Assembly: GCA_947579665.1 (NCBI GenBank)
Contig: OX388351.1
Coordinates: forward strand, 55,560,939 to 55,624,938
Direction: 5' to 3'
DNA: 64,000 nucleotides
Source: Sympetrum striolatum
Taxonomy: Eukaryota > Arthropoda > Insecta > Odonata > Libellulidae
Under the pieces are notes generated by a model that ran no database searches, was not told where the DNA came from, and saw nothing but the letters and a program-made list of their open reading frames with translations. Below, piece by piece: positions 1 through 64,000 of this stretch. A program made the position numbers and the translations under genes. Within the stretch, counting starts at the first letter, position 1, and every line of letters begins with the position of its first letter.

Positions 1-118
1 GAAATATAACTGTTTTTTTTTAACTAACATAATAATTTGACACTTAACTCATATTCAGCCAAAATAACGAATAAGGAAATTTCCATATACCAACGAAAGT
101 CATTAGCAAATTCATTAT

Positions 119-394
119 AGGTTTAGGAGATATCCATTTTTATCGACGTTCTTCTTCTCATTTCCCGGTATTCCGAGAAAACAAGACAGGTTCACCGCAA
201 TTTTTGTCAATTTTTATTTCAAATGCGATGCTTTCTTTGTTAGAAGTGAATAGATTCAAAAACCTATCTATGCATCGCATTCGAAATACGTATTGAGTGC
301 TCTCAAAAAGTGCGGTGTCCTGTCATGTTTTCTCGGAATACTGGGGAATGAGAGTAGGAACGCCGAAAAAACGACTATAAGAGATTTTAAACCT
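119..394. repeat. Foldback (MITE-like) element with long inverted arms
   Basis: The left arm (about 119-231) and the right arm (about 272-394) are inverted copies of each other with scattered mismatches and small indels. The best matching core is TATTCCGAGAAAACA on the left against its reverse complement near 330. The arms also match at AAATGCGATGC next to the loop, and the outer ends read AGGTTTA and TAAACCT. The loop is about 40 nt. There is no ORF. No clear target-site duplication was found, so the superfamily is unknown. The arm divergence suggests an old copy. Confidence 0.7.
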
Positions 395-2089
395 CTAATT
401 CCTTAATATTCGAGTCCAACTTTCCTTTATTTACATTTTCAAATTTCTTTTATTAGCTTAATAGCGATACACTTCGTTTTATCGTTAAGTTGAGACGATT
501 ACGTATCATAGCCTTATAAATGCCCAGAAATTAGCTTACGCTTACAAAGAGAATAGGCATAATCATGTAAATGATTTCATCTGTTGAATATGGCTTAATA
601 TCCGATATCTGTTTTCATCAGCTATACGCAAACATTGACTCCTGTAAATTTATTTAAACAGCCACTACATTCTATTGCATTTTTTCATCTTTTTAAACCC
701 ACAATGCGGTGTTCTTTTCAAATTTCTCAGCTTTGTTGACCACATTTAGGTCTTTTATCGGAAAATCGATCGCTTAGGAGTAAAAATATAGTATGTTTTC
801 AATGAGTAGTTCATTTTCATAAAGAGTTGAAAGCAAACCATAATTACTGAGAAAATTTTAGCTTTGAGCTCCAACCGCAGCTCTGAATTCAAACAAAACC
901 CGATCGCATCCATACAATTTCATTTACGTTGAATTCAGCAAGTGCTTTACCTAAAAAGAAACAGTGGTTGCGTGCTCACTGTACAGACGAGCGTTACTAT
1001 AATTATCTTATCTAAATGCTATACTTGACCATCTCGATAAATAAGCTATTAATTGAACCATATTAGCGATACTCCTATTTTTCCTCCTGAACAATCGACA
1101 TGTTTATTTTTCGGTATCGTATATTTTATGAAACTACGTAGAGATTTTTTTCGAACTTCTAAAAATAAGCCCTTGCATTTTATTCCAAAATATAAATAAT
1201 CACTTTTATATTTATATAATTGTTAAATCGTATTTCGTTTTGAGTGGGAATGAAAGCGTACTGTGGAAATGAAATGATCATTCTCTCACGAAAATAAAGA
1301 GAAATTTATAAGTGTAAATATAGAATTGGTCACTGCATTAGGAATATTTATGTAGAGGCGAGAAAGGAACTCATTGAAAAATAGTCTCTCTTCCAGAGTT
1401 TATTATTTTTCCATAAACATATTTACTATTGATTGAATAAAACATCGCTTTTGATCGGAAAAAACTTTTTTAATCGCCCCAATTTGGTTTCTGAATCTCT
1501 ATCATTACGAATGTTCTCAAAGTCAATGTCGGTTGGCTTTTAGAGCTTTGATCAATCCATAAATGCAAACTTGTACTTTTTGAATATTCGCTCGAATACA
1601 TTTCCAAGCGTGTGTTGACGACGCAGTACACCTAAAAACGGAAACTCCGGACACGGCGGGAGTCTTCATTTGTTTCCAAACGGAGAAGCTATTAGAGCGC
1701 ATCCTCGTGGAAGAAGGGTGGCCCGCTGAGGGCCGGTAATTGCACAATCACTTAATCCCTCGCTTTACTAATGACCGCGCGATGGAGCTGATATGATCGA
1801 CCTTAGCATCGCGGAAAGAGTCGAAACTGATTCAGAGGAATCGAAAGAAAACGGTTTTCCGGTTATTCATTTGTTTTGCTCATTGAAGCGGATTCATCGG
1901 CCGATCAAAGCGCTTTCCGTGAATCCACAGCTCATAAATGCGTCACGGACAAGCGATGCATAGGCCGCCATTAGACAAAAGCGATGCTGTTAAATGCCCC
2001 TCCGAATTGATTGGAAGTGTGTTTTTCGAGCTCTGTAATGGAGGAGGCGCACGCGTCGGTCACTGCGCACTAGTAACTTCGTTGCTCAC
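395..2089. other. No gene seen; AT-rich, with a GC-richer island from about 1560
   Basis: From 395 to about 1550 the sequence is AT-rich with stops in all frames. From about 1560 to 2090 it is clearly richer in GC and CpG. Short frames are open on both strands there, but none shows a recognisable motif. This could be a conserved regulatory element, a promoter region or a decayed exon; the sequence does not decide. Confidence 0.4.
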
Positions 2090-2212
2090 CTGTCCTGTAG
2101 CGCCGACGACAGCGCCAAATTTGTCTGGCGGAGGAATTCGATTAAATTCACGAAAGAACAGTCTTTGCGTGAAAGATTCGGATGGAACAATTTTATGATT
2201 AATGCCAGATTC
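2090..2212 (-). CDS. Candidate internal exon, unidentified
   Basis: On the minus strand a frame is open for 41 codons after a TAA at 2213-2215. It ends at a good splice donor, GGACAG|GTGAGC, with the last exon base at 2090. The frame closes on a codon boundary and includes the peptide PPDKFGAVVGATGQ. One acceptor-like site, TTCCTCCGCCAG, would leave a 35-nt microexon (2090-2124). Otherwise the exon would start nearer 2212. I do not recognise the peptide. An overlapping plus-strand frame (1938-2198) is also open, so this could simply be GC-rich non-coding DNA. Confidence 0.25.
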
Positions 2213-2215
2213 TTA

Positions 2216-4832
2216 TTTACGATTTAATGGGTGTCTCGCATCGGAATGCCTGCTATTGATTATTCTATTATAGAGAAACGTAGGGCTCAAATTGGGCGAC
2301 AATGAGACATATTTATCCGCTCCCAAAGTTTCCATGAGAACGGCGATGATATTGGGAGATTCGAGTACGAGTCTTAGTCCTACATGATAATTTTAACATC
2401 CGTTATTCATCGGGAATCAAATCTAGTTCTGTTATTCTTGAAATTCAATCTTTTTACGCGTACCACTATACATAAATAGCAAATGTGAATAGATTTTTCC
2501 TATAATCGTTGCACTTTTACACTTCCGTTTTATGCCAGTTTTGCACATTTATTATTTACTAAAAAATATAAACAACCACTTTTGTATTCACACGCATACC
2601 ACGCCAATCTTCTACATATGTGAACTAAATAAATAACCTCTTGTATACCATTCACCTCAGTATTCGCTACCCCTAAATTTTGGTTATTGCAAGTGATTTC
2701 TTCTTCTTTGGTGCTTTCTTGTAGTTAATTGCGGTATTTCCGAGGTTCTAACTGGGGTGACTACTAAAGAGACGGACAGATATGTCAATAAATATGCGTT
2801 TCCTACTATATCAGCATACAATAACTAACATTTATATTCTTTCTCCACGTTCGAATCTCGGGAAGTAATGGTCACTCTTGCATATGGAGTTCTTGTGAAG
2901 GATGAAATGGGGCACATTTTTAAGTGTAGTATGTCCACTATGCTCGATTCGTTTTCGTATATGAGATGGAATCAAAGGGGAGAATTGCATCACCATATTC
3001 TCCTCCAAGAGAAGTGCGATGAGAGTCATTGGTATCCTCGAAATTTCAGAAACCCGCTGTCTTTGATTCTTTTGGTATCCCTTCAGTCCTTTCACATTCT
3101 ATCATTCTTTTCAAGAGATTTGACGATTCTTCGCTGTTATATCAGTCCGCCTTTTATCACCTGCCATTAAGGACACTCTTCTCGACAGTTATCCCCTCTG
3201 TAGGTAGGAATCGGAACTCTCCCTTTTCCTTCTTTTTGCATGTTTTCCTCTTTCGTTCACTTTCGATTTAGAAGTTGCACATTTATAGACAAAAAAGAGG
3301 ACGAATTCGCCAAAAGAAGCGTCGCTAATAGAAATGTACACAAACCTCTATCAATATATTATCATTGAACTGCTGTAGAGATGGCATTGAAAACTTTGAG
3401 GCATTTCAGCATATTTTAAATAAAAGATTTATCAGAGGCGTTCTCTAACCGAGGTTTCACTGTATATTACTACATACTCAATGACAGTTAGGTAGTTATT
3501 TTCTTTCATAACTTCATCGGTCATCGAGCACTAACTGAAAGTCAATAAATCATCAAAAGTACTTTAAACCAAATACCTTCGATAATAATACGTCGTTACT
3601 GATTATAAATACACTGATGTCCTTGGTTTTTATGACGTCGTCATTAATCAATAATTTAGTATCAGATATTCGGCGGTTTGTTTGTCTGTATCTAAATTGG
3701 CACTAAACTTATTATACGAAGTATAATGCTGTAAATTAGGAGCAATGTTTACCATTATGTCGTAAAGGGGGTCAAGGCCAAATGTAATTGCATATGCAAC
3801 AACTGCCGCGCATAATTTGCTAATATCGAGTTTCACGGAGAATGGGGAGTGCTAATGAACAAGTAGCCGACCGTAAAATTCCTCTCATCGTCTGGTGACA
3901 TTGCCGTCGAAGGGAGAAAAAGCTTCCAGCACAACAACTCCTGAAAAAGGCCCAATAATTTGAGAAGTATCAGTGACACGTCATTGACTGGATAGTGTAT
4001 ATGTCCGACGGAACAAATATCTGAGTGTGCATTGTGAGATTTCACATGTTCAAATGATGAACTATAGCGACCTCTTGATCCACTTTAGATGAAGTTACAG
4101 AGAGCAAATATTTGAACGAAGGCATAAAGGGAATGAATGAGTGCATGAATTTGAATGATCGTTTTACATTTCCTGAAAATTTGATGGCCATTGTTTTTGA
4201 CCTGACCTGTTTACATGTCCAGTTTAAGTTTCAATTTATCCATATTTCTCCAACGGTTTTAATTGTGATTAAATATTTATATAATCAATTCTACATTTGG
4301 GATAGTAATTTCATATAAATATTATTAAGATTAATTTCTAATTTTTCTATCAGATAAAATATTCTACCCTCTAATTGGAACGAGATATTCAAACGTTAGT
4401 TGAAAACTTGTACATTCTATTGGCCACCTCCCCGCTTTCCCTAATCTCATCAAATAAAAAACTATCAATTCTGCCGGATTGTTCATCATTCAGAAGCTAG
4501 AAGCTATCAGCTATCCTGGGATAAAATTTTACAGCAGAACTAAACTGTCTCAAACCTCCATTAACCTTGATATCACTTCGAGGATTGAGGACTTATTAGG
4601 CTAGGCTTTGTTTACGAGGCTTAATTCTCGTACCGTCCAAGGTTCAGATGATGAAAAGAAGTCTAGAAACTTGCTGTGATTTTCATGATAATAAGTCATC
4701 CTCTTTTACCTTTAAATTTAGCTTTGAATTCGCTACCACTCCCAGATAGCTCACGACGGAAGGAACAAGAACGGAGATCTCAGCATTGCTCTACAATTTG
4801 TATGTACCACAAATTAAACAGAAGAGGGAGCT
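2216..4832. other. No supported gene; one possible short transposon remnant inside
   Basis: Several short frames are open on both strands (for example around 2830-3270 and 3650-4045), but they overlap one another and show no motif or splice context. A tRNA B-box-like string, GTTCGAATC, occurs near 2849 without a supporting A box. Apart from the pogo-like piece at 3339-3462 I see nothing I can name. Confidence 0.4.
3339..3462. mobile_element. Possible pogo/Tigger-type MITE remnant
   Basis: The right end, read outward on the minus strand, is CAGTGAAACCTCGGTTAG, a terminal sequence typical of pogo/Tigger elements. The left end, CACAAACCTCTATC, matches it imperfectly in inverted orientation. Both ends are flanked by TA, the usual target of this superfamily. 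The piece is only 124 bp and non-coding. The left end is degraded, so the call is tentative. Confidence 0.35.
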
Positions 4833-4956
4833 TCGGGTTAGCCAGCGTGTCTGGCTATGGTGAATGATGTCGTGGACTCTAATCCCAGTGGGAGCCCATG
4901 TAGAAAATTACCTAAGGTGTCGAAGTAATCTGGACACTTATACTACTACTACTATA
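4833..4956 (+). mobile_element. tRNA-derived SINE, copy 1
   Basis: A tRNA-like head carries an A-box-like stretch (GTTAGCCAGCG...) and a decayed B box (GGACTCTAATCCC). The body contains GGAGCCCATGT and GTCGAAGTAATC, and the tail is (ACT)4 at 4941-4954. The same head, body and tail order occurs on the minus strand at 63575-63688, where the B box is better preserved. That shared order defines a dispersed family. It is non-coding and would have been mobilised by a LINE. Confidence 0.6.
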
Positions 4957-5067
4957 TTCATAAAAGTACGTCTTCAGCCTAAAGTAATGAAAGTTTTTTT
5001 AGAGAAAGGCCCCTGCAAAAAATCTTGATTATAGTAGTACTGTTAAAGTATTGCAAATCCGGTCATG

Positions 5068-5668
5068 TGTCGCGGTTATCGCGCTCAGACATGATTTACC
5101 CCAGATAGGTTGGCCAAAATAAGTTCAAGAGTTTCGTTCCCGTGCATTTATTCCAAACAAGTTTGTACATTGCAATTACATGTATGCTGCTCTAAGCCAA
5201 GCGCTAGTCCTTGTACAATGTCGCGGCGAACTGTCGACACTCACCGATGCTGCGTCCGAGAGTGGGGACACCGTCTTCTGACTGCGTCACCCAAGAATAA
5301 GACGAACTGGAAGACTTTTGCGTCCTTTTTATACTAATTCGGCAAGGGAGGTCATTGTCTTGGGGTTGTGGAGGGAGTGGAAGTTGCTACCGGGATCAGG
5401 GACAGAGGATACAATGGTGCATTGGGAAGAGAAAAAGGGTTCGGGTGGAAACATCTAGAAGTGTCAAGAGAAAGGATGCTGCAGTATTTAGGGGTCAGGA
5501 AATGGTCAACAGAAAGGTTAGAAGAAAGGAGACTGCGGGAGGTTGAATCTAAAGGATGGTCCACTGCGGGTGAATTCGAAGGTTGCACATGGGCTGCAGG
5601 CGACCGGAAGGGGTGGTGTATCGAATTGAGGGAAATTTTTGGGGAGACTAACGCTTGGCCTCCAAACA
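5068..5668 (-). mobile_element. Probable solo LTR
   Basis: Read on the minus strand, this 601-bp segment begins TGTTTGG and ends GATAACCGCGACA. It has a strong TATA box (TATAAAAAGG, 5324-5333). An initiator-like CCAGTTCG lies about 30 nt downstream, and there is an AATAAA signal at 5147-5152. This is the U3-R-U5 order of an LTR. Flanking CATG copies at 5064-5067 and 5669-5672 would be a 4-bp target duplication. Neither side shows a primer-binding site or internal coding sequence, hence a solo LTR. The TG and CA ends and the duplication are short, so the 5668 boundary is less certain than the LTR identity. Purine-rich frames around 5355-5733 overlap it and are not treated as genes. Confidence 0.5.
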
Positions 5669-6014
5669 CATGGAGGAGTTTAGGGAATATGCAAAGCCTG
5701 GATTATTTTCCTTCTGTTAGTCAAACTTTCTAAGAGAGACTCTACCGTGGAGTCTACCTCCAGTTAATACCGCATGTGTCATAATCACTGACAGGAGAAG
5801 CAGATGCAAACAGCCAAAATAACGGATATCGAAACTGACAATAGTGTGAAAGTGAAGGTTCGAGGAAGGAATGCATCAGGGACCTAATTCGCGAGACTTT
5901 CCCTCCTCCGAGAAGGGGTCCGCGGGGATTGTGTTGAAGGTCGTTTTCAAAGTACCTGAATGTACACAGATATTCTCCATTCATAGTATATATCTGGTTT
6001 ACGTTTGCCTCAAA
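5669..6014. other. No gene seen
   Basis: About 350 bp between the probable solo LTR and the next retroposon. It is somewhat GC-rich near 5870-5935. No motif, repeat partner or splice-bounded frame was found. Confidence 0.4.
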
Positions 6015-6280
6015 TGATATTAATAAATAATAATAATAATAAATGGACTTTATTCGGGCGAGATTGAGACTAGAAAGTCTCTTCTTACACCTAACCCATC
6101 GTCTTATGCGAAACAGAAAGAAAGAGATAGTTTGCAAAAGTACACGAAGAAAACTAGTATGTGGATTTTTAAAAAACCTAAGCTGAGGGCTCAGGAAAAA
6201 AATTTCCACTGCAGGAAAACACACACAGGAAGGGGAGTGTGAAAAACCTGCGAAATCTACAATAGAAAATTATATTTTTG
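6015..6280 (-). mobile_element. LINE 3' end with (TAA)n tail, minus-strand copy
   Basis: Read on the minus strand, the segment runs from GCAGGTTTTTCACAC through CCTGCAGTGG and CTCAATCTCGCCCG to an AATAAA and then a (TAA)n tail at about 6021-6042. The same ordered blocks occur on the plus strand at 8722-8968. Shared 3' UTR blocks ending in a simple-repeat tail are the hallmark of 5'-truncated non-LTR retrotransposon copies. Beyond 6280 the minus strand is T-rich, as is the region upstream of the plus-strand copy. The true insertion may therefore extend to about 6660. No reverse-transcriptase reading was found here. Confidence 0.7.
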
Positions 6281-8721
6281 ATGAAGGAGAAAGAAAAGGG
6301 TTATGATAGACAGGCAGTAAAAATATAAAAATTGTACAAAAAGAAAGGAGAAAAAACATAAATGCATTACAAACAATCAGATAAAATAAATCAACTTCTC
6401 TAAACTGACATTAATTATAGATGAATTAAAATAAACGTTGAATAATGGGAGATAAATCTCAAAGAAATGAAGAAAATGAAATTACATTGAGAAAAACATA
6501 CAAACGAAACATTAAAAGGTCTAGTACACTGAAAATAATCAAAAACATAGTTTATAGGAAAGTGTTAAAAGACAAAAAGAGAAAATAAACAAAAAATATA
6601 ACAAATTAAATAAAAAAAAATAAAAAGATAAGTAAAATATTAAAGTAAGACATCTCTATTATCAGTCTTCTATACTGAAATATTTATATGTATTCTATAC
6701 ACTCGATAAGGAAGGGCCTATAGCATATGGTGTGAGCTCATTCTTGGGTTGATTCTTACTGATTGTCTAGGAGTGTGGAGTGGCATCCGCTACAATATAA
6801 TGTGAATGGGTGTTCTGCCGTGAAACAAACCATATTCCCTCACAAAGATAAGTTGTGTTTTAGGAGAGGAAAGAAAGAAATTAAAGCGTTTCTGAAATGG
6901 AGTGAGTAAGGCTGGAGAAGATGACTTAAATGCTGCCCGTGTTTACTGTGGTCAGTGCCGACACTTTCACGGTTTTATCTTTACAACTGCCAGTCCCAAG
7001 TGGTGCGGGATGGCGCGAGGACGGCGCATATGAAAGGGAGAAAGATAAGAGGGAGAAAGAAGGGGCTAAGAGTCGCTTCGTAAGTCATATCCGCAGCATA
7101 AAAGAGTTTTTCGAAAGAGAGGGTTGAGCTAATTAAAAAATGTGGTTAGCCACCTACGGCTCAGAGATTAAAGCGGGGTGCATTTTAAACTGCGCGAATG
7201 GCTCGACACAGTATGTGATTTCGTTCCTAATAGACTAAATGATACGTATTCCTATATTTAATCATGCTGTTTCTACTTCGTGATTATACGAAGTTGGTTG
7301 TTTGATTTACTATTGACATCCTTTAAGTTTCAACATTTTTCGTTACATTAATTTTTTGATAGTTAAAATATTTTTAAGCCAATTTCCTGATATTCATGCT
7401 CATCACCCCATGAATGTACTGGTAATTCATTGAGTTTACTTATTCGTTTTCATTATATCGTATACCCTTTGATGAAATGCATTCGTCCAGAGATCAAACA
7501 TCCTTCCCATTGGGCATAAATTAACTTTCACTTTGAGAGAATTTTAATGTTTTTCGCCTTCAAACAGGGAATATAAAGAGAAAAAATTTCAAAGCTTCGC
7601 TTTGAAACAAGTGATCGAGTTCACGCTTCGTTAAATAAATACATAACAAAGTTCTGAGAATGCGCGTGAGAAGATGGTCTATAAAGAGCAATTCAAAGCA
7701 TTTCTATGTATTAATAAAAGTGATAAAACTTAATTAAATTTCTATAATAAATTGATTTTAATGTTTTCATTTCTTCTGTGGGCACATATTAGGTAATAGA
7801 ATGCTATCGGTTGAGAATATAGAGAAATAATATGGATGCATAAATAAGAACAATGTTTTGATGATAATATTTTGTAATAATAATAATATTTTGTCTGCGA
7901 ACGAAATATAAACTTTAAACAAGCTCCGACAGTGTATCCATCCTTGTGTGTTCATGCTTTGGCGTGTGGCAGAGGGAGTGTATAGTATGCTTCATAGCTT
8001 TACTTTGATTACTTCCACTAATCGGGGATATTAGGTTGGACTAGTATTGATGACTACTTCTCTGATATTTTTGTTTATGAAGTAAATGTATAGAGGAAGC
8101 TCAAGTTATGTAATTAGTAAGTAAACCATTGGTCGTAATAGAGTTCTAAAAAATTAAGCAGCATCTGCAAAACGTTTCTGATTAGTCAATAATAGCAATA
8201 ACGTAAAATTGATTTATCAATGCTGAAAATTTATGAAAATTCAATTTAATTTTTTTGTCATTATAGTGCCAGAGATCTATTGATAGATATATTGGAGAAG
8301 TAAATACATTTGAATAATGGTTTCTGACTTTAATTTGTGGAATCGTGTTCATTCGTGCTGAACAAGTGTTTTTGGTACTACAGTTTACATTCAGTATAAC
8401 CTTTCCTTTTTTTTCCTATTTTGTATTTCCATAATATTAACTTACTTTAGATTATTGTTAATGCCTAAATCATGATTTTCACTCTCTTATATAATTATTG
8501 TAGAGCGTTATTTTTGGATTGATCGTGTTTTATTTTCCTTTTTTCAAGTACAATCATATTTTTTATCACAAGTATATGCATCTACTTACTGTATTCTCTG
8601 CATTTCATTTTTTATTAACTTTCATTAATTGTCTTGATAATATGTCTTTAACACTTCTTGTAATTTTCCAGGTTATATGTACATTGTTTTCTTTAATGTC
8701 TTTTAGTTTTTGCTATCGGTA
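6281..8721. other. No supported gene; A-rich tract, then plain AT-rich DNA
   Basis: From 6281 to about 6660 the plus strand is very A-rich and may be the upstream 3' UTR of the minus-strand LINE copy. A GC-richer patch at 6930-7130 has a purine-rich 65-codon plus-strand frame with no motif. A perfect 9-bp hairpin (TTTCAAAGC, TTC loop) lies at 7587-7607. From about 8390 the plus strand is T-rich and may belong to the second LINE copy. Confidence 0.4.
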
Positions 8722-8968
8722 GGTTTGCGCAGGTTTTTCACTTCCCCTTCTCTGTGGGTGTTTTCCTGCAGCGGATATTTTTTCCTAAGCTTTTCTTAGG
8801 TTTTTTTTTACATCCGCAATCCCTTCTCACATTTTCTTCTATTTTCCTCTGTTTCATTGATACATGTAATATACTTATAATAATGTAACAACTAAACTAC
8901 AGATTAGATGGAAGAAGAAACTTTTTAGTCTCAATCTCGCCTAATAAAGACCCCTAATAATAATAATC
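8722..8968 (+). mobile_element. LINE 3' end with (TAA)n tail, plus-strand copy
   Basis: This plus-strand copy matches the minus-strand copy near 6.0-6.3 kb in block order: GCGCAGGTTTTTCAC, then GTTTTCCTGCAGCGG, then CTCAATCTCGCC with AATAAA, then (TAA)n ending about 8967. The spacing between blocks differs and point differences are common, so the two are independent old insertions rather than a recent duplication. No ORF is attached. Confidence 0.7.
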
Positions 8969-9475
8969 TCTGTCAGAATGTAATATATGTAGGTATATAC
9001 AATTTTTTACCAAAGTTATAGATAATGTATTTTACTAAAAATGTTGTATGAAACATTTTCCTGTAACACTCATTGTTTTGGAGTTATTCATATATTACCG
9101 GCATAGGCTTCTGTTTTCAATAAACACGGAGAAAGTCATGTTTTGGCAACATCCTATTTTTAATGTTAATAATGCTAACTTGAATTCTATTTTTCATATT
9201 GAATTGGACATATGACAGTGCGTAATATACATTGTACACTGACTTTTGTGCAAAATGCGTTGAAATGCTTAAGAAGGAAATACAAAGCGCTACGTCAGCT
9301 GCGGTCAGTTTTCGTCCCATTTTACTTAGTCGCCAAAACGAAGGCCAACCGGTAGAAAAGGGTCTCATGACAATCGTAGTAAACAATCGGAATTCCGTCG
9401 TCCTTCCTTGAGCAATTCATGAAAAGGACTCTGAAGGAAAGATTCTACTACAACTACGAATACCCATTGAAGTAA
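8969..9475. other. No supported gene
   Basis: An 89-codon minus-strand frame (9117-9386) is open but has no motif and no good splice sites. The stretch from about 9290 to 9470 is richer in GC than its surroundings and merges into the exon-like region that follows. Confidence 0.35.
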
Positions 9476-9619
9476 ACCCTCCTACAAAAGGGACAATCAC
9501 ATGTGAATAGCAATGAATTTCTTGCAACGGAGCACGCTATCGACGGTAACCAAGTGAACAGCGTGATCGGTTTTAGAGAAGACGGTCCCGATTCGTTACC
9601 CGGTGGGAAGTGGTATTAC
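9476..9619 (+). CDS. Candidate exon on the plus strand, weak
   Basis: A plus-strand frame is open for 48 codons after a TAA at 9473-9475. It ends in phase 0 at a donor-like TAC|GTAAGC (donor from 9620). The last residues read DGPDSLPGGKWYY. No pyrimidine-rich acceptor is visible upstream, and the better-supported exon nearby lies on the opposite strand. I do not recognise the product. It may be a conserved non-coding segment. Confidence 0.22.
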
Positions 9620-9822
9620 GTAAGCTATCGAAGCAGTTTTTGAAACATTAGCGCCAAAGAGAGGTCTTACTTAATAGTTCTAGAGAGAATTGTGTGACAG
9701 GTTTAAAATTTGGTTGCAGTATACACGTGAAACGAATGAAATGAAAATTTCGGAAAGGTTAGGCACCAGAGTTTAATAGGCCCAAATCAAAAAATACGAA
9801 GTATTTAGAAAAGCTCACTAAC

Positions 9823-9980
9823 CTTGACGCCTGGAAGTTCGGGCCAGTGTTTACCTCTCTCTGTCCGTGTGGTTGACGTCGCCTCTTTGGTTGACTCCTG
9901 GAGGGGTATGGCCTCGACCGTACCTTCTGCTTCTTCATGACCGTTTCCTCTGCCCGAAAATTGCTTGATTGGTGTTTCTT
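9823..9980 (-). CDS. Candidate internal exon, product unknown
   Basis: This minus-strand segment is bounded by an acceptor with a pyrimidine run (TCTTCCCCCAG) just above 9980 and a donor (GTCAAG|GTTAGT) just below 9823. It is 158 nt long. One frame is fully open for 52 codons: it starts after two bases completing a split codon and ends exactly at the donor. It is acidic and rich in E, T and G, with HEEAEGTVEAIPLQ in the middle and GKHWPELPGVK at the end. A second frame, rich in K and R, is also open throughout, so the frame is not proven. The WPEL string recalls the start of potato-inhibitor-I domains, but that alone is too short to assign a family. The flanks are AT-rich and intron-like. Confidence 0.42.
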
Positions 9981-11084
9981 CTGGGGGAAGACATGATATT
10001 CAGACCTTAGACTAATACGACACCTACCAGTTCTCTTATTTACTAATAACTTTTAGCGTTTTAGGACTCACGGCATTACCCACAAAATAGCTGGAGGCAA
10101 GGAATCACAATTGATGTTCACTTTGATAATAACTAATCCTGAGTAAAGAATTAATCCAAAGTATCCCCTAACTAATTACTGCAAATATTTTGCGCTCAAA
10201 CGTTCGTGATAAACGCAATGTTTAATATAAAACAAACGAATTTTGTAACGAATCAATTGTAAATTAGATTGTAATTACTAAAAAAAGCAGTTTAGTAAGA
10301 TTTTAAGAGGTATTTTTACACCAACTACTAATCTTTTGAGTTATAAGGGGAAATATTCTGGTCATAGGTGTTGCTGAAAAATATAACTTTCTATAAATTT
10401 ACTCTGTGTAATAGAGGCAAGATTCTTTATTATTAGGGGCATACTTTATTTATCAATTGTCTTATTTAATTTGCCATGATACGTATGAAAGGAAGACTTA
10501 TCAAAATCACGCCGTGCACTTATTACACGTAAGTTTTATTGAAAAATCTGCGTTTTTTATATTTTACGTTTAAACTTAATTTCGGTCTGAAATTGGACTG
10601 TAATGAATACCTAAATAAACGATGCACAACGCTTTCATAGTTATGAAAAACGTGAATTACATAAAGCAGTAAATTGCAACTATTGCGTTTCCAATTCGGT
10701 ATTATATTTCAGGAAGCACCAGAACGAAAATTCAGCCTTCTCAAATGCATTTGACATTTCATACCCTAAATTTATGATGAGAGTTATAGCGAAACCGAGT
10801 TAGTCAAAGCTAATTCAGAGCATGCAGTACGCAGATTTTGACGGGTCATTCAAATTCATATAATCACATATTTAAACATTTCTGCTGAAATAAATTCCTC
10901 TAATAAGGAATGCATACAATATTTCTGCAGCTATTAAGAGCCTCTATTTACTCGTGTTATTTGCGTCTATTGATAAGTCACTTAATATTTCAGTCATGCA
11001 GAATCATCAGTTTCCTAAACAAAGGTCATTATTACACCTCCGAATCCCTATTAATCTCAAGCCCTTCATTCGCAGGTGCGAAAA
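9981..11084. other. No gene seen; AT-rich
   Basis: AT-rich sequence with stops in all frames. The short plus-strand frames at 10910-11217 have no motif and overlap each other. It would suit an intron or intergenic spacer. Confidence 0.4.
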
Positions 11085-11545
11085 AAAACGAATCCCCACT
11101 AATAAATTGGAGGTTTGGAATGGAAGGGGTAATCCTAGCGAAAGAGGGGAGTTAATTGGAAGGCCAATGGAGATCATGTCGTGGGGTCAAAGAGAGGCTA
11201 AAATGACCTCCAGATAGAGAGTTTGCCTTTAAACAGGGAACAAATGGAATAGAAATATAGGAAAGAAAGAGAGGGAGGGAATGGAAGTTGGAGAGATGAC
11301 GGGAGATGGGGAAAAACGATAGGAGATAAAAAAGAGGGGAAGAGTTGGCAAAGAAGAGGGATAAGGTAGTTGATGTGTGGAGTTCCAAAGGAACAAGAAT
11401 TAGATTGGAATGTGGAGATAGGAAAGCGAGGAGAAGGAAAGACCACAACAAAGGAGAGAATGGGAACCGAATGAACAAAGAAAATAAATTAGAGGGCAAA
11501 GGAAAGGATAGGGTCATTGATAGTAGGGTCAAACGAGAAGGGTAA
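11085..11545 (+). repeat. Purine-rich low-complexity tract
   Basis: For about 460 bp the plus strand is dominated by A and G, with runs such as GAAAGAAAGAGAGGGAGGGAA. The frames open on either strand here (for example 126 codons on the minus strand) are S/L/P/F-rich or K/R/E/G-rich by-products of this composition. They are not counted as genes. The gypsy element inserted about 130 bp downstream. Confidence 0.6.
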
Positions 11546-11673
11546 GCCCAACCCTACGCACACCTTCACCTGAAATAAATGAAGAGCACTTGGAATCAGA
11601 GAGTTTATCATTTGAGGGAAATAGATATGTTCAACTTGGATTAATCAAAGTAGAACTTATCCAAAAGTTCGTC

Positions 11674-11677
11674 TTGT
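11674..11677. other. Target-site duplication, left copy (TTGT)
   Basis: TTGT directly precedes the left LTR and recurs as TTGT at 17369-17372 directly after the right LTR. A 4-6 bp duplication is normal for Ty3/gypsy integrases, so this fixes the element boundaries. Confidence 0.8.
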
Positions 11678-12048
11678 TGTCGCGACCGACCGACTGTCGG
11701 TATGGTAGCGCTATGCTGCCACCACCTGAGCTGATGAAGGAGGGCTCAGGTCCTCGGAGGTTGGGTTCTTGCCCTGGGGGCTTGATGAAAATACCGAGTA
11801 ACAATGAAATAAAAAACTTTATTCTCCTCAAATTCACACTCCCAGATACTCCACGTACGTCCCTCACTCTCCCCAAACCCCAACTGCCTTCCGCTCGCGC
11901 TTTCCCTACAGCCTCCCTCCTGTCCCGTTATTTCGGTTATCCTCAACCTCGGAAAAACCCGCTGTGGGATTTCCGCCCACCCAAGCAGGAAGGTTCCTGA
12001 CCCTGGCGAGTCCTTTATCCTTTCTTTCCCGCGGTCGCGGACGCGACA
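11678..12048 (-). repeat. 3' LTR of the gypsy element
   Basis: The LTR is 371 bp. On the plus strand it runs from TGTCGCGACC to GGACGCGACA, so its ends form a 10-bp inverted repeat with one mismatch. On the minus strand an AATAAA lies at 11818-11823 and a TATA-like GGATAAAGGA at 12011-12020. Every block compared matches the other LTR with a constant offset of 5320 bp. The short frames inside it are not genes. Confidence 0.95.
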
Positions 12049-12050
12049 TT

Positions 12051-12061
12051 ACTCCCCCCTT
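12051..12061 (-). promoter_or_regulatory. Polypurine tract
   Basis: On the minus strand AAGGGGGGAGT lies two bases upstream of the 3' LTR. This is the usual position for the plus-strand primer left by RNase H during reverse transcription. Confidence 0.85.
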
Positions 12062-12098
12062 AAGAAAATCAAACCGTCTTCCGAAAGGCGGTTTGCAT

Positions 12099-15000
12099 TT
12101 ATTCGGCTACCGGAGCTGGACCTCGGCTCCTAAGCAGGTACGGGCTTCGCGGGCGAGGTGGTGGGTCGATGGCCTGGGGTTGAGTTGCTCTGGTCGCCTC
12201 ATTGTCCTCCCACACGTAAGGGGGAGGGGGATGGATGGTACCTGGCCTCTCTTTGACCCTCACAGTGGGGCGCTGGGCAGGCTCTTCTTCCCTCTCTGGC
12301 GCCGACGCTCCTTTGTACCCTTTCATTCGGTTGGCGTGCACCCACTGCCTATCCCTCGCATTGAGGAGGTGCTGGATCTCGAAGGAGACCTCCCCTCTCC
12401 TCCCTATAATACGATACGGACCCTTCCACCTCTTCGCAAACTTCTTGCTCAATCCTGGACGTGGTGTGTGGTCCTGTAAATACGCCTTATCTCCAAGCTG
12501 AAAGGAGACCTCCCGACTGCCTTTATTGTACTGCCGCTCCTGTCTCTCCGCGCTAAGATTTAGCCGCGACTGCACCCTCTCGAACGCAATATTAAGCCGC
12601 GCCCGAAGTTCGGCGGCATAATTGTTATCCACACTGTAGTCCCGCCTTAGAGGGGTGAGGATGTCGTCGAAAGGGAGTTCGATGTCCCGTCCATGGAGAA
12701 GGAAGTATGGGGTCTCGCCGGTGGAGCTGTGGGTGGTGCTCCGATAAGCCAGAAGGGCGTAAGGCACCCAAGTGTCCCAATCCCTTTGATCATCCCGCAC
12801 AAAGTGGGAGATGATTTCTGCGAATGTTTGGTGACTCCTCTCCACCAAGCCATTGCACGCAGGATGGTAAGCGGTGGTTTGCAGTTTTTTGACCCCCAGA
12901 AGTACACAACTGTCTTTCATTACTTTGGAAAGGAAATTCGCCCCCCGGTCGGTGAGAAGTTGTCTTGGCGCCCCATGACGCACAATTACATTTTCGACGA
13001 ACGCACGCGCCACTGTGTCCGCCTTCTGGTCGGGTAAGGGAATTGCCTCCGGATATTTGGAAAAGGCGTCTTGGAATGTTAAAATAAATCGGTTTCCCTT
13101 ATCTGAGGTGGGAAGCGGTCCGACTATGTCCATGGATGTCCTCTCAAATGGCCTCGTGACCTCCTGAAACCTTTGAAGAGGAGCGCGTTTCCTCCCGTGC
13201 GGGGTTTTCCTCTCATTACATGAGGCGCAAGCCTGGCAGTAAGTCCTCACATCCGCTTTCAATCGCGACCACCAAAATTGGGCGCTGATTGCATCCGTTG
13301 TACGGCGAATCCCCAGATGCCCCGCCCATGGAGAGTCGTGGTAACTTCGGAGAATCCGCCCCCTCATGGATGCGGGTGCGACCACTTGATCTTGCCTCTG
13401 CTCACCGCTTCGGGTCCGGTAAAGGATTCCGTCGTCGTCCTTAAAAAATGTCTCTCCCAGCTCTCCTTCCTCCAGATCGCGAAGAACGCCTGCCGCGTAC
13501 TCGTCCTTCCCCTGCTCCTCTTTAATGAGCTGGCGGTCCCAAACTGGCTCGTACTCCGGCGCGATCGCATTGACCGCGGTCCTTGATAACACGTCGGCGT
13601 TTACGTGTTGTTTCCCTGGGCGATGGATTATCTCGAACTCGTATTCACTAAGTAGGAGGGCCCAGCGGGTGAGGCGGGAAGAAGGGTCTTTCAGGGACAA
13701 TAGCCATCTCAAGGGCCTATGGTCGGTGACAATAGTAAATTTCCTCCCATACACATAGCACCGGTAGTGTTTTATGGCCCACACTACCGCGAGGCACTCT
13801 CTTTCCGTCGCACTGTAGTTCGATTCTGCTCTATTTAATTGGCGGCTGGCATATGCGATCACATGTTCCCTTCCATTAACCTTTTGTGATAGCACAGCTC
13901 CTAGAGCGGCACCGGAGGCGTCCGTAGCAAGGATGAAAGGTTCACCAAAATCGGGGTATTGTAACACCGGTTTTTCACAAAGGGCGGCGCATAGTTCTGA
14001 GAAGGATTTGTTTGCCTCGTCACTCCACTTAAAAGCCGTATTTTTCTTGGTCATCTCGGTGAGGGGTTTGGCTATTCTCGCAAACGATGGGATGAATCTC
14101 CGATAATAACCCACGAGTCCAAGAAACCCGCGAAGTTCTCGGAGATTCCTCGGAATCGGGAAATTACGGATCGCTTGCACTTTTTCTGGGTCAGGCTTTA
14201 CCCCTTCCGCTGACACAACATGTCCCAAGTATTTAACCGTCGTAAGCATCAACTGACACTTTCGAGGGTTTAATGTCAAATTCGCCTCTCGAAGCCTCTC
14301 CAACACATCCCTTAGCCGCCGGTTATGCTCTTCCACGTCCCTCCCAAAGACAATAATATCATCTAAATACACGAGACAACGCTCCCCCCGAAGGCCCGTG
14401 AGCACTGCATCCATTAACCGTTGGAAAGTACTAGGGGCGTTGGCGAGTCCGAACGGCATCCTCAAATACTCGTAATGCCCGTCGGGCGTGGAGAATGCCG
14501 TCTTTTCCTGGTCCCGCGGTTCAACCTCGATCTGCCAATATCCACTCTCCAAATCCAAGGTCGAGAAATATCGGGCGCTTCCCAACTGGTCCAGTGTCTC
14601 CTGTATATTGGGGAGGGGGTAAACGTCCCTCTTAGTCACCGCGTTGAGCCTTCGGAAGTCGGTGCAGAACCTTGTTTTTGTTTTCCCATCCTCTCCCTTC
14701 TTCGCCACTAACACCACGGGTGCACTCCACGGAGATACTGATTCCCTAATCACTCCCTGTTTAAGCATCTCCTCCACATGTTCTTTTATCACCGCCTTCT
14801 GTGAGTGTGGGACCCGATAGGGCGCCTGTCGCACCGGAGCAGCGTCCCCCGTGCTTATTTGGTGCTTCACGCGATGGGTGCAGCTGAGGCCGGTGCCCAA
14901 GGGCCGAAAAACGTCCTTAAATTCGTGGAGGAGACTCTCCAACGGCTTCCTCTCCCCATCCTCCAACGCATTCAGCTCTTCCTCAAGACCCTCCAGCGCA

Positions 15001-15971
15001 TTTATGTGAGCGACATCCCCACAATCAATAGTACCCCTTTCCTCAACGGAAACATCAAATAAAACGCCTACATTGGTATTTTTATATACCCTCACTTCAG
15101 CCCCACTCACATTGCTTATCCTCAGCGGCACCATCAGATCTTCCCTCTCCGCTATCACGCTCCGTCCGACGATTACTCCGTGCACGAGTACTTCCGTCGG
15201 TTCCATGATGAGCTCTCTGCCCTCCCCAACCGCAGAATTCTGACGGCCAAAACACACCATCTCACACCTTGGCGGTAGAACAATATCCTCACATAACACC
15301 ACACGTAACCCTATCTCATCACATTTATTCGATCTCTTTTCCATGTCTTTTGAATTCTCCGCAAATTCATCCCTTCGAAGCACCCTTTTATCCGCGCGAG
15401 TCTCCGCTGCACCGCTCTCTGTCCGCAGAGCCATCGCAAGTTCCCCTCCTTCATTTCTATGTGAGCCCTCGAAATGGATTTCCTTTGAGCCCAGCCGCAA
15501 CACCCCGTCCTTTACGTCGATTACTGCTCCTAATCGCCGCAGAAGATCCCACCCCATAATCCCGTCCGTTTTAATCGTCATCCCTTCTCCACAGATGTAA
15601 AACGGGTGGCGGATTCTCCGATTCCCAATTATCAGATCCATATCCGTGGTGCCCAATGCGGGAAGCTGATGCCCTGTAACTCCGAGGAGCCGAACGGTAG
15701 GTGTGTTAACTTCCGTCGTCGCGGCGATACACTCCCTAATTAAAGATACGGAGGACCCCGTATCAACAAGGAGACGAATTCTTCTTTCGCTCCCATTCAT
15801 CTCCACTTCTATGACTTGTTCAATGGATTCCGGATAATGAAGAGCAGGAATCATTATATTAAGCCCCTTATTGTCTATCGCCTCTGATGTTGACGATTCG
15901 CCTCCGCGAACAAGGGGCGCGTTGCGGAGGGAGACCCGTTTGGGGAACCCCTGGGGCGTTGGGAATAACAC
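12099..15971 (-). CDS. pol: Pol polyprotein (PR-RT-RNaseH-IN) of the gypsy element
   Basis: This 1290-codon frame is intact. An aspartic protease has DTGSS at residues 70-74 and a DGIMGWD flap-side motif near 136-142. RT spans about 380-600 with the first catalytic Asp at 473 and YLDD at 535-538. RNase H has TDAS at 683-686, Glu near 725, D750 and D793. Integrase has an HX6H pair (878, 885), CX2C (915, 918), the D948/D1008/E1044 triad with 35 residues between the last two, and GPY at 1184-1186. The proline-rich C-terminus lacks a chromodomain. The frame has no proper start: it opens with GTG directly after an in-frame TGA at 15972-15974. It is therefore expected to be made only as a Gag-Pol fusion by -1 frameshifting, entering at about residue 12. 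All key catalytic residues are present. The protein copies the element RNA in cytoplasmic particles and integrates the DNA in the nucleus. Confidence 0.97.
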   Translation of the reverse strand: MLFPTPQGFPKRVSLRNAPLVRGGESSTSEAIDNKGLNIMIPALHYPESIEQVIEVEMNGSERRIRLLVDTGSSVSLIRECIAATTEVNTPTVRLLGVTGHQLPALGTTDMDLIIGNRRIRHPFYICGEGMTIKTDGIMGWDLLRRLGAVIDVKDGVLRLGSKEIHFEGSHRNEGGELAMALRTESGAAETRADKRVLRRDEFAENSKDMEKRSNKCDEIGLRVVLCEDIVLPPRCEMVCFGRQNSAVGEGRELIMEPTEVLVHGVIVGRSVIAEREDLMVPLRISNVSGAEVRVYKNTNVGVLFDVSVEERGTIDCGDVAHINALEGLEEELNALEDGERKPLESLLHEFKDVFRPLGTGLSCTHRVKHQISTGDAAPVRQAPYRVPHSQKAVIKEHVEEMLKQGVIRESVSPWSAPVVLVAKKGEDGKTKTRFCTDFRRLNAVTKRDVYPLPNIQETLDQLGSARYFSTLDLESGYWQIEVEPRDQEKTAFSTPDGHYEYLRMPFGLANAPSTFQRLMDAVLTGLRGERCLVYLDDIIVFGRDVEEHNRRLRDVLERLREANLTLNPRKCQLMLTTVKYLGHVVSAEGVKPDPEKVQAIRNFPIPRNLRELRGFLGLVGYYRRFIPSFARIAKPLTEMTKKNTAFKWSDEANKSFSELCAALCEKPVLQYPDFGEPFILATDASGAALGAVLSQKVNGREHVIAYASRQLNRAESNYSATERECLAVVWAIKHYRCYVYGRKFTIVTDHRPLRWLLSLKDPSSRLTRWALLLSEYEFEIIHRPGKQHVNADVLSRTAVNAIAPEYEPVWDRQLIKEEQGKDEYAAGVLRDLEEGELGETFFKDDDGILYRTRSGEQRQDQVVAPASMRGRILRSYHDSPWAGHLGIRRTTDAISAQFWWSRLKADVRTYCQACASCNERKTPHGRKRAPLQRFQEVTRPFERTSMDIVGPLPTSDKGNRFILTFQDAFSKYPEAIPLPDQKADTVARAFVENVIVRHGAPRQLLTDRGANFLSKVMKDSCVLLGVKKLQTTAYHPACNGLVERSHQTFAEIISHFVRDDQRDWDTWVPYALLAYRSTTHSSTGETPYFLLHGRDIELPFDDILTPLRRDYSVDNNYAAELRARLNIAFERVQSRLNLSAERQERQYNKGSREVSFQLGDKAYLQDHTPRPGLSKKFAKRWKGPYRIIGRRGEVSFEIQHLLNARDRQWVHANRMKGYKGASAPEREEEPAQRPTVRVKERPGTIHPPPPYVWEDNEATRATQPQAIDPPPRPRSPYLLRSRGPAPVAE
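15863..15944 (-). promoter_or_regulatory. Candidate -1 ribosomal frameshift signal (slippery site and pseudoknot)
   Basis: In the gag frame the codons CCA AAC, preceded by C, give the heptamer C CCA AAC (15938-15944), a fit to X XXY YYZ. After a 7-nt spacer (15931-15937) comes stem 1, CCTCCGC (15924-15930) with GCGGAGG (15901-15907), seven perfect pairs. The loop of that stem holds GCCCCTTGTT (15909-15918). It can pair with AATAAGGGGC (15863-15872) in ten pairs, one of them G-U. Loop lengths would be 5, 1 and 28 nt, a standard H-type pseudoknot. Slippage here moves ribosomes from gag into the pol frame. The pairing is read directly from sequence; function is inferred. Confidence 0.8.
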
Positions 15972-16852
15972 TCATTGGGGAGTCTCGAACCACCACGGCA
16001 GTTCCGCGAAAGGTGCCCCTTCACTCCACACAGATGACAGATAACCTCCGGACACTCGCGAGAATAATGTCCAATCCTCCCGCAGGTAAAACACCTCGAT
16101 CCGCCTACGGGCGGCTCTTGTGTAGCCCGCGGAAATCTCCCTCGCCGCTCCGGCTCCTCCCCCGTCCTCCTGCGATACGTTGAGGTCTGAGGGCTCGGTG
16201 GGCGCGTTACCTGCGCCACGAATTCGTCGTTGTCCTCTCCGATGCAGAAACAGCTGCGAGGACTTGTCATCGCCTCGTTTTCTTCCTCCTGTACGGCCAC
16301 GCGAATCGCCTCGTCCAACGTCTTCGGATCACGGGACAGAACGAACCGCCTAATCCCCGAACGAAGTCCCTTTAAAAATTGGGCCAAGAGATTCTCGTTG
16401 TGAATCGTCCACCGAATCGCATCCTCTTTAGGATCCCCCGTTTTCTTCAGCGTGTTTACTCCCGCTGCTCGTAGTCGCGTTGCGAATTCCTGTGAGTTTT
16501 CTCCCGCTCTTTGAGTGCACGTCATCAGCCGACTTAGAGCCGATGAATATGATTCCCTGGCCTTAAAGCGACTGCGGAGGATCTCCTGAAATTCCGCCCA
16601 TTTCGGCGTAGCACTCAGCACTGGGTGATGCCTCAGGAATATTTGAGCGGTCCCCCTTAGCCTCAGTTTCGCGATACTGACTTTTAAGGAATCGCTCCAT
16701 TTCCCGATCCCTGCTATTTCCTCCAGGGCCTCAAGAAAACACTCCACATCACTTCCCTCTTCTCCGGAGAATTGACCGACCAAGTGAACCAACGATCCGA
16801 AGCTCGGGCCAGCCATCGCCTCCTCAGCTTGTGTCCCCGTAGTCGCCGTCAT
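15875..16852 (-). CDS. gag: Gag protein of the gypsy element
   Basis: From the ATG at 16850-16852 the protein has 325 residues. The same frame extends upstream only to a GTG at 16909, just after a TAG at 16913-16915, so the ATG (G at -3) is the likely start. A retrotransposon gag core lies at about residues 65-150. A basic, proline-rich linker follows. Two CCHC zinc knuckles of type CX2CX4HX4C sit at about residues 264-277 and 282-295, before a short tail. Gag forms the particle and binds element RNA. Its last 97 nt overlap pol in the -1 frame, and its TAG stop (15875-15877) lies in loop 3 of the predicted pseudoknot. The length and the double knuckle are ordinary for the family. It appears intact. 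Confidence 0.92.
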   Translation of the reverse strand: MTATTGTQAEEAMAGPSFGSLVHLVGQFSGEEGSDVECFLEALEEIAGIGKWSDSLKVSIAKLRLRGTAQIFLRHHPVLSATPKWAEFQEILRSRFKARESYSSALSRLMTCTQRAGENSQEFATRLRAAGVNTLKKTGDPKEDAIRWTIHNENLLAQFLKGLRSGIRRFVLSRDPKTLDEAIRVAVQEEENEAMTSPRSCFCIGEDNDEFVAQVTRPPSPQTSTYRRRTGEEPERRGRFPRATQEPPVGGSRCFTCGRIGHYSRECPEVICHLCGVKGHLSRNCRGGSRLPNECYSQRPRGSPNGSPSATRPLFAEANRQHQRR

Positions 16853-16997
16853 TCCTCTCCTTCCGTAACCACCGATTCTCTCCGCGTCCGTTCTTCCTCC
16901 TCTCGGCACTTCCTAGCGCCGGCGGCGTGATCACTTGGAGCGCCGCCGTCCCCGGGCTTCTTCCGTGGATGATTTAATCCCACCTGCTGCCACCAAA
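16853..16997 (-). other. Gypsy 5' untranslated leader
   Basis: The 145 nt between the 5' LTR and the gag ATG contain the primer-binding site and a GC-rich stretch. They are likely to carry packaging signals, but no specific structure was worked out. Confidence 0.7.
16978..16995 (-). promoter_or_regulatory. Primer-binding site, tRNA-Leu-like
   Basis: Two bases inside the 5' LTR the minus strand reads TGGTGGCAGCAGGTGGGATT. TGG complements the CCA end of a tRNA, and the rest resembles the 3' end of insect tRNA-Leu (a CCCAC T-stem and a TGACA-type acceptor) with one substitution and a small indel. The primer identity is an inference from remembered tRNA ends. The position is what makes it a primer-binding site. 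Confidence 0.7.
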
Positions 16998-17368
16998 TGT
17001 CGCGACCGACCGACTGTCGGTATGGTAGCGCTATGCTGCCACCACCTGAGCTGATGAAGGAGGGCTCAGGTCCTCGGAGGTTGGGTTCTTGCCCTGGGGG
17101 CTTGATGAAAATACCGAGTAACAATGAAATAAAAAACTTTATTCTCCTCAAATTCACACTCCCAGATACTCCACGTACGTCCCTCACTCTCCCCAAACCC
17201 CAACTGCCTTCCGCTCGCGCTTTCCCTACAGCCTCCCTCCTGTCCCGTTATTTCGGTTATCCTCAACCTCGGAAAAACCCGCTGTGGGATTTCCGCCCAC
17301 CCAAGCAGGAAGGTTCCTGACCCTGGCGAGTCCTTTATCCTTTCTTTCCCGCGGTCGCGGACGCGACA
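16998..17368 (-). repeat. 5' LTR of the gypsy element
   Basis: This 371-bp LTR matches 11678-12048 at every block compared, with no difference seen. It should hold the promoter for the full-length RNA. The minus-strand AATAAA is at 17138-17143. The right-hand TTGT target duplication follows at 17369-17372. Confidence 0.95.
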
Positions 17369-17372
17369 TTGT

Positions 17373-18924
17373 TGTAGGCTTATTATATTATTTTTTACTA
17401 TGAAAAGCAATCAAAATATTTGATTTCATTAAGTGTTATAAGTGAATTAAAATGTATCTACAACAAGGTTTTGGTTAAGTGATAAATCTACAAAAGCAGT
17501 CTTTTAGATCAACTATAAGTAACAGCACTGTGATGATACAATCACGCTACAAACCTGTGGTTAACCTAAAAAAAGAAATTACTCATAATTACGGATATTT
17601 ATAGCTCAGTATAATACAAGACAGCTCCTAAACAGCAAAATACGATAATTAGCCAACTATCCTGGAAATATAGTTTAACGCATTACCACATTCAAAAGAC
17701 AGCCCGGGAGCCAACACCTATGCAAGGCACAGCAACTTGTAAAACTGTAAGCAAAAAATAACACAGAGTAGACTTTTAAGGTATAAAACTCACCCAGTAA
17801 ATTCATCGTTGTGTTCAGCTTTAAAATCATGAATATTAGTTGATAAAAAATACGATTGAATTGGTTTATAACTCCATTAATATATTGTATAATTTTGTTA
17901 ACCTGTAAGATATACGTGCATTAATGATGATTTACCTCGTATTAATTTTTGCTTCAATGAAAAGCGTCGTCATAAGGGATTCTTGTGAGATTCACGCTTC
18001 CCTTTAAATGCGAAGTGATATCCCCGAACAAAAACACGGCATCTGAGCTGCTTCATTTGCAAGTCAACTTGAGAAGTTAGCATATCCTACCCATAATCCC
18101 AGGATATGCAGGGATGCACTTCTCTTTAATTCACGCTGCTGTTTGACTTTATGTCCCCAAAGCTATTAGGACGCTCTCTTTCATCTAACTTTTAAAACAC
18201 ACCACCTCCTCTTTTCTGTTTAAAATTTCGGGCTGTTGAAATTTAGTTATACGAGGTAGGTATTCAAATGCATGGACATTCCGTCCATGGGTAAAATTAT
18301 TAGCATATATCTAATGTAATTCAGAACCTAGCTTCTTGACTCTTTAAAAACTTCCCTTATATATATATTAAACAAATGTATTGTCCTTCGATCAGCTTGA
18401 ATTATTGCAACACCATAAATAAGGGTAAATTTCTAGAGATAATAGTTTAATGTTGCAATTAAGAATGTAACAAAGATAGTAATTGTAAACAAACAACAAA
18501 GATAGCCCTTAGTTGCTAAGTAAAATAAATAAACATAGACAGCAATGTATGGTTTAATGTGCAGATATATATTAAACTGTATAAATTCAATAAACACATA
18601 TTTTTCTCTCTCCCAGCGTGATTTATTGTTTCGTGAGTGTTAAATCTGCAATCTTCATGTACATCGACTCGAAAATCATATATTCACGTGCATTTTTATA
18701 TGTTTGAGGGAGATAGAGTTGAATAGAACTGATAAGATATACAGTTGATGAGATTTCAAATCTCATATCATAGAGCAGAAGACATTGGATATTTGTTTCA
18801 TCGTGATACGTTTTTCATCGCTTCCACAAAGTTCATAGTATTTATGGAAGATATCCAAATAGTTATTTCCCATTAAAAACTGTCATATCAAACAAGGTAT
18901 AGCCGAGCTATTTCCTGTAAGTAA
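17373..18924. other. No gene seen; AT-rich
   Basis: AT-rich sequence without supported frames. A perfect 7-bp hairpin (CATGGAC / GTCCATG) lies at 18271-18289. No repeat partner in the window was recognised. Confidence 0.4.
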
Positions 18925-19445
18925 ACATGTGCATTCATGAGTGTTCTACCTTTCGGTAGGTTCATGCACAATCAAAAATCACTTTTATCCATCAATCTCC
19001 TTCATTTCCCTATAGTTAACTCCACCCCCTATTTCATCTAACAACTTCTGTCTCTGTCTTTCCCTCTGTTATTCCCCTGAATATTACCCTCAATTACAAC
19101 CTTGACCAATCCCTATCCCCTCAATATTTGACCCACCATTTCTTCTGACGATGCTTAATTACGCCAATTTAATCCCTCTCCTCCCCAACCATCTCTAACA
19201 CCTCCGTGTTTGATTTCCTATCAACCCAACTAACTTTTTCCAGACCAGGGTTTTCACCAACCTTTTCCTGACTTTATCAAGGCCTTTAGTCATCAGTTCC
19301 CTTCGTTTCCTTGGCTATTCTTTTACGCACCTCATCTTTACATCTTCCGTTCCAAGAGAGAGTACTTCCCAAGTAAGAAAATTTATCCACCTGCTCTAGC
19401 TTTTCCCCATTTAGCCTTATCGTTAACTAAGAATTCTTTCCCTTA
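18925..19445 (-). pseudogene. Decayed LINE reverse transcriptase, C-terminal part
   Basis: Translated on the minus strand in pieces, this region matches the C-terminal part of the endonuclease/reverse-transcriptase proteins of non-LTR retrotransposons. KLEQVDKFSYLGS (19364-19402) is followed by WNGRCKDEVRKRIA. Further on come KRLVKTLVWKKL, then MVGQILRG and VVIEGNIQG, then YREMKEI and IVHEPTER near 18930-19000. These follow the order of the known family: a YLGS block, the R(C)..E(I/V)..RI block, then the GH(I/L)LR and VIEG blocks. Stops and frame changes occur between blocks, so it is an old 5'-truncated copy. It cannot encode a working enzyme. Confidence 0.75.
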
Positions 19446-22389
19446 GTGAACTTCAAAACTTAAGTTTTACTTAAGTAAGCATAACTGAGTAAAAATTATT
19501 TCTTACAACAAAGTGGACTTGAAAGGTGAGTACATTCTCCCATCATTGTTTTTAAATTTAAGGACAGGTTTCGGTAAGATATTACCTTTTTCGATTAAAC
19601 GCTACCTGAATCTGTATTTTATACTCTTCCTTACTTATTTCTTGCTGTAAAACTAGCTATCAATTTCCTTTCCTCCATGAAAATCGAGCAGATATTTGTC
19701 CTTATACTAAATCATTCATTAGAATTAAGTCGATTTTCTAAATTTCTTTATTTCTCCGCACGTTTCCTGAAAGTTTGTCGTTTTGTAGAGCCAGCGTTGT
19801 CGAGCCATTTACTTGGAATTTCATTGAAATTCTCTGATTTCAGTTTCTTTTATGCTTGTGATTCATTTAAATCAGAGAAAAAAATAAATTATTACCTTGT
19901 TAGTAAATTAAGACACATATGTAAGATGAATTTGGGAAGTCTTTGTAAACCATTGGCGATCTTTATACAATTTTTAATGATTTTTTCCACCCTTAAAATA
20001 TCGGCAGAATCCAAGCATGGTACAATTATGACGTGGTCCGCACCTATACAAACATAGCATTGCACATCCCCAGTACTCACTGCAGTAGATTATCTTCGAA
20101 TCCCACGTGAATTCCTGCATAAAATGGATATAAGCGATTCCGCCACACTTCTCATTAGCTTAAAGTGGATTCAACTGCTTGCTTAGTTTCTTCGACGTCA
20201 CCGAAAATCTCCAAGTTTCATGGTCTCCCATCAAAGTTTATAACCCCCTAGGATATCGTATATCTCCGAATTCTTAAATTAACATTCCTAATTTTTAGAT
20301 TCTAATGATTAAAATCGGCTCATGTAAAATCTTCGTCAATCATTGGTATCATTTTCAATAAAAAATTCAAGATGGCGTCTCTGCGTTTGTAGCCTTGTAT
20401 CATCTATTATCACAACTACCGTCAAATTCGTATATATGTGAATGCGATATCTCTAAGACTCATGACGAATATTTTAGGTACGGAAAGTTATTCAACGGTA
20501 TCTTAGAAGACATTTTTATGCTTTCCGCTATTAGAATTGTTATTGAAAAAGAGATAATCGCTTTTTTCATAAAAAGCGAAATTCTTTAAACTAATACGTA
20601 AAGTTTAAAAGCTCAAATACAATGAAAATTACATAAAAATGGGGAAATAATGGAATGAAATCACAAATTATGCAGAATAATTTGTAAATCTGTTACATTA
20701 ATTCGAACATCTCGTGGATTTTTCTAAGTTTTTATGGTATCCGTAACATATTTTTGCATGAAACTCCTTCATGATTAGTCTGATTTAAAAACCTTGTATG
20801 TTGTAGTGAAAGTAGATCGCCCGTTCATATAGTTGTGGAAGATAATCTCGAGGAAAGCAATTTGAGTGGATATTTCACCGCTAAATTGTTACTGCCCACA
20901 GGCCATCAAAGGTAGGCAGGAGTAAATTGGAAAACGGATCAATAATCAAAGAAGGACTTTCATCGCATCCAACATTGTAAACTATCACTGTCGTGAGTCT
21001 GCTATCGAATTATCCTGACATTAATCACTCCGCAAACACACCTTCGAATTACAGTATCCACCATATTCTGTTCAAATCTCTTAACATCATAGTTTGCCCT
21101 CAGAGTGGTTACGCCCCTCTCTGAATTAGATTTTTGCATGCTTTTGCTTTTGGTTCATTTTTTAAATGTGGGTATGAAAATAGTAGATTCGGTTTAGCGT
21201 TTCAGTATATAACCAGTATGTTTGGAAATTCTTCAGATCCTCTTCTTTTTATTTGTGGTTAATTTCTCACTCTGTACATCGAATTGATATACGATTACCC
21301 ACAATGTTGTCATAGATTGAACTCAATTAAAACCAGATTAAAATATTATTATTAATATTATATTTATTGCGTCACATAACATTCAACAAAAAAAGAAAAC
21401 ATCTGTCATGAATTGGTGACAAGTCATAATTAAGTGATAACACATAAACCAAAAAGAACATGAAAAGATTTTAAATAAATTTTACATAGTTTTCACCTAG
21501 ACAAGCTTACATTCCTTGGAAATGTCTCATTGTAATTCAAAAATATACACCTGAATTACATGAAAATTATTCAAAATAATAATTTTGCTACTAAAATAAA
21601 AATCTGATTAACAAATATATATAAGCCAAAAAGTATTTTTACAAATTTACGCATAACTTTATAGCATATTTGCATATCCACTTAAAAACTATTATCATTC
21701 AAAAATTCTTCTACTGAATAGTAGCACTTCTGGATGGTAGGTTTTGTAGGTTTTATTTAAACGTTTTTATGTTTTTTATTCTTTCCTTTGATGATTATGA
21801 ATCTTATTATACAATTTTATGCCCATGTAGTATGGATCTCATACAATTACAGTCTATGTTTTGGAAAACTGATATTAATAAGAGATTCAAAAATCATAGG
21901 ATTCCTGATATTTTCCCTTAATATATTTTGCTCATTTCCTTTGGTATTAAGCTTGTTATTACCAATGAAATGCACTTTTAATTATTTTCTATGCTTTTAT
22001 GCTTTTTTATCCACTCGTTTTGTTGTTTTTATGTATTATGATTTTTGTCGACGTAATGTTTTCCACTGCAGTTTTTGTATTTATCTATTATTTTGTAAAT
22101 ACAAGAATAACAGGTCAAATTTCTTAAAACATTGAAGTAACATCTCATATTTGTTGATTCAGTCTTTTTAAATTTGTGAAGCATATAAATTTCCACTCCT
22201 AGAACCGAATCCCTGGTGAATATACTGAAAACAACATTTAGCGTGCAAATATTTCACTCCCTTCCCAGGTAAAACTGCCGACTTCCCCTCAATTATACAA
22301 TGATTATGATGTGGAAATTCTCTACTTGCTAAAAGCTCTTTCGAGTGCAATCGTCGGTTACTATTCGGAAGCGATAAGGAAACTCTTAC
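19446..22389. other. No supported gene; AT-rich
   Basis: Long plus-strand frames at 19677-20057 and 21788-22135 are F/L/S/I-rich with no motif, as expected of T-rich DNA. A weak mariner-like reading on the minus strand near 20080-20250 was considered and not accepted. Nothing else is identifiable. Confidence 0.4.
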
Positions 22390-22512
22390 CGTAAACTCAC
22401 TCAATAAATTCTGCTTTTCCGCCTCATACTGATGCTGCTAACGATCCTTCGCTACGCCGTTTTGTCTCTGCTCGTGTTCTCCATGCATGGCTCCATTACG
22501 CATGGCAGTTGG
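22390..22512 (-). CDS. Candidate exon with an internal TAG
   Basis: On the minus strand an excellent acceptor (GTAATTATCTTACAG|CC) and a donor (TTTACG|GTAAGA) bound 123 nt. One frame runs 41 codons from edge to edge in phase 0, interrupted once by TAG at 22438-22440. The first part reads MRNGAMHGEHEQRQNG after three residues, and the part after the stop reads QHQYEAEKQNLLSEFT. It could be a terminal exon ending at the TAG, a decayed exon, or chance. The plus strand also has an open frame here, with a donor-like GCT|GTAAGA, so even the strand is uncertain. No family recognised. Confidence 0.28.
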
Positions 22513-24297
22513 CTGTAAGATAATTACAGTGAGTGCTCCATTGTAAAAGTAAGTGTCATGGCTAGGATTTTATCTTCTGCGTGGTTTACGATTCATTTAT
22601 CGGAAAGGCTACACCAGATTGAAAAAATATGCTTCTACCATGCAACAATAAAGTAATTCTAAGCTGATTTATTAAAAAAACCATCCTGGTATATGTTCTT
22701 CCCTGCTAGCCCCGCTTTATTTTTTCATTGGCACTTTCACAAAAAATTAATTCCGTGGGTAATATTTAGTATCGCAGTATTTAATCAATTATTACGAAGG
22801 AAACGTATACGAAAATAAATTTCAGAAAATATTAATTTTCAACGTTCTTAAATTGACGATTTATTTGATACGTATAAATACTCAAATTTAAATCTAAAAT
22901 AAAATGGCAATAATTGGAACAAAGATGCGTTAAAATACGATTCAGAATTTATTACAAAACGTACCGTCATACTAAATAGAAATCTCGCTCTCTTTCTTAC
23001 CAAGGTAAAGTACCCTTAGCACGAAAATAATAGCGACGGCCAATGAGATATTAAAAAATATCTAATCAAAAGATCAGGACTAAATAATCTGTAATGAATA
23101 AATATAAAATAAGTAATTGGTTTCTGTAAAGTACAACATCATCAGAATTGAAATTTGTTCTTGGAGCTACGAGTAAATAAAATTAATAGTAATGACACTT
23201 GTGTTAACGTTAAAAAGGAAGAATAAAGGCAATAAGAGTAGGTTTATTTAACATTCCTTTAGTTTAAATAGTGAATGATATAAAATCTATCACTGATATT
23301 CATAAATTCACCACTGGTATTAATATCTCCGTTCTCTGTACATAAATATAAGTAACCTTTGAGAGGCTTTTATGTTGATATTATATTTCAATCGTATGTT
23401 TAATTCCTCTGAAATAAAAAATCGTACGTTTGAGAAAATAAATACTACGCTATTATCCTACGCTTGGGTTTGTTAGGACTGGATTCATGAAGTATCCAAT
23501 TAAGATTTAATTCACTGACGGTTAAATATACCGTTGGTGTACAAGGCCTTTAAGCTAAGTATCACCCGCTCAGGGGCCGTACTTTAATGCAATTCCAAAT
23601 CCAATAAGAAGACGCCGAGGGAAGTCCCAACCCAAAGTGCTGCTATTGCTGAGATTTCCGTAATTACATCGCATTTCCTTAAGCGTATCCCAGATTTCCG
23701 GTAAACGTTCGACGCGTTCAGATATGGGGATCAAGGGACTCAGCATAGCAAATTGGATTCCTTCATAATTCGTTTCCTACGCTCCGGATTCGACTTTCTT
23801 CTGGAAGACTTTACCACAGGATGAGAAGATTATCGTTTTCACGGAGCAAATACAAAATTATTGCATTGTAAAACGACGCATTTCTCCTTGTAAGTTCTGA
23901 GTAATGCGTTTCAATTTAATTGAATTACTTGGTGACTGGAATTTTGGTAGTGTTGGGAGTGGCACAATCATTATAAGGGACAAGGGGATGATATCAGTAT
24001 GGCTCTAGAGGTAATTGCTTGTAAGCTTATGCAGCTACCATTAGTTCTTGCTACCATGTCAGTAAATGTAGTATCATTTTTCAACATTCATATGACTCAG
24101 GCTAGAAGAAAATCATTTGCTCTCATGGAATCGAACACTGGCCCGCTTTCTTCGAGTCGGAACTTGCTCTCCACTTGGCTAATTGGGAGCTCGGAGTATT
24201 TATATACCATATAAATGTTATATTATTTTCATCTATGTTACGATTTTAATAATGAAATCTCACGAATGTTAAATACCCAATAAAAACTACTAAAACA
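22513..24297. other. No supported gene; a GC-richer patch at 23560-23850
   Basis: Mostly AT-rich. The patch at 23560-23850 has more GC and CpG than its surroundings but stops in all frames, so it may be a non-coding conserved element. A 71-codon plus-strand frame at 23999-24214 has no motif. Confidence 0.35.
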
Positions 24298-24490
24298 ATA
24301 ATAAATAGGAAATAAAATAACTGTCTGCGTCCACAATTTTATTTTAAAAAACACGACCGTATATACTCTGTGATGCGACGTCTGCGTGTGACGTCTTCTG
24401 GTTACCTGATGATGGGTTGAACCCGAAACCGGTCGTGTTTTTTAAAATAAAATTGTGGACGCAGACAGTTATTTATTTCCTATTTATTAT
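24298..24490. mobile_element. Foldback element with 60-bp arms and a hammerhead-like loop
   Basis: The left arm 24298-24358 and the right arm 24431-24490 are perfect inverted repeats except for one extra A. The 72-nt centre contains CTGATGA (24406-24412), a GGGT/ACCC stem (24414-24417 with 24421-24424) and GAAAC (24425-24429), with GTA at 24359-24361. This is the conserved-core order of a hammerhead ribozyme, with the long arms as stem III. However, the base of stem I does not pair next to the core, and one T and one C are unpaired. Cleavage is therefore doubtful. A GACGTC stem (24377-24382 with 24390-24395) occupies the stem I position. Such cores are known in Penelope-like elements and some small foldback repeats. 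Near-perfect arms suggest a fairly recent origin. Confidence 0.75.
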
Positions 24491-27400
24491 GGAGAAGTTC
24501 CACCAAGTATCGCCAGAAAGCATCAACTAAACTACTAAAACTATAAATAAATAAATAATATGCTGGAATCTTTCAGTAATTAACATAAATTATATCTTTA
24601 AACGTTTAAGATCCGTCCTAATGCTAATGACCCGAGCGGTGGCCAGATCTGGGAATCCATAAAAAAATCAGCTCTTATTGTTGGATTTGTTTTCATGTAA
24701 AGGTAGGTGACGTAATTCCAGAGTTCCCTTTGATGAGGTGTATTTAAAGGAGCTTTCCTAAGTCACTGGTGATAGATAAGTGACACAGATTGTAACCTTT
24801 CTCCCACGTTATGCATGCCGTTGGGTTTGTCGGAATAAGACGTCACTTCTTAGTTCCCAAATTTCCCTAATGCAGCCGACGCAGAATTATCTCCTGGGCA
24901 CATCTCTCTCTCTCTTATTTCCCCAGGCCAACCTACTTTCGCCCCTTCACCTCCCAGCTAATTTCTAAGTTGCGTTTCCTAGGATACGTACACTTCCATT
25001 ACAGTCTAACCTTTACGTTACTCTCTCGGGTATTACTGCACGAGACAATTCTAATCTAGGAACTTTGTGAATTTAGTTAATTGGTTTTCAGCTACCTTCA
25101 CGGGGGTAAATTTTCATCTTGCTAAGGTGAGGTTACGATTTTAAAGTAATTGCTTATTAATTAAATGTGGAAATATAATTGAATTGAAATAAAAATATTT
25201 GGATTTCACATACTTGAACCTACATCTCTGTGTGCAGTGTTCTTCTTCGCTGTTATTTCATCGATATTTTGAAATTTCATTTTGACTTGATGTGTAATGT
25301 CCATTATGAAATAATTTTCTGGGTAGAATGAAATTTTGTATTCTACAATACTTCAAATTAAATATCAGTAAATTCAAATTTAATATCAGTAAATCAGTCA
25401 GTAGCAAGTATGATCAGTAAATTCAAATTACTTTAGCACAGTTCATCCATGTTTTAACTGTATTTACAAAAAAACACTGGACTAACCATGAATTACGTCC
25501 ACCCTTAAAACTAGTATATTAATCTACTCAATTACATTAACCTCACCAGCCTATTTGTTTTCAATATACTCATCTATGAAATCCAATAAATGTTATTCTT
25601 ACGGCGTGGTTTTTATGATGTATAAAGTCATTCTTTTAATATACTAATGATGAAATATTAATTACTAATTATGATATAAATAATGATTATATTCGCATCG
25701 AGATCATAAAACAGGTAGCACATTATCTTTTGGAACAAGAGACACATATGCTCTTGTTCGAATAAACTATAATAAAAGTAAACTCCATTAAATATTCTTC
25801 CACTATTGATGTACAAATATGGTGTTGAATGGCTCTCTATCTTGATCATTAAGGCCTTATAAAGTGCGTAAAGTAACAAACCTTTAAAGAAGTTTCTTTA
25901 AGTAACTCTAAACTTTTTATTTCGAGTTTTAATTTCAAGTTTACCAATGATTCCATTTACTAACTTCATTACACATAATTTCCGACATTTAATTAATTCT
26001 ACAGAGAGTTTGCCATTAATATGTCTTACAGAATTAACATAATGAGGCATAGATAGAGGAAATACTTGTTTTTCCTCAGAATACTTAGCACTATAGTGAC
26101 TCATTTGGTTAACATCTTTACTTCTATTTAAAATTTGAAAAGGAAGGGAATGAAGCAGTGAATTCTTGGAATGAAAATTATATACACGTATTGTAATTTT
26201 TACTCAAAGACACGATCAATGAAAATCAAGGGTTCAATTAAATGGTAGCACGAATGAAAGCTATCAAAAGCCTAGCAATGAAGCTACATGGACATACAAT
26301 AATTAGTAACTTTATGAAACATTGGATTTGTTATGTCCATTGTCATTTTTCAAAACAAAACTGAAGCAAAAAAGGCTATCCAGCAGAGCTCATTGTACCG
26401 TGTGCTTATGTGCACATCGAAAGAGAAAAAGAAATAGAAAGAAATAAATTAAAGGACAGTTTTTACTCTGCTCTATTTGCTCATGTTCAGGTGATAAATT
26501 TGACAACACAAAAATACAGTTTCAGTATTAACTTTCTGGTTGAAAAAGAGTCAAACTTAAGCCCGATCATAATAATGGATCTACAGGGAAAAATGATAGC
26601 ATATTTTTGCTTAGAAATATTCGAGTTAAGTGGTAAACTAAGGGAATGGGGGAAGTAGAGGTGTAGAGCGATCAAATAAAATTTATAATCCAGTAGGACG
26701 GAAAGGTACGCGGAGGAAAAATAAAGAAATTAAATAATTCGTCCTATATTTATCCTTGGTATCATCAACAAGAATATCTTAAAAAATTAAGTTTATCTAA
26801 CGTTCAAGAGTTTGACTGGATGATCAAATCAAATTACAGTTTGAGAAAAGTATGAATTCGCAGTATGTATTAGGTGAACTAACTTTTATTCGAACCACAG
26901 ATATTCTCTAAGGAAAATAAGTAAAATATATTTTCCTCTGAAATAAAGTATTGAGATATGGAATTAAGATTCTTGGAAATTCCAACACGAGAATAGAAGG
27001 ATTATTCTTTATTTTGAAGCCTCTCAGAATACAAAGCACGTTCTGGGGACACTCAACAAGCAGACTAGGGAGGAAAAATGAGAAGAAATCAGCGTAGGCA
27101 ACTAAATTTGCATTTGGATGGATATCGTGACTCATTCTATACATGATCTATATAGGCACATATTGCGTGGAAATATGTTGGGCGATTCTATGCTGAAGTA
27201 CTAATTTCTCGAATAAACAATCAGGAAATAAGATTTGTTGGCGTGGATTGAACTAGATTTAGTTTAACACATAGCGCAAACTGGACCGAGCTTCTTCTTT
27301 TTCATAAAACATCAAAACTCGAGCATAGTATGAATGTAATCTAACTCAAATTATTTTCTTAACCATCTTGCTTGCACTTTTTTAATATTTAAATAACTGT

Positions 27401-28314
27401 ATAATAAAGACACTTGCGTCTCATTATTCTACAAATTAGTTTAATTTATTTTCAAAATAATTTATGGCACACAGGAAGTTTAATTCCTGATAATGATCGT
27501 GACAGGCGCTAAAAAGCAATAATTTCATTCCGATTTTGATCTGTCAGCATGGATGAAAGAATCTCATGAATTTTAAATTATCTGACAGAGTAATAAATAA
27601 TTGAAATTTGAACCCTTTTCCTCTGTTGATTTTACGGTGCCTTTTTGATTGGCATTAATCTATAATAAAAAAATGACAACGTTTCCCTTCGTTACTAATT
27701 ACGATTATTCATAAAAATCCGTTACTTTCAACGCTCATGTAAGATTCAAATTGATCAAATGATATACCAATTTGAACTGAATTCCCAGGAAATCCATTCA
27801 ATCAAAAAAATAATACACTCCTCTCCCTATCAAGCGTGTTAAAACATGAAATCATTATAAATTTGAAAATCGATAAAATGAAGTAAAAAATTACGGAGCT
27901 CACAGTTTCCTCTTGATCGGATTAGCGTCATTCGAATCGCAAAAGCGTTGGAAGAAGAGTCCCTCCGAAAAGTATAGATAATCTCGCTGAATGACATAAA
28001 TGTGGGCTCGTAGTGACATACTCGCATTTGGAAAGCTTAAAATAACCTCAAAAGGAAGATGAAGCGGCAAAATGAGTTCAAATCTTGACAGTAATGGGCT
28101 TACCTTGCATGGAAATGATTCGTGAGAGTTTTTATATACTTCGTGTCACTGTAGCACATTCAGCTTACTTACGTCATCCTGTAAGCATCTAAAGGGATAA
28201 TTATATGAATCTAATAATTACCTATGAATATGCTAAACATAGAAAAAACTTCCTTGTTTATATCTATCTTTTGATCAATATTTGACTTAAAGATGTATTT
28301 TAACATTAAAAAAT
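24491..28314. other. No supported gene; AT-rich
   Basis: A strong acceptor-like site, (CT)n followed by TTATTTCCCCAG at about 24925, precedes a 44-codon plus-strand frame (PTYFRPFTSQLISK...). There is no donor I would trust, so it is not called an exon. Other frames are AT-rich by-products. Confidence 0.35.
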
Positions 28315-28998
28315 TTGATGTGGCCAGCACATGACTTTCTCCATATATAACATGTAAATATTTATCTACGACAGTAATTTCGAACTCTATATTCCATCTA
28401 AACTTGGAAGATGAGTGATTAATATATATATTATAATCTTTGACGTCACAAACATTATAAATAATGTTTTTCGGGACATGATCGATGAAAAACAATGAAA
28501 TTGGCCTTTCGCCCATAGAGCCCAGAGCGCCCACAAAGTACATAATCAGCAACTTCCGGTTTATCACTATTTCATGAATAACTCCTAAACAATCAGTGAT
28601 ACGAAAATATGTTTCAAACAAAAGTTATTGTAAATTTTATTTTCTAAAACATTTATAAATAATAGTATATACCTAAATGTCATATTTATGGAGATATTTT
28701 GAAAACCGGAAATGATCTTTGATGAATGAAGCTCGACTTCAGGTAGACCGATTTACTCCAAAAACTAATCAACTCTGACAGCACACACCACAGTACTATA
28801 TATGAAGTTTGGTGTTGATACGACCAATAGTTTTCACGTTAGAGCGCCCACTATCACACACACACACACACAGACATCATTCCGAAAATGGTTAAAAAGT
28901 GTTCTAGGGACCCCAAAACATGTATTTCCATTGAAATCTCGAAGTCGAATTTTTTCATGAAAACAATACTTTCTCTATACTTTGTATATGGAGAAAGT
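28315..28998 (+). repeat. Composite repeat family, copy A (one internal monomer)
   Basis: The copy starts TTGATGTGGCCAGCACATGAC and ends with the 31-bp palindrome starting ACTTTCTC at 28968. The internal marker AGAGCGCCCAC occurs at 28524 and 28841, one 317-bp monomer. A (CA)n tract follows at 28855-28872, then a 3' segment shared with the other copies. A 136-codon minus-strand frame inside is not preserved in the other copies and is not called a gene. Confidence 0.8.
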
Positions 28999-31900
28999 AA
29001 AAATATTTACGGAGGAATCCTAGTAACATCAAACCAGGGATTATAATAGTATATCTCAAGCAAATATTTCTTTACTTTTCTATGCTTTACAGACCCCTTT
29101 ATGAGAGATCCTAATTAGTTGTTAGCAATAAAGGCTCTGTTTCTGAACCAACGACTCAAATATATTCCTCCAGCTCCTTATTTCTCTTCGGGTGAAACCA
29201 GGAAATGCTTCTTTGGAAAATCTTCCTTTGGAGTTGAGTGAAGAATTAAAACTGAATGGATGAGTTAATCTGTGAGGAAAAACGGGACGGTGGAAGAAAG
29301 AGTTTAAGGTGAAATTGGAATGAAGGGAGAAACTAAAGAAAGTATGCGAGAGAAAGGTGATGTTGGCATGTATATGGATAAGAAGGGTGTTGAAGGAAAG
29401 GGCAGGAAGGTTTGAGAAACTGGTTCTATGAGACAGAAATGCATGTATGTACGTAATCAATTGAAGATGAAAAAGAAGATTTTAAATCTAGAGGAAGGCA
29501 AGGATCGGAGCTCTCGTTGACATCGTTAACAACAATATGATTCTTGATTGGTTGTAATAACTCAGAGAGACAAAATCTTTTTTAAAATCCTAAATCTTAA
29601 GTGCCTAGTCCTCATTAATGAAGTTCGCCTTAAATTTAAGAAAGTTCACCAGAATTAATATACTCAGTAAGCCTTATATAAGAATAATTTACCATCAAAG
29701 TACTTCTAAAAAGTTAAATGTTTTATTTATACCTCTTGGATGAGGAATTTGAAGAATTTTACGGAATTTGTGAAGAATCTTCTCTTACTCCTTTACTGTC
29801 CCTGTCAGTGTCACCTCCAAAGTAGACTTGAAGAAAGAGGAAGGTTTTCAGCAGAATGTAATTTCAGCTCCGAAATGGCATCTAAATAGATTAGCGACAT
29901 AATGTGAGAGAGGTAGCGTTATTAGGTTTCGCCGAGAGTGAATTTTACGCCATCATCTTAATGTTAATCCTAAAGTGCAGAAGAGGGAGTAGTTGGAATG
30001 GTTCAAATAGTCGAGGAGGAAAATACCAGGAGATAATCTTCAATACCTTTCAATGGAGGCTATTTCTTCCAAGATTTCCAAAAACCATCCAAAATAGTCT
30101 AATGAAATCCATTTATCTCATTAAATGCAGAATGATTGTCATTGGCATTTCCTGTTCATATCTCGTTTTTTTCTTAATTTATGGGATAACTAAGGCGTGT
30201 TTTGAAGAGTGTTTCTTTTTAAACTCAGAGTTATTGTACCCGCAAGGATCTTAGTACTGTTATTTAATAAATCTTGTGTTTATTTATGGTTAATAAATCT
30301 TTATTTTCAGCTACTTTCATTTTGGAAATGAGGTACTTTTTCTTGCTCCTAGTCGAGCACCAATGTCCGAGTAACCGTAATAATTAGGTTATGGTAAGTT
30401 AACGATAGGATTCTTTTTCTTCTCCTACCAAGGTTCACTTTTCTCGGTTAAACATCATTTTCTCAGGTCTTCGGTGATCCTGCAATAATATAATCACCTG
30501 ATAGCTCATGATGCTACCCACACTCTACGATAACTTTCCCTTTTGTGGAATTGCTTCCAGTCGAATCTTCTCACGGATGAGGAGATTTCCCATCTCCCCA
30601 TTGCAAAGTGGTATATGACCTTGGATTCGATTACTTCCCCCTTGTAATCCTTATTAGGAAACAACTTGTTCTCTTGAGGCTTATACTGAACGGAGCAGGA
30701 ATATAGTAAATGTTCTTCCAAGCCTCCTTTTCGTTGTGCACGCTGTGTTTCAAATCTTATTTCGAGGACTGGATTAGTAGATAAGTTCATTACAGAGCAT
30801 ACTTAGATAAAGTCACAATAAATTAAGTCCAGTTATCTACCTAAATTATGCACGTTAGATTATTTGTAATTGCTCACGCTAAACTTTAAAACACAAGCTT
30901 TTGCGCATGATTAATTTTCACATGCTCACAAATTAACATGCAATAACTTATTAGCCCTCCTGATGTACTGGTTATTAAGCAATTTGAATGATTATTGTTT
31001 GAGAAACAAGGGATTTCTAGGGGGACCTTCTAGATTTATATATAGTATATATATAGATCTGGAAGTTATACATGTATAGCACAAGGATATATGAAAAAAG
31101 CTCTCAAGCACATATCTTTCTAACCCTTTGAGATTCTAGTAAGGAGGGAGGTGTAATTTATATAAGCAGAGGCATTGCGGAAAAGGTTGAATTGAAGGCA
31201 CGGCGCTTTCCCCCATTCACTCGAGGGTCGGAAGTGTGCAAGAATGATATTGGAAGGCGCCTCTAGCGGCGGAAAAAAGAAAAGGATTTCCCTTTCTTCA
31301 TCTCCACAGGGCTTCTTCTTTTCAACGATTTCCTAGAGACCAGTTTTACTACTTTTTCTAAGGAGTTTGGAGCTAATTTAAAGTTTTTATATAAAGAATG
31401 CTTGCGATGCATTTGTACGTACTTAAGTGCATTACGGTAACCAACTTCTGATTAAATCATCTTATTTCTTTTCACGCTTCAAAATCAAAAGACATTCTCC
31501 CCAACCCTTTCTCTCCCCTCCCGCGTTTACCACAATTTCCTCAGGACGAAAAAAGGTCATCGGTCCACTGTTTTCTTAGGAGCTGAGAAGAGAAGATAGA
31601 GGAGAAGGTCGAGGTTTTGCCGGTGTACAAACACTCCCCCCTACCACCTTCAATTTCTACCAAAACGAGATTACTGCAGCCTTTATGGTCAATTCGTGCA
31701 CGCTTGGAAATTTTTAGAATATCTCTGGGCAAGAATTTGTTCTTAATGCCAACTATTGCCATCTCAAGTGAAGAAGAGTAGGAGAACGTCCTCGGATTAA
31801 CAAATTTTCCTGGTTAAAATAAAAGGAGGATTCTAAATGATAATAGAAGACAATGGAGAAAATACTGGTATGCAATCCGCTTATTGTTCACTAATGGGGG

Positions 31901-34900
31901 AGGATTGACAGGAATATGGCTGGTGTTTTTATTTCTACATCTAAATCAGCATTAGCCGGAGAATTTGGATGCTAATTAATATAAAATAAGATTAAACAAA
32001 TAACCATAATTATAATTATTTAATTTAGACCATCACCAATTAGTCATCAAAATTGAATAAAATGATAAGGTTTTAATAAAAATCTCAGTTCAACAACAAG
32101 TTTTTAAAATTAAAATTCTATATGATACAGAAACAACTGTGTAGTTAATTAAAAATACGGTGCTGCAATGTACTTGCTCTTACAATAAATTTGTAAGTTA
32201 TGATGGTTCTTAGGAAAACTATGAAGAATAGTGGATACCAAGAGCATATTGAAAGTTAATTGAATCAAAGGCAGCGATTTTCAGTTAAAAATGCCCATTT
32301 TCAATACCTAAAGCATTACACGATGCTATAGCTTGCGTCGGAAAAATACATATTTAGATTAGTTACAGGTAAAGAATAATCTCAAAGTACATATTGGTTT
32401 CATGAAACATAATTATTCTCTAGTTACGAGCATAAATCAGTATTTCCTTAAACGTTTCCGATAAAAATTGAGCAAAATTGAGATCTCATATTTTCAGATT
32501 TAGCTAATCATTTTCGCTACACTGTTTTTCAGAAGCGGTGGGCAACATGGATTATATTATAGTGAAAATATATATCTTGGCGTGGAAGCCTTGCCTTCCT
32601 TTTACTTGCCTCCTTATAACTAGCCTTTGTGTGGGAGCGTGAATTCAGAGTAATACGTACTTCGCCTCCACGTGAGAGGCAGATGCTTATTGGCATCCTT
32701 ACAAAGACCTTCTCCTCTAAGAAAATCCAATCTCAAGTAAATCTTTGAAGATGCGGGTTTGAGAGCGGAATGTCTTCCAAAGTAATTGATTGATTAAGTA
32801 ATGATAAGATGGCCCTCCTTTCCAAATTATCCAAGATATTCTGAATTCACTCTGATATGTACGCCATTCGTTAATTTCATCGCATTACGAGGCAAACCTA
32901 AAGTAGAGTCGTCTCCTTCAGTTTCTGTTTTGGGTAGTGATAGTATTTTATTTTATATCGGTACTTTTTAATTTATTTTTTCTTCCGCATTTAATTTAAT
33001 TGGAGGACTTGCCTTTAGGGATTTTTGATTAAATTTTAGCTTCATATAGATATTTACATTGTCTCATTCAAATAAATGTTCTGGAAAAAAAATCGATTAC
33101 CTTATGATTTCTTTAGAAGATTAGCGTAAAAAAATATATTTATAAGCTTATTCTCTGTATTTGATGTTAAGGCGAAATGAGATCCACATAAGTAACTGTA
33201 CTTAAATCTTCACTAACCAGGGAGGATTGATGTAATGGATGAATCAATAGAGGGTTGAGACGAAGACAGAGAGAAAACAGAAATGATAGGAGAAGGTATG
33301 GGGTAAGCTAAGAAGGGATATCATAATTCAGATGTTTACCCCTTTCATGGGGTAATTGGAGGGAGAAAAAGGAGACGGGAAGGGGGTCATCATTTAAGAC
33401 CAACTTCTCTATAGACAGAGTAGGGAATGGTAAACAGTCAGGTAAAGGGGTACAGTATATCTGCGACCCACAGAGGGAGGGCAAATGCATTTAAGTGGGC
33501 ATAATTAAGGGTATGGGTCCAATCAAATGGGCCATGAAATAAGATGTATCAGCAATGGGTGAAGAAATCGAGATAGGCAAAGAAATAAAGGAAGGCATGA
33601 GAGGGAACACGTTTAGAAAAACGAACTCAGTAGCTTTGTTTTCAAACAGCCTAAAATCGATCGATATATAGAAACGATGCCTCATCATTAACAAAAACAG
33701 AGTATCTTAATAGGTTCCATAAATTAAAAAAATCAAATTATTTCATTATTCACAATTCAGAAATCGTTATAACGAATTATTCCTATTATAAATTACAAAG
33801 AATCAAAAGATGCGGAAATATCCTACGTTAATGCGTACTGTAGTTTCATAAATTTCCTTTATAGTGACTGAATTACAACAAAAAGAATCGTTTATTCGAA
33901 AAAAATAAAGTATCCTTTTTTGTGAGAATCGGTCCAGTTTTGATAACCAGCATCTATTAAAACCATAAATCTAGGAACAATGCTATGACTAAGATATCAA
34001 AAAATCATTTAAAAAGATTGCGAAGTTGAAGATCCGCACTCAAGTAACAATTCTAACATTCCTCTCTAGCCGTGATCTACTCAATCTAATTTTGCGATGA
34101 GTTTTTCGTTGTTTGTCTATTGTAAGAAGTACCTACTTTTAAACTTGTTAAGAGGACAAGCCTTTCCTTTGATATTCAACAACAAATGTGGATTAGCGAG
34201 ATAAAGAGATAACTTTTTTCAATTGGTCGTGTTCCTTTCTAAATTTTAGCATATTTCTGCATCTGTGTATTTATTATACTTCTCGTGTTCTAAGCAAGTC
34301 TTTTGGACCAAACGTCACTGGTGTAGTGTTAAATCAAGGTTTTTTCTTGAAATGGAACGATTTAGAATGGAAATATATCAACGAGTTTTATTTTCACCTC
34401 ATCATTTTTCATGTCTTTAAACCCACTCTTTGGGTTACAATTCGACCGTTAAATTTTCTATTCAAATCGCTGCATTAACTAGAATCGACGTTTTTACAAA
34501 GTTAAATGAAGATAAGTAGAGAATTGATTTTTCCCTTTTTTCTTACGATGATGTATGCACAGCTATGTGCAAAAAACTTTAATTCTTATCCTTATATAGC
34601 CCAGGAAATTTAAAGCTTTTTTTGCACTTTGCTGTACCAATCCTCTCCTAATCTAATTCTATAAAGCATGAGTTTTTTTGCGTTAACAGTCTACGTAATG
34701 GTCAAAAAACTAAATGCCGGAGAGACTCAGGTCTTTATATTTTGGATAATTTATGGAGCGTATGGGAAGCCTTCGTCAGTCTCTCTCTTTTAAAGCTGAA
34801 TTAAGGGAGATATTAATTACTCGACTGAATTATTCCCACCAAAGGGTAAAAAGCATCCAAAGCAGTGTAGTGAGGGTCCATCGGTAAGAATAAATGGAGA

Positions 34901-37473
34901 AAAAGAGAGAGGGCACTTCTGCGTATCTCAGAGAGGAAGGATCTTCGCGAATGAATTGAAAGGAAGTCATAGCTATTCTAGGCGATGGTTTGGGTTTTAA
35001 AATACGTGCTTCTTTGGAGAGACGTCACACTAATCATGGCGTCACAAAAACGTATTTCTTAAAGGCGCGCAGCCTTGGCTCTTTGTTGGAATTACTTCCT
35101 CTGCTACCTTTTAGGGGGATGAAAATCTTTTCCACTATTCATAGCGCTGCATTGTGAGGAGTTTTCACTGCCATCTAGATTTACATTCGCGCAATTTCGT
35201 GGGAAGTGACGAGGGCAAAAATGGTGGTAATTCTCCTTCGCATGATTTGTAATCGGAGGCTCAATTGTTTGATTATTTATCTCAAATTCCTGCCTCTTTG
35301 CGGAATCGCAGACGTATAAATCATAACTTTAATGCGTATTTGTTGATTTAGTAATGGTGGGTGGAATTACTCTTCTTTTCATTTGCAGATATTTTAGGCA
35401 TTTTGTAGTTTGCATCGATAAAATTTCTTGTCTATAGAATAGGAATATTTACTTGATACAATTTGGAAGACACTGATGCTTTCTGGATTGGGAGAGATGT
35501 GACAAAGAAGGGTCAAAGGGTTTTGGAGGGTGAGTGAGGTTTGGTTGGAAGAGACGAAGGAAATTGGATGGGAAAAGCGTAACAAATATACGGAAGAAAT
35601 TTGTCGAAATGTTTCTTGAGTTGAAATTTCGTTATAAATTTGAGATGGATTAAGTGTGTATTCATATTGATTCGGCTAACGGAAGTATAACCCATGGTGC
35701 AATCTACTCTTTTACGGAAACATATATATGTATTCCAAATTCAGGAAAGTTGAATAGTACTAAGAAATGTTAGTGTAAATATAAAATAATTATGTATTTC
35801 GTCACAGGTTCTATTTCGTTTTTTACGAGTATTTCAATTTACAATATTAACTTGCGACACCTAATCTTACAAAAAATGAACACAGGAAGGAAAATCATGA
35901 AAACTTAGATAGAAAGTTAATATAGCATACTGTTCTTGCAAAATTTACAATCATAATGAGATCTTTGTGTATGAAAATTTCATAGCACATACACCCTATA
36001 AACTATTGAAGTAAGCTAATATTATTGTTTAAAGTATTATCATAAATTTCTGTTTTGTATTGATATACGTTCTCTTAAAAATTTGTAATGAATAAGACGT
36101 TTCATGTGTAAAGGACTGTAGAATACGTTTGTACTGTAAAGGTAATTGGCTGCTAAATTTGTGTCATCTGTAACTATTCAAACTGTGTGAAAGGATCATA
36201 AAATATATAAATTACTAATGCTGATGCAATTGATCAAGAGTAAATTGAATACAAATCAGCATCTGGTCGTATTTCAGGATCCCCCTCATATGAGGTTAAT
36301 TTAATTTGAATTATTTCTTTCCGTATGACCTGAAGTTCTGTGAAACACAAATGCATTGCAGAGAAAATTTTATATCTTGCTTTATTTAAGAAGTTTCCTT
36401 CGCCTTCTTTTGTCCTAATGGCTCTACTTCGTAGCTGACAGGAGATAATTACTTCCTTATTTTCTTCGAGGGCGTCTTATCTGCAATTCCCTCCGGACAC
36501 AGCAGTCCCTTAACACTGTCAACCTGATAACATTCTTCCTCTTTCAAAGTTATTTACGGCAGTCCGTGCTAAATCACTCTCGGCCGATGTTTACCAACCA
36601 ATTGGATAGCGCCCGTTTTTGGGAGATGTTAAAGGAGTCTCATCCGTTCTTAGGCACTAAGGGGTACCATAATTAGAATGGAAATAATCTACATTTAGTA
36701 GATCACTTCTGGAAGTGTTGGGACCCCAATGAAAATTTAAGCACTAAGATTGAAGTTCTAAAGGTTAGTAGGGACTGATTTTTAGTCCAATCTTATTTGA
36801 CATTACTTATGAAGAAGGTGAAAATAAACACATGGGTCAAAAATATCAGTCCCTATTCAGTTAGTATTATGTGAACAGCTTCCTAAATTTATGGGACGGA
36901 AAAACCAATGGAGGAAATTATTTTATAGCAAGTGTATGGGCACTAGCATTTCGCAATTAAAGAAATTCATTATTGCTTATTACCCATTGTTATGGTTCTA
37001 TAAGTGATAATGATATTTCTTTTCATTTCTAATATTTTCTTTTTTAAACCTACTTTAAACCAAATGCATGATGCATAACTAAATTAGTGCAATTTAAATT
37101 AATGAGCAAGGCAGCAATAGTAAAGTCAGAGAAAAATTACCGTAAGATATAAAGGTGAATGGTTAATGGACTACTCGTCACCAGAATTATTCGTATCGAG
37201 GAAAGGCATTCTACTTTTTGATTCTATATTAATGAATTCAATACATAATGAATGATTATTAATCAAATTAAATATAACAAATACATCCTTAGTAAGATTA
37301 ACTCCAGTTCACTAAAGTATAACAAAAATAATTACGTTAAATATACGTTATAATTGTATGCCTTTGAAATTTGAGATAAGTTCCTGGAAACGTTCGTTTT
37401 TGTGTAGACAAATCGCTACATAACATTTGTTATATACATTAAAGTATACGAATGAATACAATTTAAAATAAAA
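28999..37473. other. No supported gene over 8.5 kb; mostly AT-rich with small GC-richer patches
   Basis: Frames of 60-116 codons at 29122-30254, 30506-30790, 31541-31762 and 33308-33694 lack motifs or convincing splice pairs. The 30506-30790 minus-strand frame (94 codons with an ATG) is the least AT-biased, but I do not recognise it. Purine-rich patches lie at 33230-33620 and 34860-34960. GC-richer patches lie at 31150-31320 and 36430-36660. A TTACCCC/GGGGTAA hairpin is at 33336-33355. This would suit a large intron or intergenic region. Confidence 0.4.
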
Positions 37474-38329
37474 TCTGATGTGGCCAGCACATGACTTTCT
37501 CCATATTTTAGATGTAAATATTTATCTACGACAGTAATTTCGAACTCTATATTCCATCTAAACTTTGAAGATGAGTGATTAATTTAGATATTATTATCTT
37601 TGACGTCACAAACATTATAAATAATGTTTTTCAGGACATGTTCGATGAAAAATGATGAAATTGGCCTTTCGCCCCAGCGCCCAGAGCGCCCACAACGTAC
37701 ATAATCAGCAACTTCCGGTTTATCAGTATTTCACAAATAACTCCTATACAATCAGTGATACAAAAATATGTTTTTTACAAAAGTTATAGTATATTATATT
37801 TTCTAAAACTTTTATAAATAATTGTATATACCTAAATATCATATTTATGGAGATATTTTGAAAACCGGAAATGAGCTTTGAAGAATGAAGCTCGACTTCC
37901 GGTTCACCGATTTTCTCCAAAATCTAATCAACTCTAAAGACACAAACCAAAATATTATACATGAGATTTGGTGTTGATCCGACAAATACTTTTTATGTTA
38001 GAGCGCCCACAAAGTACATAATCAGCTACTTCCGTTTGATCAGTATTTCACGAATAACTCCTAATCAACCGGTGATGCAAAAAAAGGTTAAATGCAAAAG
38101 TTATAATAAAACACATTATCTAAAACTTTTATTTGGTACACAATATACCTATATATCATATTTATGGAGATATTTTGAAAACCGGAAATGAGCTTTGATG
38201 AATGAAGCTCGACTTCCGGTGTACCGATTTTCTTGAAAAACTAATCAACTCTGACAGCACAAAGTACAGTACTAAATATGAATTTTGGTATTGATACGAC
38301 TTATAGTTTTCACGTTAGAGCGCCCACTG

Positions 38330-38371
<42 letters not shown>

Positions 38372-38500
38372 ACAGACATCATTCCAAAAATGGTCAAAAC
38401 GTGTTCTAGGGACCCCAAAACATGTATTTCCGTTGAAATCTCGAAGTCGATTTTTTTCATGAAAACAATACTTTCTCTATACTTCGTATATGGAGAAAGT
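37474..38500 (+). repeat. Composite repeat family, copy B (two internal monomers)
   Basis: Same order of blocks as copy A, but with two monomers. AGAGCGCCCAC occurs at 37683, 38000 and 38317, exactly 317 bp apart each time. Each monomer contains a CCGGAA...TTCCGG hairpin around an AGCTT/AAGCT inner stem. The (CA)n tract is at about 38331-38375. The copy ends with the palindrome at 38470-38500 (ACTTTCTC...GAGAAAGT). Confidence 0.85.
38331..38375. repeat. (CA)n microsatellite inside copy B
   Basis: About 22 CA units with one ATA interruption, immediately after the last monomer. Equivalent tracts of different length occur at 28855-28872, 46685-46743 and 47741-47767 in the other copies. The tract is therefore part of the family and length-variable. 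Confidence 0.9.
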
Positions 38501-41500
38501 AACAAGCAATAAATGCTCAACGGAATCCTTAGCAGAATAGAAAGACGTTTATGCAATAGCGTGCTCGATAACAATGAGCTCCGTTTCTATTGAAATAAAT
38601 AAATAAACAAACAACCTGTAACGGAACTTAGTCATTCATCTTAGAAAACCAACAAAATTACTTTGTCATAAAGTCCATTCGGAGATTTAAATATCATAAA
38701 AGCATTCTTGTTTATTCTAATGCAAAATAATGCATTATAATCAATGTAAAGGTTAGTAACGATTGAAATATGAAGGATAAATACATATAAAATTAACTTC
38801 TGCGTTTCAAATGTTATTCCTAGTCAATAGAGATCTACTAATACTTTCAAAGGTCAAAGGGAAAATATGACCATTTTATGTTTAACCAAATCATTATTCC
38901 ATTTAAATAGCTAATGCTTTCTATACATTTGTAAATAAAGGTAGAAAATTAGCGTATATTGTCAAATATTGAATGTAAGTTCCATAGAATTAGTGCAAAA
39001 ACGAGTATGTGGGACAAAAATTAAGGTTTGAAGTTTAATATGCAAGGGACGCATTTGGCTGAATGACCCCATGCATCTGAGATAAGGAATACTTGAATTA
39101 TATCACAATGGCGTAAAGAAATTTACCGAAATAACTAATTGAATTGATCATAAGCATACGGAAAATTCTTTAACTCCAATCGCGGAAATTATTATATTTG
39201 AAGCTTATAATTCCTGAAATATATAAAAAAAATCTGCTGCATAGATTCATACTTTTTAAATTTCCGGAGTATAATGTACTATTTTGAGATAATAAATGGT
39301 TTTTAAATCTGTGGGAAGTGGGTACAAACTCGAAATCTCATAACCTACGTAAGATTTAACTTCTCTAACGAGAACATTTTCATCCTATTTATTTTGTCAC
39401 ATAAGGGTTGATCAGGATGCGAATATGAACACCGCCGCATTTTCTGAAATTAATTCATTCTGATAATTCCCTTGGCAACGGTTCTCCCCGGCATTTGCAA
39501 TTTCACTCTTTTGAACGCCAATGCTGCCCCCTATTAGCACTTTTCCAAATAATGCCCCGGAAGTGGTTTCGGCCTGTTAACTCCTCCACGGCTCCCCATT
39601 GTTACGTTGCCGTTAGTACAGGATTTGGCCGATAGGGCGGCGTCGTTGGGAGAAAGGGACCGAAAGTGACAAAAAGCCCACGCTATCGCTCCCCTAAATA
39701 TCTCGACTTAGGAATTTCATTAATTAATGTGAAGAGCCAAGAAGATGATGACGGAATTAATTTCAGCTTGCTTTTTCGCTCCATTTACAAAATATTTTGA
39801 GCCCGTTTTTTTGGGTTTTATCAAGAAATTAATTCAATATTATTAATAATTATATATCGTCCAACGTAGCCTCAAGTACTCTTTGTAGTAGATTAGTAGA
39901 TTCATATGCATATGATTAAATATATATTAGGCAACAAATGATGATGAGATTTTCACGGAAAACTTTATTTTATGAATCCATCCATATAATTTCAATTGAT
40001 TTTTTTCTACTTCTTTATTTAAAAAATCTAATTAATTTTTAATCTATTTCTTTGTTTCTCTTTGAGGATCAAGCGGCACTTTAGCTAATTATTACTCTAA
40101 GCCCGTCACATATCCATTCCAAATGATTCTAAAAATGTATGATTTTCAAGAAATAATCAAAGCTAACTTTAAAAGAACCATTGGATATAATGATTCTGAG
40201 AGTGATGAGGTATAACATGGTCCAGATGTGATACAGCACCAGAGAGAAGGCTAATTTCGAAAAGTCGGAAGGAAGAGTTCACAGATGGCGGCACTGGGGT
40301 CAGGACGGGTCTCTTCCTCCGTGACCTACGTAATGAAGCTCCGTCTGCCGAGAAGAGATGGGAAAAGGAACCAAAATGGATTGAAAAAGTAAGAAAATTG
40401 CAGATGTCGCACCATTAAATTTCCAATGAGAGTAAATTGTGTGAAGAAAAAATGCATAATTAAAACTAAATTAATTCACATTATACATTACATATTTCAT
40501 TAGTAAGCATGTATGTATGCTTTGCAGTCTTATTAATGAAATAAGTGACCAATATTTGCACTATCGTCAGTATTACAGACATACCTATCAATTAAAGAAA
40601 CTTTATGAGTATAGGCTCCACTGTGATTAGTCTGCCACGACTAACATTAATTCGTCCTGGCGACTTAAAATAAATATTTTGTAACTTTTAGTGGTTATAA
40701 AATTACCAACAGGGCTAATTATACCATTTCATTATTTAAATATAATTTGGAACAAATGTTAAAAAAATACGCACGTGTTCAAATCTGAGAAAAGGTTGGA
40801 TCATATTGACTAAAACAAACGAAGGAAAACAAAATTCCTTAATATTTTGAAATCTTTCTCGAAATGTCCGCGTATACACGTATTTCGTCCTTTTGAAGAA
40901 TCGTGGACGAACTATTTTCGTGTTGAAAGTGCACGCAAAGGAGTGTACGGTATTCGTGAAGTGGATCTCGCTCATTAGCACGACTCTCCAGGGGTTCGTT
41001 GGGGATGATGTCCATCGATGACCACCCGAGGAGCTCCGTGTGGATAAAGCAAAAGGATCCCTCAATGGCTGTGATTAGAATTCCTTCCTTGACGTGTGCT
41101 ACTATCCGGAGTCTATTTCACTCAGTATTTCTTCAGTATATACAGCTGAGTTCTATTTCACATATATGAGACGGCTATCAAATAGTAATTGATTTTCAGT
41201 TCCCACGAGAACAGAATAGGTTTTTATGAAAACATCCTTGATTAGCTCTCATAAAATTTGCTAAAACGCTTCATACTCACTACTATATCTACACATATAT
41301 GCTGCAAATCGGCGTATGGAACAGTGTGTATGCAAATGAAATCAACTCTCTAAATAACTGTCGCTGCGTGTAATTCCAGTCTGAGGAAAATATCCTTAAA
41401 TTGGCTTGTTCTTGCATATACTTCCCCATTTATTCTCCCATTGGTTTTCGTAAAAAAATAGACGCGTAGTGTATACTGCGTCTTCCAAGACAATACAAAC

Positions 41501-42195
41501 GGCATATATATGTCGTGTCTAACAATGACGAGACGTAGGTTGTTTGAATGAAGTAGATGATAAATACCGGAATAATACGGATAAAAAATTTAACAATTAC
41601 GAGCAATTTTTTGTGCGATGTCCAAAACTAACAGTTCATTCATTAACTGCGTAGTTAGGCTTTTTTCATATCATATACTATAGAAACATACAATGTCATT
41701 TCCATCCCTGGTAACAAACAAACAACAGTGTCTATTCATGAAAATCCAACCTAAGTGTATACCTATTGTGGAATACTGCCAACGATCACGTATAAGTTCG
41801 AGGCATCCGTCAAATTACTGCCGTGTGTTCTAAACTTCCCATTATTCATCAAAGTGTAGCTTATAACTTCAGATGTAACTGTAATTAAGTGAAATAAAAA
41901 TCCTTTGATCTTCACTCTAACGAGGATATTCCTGAATCAGTTCCACCCCACTGCTCAACTTCACGAGGATTAGCGCTGCAGAACTTATTGGGATTGCCCT
42001 CAATCAAGAGGGAGACAGGGAAGGTAGAGAATGCGTATTACGTACGCGTGTCAGAGATACTATCATAAAAAAATAGGATAACAATTTCAGGTTTGATTTA
42101 GGCAAACTTCCACGGATGAAGTCTATTGTGCCCTCACACCATCCGCTTCAGGGGAGCTTTAGATTTCCATTGCGAGCTTCTGACATGACTCTTTA
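38501..42195. other. No supported gene; GC-richer islands at 39420-39720, 40220-40390 and 40870-41070
   Basis: The islands stand out from AT-rich flanks. The first contains a CTCF-like string (39524-39537). The second contains AGATGGCGG and a 35-codon frame starting ATGGCGGCACTGGGG at 40286. The third has frames open on both strands, including 109 codons on the minus strand (40736-41065), with no recognised motif. They may be promoters, enhancers or decayed exons. Confidence 0.35.
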
Positions 42196-42321
42196 ATGTC
42201 ATATGAATCGGAAGAGGGATACAAAGATGATCCTTATCGGTACAACCCAAGCATGAACATATTTGGTGGGGACCAAGAGGAAGGCGTTTTCCTTGATTTG
42301 ATCATTCAAACTCTCTTTAGC
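42196..42321 (+). CDS. Candidate first coding exon, product unknown
   Basis: An ATG at 42196 opens 42 codons that end in phase 0 exactly at a consensus donor, AGC|GTAAGT (donor from 42322). The peptide starts MSYESEEGYKDD, is acidic and tyrosine-rich, then becomes hydrophobic (FLDLIIQTLF) just before the donor. Upstream the frame is closed by TGA. An acceptor-like ATTTCAG lies at about 42090, so the upstream part could be a 5' UTR exon; a 27-codon upstream frame ends where this one starts (TAATG). The composition is unlike neighbouring AT-rich frames. No family recognised. Chance cannot be excluded. Confidence 0.38.
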
Positions 42322-43138
42322 GTAAGTGATCTTTTTTCCAAACCCTTAACATATTTTAGTTTTTCAGCTGCCAATTGAGCATCAATATCCTTTTTAATTA
42401 GTATTAGTGGTGAAATAACACCGGCATGAATCTGATTGTATTATTCGTAACAACTTTGTATAGCAGTTAATGGAAACGCTTTTTTCCCCCAAATCTCAAT
42501 ATTATGTCTCTTGTGGCGAAGCTGAGGTACCTTGAAACCTGAGAAATCATTGGTTACGGAGAAGCATTAATGCAATGCAAGTTTCAATTTTTTATCGAGA
42601 GAAAATTTTAGAGAGCATTCACGGATCTGCTTAAGTAAATTACAGCTTTGCATCAGCCAAGTTATTGCTTAATCGCTAATAACTGAAAATTAATTTTGAA
42701 CTATCCGAAACCATTCTAATTGTTCCAAATATAGAGTTACTTCATGCTAAAAACTATGTTTAATCGAACCACAATAATTAATCGATTAGTTGAACGGATG
42801 CCAGGCATTATTAAGCATCATAAAATATACAAAATACTATTGTTATAATAAAAATAGTACTAATTTTATTACATTGTTCTGAGTACAATTATCTCTAAGA
42901 ACAAAAAGAAATTATTTCGTGATGTGCATGCACAACAACAAACGATTTATATGAAATCAGATTTATAAAGTTTTTTAAATATAACACAGAAATTACTTAA
43001 CCGAATTTACATCAGGATAAAGAATACAATTAAAGATCAGAGATTCAGACAGTTAAGCAAAATGAACAATAGGTTATACACCAACGTATACATTTCATAC
43101 AAAAGAAACAAGAAATTAACACACAAGTATGGGATACA
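42322..43138. other. No gene; probably includes the 3' UTR of the adjacent LINE remnant
   Basis: On the minus strand the sequence below the LINE stop at 43139 continues AT-rich to an AATAAA-like motif near 42850-42870. That may be the LINE 3' end. The rest, towards 42322, is unremarkable. Confidence 0.35.
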
Positions 43139-43500
43139 TTAAATTATTGATGATAGGTAATTATACAGCTTAGTCTTGAAGTTTTGAAGATTAAAAGAGG
43201 TCTTCAATTCGTCTGCAAAGGGGTTCTAGGTTGTAGTAGAATATACAACAAAAGATTTGTGAAAAGCTGAGGTTTTAAGAGCTGGGAGGTAGAGATCGGA
43301 GTGGTCACTTCTAGTATTCATAGTGCGTGATGAGGGTGGGTACATAAGAAGGTCGAGGAGATACCTCGGCTCCTAATTATTAAATAGAGAGAAAAAAAGT
43401 CCAGAGAAGGTATTTTCGCCTGTACTTGATGTCCAATCATCGAAGTTTTTTTCCAAAGAATGTAAGGATGTATAATTCAACTCTATTGTATATTTCTTAG
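43139..43500 (-). pseudogene. Decayed LINE reverse transcriptase C-terminus
   Basis: On the minus strand one frame reads SLHSLEKNFDDW, then after a stop EPRYLLDLLMYPPSS, then HKSFVVYSTTT, a TAG, and NPFADELKTSF followed by NFKTKLYNYLSS before a TAA at 43139-43141. This is the conserved C-terminal layout of many LINE ORF2 proteins: a SL..LE block, an LL..L block, a YS....WN.(L/F)...L block and a final FK..L..YL block. The TAG sits where the family normally has tryptophan. Together with the upstream stop it marks an inactive copy. No upstream catalytic domain is present, so the copy is 5'-truncated. Confidence 0.7.
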
Positions 43501-45846
43501 AGATTGAGCGGCCTTTTCATTCGCATTTCAGAGACTTTGCTGCACAATGATGAAAACGCATATTTTCCGTGTCTCTTTGGAAAGACTGATTTAGGGAGAA
43601 CATAGGCACCTTTCCAATTCAAATTCCAAATCGAATTACTACCTTAATAAGAGATACAAGCGCTTTTCCCTTCTTCCCTCACGATTTAAATCCAAACTCA
43701 CTTTTCGATTCCGTTTTACACGCGACAATGGTTTCATACCCGGCTGTTGAGCCGAATCCTATAAGTTAACTGGAAAGAAGGAGGGTGGAATTTTTCATTC
43801 TTCCTTACACGACCGATTCGTACGATTACTGTGTATTTGTTGCCTTCTAATTCAAGCAGATCGAGAGAACTAGATAAGACTGCTCCGAGTGATTTCTTTA
43901 TTCAGTACAAATTCATTGGATTCCTGATTCGATCTTTCGGATTATAGCTCTAAGATGGATTCACGCAAAGGATAAGGTAGCTCTTCAAGTTTTATACCAT
44001 ATTTCGACTATTTTCTCTATCAATGGAGTACCCCTCAAAAACGACAAAACGAATTTAGCTTAAAATACGTGTAATACTTGCATATGATCCTTCCATACAC
44101 AATAGAAATTATCTTTCTCCCATTTTTAATATCCCCCATGATGGAACTGAAAGCCTTTAAAAAAATATTTGATGAAATTATTCTGAACGCTTGAGATTTA
44201 TTTTGAAATTCACAGCAGAAATGTGTTTGCCTCACCGCATATTTATAAGTATTATAATGATGTATAGAGAGAAGCAAATTATACTAAGAATAAAAGAAAC
44301 CGATTCGATTAATTGGTAAATTAAAAAGATCAAACTCTAAATTTAACCTTAGCATATAGTAATTTAATAATCAAATAAATGTTTCAATGAGAATCAGGCA
44401 AGACCAAGTTATGCCTTTCCTAAACTTATAACATTTTACTGTTAATATATGTACGTACAATATAAGTTTGACGAAAACTCATTCCATTCGTATGTAACAA
44501 TGAATTTGGGAATATTCAATATTTCAGCAAATATTCTCTTCGTTTTTAAAATAAACTCAATCGCGTACAGTAAGTATAATTATTAATTTCTGATGCAAAA
44601 GCTGGTCATAGTCGCCGCTTTACAGCAAGGTACGTCCACTTAAGGTGATACGTACATCAGTTCGGGCAATTTTTTGCAACAGTTTGGGTTTGCAGACACG
44701 AATGGACGCAAGCGACACCGGACCAGCCGATTACATTTTCGGTATCAAGAGTATTTATACTCGCTTCATTAAGCGCATTGCGTTCATGAGGATTAAGATG
44801 TTTTATTGGAATATTAGCGTAGAATTTAATGCTAAGATCAATAACCGTGCACCCTAGTCTTTAGTCAACTATATCCCCTCAAACTGGCATAAGCTTTAGT
44901 TAGGCTGCTTGAATACGATTTTTTATATTTTATTTACATTTATATTTACAAGATAGTAGATAACAGTATCAAGTAATGAAATATATCAGGATGATTTATG
45001 TTTCCTGTATTCATTAGACATAGTATGGTTACAATTATAGGTTTCCTTGTTTTCTGAAGCATTTATGTACTTATAAAAACTTCAATAAAGCTGAAATAAT
45101 TTGGGTGAGAAAACATATGTTAGTATAAATCATAATTCTTGGTCTTAATTCTGTTCAAAATTTGGGCTGAATAAACAAATTACCATGCACTGATTTTTTA
45201 TAAGATTTACAAACAAAATCATGGTGTATGATACCTTTTAAGTATCTGGAAATTAGTATATTTCCGATAAAGAAATCAACGAGGGAATATGAGGCATGTA
45301 TATGCGTTTCATAATTTCTGATATTTTTCACTAACTGAATATTTGCACCAATTCAGATCATTACTTATAGGATGGCAAGGAAGGATGCTTCTTGTTGAGT
45401 CATTGTACTTCAACTAAATGGAAATTGTAAGTTTATAGTATTATGGCTTGGAGAAGAAAGCAATTACAATTACGGGCATATTAACTCACTCCTCATCATA
45501 TCTAATAAGACTCATTCCCCCTAATAGCTCTTGGTCCATATTGCTGTAGGAATAGAGGTATCAACCCGTTTTTGGGCTGAATACTTTACAGATAAACAAC
45601 TTTGGTTTCCCATTAAATTTAGTAATAATTGTTATTTTCAGAAAAAATATATTCGTGAGTATAGTTACAGAAATTATTAAAAATTATCATCAGAGAGTTT
45701 TATTTAATTTACGAGATGATCCAATGATGTTCGAAATACTATGTTGTAATTTCATCATTCGTTTAACGTCCACGATGTAAATTGTAAAATTTCATACATT
45801 GTCTTATTAAGAGAAATAGACTATTAGTAATGACCATATGATATTT
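43501..45846. other. No supported gene
   Basis: AT-rich. A 70-codon plus-strand frame (44645-44857) lies in slightly GC-richer sequence. Just upstream, an ATG followed by QKLVIVAALQQ runs into a donor-like CAAG|GTACGT near 44629, resembling a short signal-peptide exon. This is too little to call. Confidence 0.3.
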
Positions 45847-46683
45847 AACAATACTTTCTCTATACTTCGTATATGGAGAAAGTAAAAATCTGATGTGGCC
45901 AGCACATGACTTTCTCCATATATAAGATGTAAATACTTATCTACGACAGTAATTTCGAACTCTAAACATTATAAATAATGTTGTTCGGGACATGCTGGAT
46001 GAAAAACGATGAAACTGGCCTTTCGCCCATAGAGCCCAGAGCTCCCACAAAGTACATAATCAGCAACTTCCGGTTTATCAGTATTTCAGGAATAACTCCT
46101 AAACAATCAGTGATACTGAAATATGTTTCATACAAAAGTTATAGTAAATTATATTTTCTGAAACATTTATAATAATAGTATATACCTAAATATCATATTT
46201 ATGGAGATATTTTGAAAACCGGAAATGAGCTTTGAAGAATGAAGCTCAACTTCCGGTTAACCGATTTACTCCAAAAACTAATCAACTCTAAACACTGTAA
46301 TAGAAGTACTACATATGAAATTTAGTGTTGATCCGCCAAATAGTTTTCATGTTAGAGCGCCCACAAAGTACATAATCATCTTCTTCCGGTTTATCAGTGT
46401 TTCACGAATAACTCCTAATCAACCGGTGATACAAAAATATGTTAAATACAAAAGTTATAGTAAATTACATTATCTAAAACTTTTATAAGTAATACAATAT
46501 ACGTATATATCATATTTATGGATATATTTTGAAAACAGGAAATGAGCTTTAATGATTAAAGCTCGACTTCCGGTTGACCGATTTACTCCAAAAACTAATC
46601 AACTCTGACAGCACACACCACAGTACTATATATGAAGTTTGGTGTTGATACGACCAATAGTTTTCACGTTAGAGCGTCCACTA

Positions 46684-46741
<58 letters not shown>

Positions 46742-47736
46742 ACATACATCATTCCGAAAATGGTCAAAACGTGTTCTAGGGACCCCAAAACATGTATTTC
46801 CGTTGAAATCTCGAAGTCGAATTTTTTCATGAAAACAATACTTTCTCTATACTTCGTATATGGAGAAAGTAAAAAATCTGATGTGGCCAGCACATGACTT
46901 TCTCCTTATATATATATAATGTAAATATTTATCTACCGCAGTAATTTCGAACTCTATATTCCATCTAAAATTGGGATATGAGTGATTAATATATATATAT
47001 TATTATCTTTGACGCCAAAAACATGAATAATAATGTTTTACGGGACATGATCGATGAAAAACGATGAAATTGGCATTTCGCCCATAGAGCCCAGAGCGCC
47101 CACAAAGTACATAATCAGCCACTTCCGGTTTATCAGTATTTCATGAATAACTCCTACACAATCAGTGATACAAAAATATGTTTCAACCGATAGTTATAGT
47201 AAATTTTATTTTCTAAAACGATTATAAATAATAGTATATACCTAAATATCGTATTTATGGAGATATTTTGAAAACCGGAAATGAGCTTTGAAGAATACAG
47301 CTCGACTTCCGGTAAACCGATTTACTCCAAAAACTAATCAACTCTTAAGAAACTAAATAAAGTACTATATATGAAATTTGGTGTTGATATAATGCATCGT
47401 TTTTAAGTTAGAGCGCCCACAAAGTACATAACGGCTACTTCCGGTTTATCGGTATTTCACGAATAACTCCTAATCAACCGGTGATACAAAAATATGTTAA
47501 ATACAAAAGTTATATTAAATAACATTATCTAAAACTTTTATAAGTAATACAATGCAGGTATATATCATATTTATGGAGATATTTTGAAAACCGGAAATGA
47601 GCTATAATGAATGAAGCTCGACTTCCGGTCAACCGATTTACTCCAAAAACTAATCAACTCTGACAGCACACACCACAATACTATATACGAAGTTTGGTAT
47701 TAATACGACCAATAGTTTTCACGATAGAGCGCCCAC

Positions 47737-47771
<35 letters not shown>

Positions 47772-47893
47772 TCATTCCGAAAATAGTCAAAACGTGTTCT
47801 AGGGACCCCAAAACATGTATTTCCGTTGAAATCTCGAAGTCGAATTTTTTCATGAAAACAATACTTTCTCTATACTTCGTATATGGAGAAAGT
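45847..47893 (+). repeat. Head-to-tail array of the composite repeat (end fragment plus copies C and D)
   Basis: The array opens with only the terminal palindrome of a truncated copy (45853-45883). Copy C (45889-46870) and copy D (46877-47893) follow in the same orientation. The junctions read GAGAAAGTAAAAA followed by TCTGATGTGGCC both times. Monomer markers are at 46038, 46354 and 46671 in C, and at 47093, 47410 and 47726 in D, 316-317 bp apart. C lacks about 60 bp of the 5' segment that A, B and D keep. (CA)n tracts are at 46685-46743 and 47741-47767. Confidence 0.88.
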
Positions 47894-48782
47894 AAAAAAT
47901 ATAAAAAAGTTATATTTATCATGAATAAATAATTAAATAACATACAGATAGTCAGCGTTAGGTTTTATAATCAACACTGAAGTATTAGGATATAGAATAA
48001 AGATTTAGTTTCAAAAACTAACAAATAGTAATCTTCGTCTGTTCTGGTTGTTACATTCAGACTCAAAACTCATGGAACTCATTTCAGTATGATATGAATT
48101 TGTAGAATTTTAGATTACTTCTCAATATTGTATTTTCCTAAGAATATGCGCTGACATGAAATTTTTAGTTGTGCAACTATTTGATTGTCCGAGTGACTAC
48201 CAAGAGTTTTTATGAGACTGCAATGACTTGCAACTTAGTGGGCCGATCAAATTGTTTGTTTGTTTTTCCTCAAACTGAATGCAGCTCAATGACTATCTAA
48301 AACGTGCATTATGTCAACCGATCGTAAAAAATTACATAGAATTAAATTAAGACTATTGGCCCACCCTTTAAGGAGTTGTGCACTAAATCCTAGGCTAAAG
48401 GTAGCAATAATACTATTACTGTGGATCTTATGATTCGCAGATTAAAAATATCAAATATAGATAAAAATAAATAAATAATCAACTATTGAATTGATTTAAT
48501 ACAGCAAGAATCACGTAATAATGTCTAATTTCCTGTGAAAAATATATTGAGTTCCTTACGACAGTTATAGAAAACTTTGAATATAATTGTTATAGATAAT
48601 ACTCAATGACATTGTCCTTGAGTATCATACATTTGAAATAGCAAGATATATTTTTTATTGAATTTAGCAATGGCATATACCGACTACAGTAGGTAAAGAT
48701 ATACATGGACGTATAACTACATTAAAAAACAGAGAATCTTGTAAAGTGAAGCTAGATACAGGTACAATATTTTTAGAGGAAT
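47894..48782. other. No gene seen; AT-rich
   Basis: AT-rich with stops in all frames and no recognised repeat. Confidence 0.4.
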
Positions 48783-48945
48783 GTAGTAGTAGTAGTAATC
48801 ACCCTTTCTAAGCGTTTCACGCTTCTGGGAGTCATCAGGTTAAGGCTGCTAATAGTTAGCCTAACGGTATGGATGAAGTTAATGTGGCCGGCACTACGCT
48901 TCTACCGCCTACAATTAACCAGGTACTCATTTTTACACATTTACA
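48783..48945 (-). mobile_element. Retroposon (SINE-like) 3' portion with (ACT)n tail
   Basis: On the minus strand a GC-rich segment containing GAGTACCTGGTTAATTGTAGGCGG and GTGCCGGCCAC, then a perfect AAGCGT-TTC-ACGCTT hairpin (about 48810-48824), ends in an (ACT)n tail (48783-48797). A simple-repeat tail on a compact GC-richer body is SINE- or LINE-tail-like. No second copy in the window confirms it, and no A or B box is evident in the body. Confidence 0.4.
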
Positions 48946-51900
48946 GGCCGAGTCGACCTATGGCCTACCTGAAAAATGCCGGCATGTAATTTCCTCAGCG
49001 TAATCCTCACTATTGCGGTCCTTGACAGCTTGATTTATTGAGCAAGATAAGATTTTTTTCCAGCTAACGTCTAAAGAACATGAGAAAGAGACATCTAAGG
49101 CCCACGAAAACAAAACAAAATACAGTTGAGTAAGCAAGAATGCTTTGAAACGTGAGGCAAACATAAATTAACCCTCTATGTCGGAGCGCACAGAAATTGT
49201 CCAATGAGATCATTGTGTGACAAAAACTCAATGTTTGAACTCATTCTCAGAAAACCAAGAAGAGAAAGTTAACTGGTGCAATCTACTAAGATGTAAAAAC
49301 GGTAAACAAATTAAAATAAATCATTTTGATCTGATAAACTAAGTAAAATGATAGGGGTAAGTCCGTTTGAATGAAAGAAAACTAATTTTTGCCAGAGTTA
49401 CTTGCACTTAAAATACTCTTAATAATAGTGTATTCACTCCACCACAAAATATATGTATTTTACATCGGTATATGATTCTTATTACGTATGGGATAATTAA
49501 ATGGTACATATTTGGTGGTTCGGAGAAATAATTTTATTCAATAATGCACACGTTGACATGCGTTCAAACTGAAAACTGATTGAAAATAGCGTCAAGTTAG
49601 TTACGTAAATAATTCTTAAATAAATAAATTAATAAAGAAAAATTCTTGAAAAGTCTTTTTGATGATTAGAGAACCAAGTGAATCATTTTAGAAGACCAGC
49701 AAATCATTAATTACTCTCGAGATTAGTCAATTATCTTGCGATATATTCCGAGCTACGTCTGCTCCACTTGTATCTACATCTTTCCGTCTAATCAATATTC
49801 ATTATACACCTCCACAACCCGTTCATTCATAATTTCTCTGCGAACTGAATACATAATTTCAGAGAAAATTTATTCCGATGAAACAAGGAAGTCCTAATTA
49901 ATGCACACTCCCCAAATCAGCGATTTCGTAATTTAATTGTGTTCCATCAAAATACACTTTCCCCCTCTTATACTCTCATTATTCGGGAGGTTCATTTGGA
50001 AGACATTAATCACATCTCGGGATTGAGTTTGCCGGACATCGAGGCTTCCAAGAGTGGACGCGAGATGGCAGCAGCGTCCTCACAATAAGCGTAAATCCGC
50101 TAGAGGACATTCTTAGTTCGCTGATTAGACAGGAAAAACGGAGAGAGAGGAAATGATAGGAATGCTGCAGCTCCGTGGAAGGAGATCTTTAAAAAGATAT
50201 TTAAGAGAGAGTTTAAGGGAGGGGATGCAGATTGCGTGGGAGTTGAAAGGCTTCCCACGAGATTTATTTGTGACTGAGAAAAGCGAGAATTGCGAGAGAA
50301 GGAGTTTTGTTTTGTTTTAAACCCTTTTTCATTTAAAATTTGGTCTCAAATTGCTGGTGGAGTTGAAAAGAGACTCAATTTCTCTTTATTAAACTCACAA
50401 ATAATATCCCGCGCTTGAAGGTGTGCTTTATAAATGTTTGTTTTTGTGGCAGATTAATTACTTTCTTGTGTTTGAGACGTTAGGTGTGATTAATTATTCT
50501 CACTAGAGTTATTTAAACTGCTTTTTGTCATCTGCTACTTTGCGGAACTTTTATTCAACATATTTTCACTCTATTCCAGTTTTTCCAATGGGGATTTTCC
50601 TTGCCATCTCGTCGTAAATTTTGTTATAAATTATACGCTTTATGAAATAGATTATATTCTAAGAATAATTTCACAAAACAGAGTAAACGACGTAACTAGT
50701 AAATTATTCAAATCACAATAAATAACTTTAATTATTTTCTTATGTTGAAACTTGCATTACTTCATACTATTTTCTATAATTTCATTTTGTAAATTAAGGC
50801 ATACTATGTTACGCAACTTTCATTAAGTACTTCCTCTTAGGTCAGTTATTCGTTGGCCTAACGTTCAATTCAACTTGAATGAGATTTGATGTAATATCGC
50901 ATATAAGAGTAGTGATCCTAGGAATTTTTATTTTCTCCAAGATTAGTTCTCGCTTATGTATTCAGTAAATTGCTTAGCTCCATCTCTTGTTCGTTAAAAT
51001 GAGAGATATTTAATAAGTCTTCCTATATTAATAGAAAACGAATACCTTAATACCGAATAATGAGCAATCTCAGTAATGCGTGAATAGTAAATTGATATCT
51101 TAATCAAGCTTTCATTGATGCATATAGGAAGATCAAAAGCTTAAGTTTTCCCATTCAATTAATACATTGCTTACTGAAATCAACTTTGATGTTAGTTGGA
51201 TCAACGGCTACTATTTCAATATTTGACTAGACGCCCATTTGCCTATGTATGTATATGATAATTAGTTTAAGCGCATCTTCAGAGCAAGTTTGTCCGCCTT
51301 TTAACCTAGGAGTCCTGTGTTCATGGCTCGCCCCATTATGCTTTCGGCCGGGCAACACCTAAACTTTTCTCATTACCGAGAGTGGAGACCTCTGGCGGCT
51401 GCTTACGACGTCCCGAGAAAGTTAATCCAAGGGATTTGCTTTACTCTCTCGTGTCATTCTCTTTAAGGGATTAGCCAAAACGTCGCTTTGGTCGTCGAAC
51501 CAAGATATTAAAATGTTTCGGGGAACTTTTGGGAATTAAGAAGGGACACTTTTCCCGAACGAAATAAAAACGTCGCTTGTTTTCCTTTTCAAAGTGGTGA
51601 CAGAAGTTGCTGAAGAAGACAACTGAGTGATTGCAGCAATTTAATCAACTATATTTAAATTTTCTGGAGCGGAAAGGGTTTTATTTCGTATCTCTCTTCC
51701 CTCTCTAAAACTGAAATGTAGGGTTATATTTTTTTTAATCTAGTGTTTATGTAATACAGGCAGGTTACGTTTTGTATAAACAGTTAAATCCTTATTTAAT
51801 TTTAGGATTTTAGTAATCAAGAATAATTGCAGCGGAACAACTTTCCATGGAAGGTTAAAGGATACCGTGTTTGTATAAATTGGAAGTAGTATAAAATCTA

Positions 51901-54900
51901 CGGAGGTGCCCGTGATGTTGAGGAAATTCATAATATAAAGATTATGTTTGCCATACAAAGTAATTTGTTGGTAAAAATCATTTTAAGACTAATGTTTTGG
52001 TAATGTTTTTCGTAGCTTTAATGAGTATTATTAAAAAGTATATCTAGGCCATATTCCATATAGGGATGCTACGTCAAGAAATTTACTTGCTGCCTTTTTT
52101 AATAATTGAGTTATTATTAAAATAGATGCACTTTAATGTTTATCCTTCCCACAGCACTGTATACTGAATATTCAACAAACGGTTGTTTAATATTCCATTA
52201 AATATGCACTGATAAGACTTTCTATAGTATCTGAGCAATTTGGTAAGCAAATCTTTTTTTATGCCCGTTTTTCCAATAAATGTGTATTCAGGCACTGTTG
52301 GGTGCTGTAGCAAAGTCTTGAAATAATTCTTTAATATTTGCACTCACTTTTTAATTTTTTTCCGCCAGGTTCAATTATCTTAACGACATATTTACTTTAC
52401 CTAAAACAGCTTGGTTTTCCACATAGAATGTTCTGCTTTTTATCTATCTTAACGAATTGGAATGACTTCTGGCTCTGTTTTGTATTTTGATGATTTTAGC
52501 TCTGATTTCTACGCAGATTGATGTTTACTTTTTTTAATCAACGTTTTCTGGAATTAACGCTTAAAACATGGACTCATTGAGACTGGTGCTAAAGGAAAAC
52601 AGACTGCATTCTCCGTCATTGAAACATTTTTCAAGTTTAGTTACTTAATTTTTATGATAGAAGTTTGCAACATTCTGAAACAAGTATACGATTAATTGTG
52701 GAAAATTAAATGGCGTGATTATAATTTTAGGAGATGGAGCTTTTACTTCACAGCTCAAAAAAGAGCTTACCTTGTCCTCATGTGTTTTGATTCATATAAT
52801 CATACTCTATCATATATTTTCTTTTTGGATGTTTTTCTTTATCTCTTCAGTGCAATACGACCTTTTATTTAATATCAAAATGTTCACATATAATAGGTGT
52901 ATAAAAAGACAGAGATTATAACTATGTCTTCGAGAAATCAAATGTAAAATAAACACGCAACCTGTAAAAAAAGAAATACAATCATTCTAATTAAAATTAT
53001 ATATTTCGCAATTCTAAAGTAATCGCAATCTGGCGAGGGAAGTAAATGAGAATTTTAGAAATTACAATGACAAATCCCAAATCACAGACGAATGTGAAAC
53101 AAAATATTATTCTCTTAAATAAATTCCATGGAGGAAGGCGTTATTCTTCTTAAATTATAAATTAAGAGCATCCTCCATGATGAGTTTTGAGATTATCAAC
53201 TTAACTAGAAGCGTATATTTTCAACTCTCTGTCATTTTTAACACTGCCTGAAGTACCTTGGCACATGAAGACATTTTGGAATACTTTTCAAAGTAATCAT
53301 CTGGTGAAAATTAGTTCGGTGAATTTTGCTGGCGAAAAATGTCTGTTGTATTTGAATTTCAAATTCGGTCGACTTATAATGAAACGCGCTTTACTACAGT
53401 GATTTCAGTTGGATTGCGAACAGACGATTCTCTATTTCACAGCTTGCGTAATCTAACATTATTATAAGAGAGAACGTTCGAGCGAAACATGTTGTTTTAA
53501 ATTCACAAATATCCCTGTTTCTATTCCACACGTGAGCGAAACAGAATGTAGGTGGAACACCAACTAAACGAATTGAGGACGTCAAACGTAAATTTTCCAA
53601 AATATTTGTTCATCAACTACATTTTTGAGTTTGGACTTCATTTGGAGACATGTGCATGAATGTATACATTTTTGTTACCTTATAAAAAACTGGTAAACTT
53701 GAATTTCACTCGTTATTACCATAGTGTTTACGTTCTTTTTTATATGTAAACAAAATCAAATTTGCTAAAACATCATGGCTATCGATGTCTAACCAAGATT
53801 AAGTTGCAATAATCTTACGCAACAGATTTAAGAGAAGACTTTCTAAAAAAGCGCAATTTCTAAGAATGTCTATTACTCGTGCATCCATAATTTTATTAAT
53901 TTTCCTACAATAGGTTGAATTTTTTTTTCAAAATTTAAAACTTTTCCGAAAGATGTTTGATGAATATTACTCATGCTTTAAGTGCCGATGCAGGCATAAG
54001 TTACCACAAGTGCTGATATGGAGGAGAAAATTAGTTCAAAGTACACCGAAAACAAGTAAAGGTATATTAAATTGATGATGATATCAAAGCACAAGTCACT
54101 TTAAAGAGTTATAAATGGAAAGATACGTAGAGTTGTAACTCTTCTCTTAAATTTTAGAAAGAGGTTACAGTTTTCTTTGAGATGAAAGGACGTTTATTAG
54201 CTATCAATGTTAAATGCGGCTCAGGTTATGATTGAAATCTTACTCATATTCAACAATATACACTATATCTTGGACTAATTGAATGCCATTTTTATTCATT
54301 AATTTCCCATTTTAATGAGTAATATCAGTATATGGAATGTGAAACTGAAACAATTTAGTAAGCAATTTCTATACATGATAAATAAATTCGTTTCCAGACA
54401 GACCTATAACAATAGCTTTAAGATTATGCTAGAAAAAAGATCCAGTATCAGAGATTTGAGTTATCTAAGCAATAAGCTTGAAAAATCAATTATATTTTAT
54501 GAAATATCTTTTTTGTGAAAATAATTCTACTTTGATTTGTGTGGACACTTGATATAAGGTATTCTATCCTTTGGAATACAAAGATCTACTCAATTATTTC
54601 ATGATAATGAGCCCAAGTATAAGGATGAAGATAAAGGATTTTGTTCTTATAAGAGAAAGTATAATTAAGTTGTTACTGAATATGAGAAATTATTTGTTTC
54701 GAAGGTTGGCAAAGGAAATACCTTGAGCTCAGCAAAGCGTACGTTTCAAAAATGGCTCCAAAAAAGGAATGCTCCATAGCTTTGATCTCCCGTTGATTTC
54801 TTCATTTCTCAAATTAGTTTCCTTTGAAATTCCCTTTCAATAACGATAATGGGAATCATTACAAGAGATAGGAATTCAGAGAGTAGCATTTAATTATCTA

Positions 54901-57900
54901 AATGGCAAGATCATTACCAGCAAAGTTATTTCGCAATATCTCCCGCTAATTCGAAATATAAATATGAACTCAATGGATATGGTCAATGATGAACGCCATT
55001 TTAAGCTCATTCAAAGCTTCTATGGAGTCTCAACGGTGAGTTATTTTTTAGCTATCAAAATTTATCGAAATTGATATATATATTTTGCCAAATAGAGGAA
55101 AATTTTATCCATAGAAAGACATTAAGGGTTCTTCAAGATGGTCTAAATGTCAATCCGTTCAACAATTTTCAAATGGGGTTAGTTCTAGGATGTAATAATA
55201 ATTATATTCGATAGTATAATATATTAATCAAAAGGTTACCGAGTTCAGAGCCGTGGGAGTTGTTATGCTACCTGGGAAACTCGTGGGGTGGAGAGATATG
55301 AGTGGAAATTTATAGAAGGGAAAGCAAGGGAAAGGCATTGAACGACGATAGTAAAACCAAGGGCCTGAGGAATAACGATCGAAGAGTACGTGGGATACGG
55401 TGGTGTTTCTCCAGAAAACATAAATAATTCATTCGAAATATGCTAACGATCCTTTCTTGGGAGAAGTGAATGCATAGTCTTTTCTTGGAAGGGATTCGCA
55501 TGGCCTGTGTGGTGAACAGCCACGTTTGATGAAAGGCACAAATGGAGCACTCCAATGTTTCTTAGACATACATTATAAAGTCATTTAGGATTTAAAAGGT
55601 AGAGTTATACTTCTCAGTTGATTTCAAAAAAGGCAGAAGAGATTGATTATGTTAAGAAATGGGGGAAATCTCAGGAGGTAAAATGTAATAAGTCACCCAT
55701 AAATTTGTGTTCGTTGCAAAATGTGTTGTCTTAATTTGAAATAAAAATCTCCATATCATTCTATGAAGACATCGCTTTATAGTCTCGCCTATCTCCTTTG
55801 TAATTACTCCGTATATTAACATTCTATCAAGAATAATTGTGCATACATAAATAGAAACTTGCACAGATAATTTGCGTATCCTACTTTACTTATGAGGGAG
55901 ATCTCTGTGAGTTTCCTTTTAGTAATATTTGTTCCAATTCGAATCGACCTTTCATTCCTAGAGATCTATATTGAAGACCGGATTAGATGCGAGAATGGCA
56001 AATTCATTTATTTCTATGGAAAATGTAATAAATATCAATGAAATCCTCGATAAATTCCACCAATAATTATGCTATAATTAATTTGCAATGGCTACAAAGG
56101 AAGGGTTTTGCATCTTTTTGTTTCCATTGCAAAAGATTATCCATAGAGGTAACGATAGGAATGAGTAGGAATTGAGAATAAACCTTCACCATTCCCTTAA
56201 AAATATGTGAAGTTCAATCTTCATTCTTACATTTTTCTAAAGCTTATTTAGTTCCCAAGTTTAAAAATCTTTCATTGAATACCTATTCATACTTATTTCA
56301 AGATTTTCTAGATTCATTTAAGATCTGTTCACCTTTTGTATTAATAATTTATCCGAGTGAGAGTTTTGAATAATTAATAAACTAATTTCATATATGCTCC
56401 TATGAAAAATGAATATTTATTACCCTTAAATTAACTAAGTGCTTCATCTTATGCTTGTTTATAAACACCCGGTTGATTTAATTTGCTAAGACGCAGCGCT
56501 AGAATGGGGCAGATAATAAGATTATTTCTCAGAGAAAAAGCTCCTAACATTTCATTGCAGCAGCGGATATAGTTTGCAAAGTTAGGAGGCATTTGGTGGA
56601 GTTGAGGATTGATTTGTTGAGAACATGAGAACCAATTTCATCTCCTTTACTGAGTTTTAGTTATTATTATACATAAAGAAAAACTCACTTGGTAGAGTCC
56701 ACAAATACATTTTGTTGTTATGTAAAGCGGTGGCAGTTACAATTGAAGTTTGAAATTGATACAATTGAACTAAGGTTTCTCAAACAAACCCGTGCAAACA
56801 TAAAGAAGTTCTCCATACAACGAAAGTGGTTATTATCTATTTTTGAAGGGAATTATAACCATTATATGATCGAGAAGGAAAACTTACAGTTGCATTCTCA
56901 CCCATCTCGTAACTAAGAATGTCCTCCTTAGGTATTTTTCCCTAAGGATTAATCAAAGGTGGAAGTCCATTGCCATGGAACTGTTTATAATGATCAAAAA
57001 GTCTTTACCCAAGCTCTGGAAACAAAAGGACACAACCAGAATATTTGCTAGTAACTAAAGACACCCTCAAACACGCGAACATGTTGGGAAGACACGCAAA
57101 ACTTTTCCAAAGCATCTTCTTTCATTAGAATATATGAGGAATACAAGAACACCAGCGACAAATATGGAAATATCCTCACCCTTTCCAACCAAAAGGGAAA
57201 TCCGGTTGAAAACTGCATGCTGTAGTATCGCTCTTTGAAATACGCGTATGGCCCATAAAAATACCAAACAAAACGTACGGATAGTAAGTAAATTTTTAAG
57301 GAGAAAGGGGTAAAAAAATCTAAAAGTAAAAATGAAAAGGTATATTAAAATCGATAGGAATATGTTTTAAAATATAAACAGACAGTAGTATAATAATAAA
57401 AAACAGTTTTATATAGATAAGCCTTAAAATAACTGTTAAACTAAAAAAAAACAGAATAAACGAATTTTAATGTAAGTATAAGCTATATAAGAAGTTGCAA
57501 AGAAGCAAGGAAAATGAAGGAAAGTTAAGATTTGGAATAAAATTACCCTTACAAGAAATTAGAGAAATTAATTCAATTTGCGACGAAAGAATACATTTCG
57601 ATCTTATTAAGGTGAAACTATCTTATTAAGATAAAACTTCTACCGCTGTGGGATTTTGTAATATTTTCAATCGATTTATTTTACGGTATTTAAAATCCCC
57701 ACTTTCTTTCAGCCTTGATACCCTTTTACCATATAATGTACAAATTCGCTCAATTTTATCTCAAAACAGCATGTAGTCCTATATAAAATATACATCTAAG
57801 TTCCATTTGTTTTCCTCCAGTCAGTTGGGGATAAAACCCTCAAAGGAATCTTTCGATGGAGTCATATCTTCAGTCTTTGATAAAAATTATGAGAATTCCC

Positions 57901-59542
57901 TTCAATAGTAAAAAAAACTCGGAAGAAATCATTGAATCTTCTTGTTTTTTACTTTCCTCCTCAGGAGAGATCTTTATATCTCCAACAGCTACACGAGGCG
58001 CTTGGATGGAATTTTTATTGCAGATTAAGAAGTGATCGCCGTATATTTTTTACCTCAATTGCCTCCCAATGGGTTCTTCCCATGGGTTCCTTCGCCTCCC
58101 ACCAATTTTCAGTCCTCTAATGCTTGCGTAAGTGCACTATAAGTTACTATTTGGTTAAAATTTGGAATTTGTGGTTGAACAGGAAGCAGTGTTTTCATTT
58201 GCGAAACTATTCAGAACGTTTCCTAGCATACTTTTTCTATGGGCAGATTTCGACAAATCTTTTCTACTTATATTTCAATTCCTTCAACTACTAGCTTTTC
58301 TATTTGACCAACTGATATCCGATGCTATGTTCAGTACATTATTTTAAAATATTCTGCAACACCAAAACAAACTTTGAAAGGAATATTTTCATTGAGCCTT
58401 ACTGGCTTATTTAAGCTTCTACCCTTTATTTGCACTGATACATTTGCTTCAGTGAAAAGTTGTATATTTTTTCACTGCGCAGATTTTATCCGAGATAGTT
58501 TAGTTCCTTTTCTAATGCCTAAATAGTTGGCTTTATCTAGTAAGTAATTTGTGCAAAAATCTTCATGATGGTAGTTTTATTTAATTAATTAAAGTTAATA
58601 ACTTTTAAGCATCTGAAAATCAAAAGTAAAATAATGAAATTTTCGGAATAGTTGATTTGGATAAATATTTACCACCAAGGACTTATTGCAGAAGATGATT
58701 CTCATTATTTGATTATATTTTTTTACATAATTTAATTATTATATAACATGCTATCTCAATTTCAAAAATAGTTTATAAGAGATGTGATATAAACGGATAA
58801 ACAATTAATTAAATTTTCTGTTTCAGTTGCTTGCTAAATCCATTTTTTAACAGCACTATCAACGCGGGATGGGATTTAATATTATTGATTGCAAGGTGAG
58901 ATAAACGAACAGTTTACCTCTACGATCGATAAATTCATTCAATTACTTTACATCTATACTCTGTATAGAGTTACATTTCTGAACTTGTCTGAGAAAATAT
59001 AACCATATATTTTAGATTTTCTGTCTATAATCTGATTCTACACCCATTTTGAATTACTACAAAATTTTGTTTTTTTCTGTTAATTCTTCACGGAATTTTT
59101 GATCTTGAAAAGAGCGTAATGAAATAGCTCATTTTATTTTATTTGAGCGATATGAATCAACTTAATATTATGTAATATGTTATTATACATTGGAGGTTAG
59201 AGGTAATCACGAAACCATTCCTACAAAGGTATTGATATATTTTACTTGCGAAGAAAATTCTAGACAAAAAGCAACGTTCTAATTTTTAATTTTACTACTC
59301 CTGTATTTCAGAAAGACGAATACGTTACAAAGTGGAGAATGCGATTGGAAAAATGCGATGCGACTTTGAGACGTTGGTACTACGAGAGAATCGACTGAAA
59401 GCCTTGGTAGTGTATTGGAGCAAATCCCTCGAAATAGTCTTGTTTGACGTTCTTCTATTCGATTTGTTTAAACCCTGTGTTCAATATTTTCGCTGGATCA
59501 ATCCAATTTCCAAACTTTCCCTCAGTTCCATTCTCATTTAAC
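48946..59542. other. No supported gene over 10.6 kb
   Basis: Mostly AT-rich. GC-richer patches at 49980-50300 and 51290-51600 have stops in all frames and may be regulatory. The first contains AGATGGCAG at 50063-50071. The second repeats AAAACGTCGCTT twice, about 90 bp apart. Frames of 60-82 codons in this stretch (for example 55310-55555 minus, 56689-56916 plus) have no motif or splice support. I see no further repeat family. Confidence 0.4.
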
Positions 59543-59722
59543 ACCGAATCCTATGCCCTGCTTCCTCGGTGGGTGGGCGGGCTTTGGGTCGTAAACCTTC
59601 CCTAGATGCCCCTTGGGACCTGGGGGAGGGCCATGTGCCGTGGCTGAAAGTTTCTACCTCCGGAGACAGAGCAAATACGCCGGGGAAGGAGCGTGTGTCT
59701 TTAAGGCATCTAGCTGGCAAAA
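59543..59722. other. Sharply bounded GC-rich island, unidentified
   Basis: About 180 bp with GC-rich runs such as GGTGGGTGGGCGGGC and CCTGGGGGAGGGCC, set in AT-rich DNA, ending near AAAATAAAC. A 60-codon minus-strand frame is open. The abrupt composition change suggests an inserted fragment or a retroposed transcript piece. No source recognised. Confidence 0.4.
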
Positions 59723-62700
59723 TAAACTCTCGCTGAAAATTATATGAGAGACCGAAATAGTATGTCGAATCCGGATCTTTTTCAAATCATAATAGCGTGG
59801 ATATACGTACGACGCGACGTAGGTAGAGAGTGTGTGGTATACTTTATTAATTTTTTTTTCAATTCTAATGTATCTCAAAAATTTTTGGTAGTTTTACCAG
59901 CTTTATTACGCCTCTTTATCGTTTCTGTTTCCCTGCACGATTTTCTCTAATATCTCATATGTATATATCCCATGAGATATATTCATATACAAGATATTAC
60001 AGTCCCCTGAGTAACCAATACATTAAATATGACTAAAATGTAAGGCATCATTACACATTTAAGATACTTATGACATGTTATTATCATCTTACCGATTTTT
60101 AATAGTCTCTGATACATTGCCTGCAATAGATTTCGATATTTTCTCTGTTTTTACCTTCCGATGCTTAATCATTTTTGTTTGCCCCAACTGAGCCAGAGCA
60201 GTCGTCTCTTACTTTCACCCATTTTCCATTATTGATCTCCACCATCTTTTTGCCCGTTTATTGCCGTCTACTAATCTCGCTAGTCTCCCATTCTTTCGCT
60301 TCCCTTGCTTTCTATTTCCCGAATTATATCATGAATCTGTATTCATGAAATAATTCTATTAATTAATTATAATTCTCTATTTCCCAAACACACTCATTAA
60401 AAGTCCCGCATTTATCATAAAAATTTCCTCCAAAAATTTCCCTCATGACGCATTCTGCTTTCGGCTAACTCACTCAATCGCAAATCCGCAAATAATCTTC
60501 GACGGGTCCTAAATTTGGCAATTGAGGAATATTTTCTTGCAGAATTGTTTCATTGAGTCCTACATTGGCAGAAGGAAATTTTGTTTTATAAAGCACCTTG
60601 TTTTGGTTAAGTTTTGAAATTTTAGGAACTAATATAGGTACACTCAGATTCACTTTATAAACCAACAAGTTCACGATGTGTTTTCCAATAGCCATATAAA
60701 ATGTAGTAATTTCTTTCAAACTGGTAGTGAGAAAAATTTTAAGTTTATGAAAATATGAATTTGTAAATATGAACCAGAGAATACTTTTGCTAGTTAAATT
60801 TGGAGCTTAAGGCTCAGAAATAATATTTTTCACCCGTAATCAGGTTGTTATAGCTTTTGTGTACATCTTTTTGCAAATGATTTATTGTAATCCTAACGCT
60901 GTAAACCTATTGTTATTTTTGAAAATGCCTCTGTTCTGTTTCATACGTCATTAAAATTCTCTTTTTTGTATCAAGCCTCTGTAGTCATTTCAGGAACTAC
61001 AAAGGAAAAGAAAGAGACAAGTGACAAATGCCCTTTATTAGAAATATTTTGGCTCTATACTTAGGCTAAAGATCGCTATCCCTTTGTGTATATTAAGAAT
61101 CTTTTACGAGGAAACGCAAAAGTTACTGAAACTCTTTTGGGTTTTGCAGTTTTGCAAGAGCTAAAACGAACGGCTATTTTTTCCGTATATGTACTTAGAA
61201 ATTCGTCGAATTCGCAAGAGACAGAATTATTTTATTTATCAGTACATATAAAGGGATAATTATTAATTACAACCTCTCACTCGTCAGAGACTCTTCTTAC
61301 TCTTATTAATAAACCTATCTACCTTTCTGTAGTCCTCCATCTTGAATTACTAGTCTTCTGTGAATCGTTTAATTGAATCTGCTCTCGATGCTGGGTCAGT
61401 GATCCCAAACACGCTCCCTGAGCAAGCCATCCTCTCTTGGTCTGGTTAGGGTTCCATGTCCCATTCATTGGCTGATTCGGTTGTGTGCATACTCTGTGGG
61501 TGATGTCGATGGGATTCGGGTGACGGCTGACCGAAGACAACAATCCTTTGCCTGCCGTCTTATACTTCTGCGGAATGAGGAATTTCTTGTCATTCTTGAC
61601 GGTCGATAAATCTCATATTCCCAATTTCTTATTACATTTATGCAAAGTGAATGTTCATTGGGCACGTACCTCAAAAGCGTTAAATAATTCGAAGATTTTT
61701 TACCTTTCATTTTTTGCAACATTCATTTTATTTAAGCAGAAGGGAAATTAAAACGGGTACTTAGATAAAAGACTAACTCAAGTGAGAATTCTTGGCACTA
61801 GCACAAGTTTAATTCCATTATCTATGTTCGGAGTTCTATTTTGTTATCAAAAGTACTGAGAAGGGTACTGAGATCATTCGTGATTTGCAAGGTAAATATA
61901 ATTAAGAAAATATAAAATTTTACTTACATTAATGACAGGGTCAGCTATTAATCCTGATTCAGAATTCGTAATGAATAATTGTAGAATAAAAGAGTTAAAG
62001 ATTAGATGAAAATCAGAATTTATGACTAAAATTTCTTAATGTGAATATTAACATTTATTCACTTTCTTAAAGATAATATTTGTAACTTTATATTCATATG
62101 TTTATCAAACAGAAATATACCAGAACGCTGCAGCATTGACCCGCTAAAATTAACTTGAATTTGCTCTTCTTTATTTGTCCGTATTCTACGAATAATGCAT
62201 AACACTCTAAGAAGCAGAATTTTAGGTTAGCTGCTTTTCTCATCTGCTCCTTCTCTTTGTTTTGTTCCTAACAAACAATTTCGTGGGGAATGAACTTTTT
62301 TCAGCATTCCCTTTGAATTCCTCTGTTTGCCTTACCATTCTCCTTTTCCCTCCTCTTTAATTTATTTCCTTATAAAATGCTTTCTCACTGGGATTTTCCC
62401 CGTTTACTATACGTGTTTAGGTCTGTTGACCTTTGTACGGCAAATCAACGGGCGACTTTTTCATCCCTCCCCTTCTTAATTTCCCCTCTCTCTATGGCCT
62501 GAATTAATCATTCCCACTCAGGACTTGAAGGTTTCTTATGTGATCGTATTGTTATTCATATGTAATGCTCCATTTGAAGGACCATTTACAATCGAGGGAG
62601 GGCTGTTTATACGGTTATTATACTACTCTCATAAATATGCGAATGATGTGTTATCTCCTCTCTCGTGAATTGTGTTGAGAAATCCCAGTTGCATTCGTTT

Positions 62701-63574
62701 AAGTCCTTAAGATTGATGAATTAATTTGCGGTTTATAAATTTAAGCGTGTTGGACCAGGAATTGGACCAGCTATATTATACAGGGAGGATTTTTAAAATT
62801 TGTGAGACATTGATATTTATGAGAGAAAAACTCACAAATTTGAAGAAACGTACAATCTACTAGGAAAACGAGCGAGCCTTCCTTTGGGTACATATTTTAA
62901 ATTTGCAGCTACGCAAATACATTGCGAAAGAATACTTTTAAATATTTGCCGTTTTTATTAGACGATAACGATAACGGCATAAATTATGATGAAATTTAAT
63001 TTAGAAAATATCCTTCTACATATTTTGGTAAATATTTTATATTTTTCCATTTATATGTTTGTAACGAATTCAGTTCATCCAACACAGGGCCCATGCTTGA
63101 TAGGAAAGTATATAATTACAAATCCCTGTCTTGAATCCTTCGTTTCCCTCTAAAAACTCCGAAGAATAAAAGTTATGCGTTTTTATTACAAATTTTACAA
63201 ATATGATTTTGAATTTATAATTTTTCACATAGTGATTCAATTTACATTAAAAATGAATATTTACGTATGCACAGTTGAAAACAAATTGAGCTAAATTTAA
63301 ATTATAAAAAATAATTTTCTTCACAATTTACATAATAGTAACCTAAACTACATTATTTTGGGATAGATTATAATAATTATAATTATGATATAACTATGAT
63401 GATAAATTAAAAAATAATTTCATTGAATTATAATTGCAAGTGGAGAAGAATTTCATAATACTCAAATATATCATGTACATATCTCTAAATACAGAGTAAT
63501 TCTTATTTTTCAAAGCCCTAGACTCAGCTCTAAGTCTGTCTTTTCCTGAGGCTAAAATAATCAGAGATTTGCTT
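59723..63574. other. No supported gene
   Basis: AT-rich DNA with pyrimidine-rich patches (60170-60330, 62220-62510). Short frames at 60474-60719 and 61319-61751 lack motifs. No repeat partners in the window were recognised. Confidence 0.4.
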
Positions 63575-63688
63575 TAGTGGTAGTATTGTTAAAATTACTT
63601 GGACAGCTTAAATCATTTTACACGTGAGCTCCTATTACGAATCGAACCCGAGATTTCCTGCACCAGAGCAGAACGCGCTGCAGACATC
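63575..63688 (-). mobile_element. tRNA-derived SINE, copy 2
   Basis: On the minus strand GTCTGCAGCGCGTTCTG (A-box side) is followed by a perfect B box, GGGTTCGATTC (63639-63649). The body (GGAGCTCACGT, GTCCAAGTAAT) and a short ACT/ACC tail (63575-63590) follow. Blocks and spacing match the copy at 4833-4956. The better B box makes the tRNA origin clear. It is not a tRNA gene: no cloverleaf or acceptor stem forms around it. Confidence 0.65.
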
Positions 63689-64000
63689 CGGGAGGTTTAA
63701 TCATGGTTTAATAACAATCATGAAACTGACGAAAGAAATAATCATAGTAGGATTTCTTCAAAATCTTAAATTAACTCAGCATGAAATATCGGAATAAGTG
63801 ATAAAATTGGCGTGCACAGACATGATCGTCGTGAATCAGAGGATGAATCTCGGGAAAGCCAATTTCGAGCTCTCCTCCGGATGTTAATTAGAAAACCGCT
63901 CCTCTTGCATGGAAAAACAGAAGGCCTTCAAAGTCTCTCGCACGTTAGAGATCTCATTTCAATTTTCCTTTTTCTGGACAGCGAAACTCTCGCATAGGCA

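Follow-up and report, generated by a model that had tools for sequence, protein, structure and literature searches.

The gag/pol junction of a young Ty3/gypsy retrotransposon in Sympetrum striolatum (Odonata, Libellulidae) very probably carries a working programmed −1 ribosomal frameshift signal, with an H-type pseudoknot as its predicted stimulator. The junction lies in a 64,000-nucleotide stretch of contig OX388351.1 (positions 55,560,939 to 55,624,938 of assembly GCA_947579665.1), which we call the window and in which all coordinates are counted. The evidence consists of a slippery heptamer in the gag frame, a pol frame in −1, the spacing and two complementary stems, an arrangement that is conserved in related elements of the same genome.

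The element and its gag/pol junction

The element on the minus strand of the window has the following parts.

17368-11678, minus strand: whole Ty3/gypsy-type element, complete, 5,691 bp
17369..17372, minus strand: target-site duplication ACAA, 5' side, 4 bp
16998..17368, minus strand: 5' LTR, 371 bp
16978..16995, minus strand: primer-binding-site-like stretch TGGTGGCAGCAGGTGGGA, 3' of the 5' LTR
15875..16912, minus strand: gag open frame, stop to stop, 345 codons, first ATG at 16852
12099..15971, minus strand: pol open frame, 1290 codons, −1 relative to gag
12052..12061, minus strand: polypurine tract AAGGGGGGAG, 5' of the 3' LTR
11678..12048, minus strand: 3' LTR, 371 bp, no difference from the 5' LTR
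11674..11677, minus strand: target-site duplication ACAA, 3' side, 4 bp

With gag followed by pol, LTRs that begin with TG and end with CA, a primer site, a polypurine tract and a short target duplication, the element is a young Ty3/gypsy (Metaviridae) LTR retrotransposon. Pol matched the Pfam domains for protease, RT, RNase H and integrase in this order, and gag has CCHC zinc knuckles and a match to Retrotrans_gag slightly below the cut-off. Since the two LTRs are identical, the insertion is recent. An errantivirus, that is a gypsy element with env, was considered and rejected, because the 50 bases between the end of pol at 12099 and the start of the 3' LTR at 12048 leave no env. The best-named relative was LOC124166472 of Ischnura elegans (52% over 90% of pol). 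The primer site was assigned from its position alone and presumably resembles the 3' end of tRNA-Leu plus one extra base. Its first 11 bases (TGGTGGCAGCA; 16995-16985) recur inside the 5' LTR near its end (17044-17034). An Rfam search of the window at gathering scores gave no match, and a tRNA scan found no tRNA. Elsewhere in the window, dispersed repeats of about 0.7-1 kb are found at 28309-29003, 37469-38505 and 45884-47898; those near 37.5-38.5 and 45.9-47.9 kb have 317-bp tandem duplications followed by CA runs, and the stretch 8985-9088 matches 37736-37839 in inverted orientation at 80%.

At the junction, gag and pol overlap by 97 nt. The pol frame is closed upstream by a TGA at 15974-15972 and the gag frame ends with the TAG at 15877-15875. 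The cassette reads as follows.

15938..15944, minus strand: slippery heptamer C_CCA_AAC in gag phase, P site CCA, A site AAC
15931..15937, minus strand: 7-nt spacer GGGTCTC
15924..15930, minus strand: stem 1, 5' arm CCTCCGC
15919..15923, minus strand: loop 1, AACGC, 5 nt
15909..15918, minus strand: stem 2, 5' arm GCCCCTTGTT
15908..15908, minus strand: junction nucleotide C between the stems (L2), 1 nt
15901..15907, minus strand: stem 1, 3' arm GCGGAGG
15873..15900, minus strand: loop 3, 28 nt, with the gag stop TAG and a possible weak hairpin (15897-15892/15882-15877)
15863..15872, minus strand: stem 2, 3' arm AATAAGGGGC

The original prediction had described this geometry, and it was borne out on the minus strand: the in-frame heptamer, the closing TGA and the overlap, the spacer, the three loop lengths, the seven perfect pairs of stem 1 (15930-15924 with 15907-15901) and the ten pairs of stem 2 (15918-15909 with 15872-15863), one of which is G-U. 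The junction has what is asked of a frameshift signal, namely an in-frame heptamer of the type X_XXY_YYZ, a downstream frame in −1 and a stable structure that starts 7 nt downstream (range 5-9).

From this arrangement we infer that ribosomes reading gag would pause at stem 1 with CCA in the P site and AAC in the A site. In a minority of cases, the two tRNAs would re-pair one base back on CCC and AAA, and the slipped ribosomes would bypass the gag stop in loop 3 and enter pol, giving much less Gag-Pol than Gag. With tandem slippage, the gag residues ..RGSPN would run on into the pol residues RVSLR... The unslipped ribosomes would terminate at the gag stop, 61-63 nt downstream. This stop lies between the 3' arms of stems 1 and 2, and termination may let the structure refold for the next ribosome, an idea taken solely by analogy from a coronavirus. 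According to the available part of PMC8168617, a near stop helps frameshifting in SARS-CoV-2 and is proposed to let the pseudoknot refold. There, as in our element, the 0-frame stop is inside the stimulator region, but it comes only five codons downstream, within stem 1 (PMC8168617), whereas here it is in loop 3.

Chance tests, folding and copies of the cassette

The junction was scored for the best H-type pseudoknot with a stem 1 starting 5-9 nt past the heptamer, using nearest-neighbour stacking and a simple loop penalty. Its score of −25.4 was matched by none of 30,000 dinucleotide shuffles, of which 7 reached −20. The coding strand of the whole element was then scanned with stem and loop ranges taken from PMC3835772. 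Of the 709 candidates that scored −18 kcal/mol or lower, the cassette ranked first with −35.8, followed by a runner-up at −33.2. In the available part of PMC3835772, about 78% of the recoding pseudoknots are the strongest of their RNA, and known signals have a spacer of 6-9 nt and characteristic loop ranges, within which the geometry of the cassette falls. The cassette shares with the viral H-type frameshift pseudoknots described there the heptamer, the spacer, the two-stem topology and the rank as strongest pseudoknot of its RNA. It may differ from retroviral and other viral pseudoknots in the 10 bp of stem 2 and in having the 0-frame stop in loop 3.

The overlap holds one strict heptamer only. 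As 369 of 5,000 shuffled overlaps also had an in-phase heptamer, the heptamer by itself is unremarkable. When 15944-15850 was folded without pseudoknots, the nested minimum-energy fold differed from the pseudoknot: most of the stem 2 pairing was retained and stem 1 was swapped for other hairpins, with a z-score of −1.36 for the whole stretch and −24.7 kcal/mol for the downstream part. By our rough scoring with an assumed penalty, the pseudoknot would be about as stable as this nested fold. The hairpin in loop 3 (6 bp, −5.5 kcal/mol) was weighed as a possible third stem but judged weak, being equalled by 187 of 2,000 shuffles and altered in two copies of the element (L053, L055).

A search of the genome (1.35 Gb, 544 contigs) with the junction gave at least 24 copies of this element including that of the window, here called the window family. 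The heptamer was intact in all 24 copies found and all 17 stem pairs in 22 of them. One exception, L039, has one broken pair in stem 2, with gag open and pol open to the end of the locus. The other, L055, matches gag and pol in part and is 93% identical; it has one broken pair in each stem and two stem 2 pairs changed to G-U. Without L055, one of 38 distinct substitutions fell within the 41 nt of heptamer and stems (3.9 expected, P 0.09), and with L055 5 of 60 did (6.1 expected). Heptamer and stems are thus not clearly changing slower than their surroundings within the window family, whose copies are too alike to say much about constraint.

Related elements in the genome and beyond

The genome was also searched with part of pol, and 49 of 2,890 candidates were scored: 17 of the window family and 32 others (L073-L104). 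We sorted these 32 loci by their junction sequence into five families of our own grouping, F1 (9 loci), F2 (12), F3 (4), F4 (2) and F5 (5). In F1-F4, pol shares 51-59% identity with the window family, and the four share 62-69% with one another. CCCAAAC with a stem 5-9 nt downstream was present in all 32 loci, as was CCCAAACG at the junction. In 28 of the 32 the heptamer is in gag phase within a −1 gag/pol overlap. The remaining four (L074, L075, L103, L104) failed the overlap test; the frame of their pol match differs from the frame entered at the heptamer, and the latter stops at +552, +927 and twice at +1218. Nine loci of F1, F2 and F4 have more than 4,000 stop-free bases in the pol frame entered at the heptamer, and 11 more loci, all of the same three families, have no stop within the 999-1,215 bases read. 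The frame has a stop at +2496 in L077 and at +3090 in L078.

In all five copies of F5, the pol frame has a stop at +543 and the gag frame is split in two pieces. Since they share these interruptions, F5 backs the signal less than it appears to. The five copies (L091, L092, L094, L099, L102) are near-identical, and a frame of about 1,200 codons bearing the RT follows the +543 stop. Either the copies multiplied while broken, or there is a further recoding site. Two more relatives of F5 at 92-93% were located in the genome, as were F3 copies on C26 and C5. Just past the heptamer, gag of L091 reads PNALPSAP, where relatives have LSAP, FSAP, PSAT or PSAL; PSAP is a late-domain motif of retroviral Gag.

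A search with gag returned 124 places, and 19 further junction stretches were read. On the 74.6-kb contig C302, four F3-type gag copies (13779, 31781, 49783, 67785) are spaced exactly 18,002 bases apart; either an 18-kb unit that includes the element is repeated in tandem there, or the pattern is an assembly artefact. In the F3-like locus L123 the heptamer is replaced by CCCAGAC and the 5' arm of stem 2 is changed. The pol frame of L123 is open across the bases read and its gag has one stop, by which it looks like a decaying copy. The loss of the heptamer in relatives with intact pol had been named beforehand as evidence that would speak against the signal; the heptamer was found in 56 of 56 places, and L123, with pol open as read, is the case that goes the other way.

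Thirteen of the additional junctions (L109-L121) form a sister clade, with gag 29-38% identical. All 13 have GGGAAAC, which is the heptamer of PEG10. In 12 it is followed by a stem with a 4-6-nt loop, 8-10 bp long in 11 cases and 6 bp in L111; L115 lacks a stem. Over 10 distinct cassettes, L115 included, the 8-bp stem is paired in 90% of its cells. Both sides change in three of the eight pairs, and the covariation score was reached by none of 500 shuffles, a margin that relatedness alone can produce. The compact hairpin of these loci suggests a second frameshift design in the same genome. In the other junctions read, L105 has CCCAAAC out of phase with gag as read and interrupted frames, L106-L108 have long gag frames with no in-phase heptamer and no recognisable pol within the 901 bases read, and L122 is an F2 junction already counted as L075.

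Beyond this genome, viral contigs gave no match to the whole-pol query and one distant, single-frame locus (L001) to an alignment query. Bacterial and archaeal assemblies gave L002-L031, and these elements are probably eukaryotic contamination. L001-L023 were examined; nine have separate, overlapping gag and pol frames, and the other 14 are single-frame, truncated or interrupted. In all nine, chosen for their split, overlapping frames, pol is in −1 and a strict heptamer is in phase, and four of the nine reach a pseudoknot score of −15 or better. The junction seen in L003 is downstream of the matched pol and belongs to another element. A Gag protein search returned one relative and five with an alignment query. 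The tails of Gag relatives often hold PN or GN where a heptamer could lie; proteins cannot reveal the heptamer, so this was given no weight.

Could Pol be translated independently of a frameshift, with ribosomes re-initiating or initiating internally at the first pol-frame ATG close to the gag stop? The position of this ATG is +84 in both F2 and the window family, +81 in F3 and +72 in F1; it begins 12-21 nt after the gag stop, upstream of the protease motif, and in one F1 locus (L093) a pol-frame ATG at +51 overlaps the gag stop as ATGA. In F4, however, where the pol frame runs on for more than 4,000 bases with no stop, the first ATG comes at +420, past the protease motif, which makes frameshifting the plain route to the protease there. 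F5 has no pol-frame ATG in the 952 bases read, though its frame is interrupted at +543. The heptamer, moreover, is conserved in all families and recurs in phase in the nine distant split-frame relatives. We regard initiation at these ATGs as very improbable and frameshifting as the preferred route to Pol.

Evolution of the two stems

In F1, F2, F3 and F5, stem 1 is at the same offset as in the window family, +7 to +13 pairing with +30 to +36, where 0 is the first nucleotide past the heptamer. Its core there is CTCCGC/GCGGAG around 16 nt, and it can be extended inward in F3 (leaving 14 nt) and F5 (leaving 12 nt). F4 has a stem 1 of unrelated sequence with 8 bp and a 10-nt loop. Tested in eight representatives, stem 1 was equalled by 1 to 67 of 2,000 shuffles. 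In a gap-free alignment of 10 distinct cassettes, from which F4 was omitted for its different geometry, 98.6% of the stem 1 cells were paired, compared to 43-66% when the arms were slid. The outer pair is C-G in five cassettes, U-A in four and U-G in one, and has gone from C-G to U-A in two families. The compensatory changes looked for in both stems were therefore seen in stem 1 at this one pair only, five of the seven pairs being invariant; for stem 2 outside the window family, pairing rose above chance only in the joint swap test described below.

The gag (PNG..SA........AE) and pol (PKR..LR) residues are largely conserved across the stem 1 region, so part of its conservation may be coding. 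Taken to its end, this would make the stem a coincidence of a dual-coded stretch, in which the conserved residues of both proteins happen to yield complementary CTCCGC/GCGGAG. Most of these residues do recur in five families, and the invariant pairs would fit. The shuffle tests argue against such a coincidence, as does the start of the stem exactly 7 nt past an in-phase heptamer. The unrelated stem 1 of F4 makes it unlikely that coding is the whole reason, and the sister clade has a covarying hairpin of its own. Coincidence is hardly credible as the explanation, and stem 1 is well supported.

The case for stem 2 differs between families. In the window family, given stem 1, its ten pairs were equalled by 12 of 3,000 shuffles of the loop and downstream sequence. 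The best stem 2 of F1-F5 has 5-6 pairs and was equalled by 413 to 1,705 of 3,000 shuffles in each family (14-57%), and no significance was found family by family. We then paired the loop of each family with the downstream sequence of every other family, which preserves the shared composition. The native assignment was matched or beaten by 4 of 720 permutations, itself included, and with the window family left out 4 of 120 were as good. The support for stem 2 is good in the window family; as an ancestral feature shared across the families, stem 2 has modest support.

These results bear on the idea that stem 1 alone, as a GC-rich stem-loop, stimulates a real frameshift and that stem 2 of the window family is accidental or unimportant. 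The results for F1-F5 taken singly would agree with it, as would the compact hairpin that follows GGGAAAC in the sister clade and the L039 copy, whose frames are open in spite of its broken stem 2 pair. It is at odds with the shuffles of the window-family stem 2 and with the swap test. Also, between 10 and 16 nt lie inside stem 1 across all six families (12-16 in five of them), compared to the 4-6 nt of the sister clade. We consider a stimulator without stem 2 unlikely, and favour the pseudoknot for the window family.

How the families came by their stems is more tentative. It is quite possible, if somewhat short of an even chance, that one ancestral cassette, consisting of CCCAAAC, a stem 1 at +7 and a C-rich loop whose partner is a purine stretch next to the gag stop, has survived in families with about 51-69% Pol identity. 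Each family would have rewritten its stem 2 partners, and one would have exchanged stem 1 altogether, with GGGAAAC and a compact hairpin in the sister clade.

A pseudoknot-type −1 signal in the gypsy lineage is of a known kind, since the available part of PMC5009743 reports both −1 pol frames and pseudoknots in two Ty3/gypsy-derived mammalian genes. The 2003 survey it cites found pol in −1 in 28 of 51 animal LTR elements, many with a heptamer; the −1 pol is shared with our element, and this part of PMC5009743 describes no stimulatory structure for them. PEG10 uses a pseudoknot stimulator and Ma3 (PNMA3) a classical H-type pseudoknot, and both undergo −1 frameshifting, as is predicted here (PMC5009743). 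They are, however, domesticated single genes, Ma3 without a Pol domain (PMC5009743), whereas the element of the window is multi-copy and recent and uses CCCAAAC. The original prediction had called the signal notable because many Ty3/gypsy elements have less obvious ones. The heptamer with its structure is indeed present, but this argument is weakened by how common such −1 signals are among the relatives studied here. Among the open-access papers listed by our searches, we found no earlier description of the window family and no structural comparison of −1 signals in multi-copy animal gypsy elements; the open-access titles listed for CCCAAAC included no use by a retrotransposon.

Structured −1 signals have been well studied in viruses and in a few domesticated mammalian genes. 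What is new here is the comparison within a single genome, with one heptamer across families, a stem 1 geometry common to most of them, second stems that differ, and a hairpin in the sister clade. With several families that share the heptamer and differ in the second stem, and with the hairpin clade beside them, the gain, rewriting and replacement of a stimulator become directly testable. If the ancestral cassette is real, the genome of S. striolatum would hold a natural series of stimulator turnover, pseudoknot versus hairpin, on one type of Gag-Pol junction.
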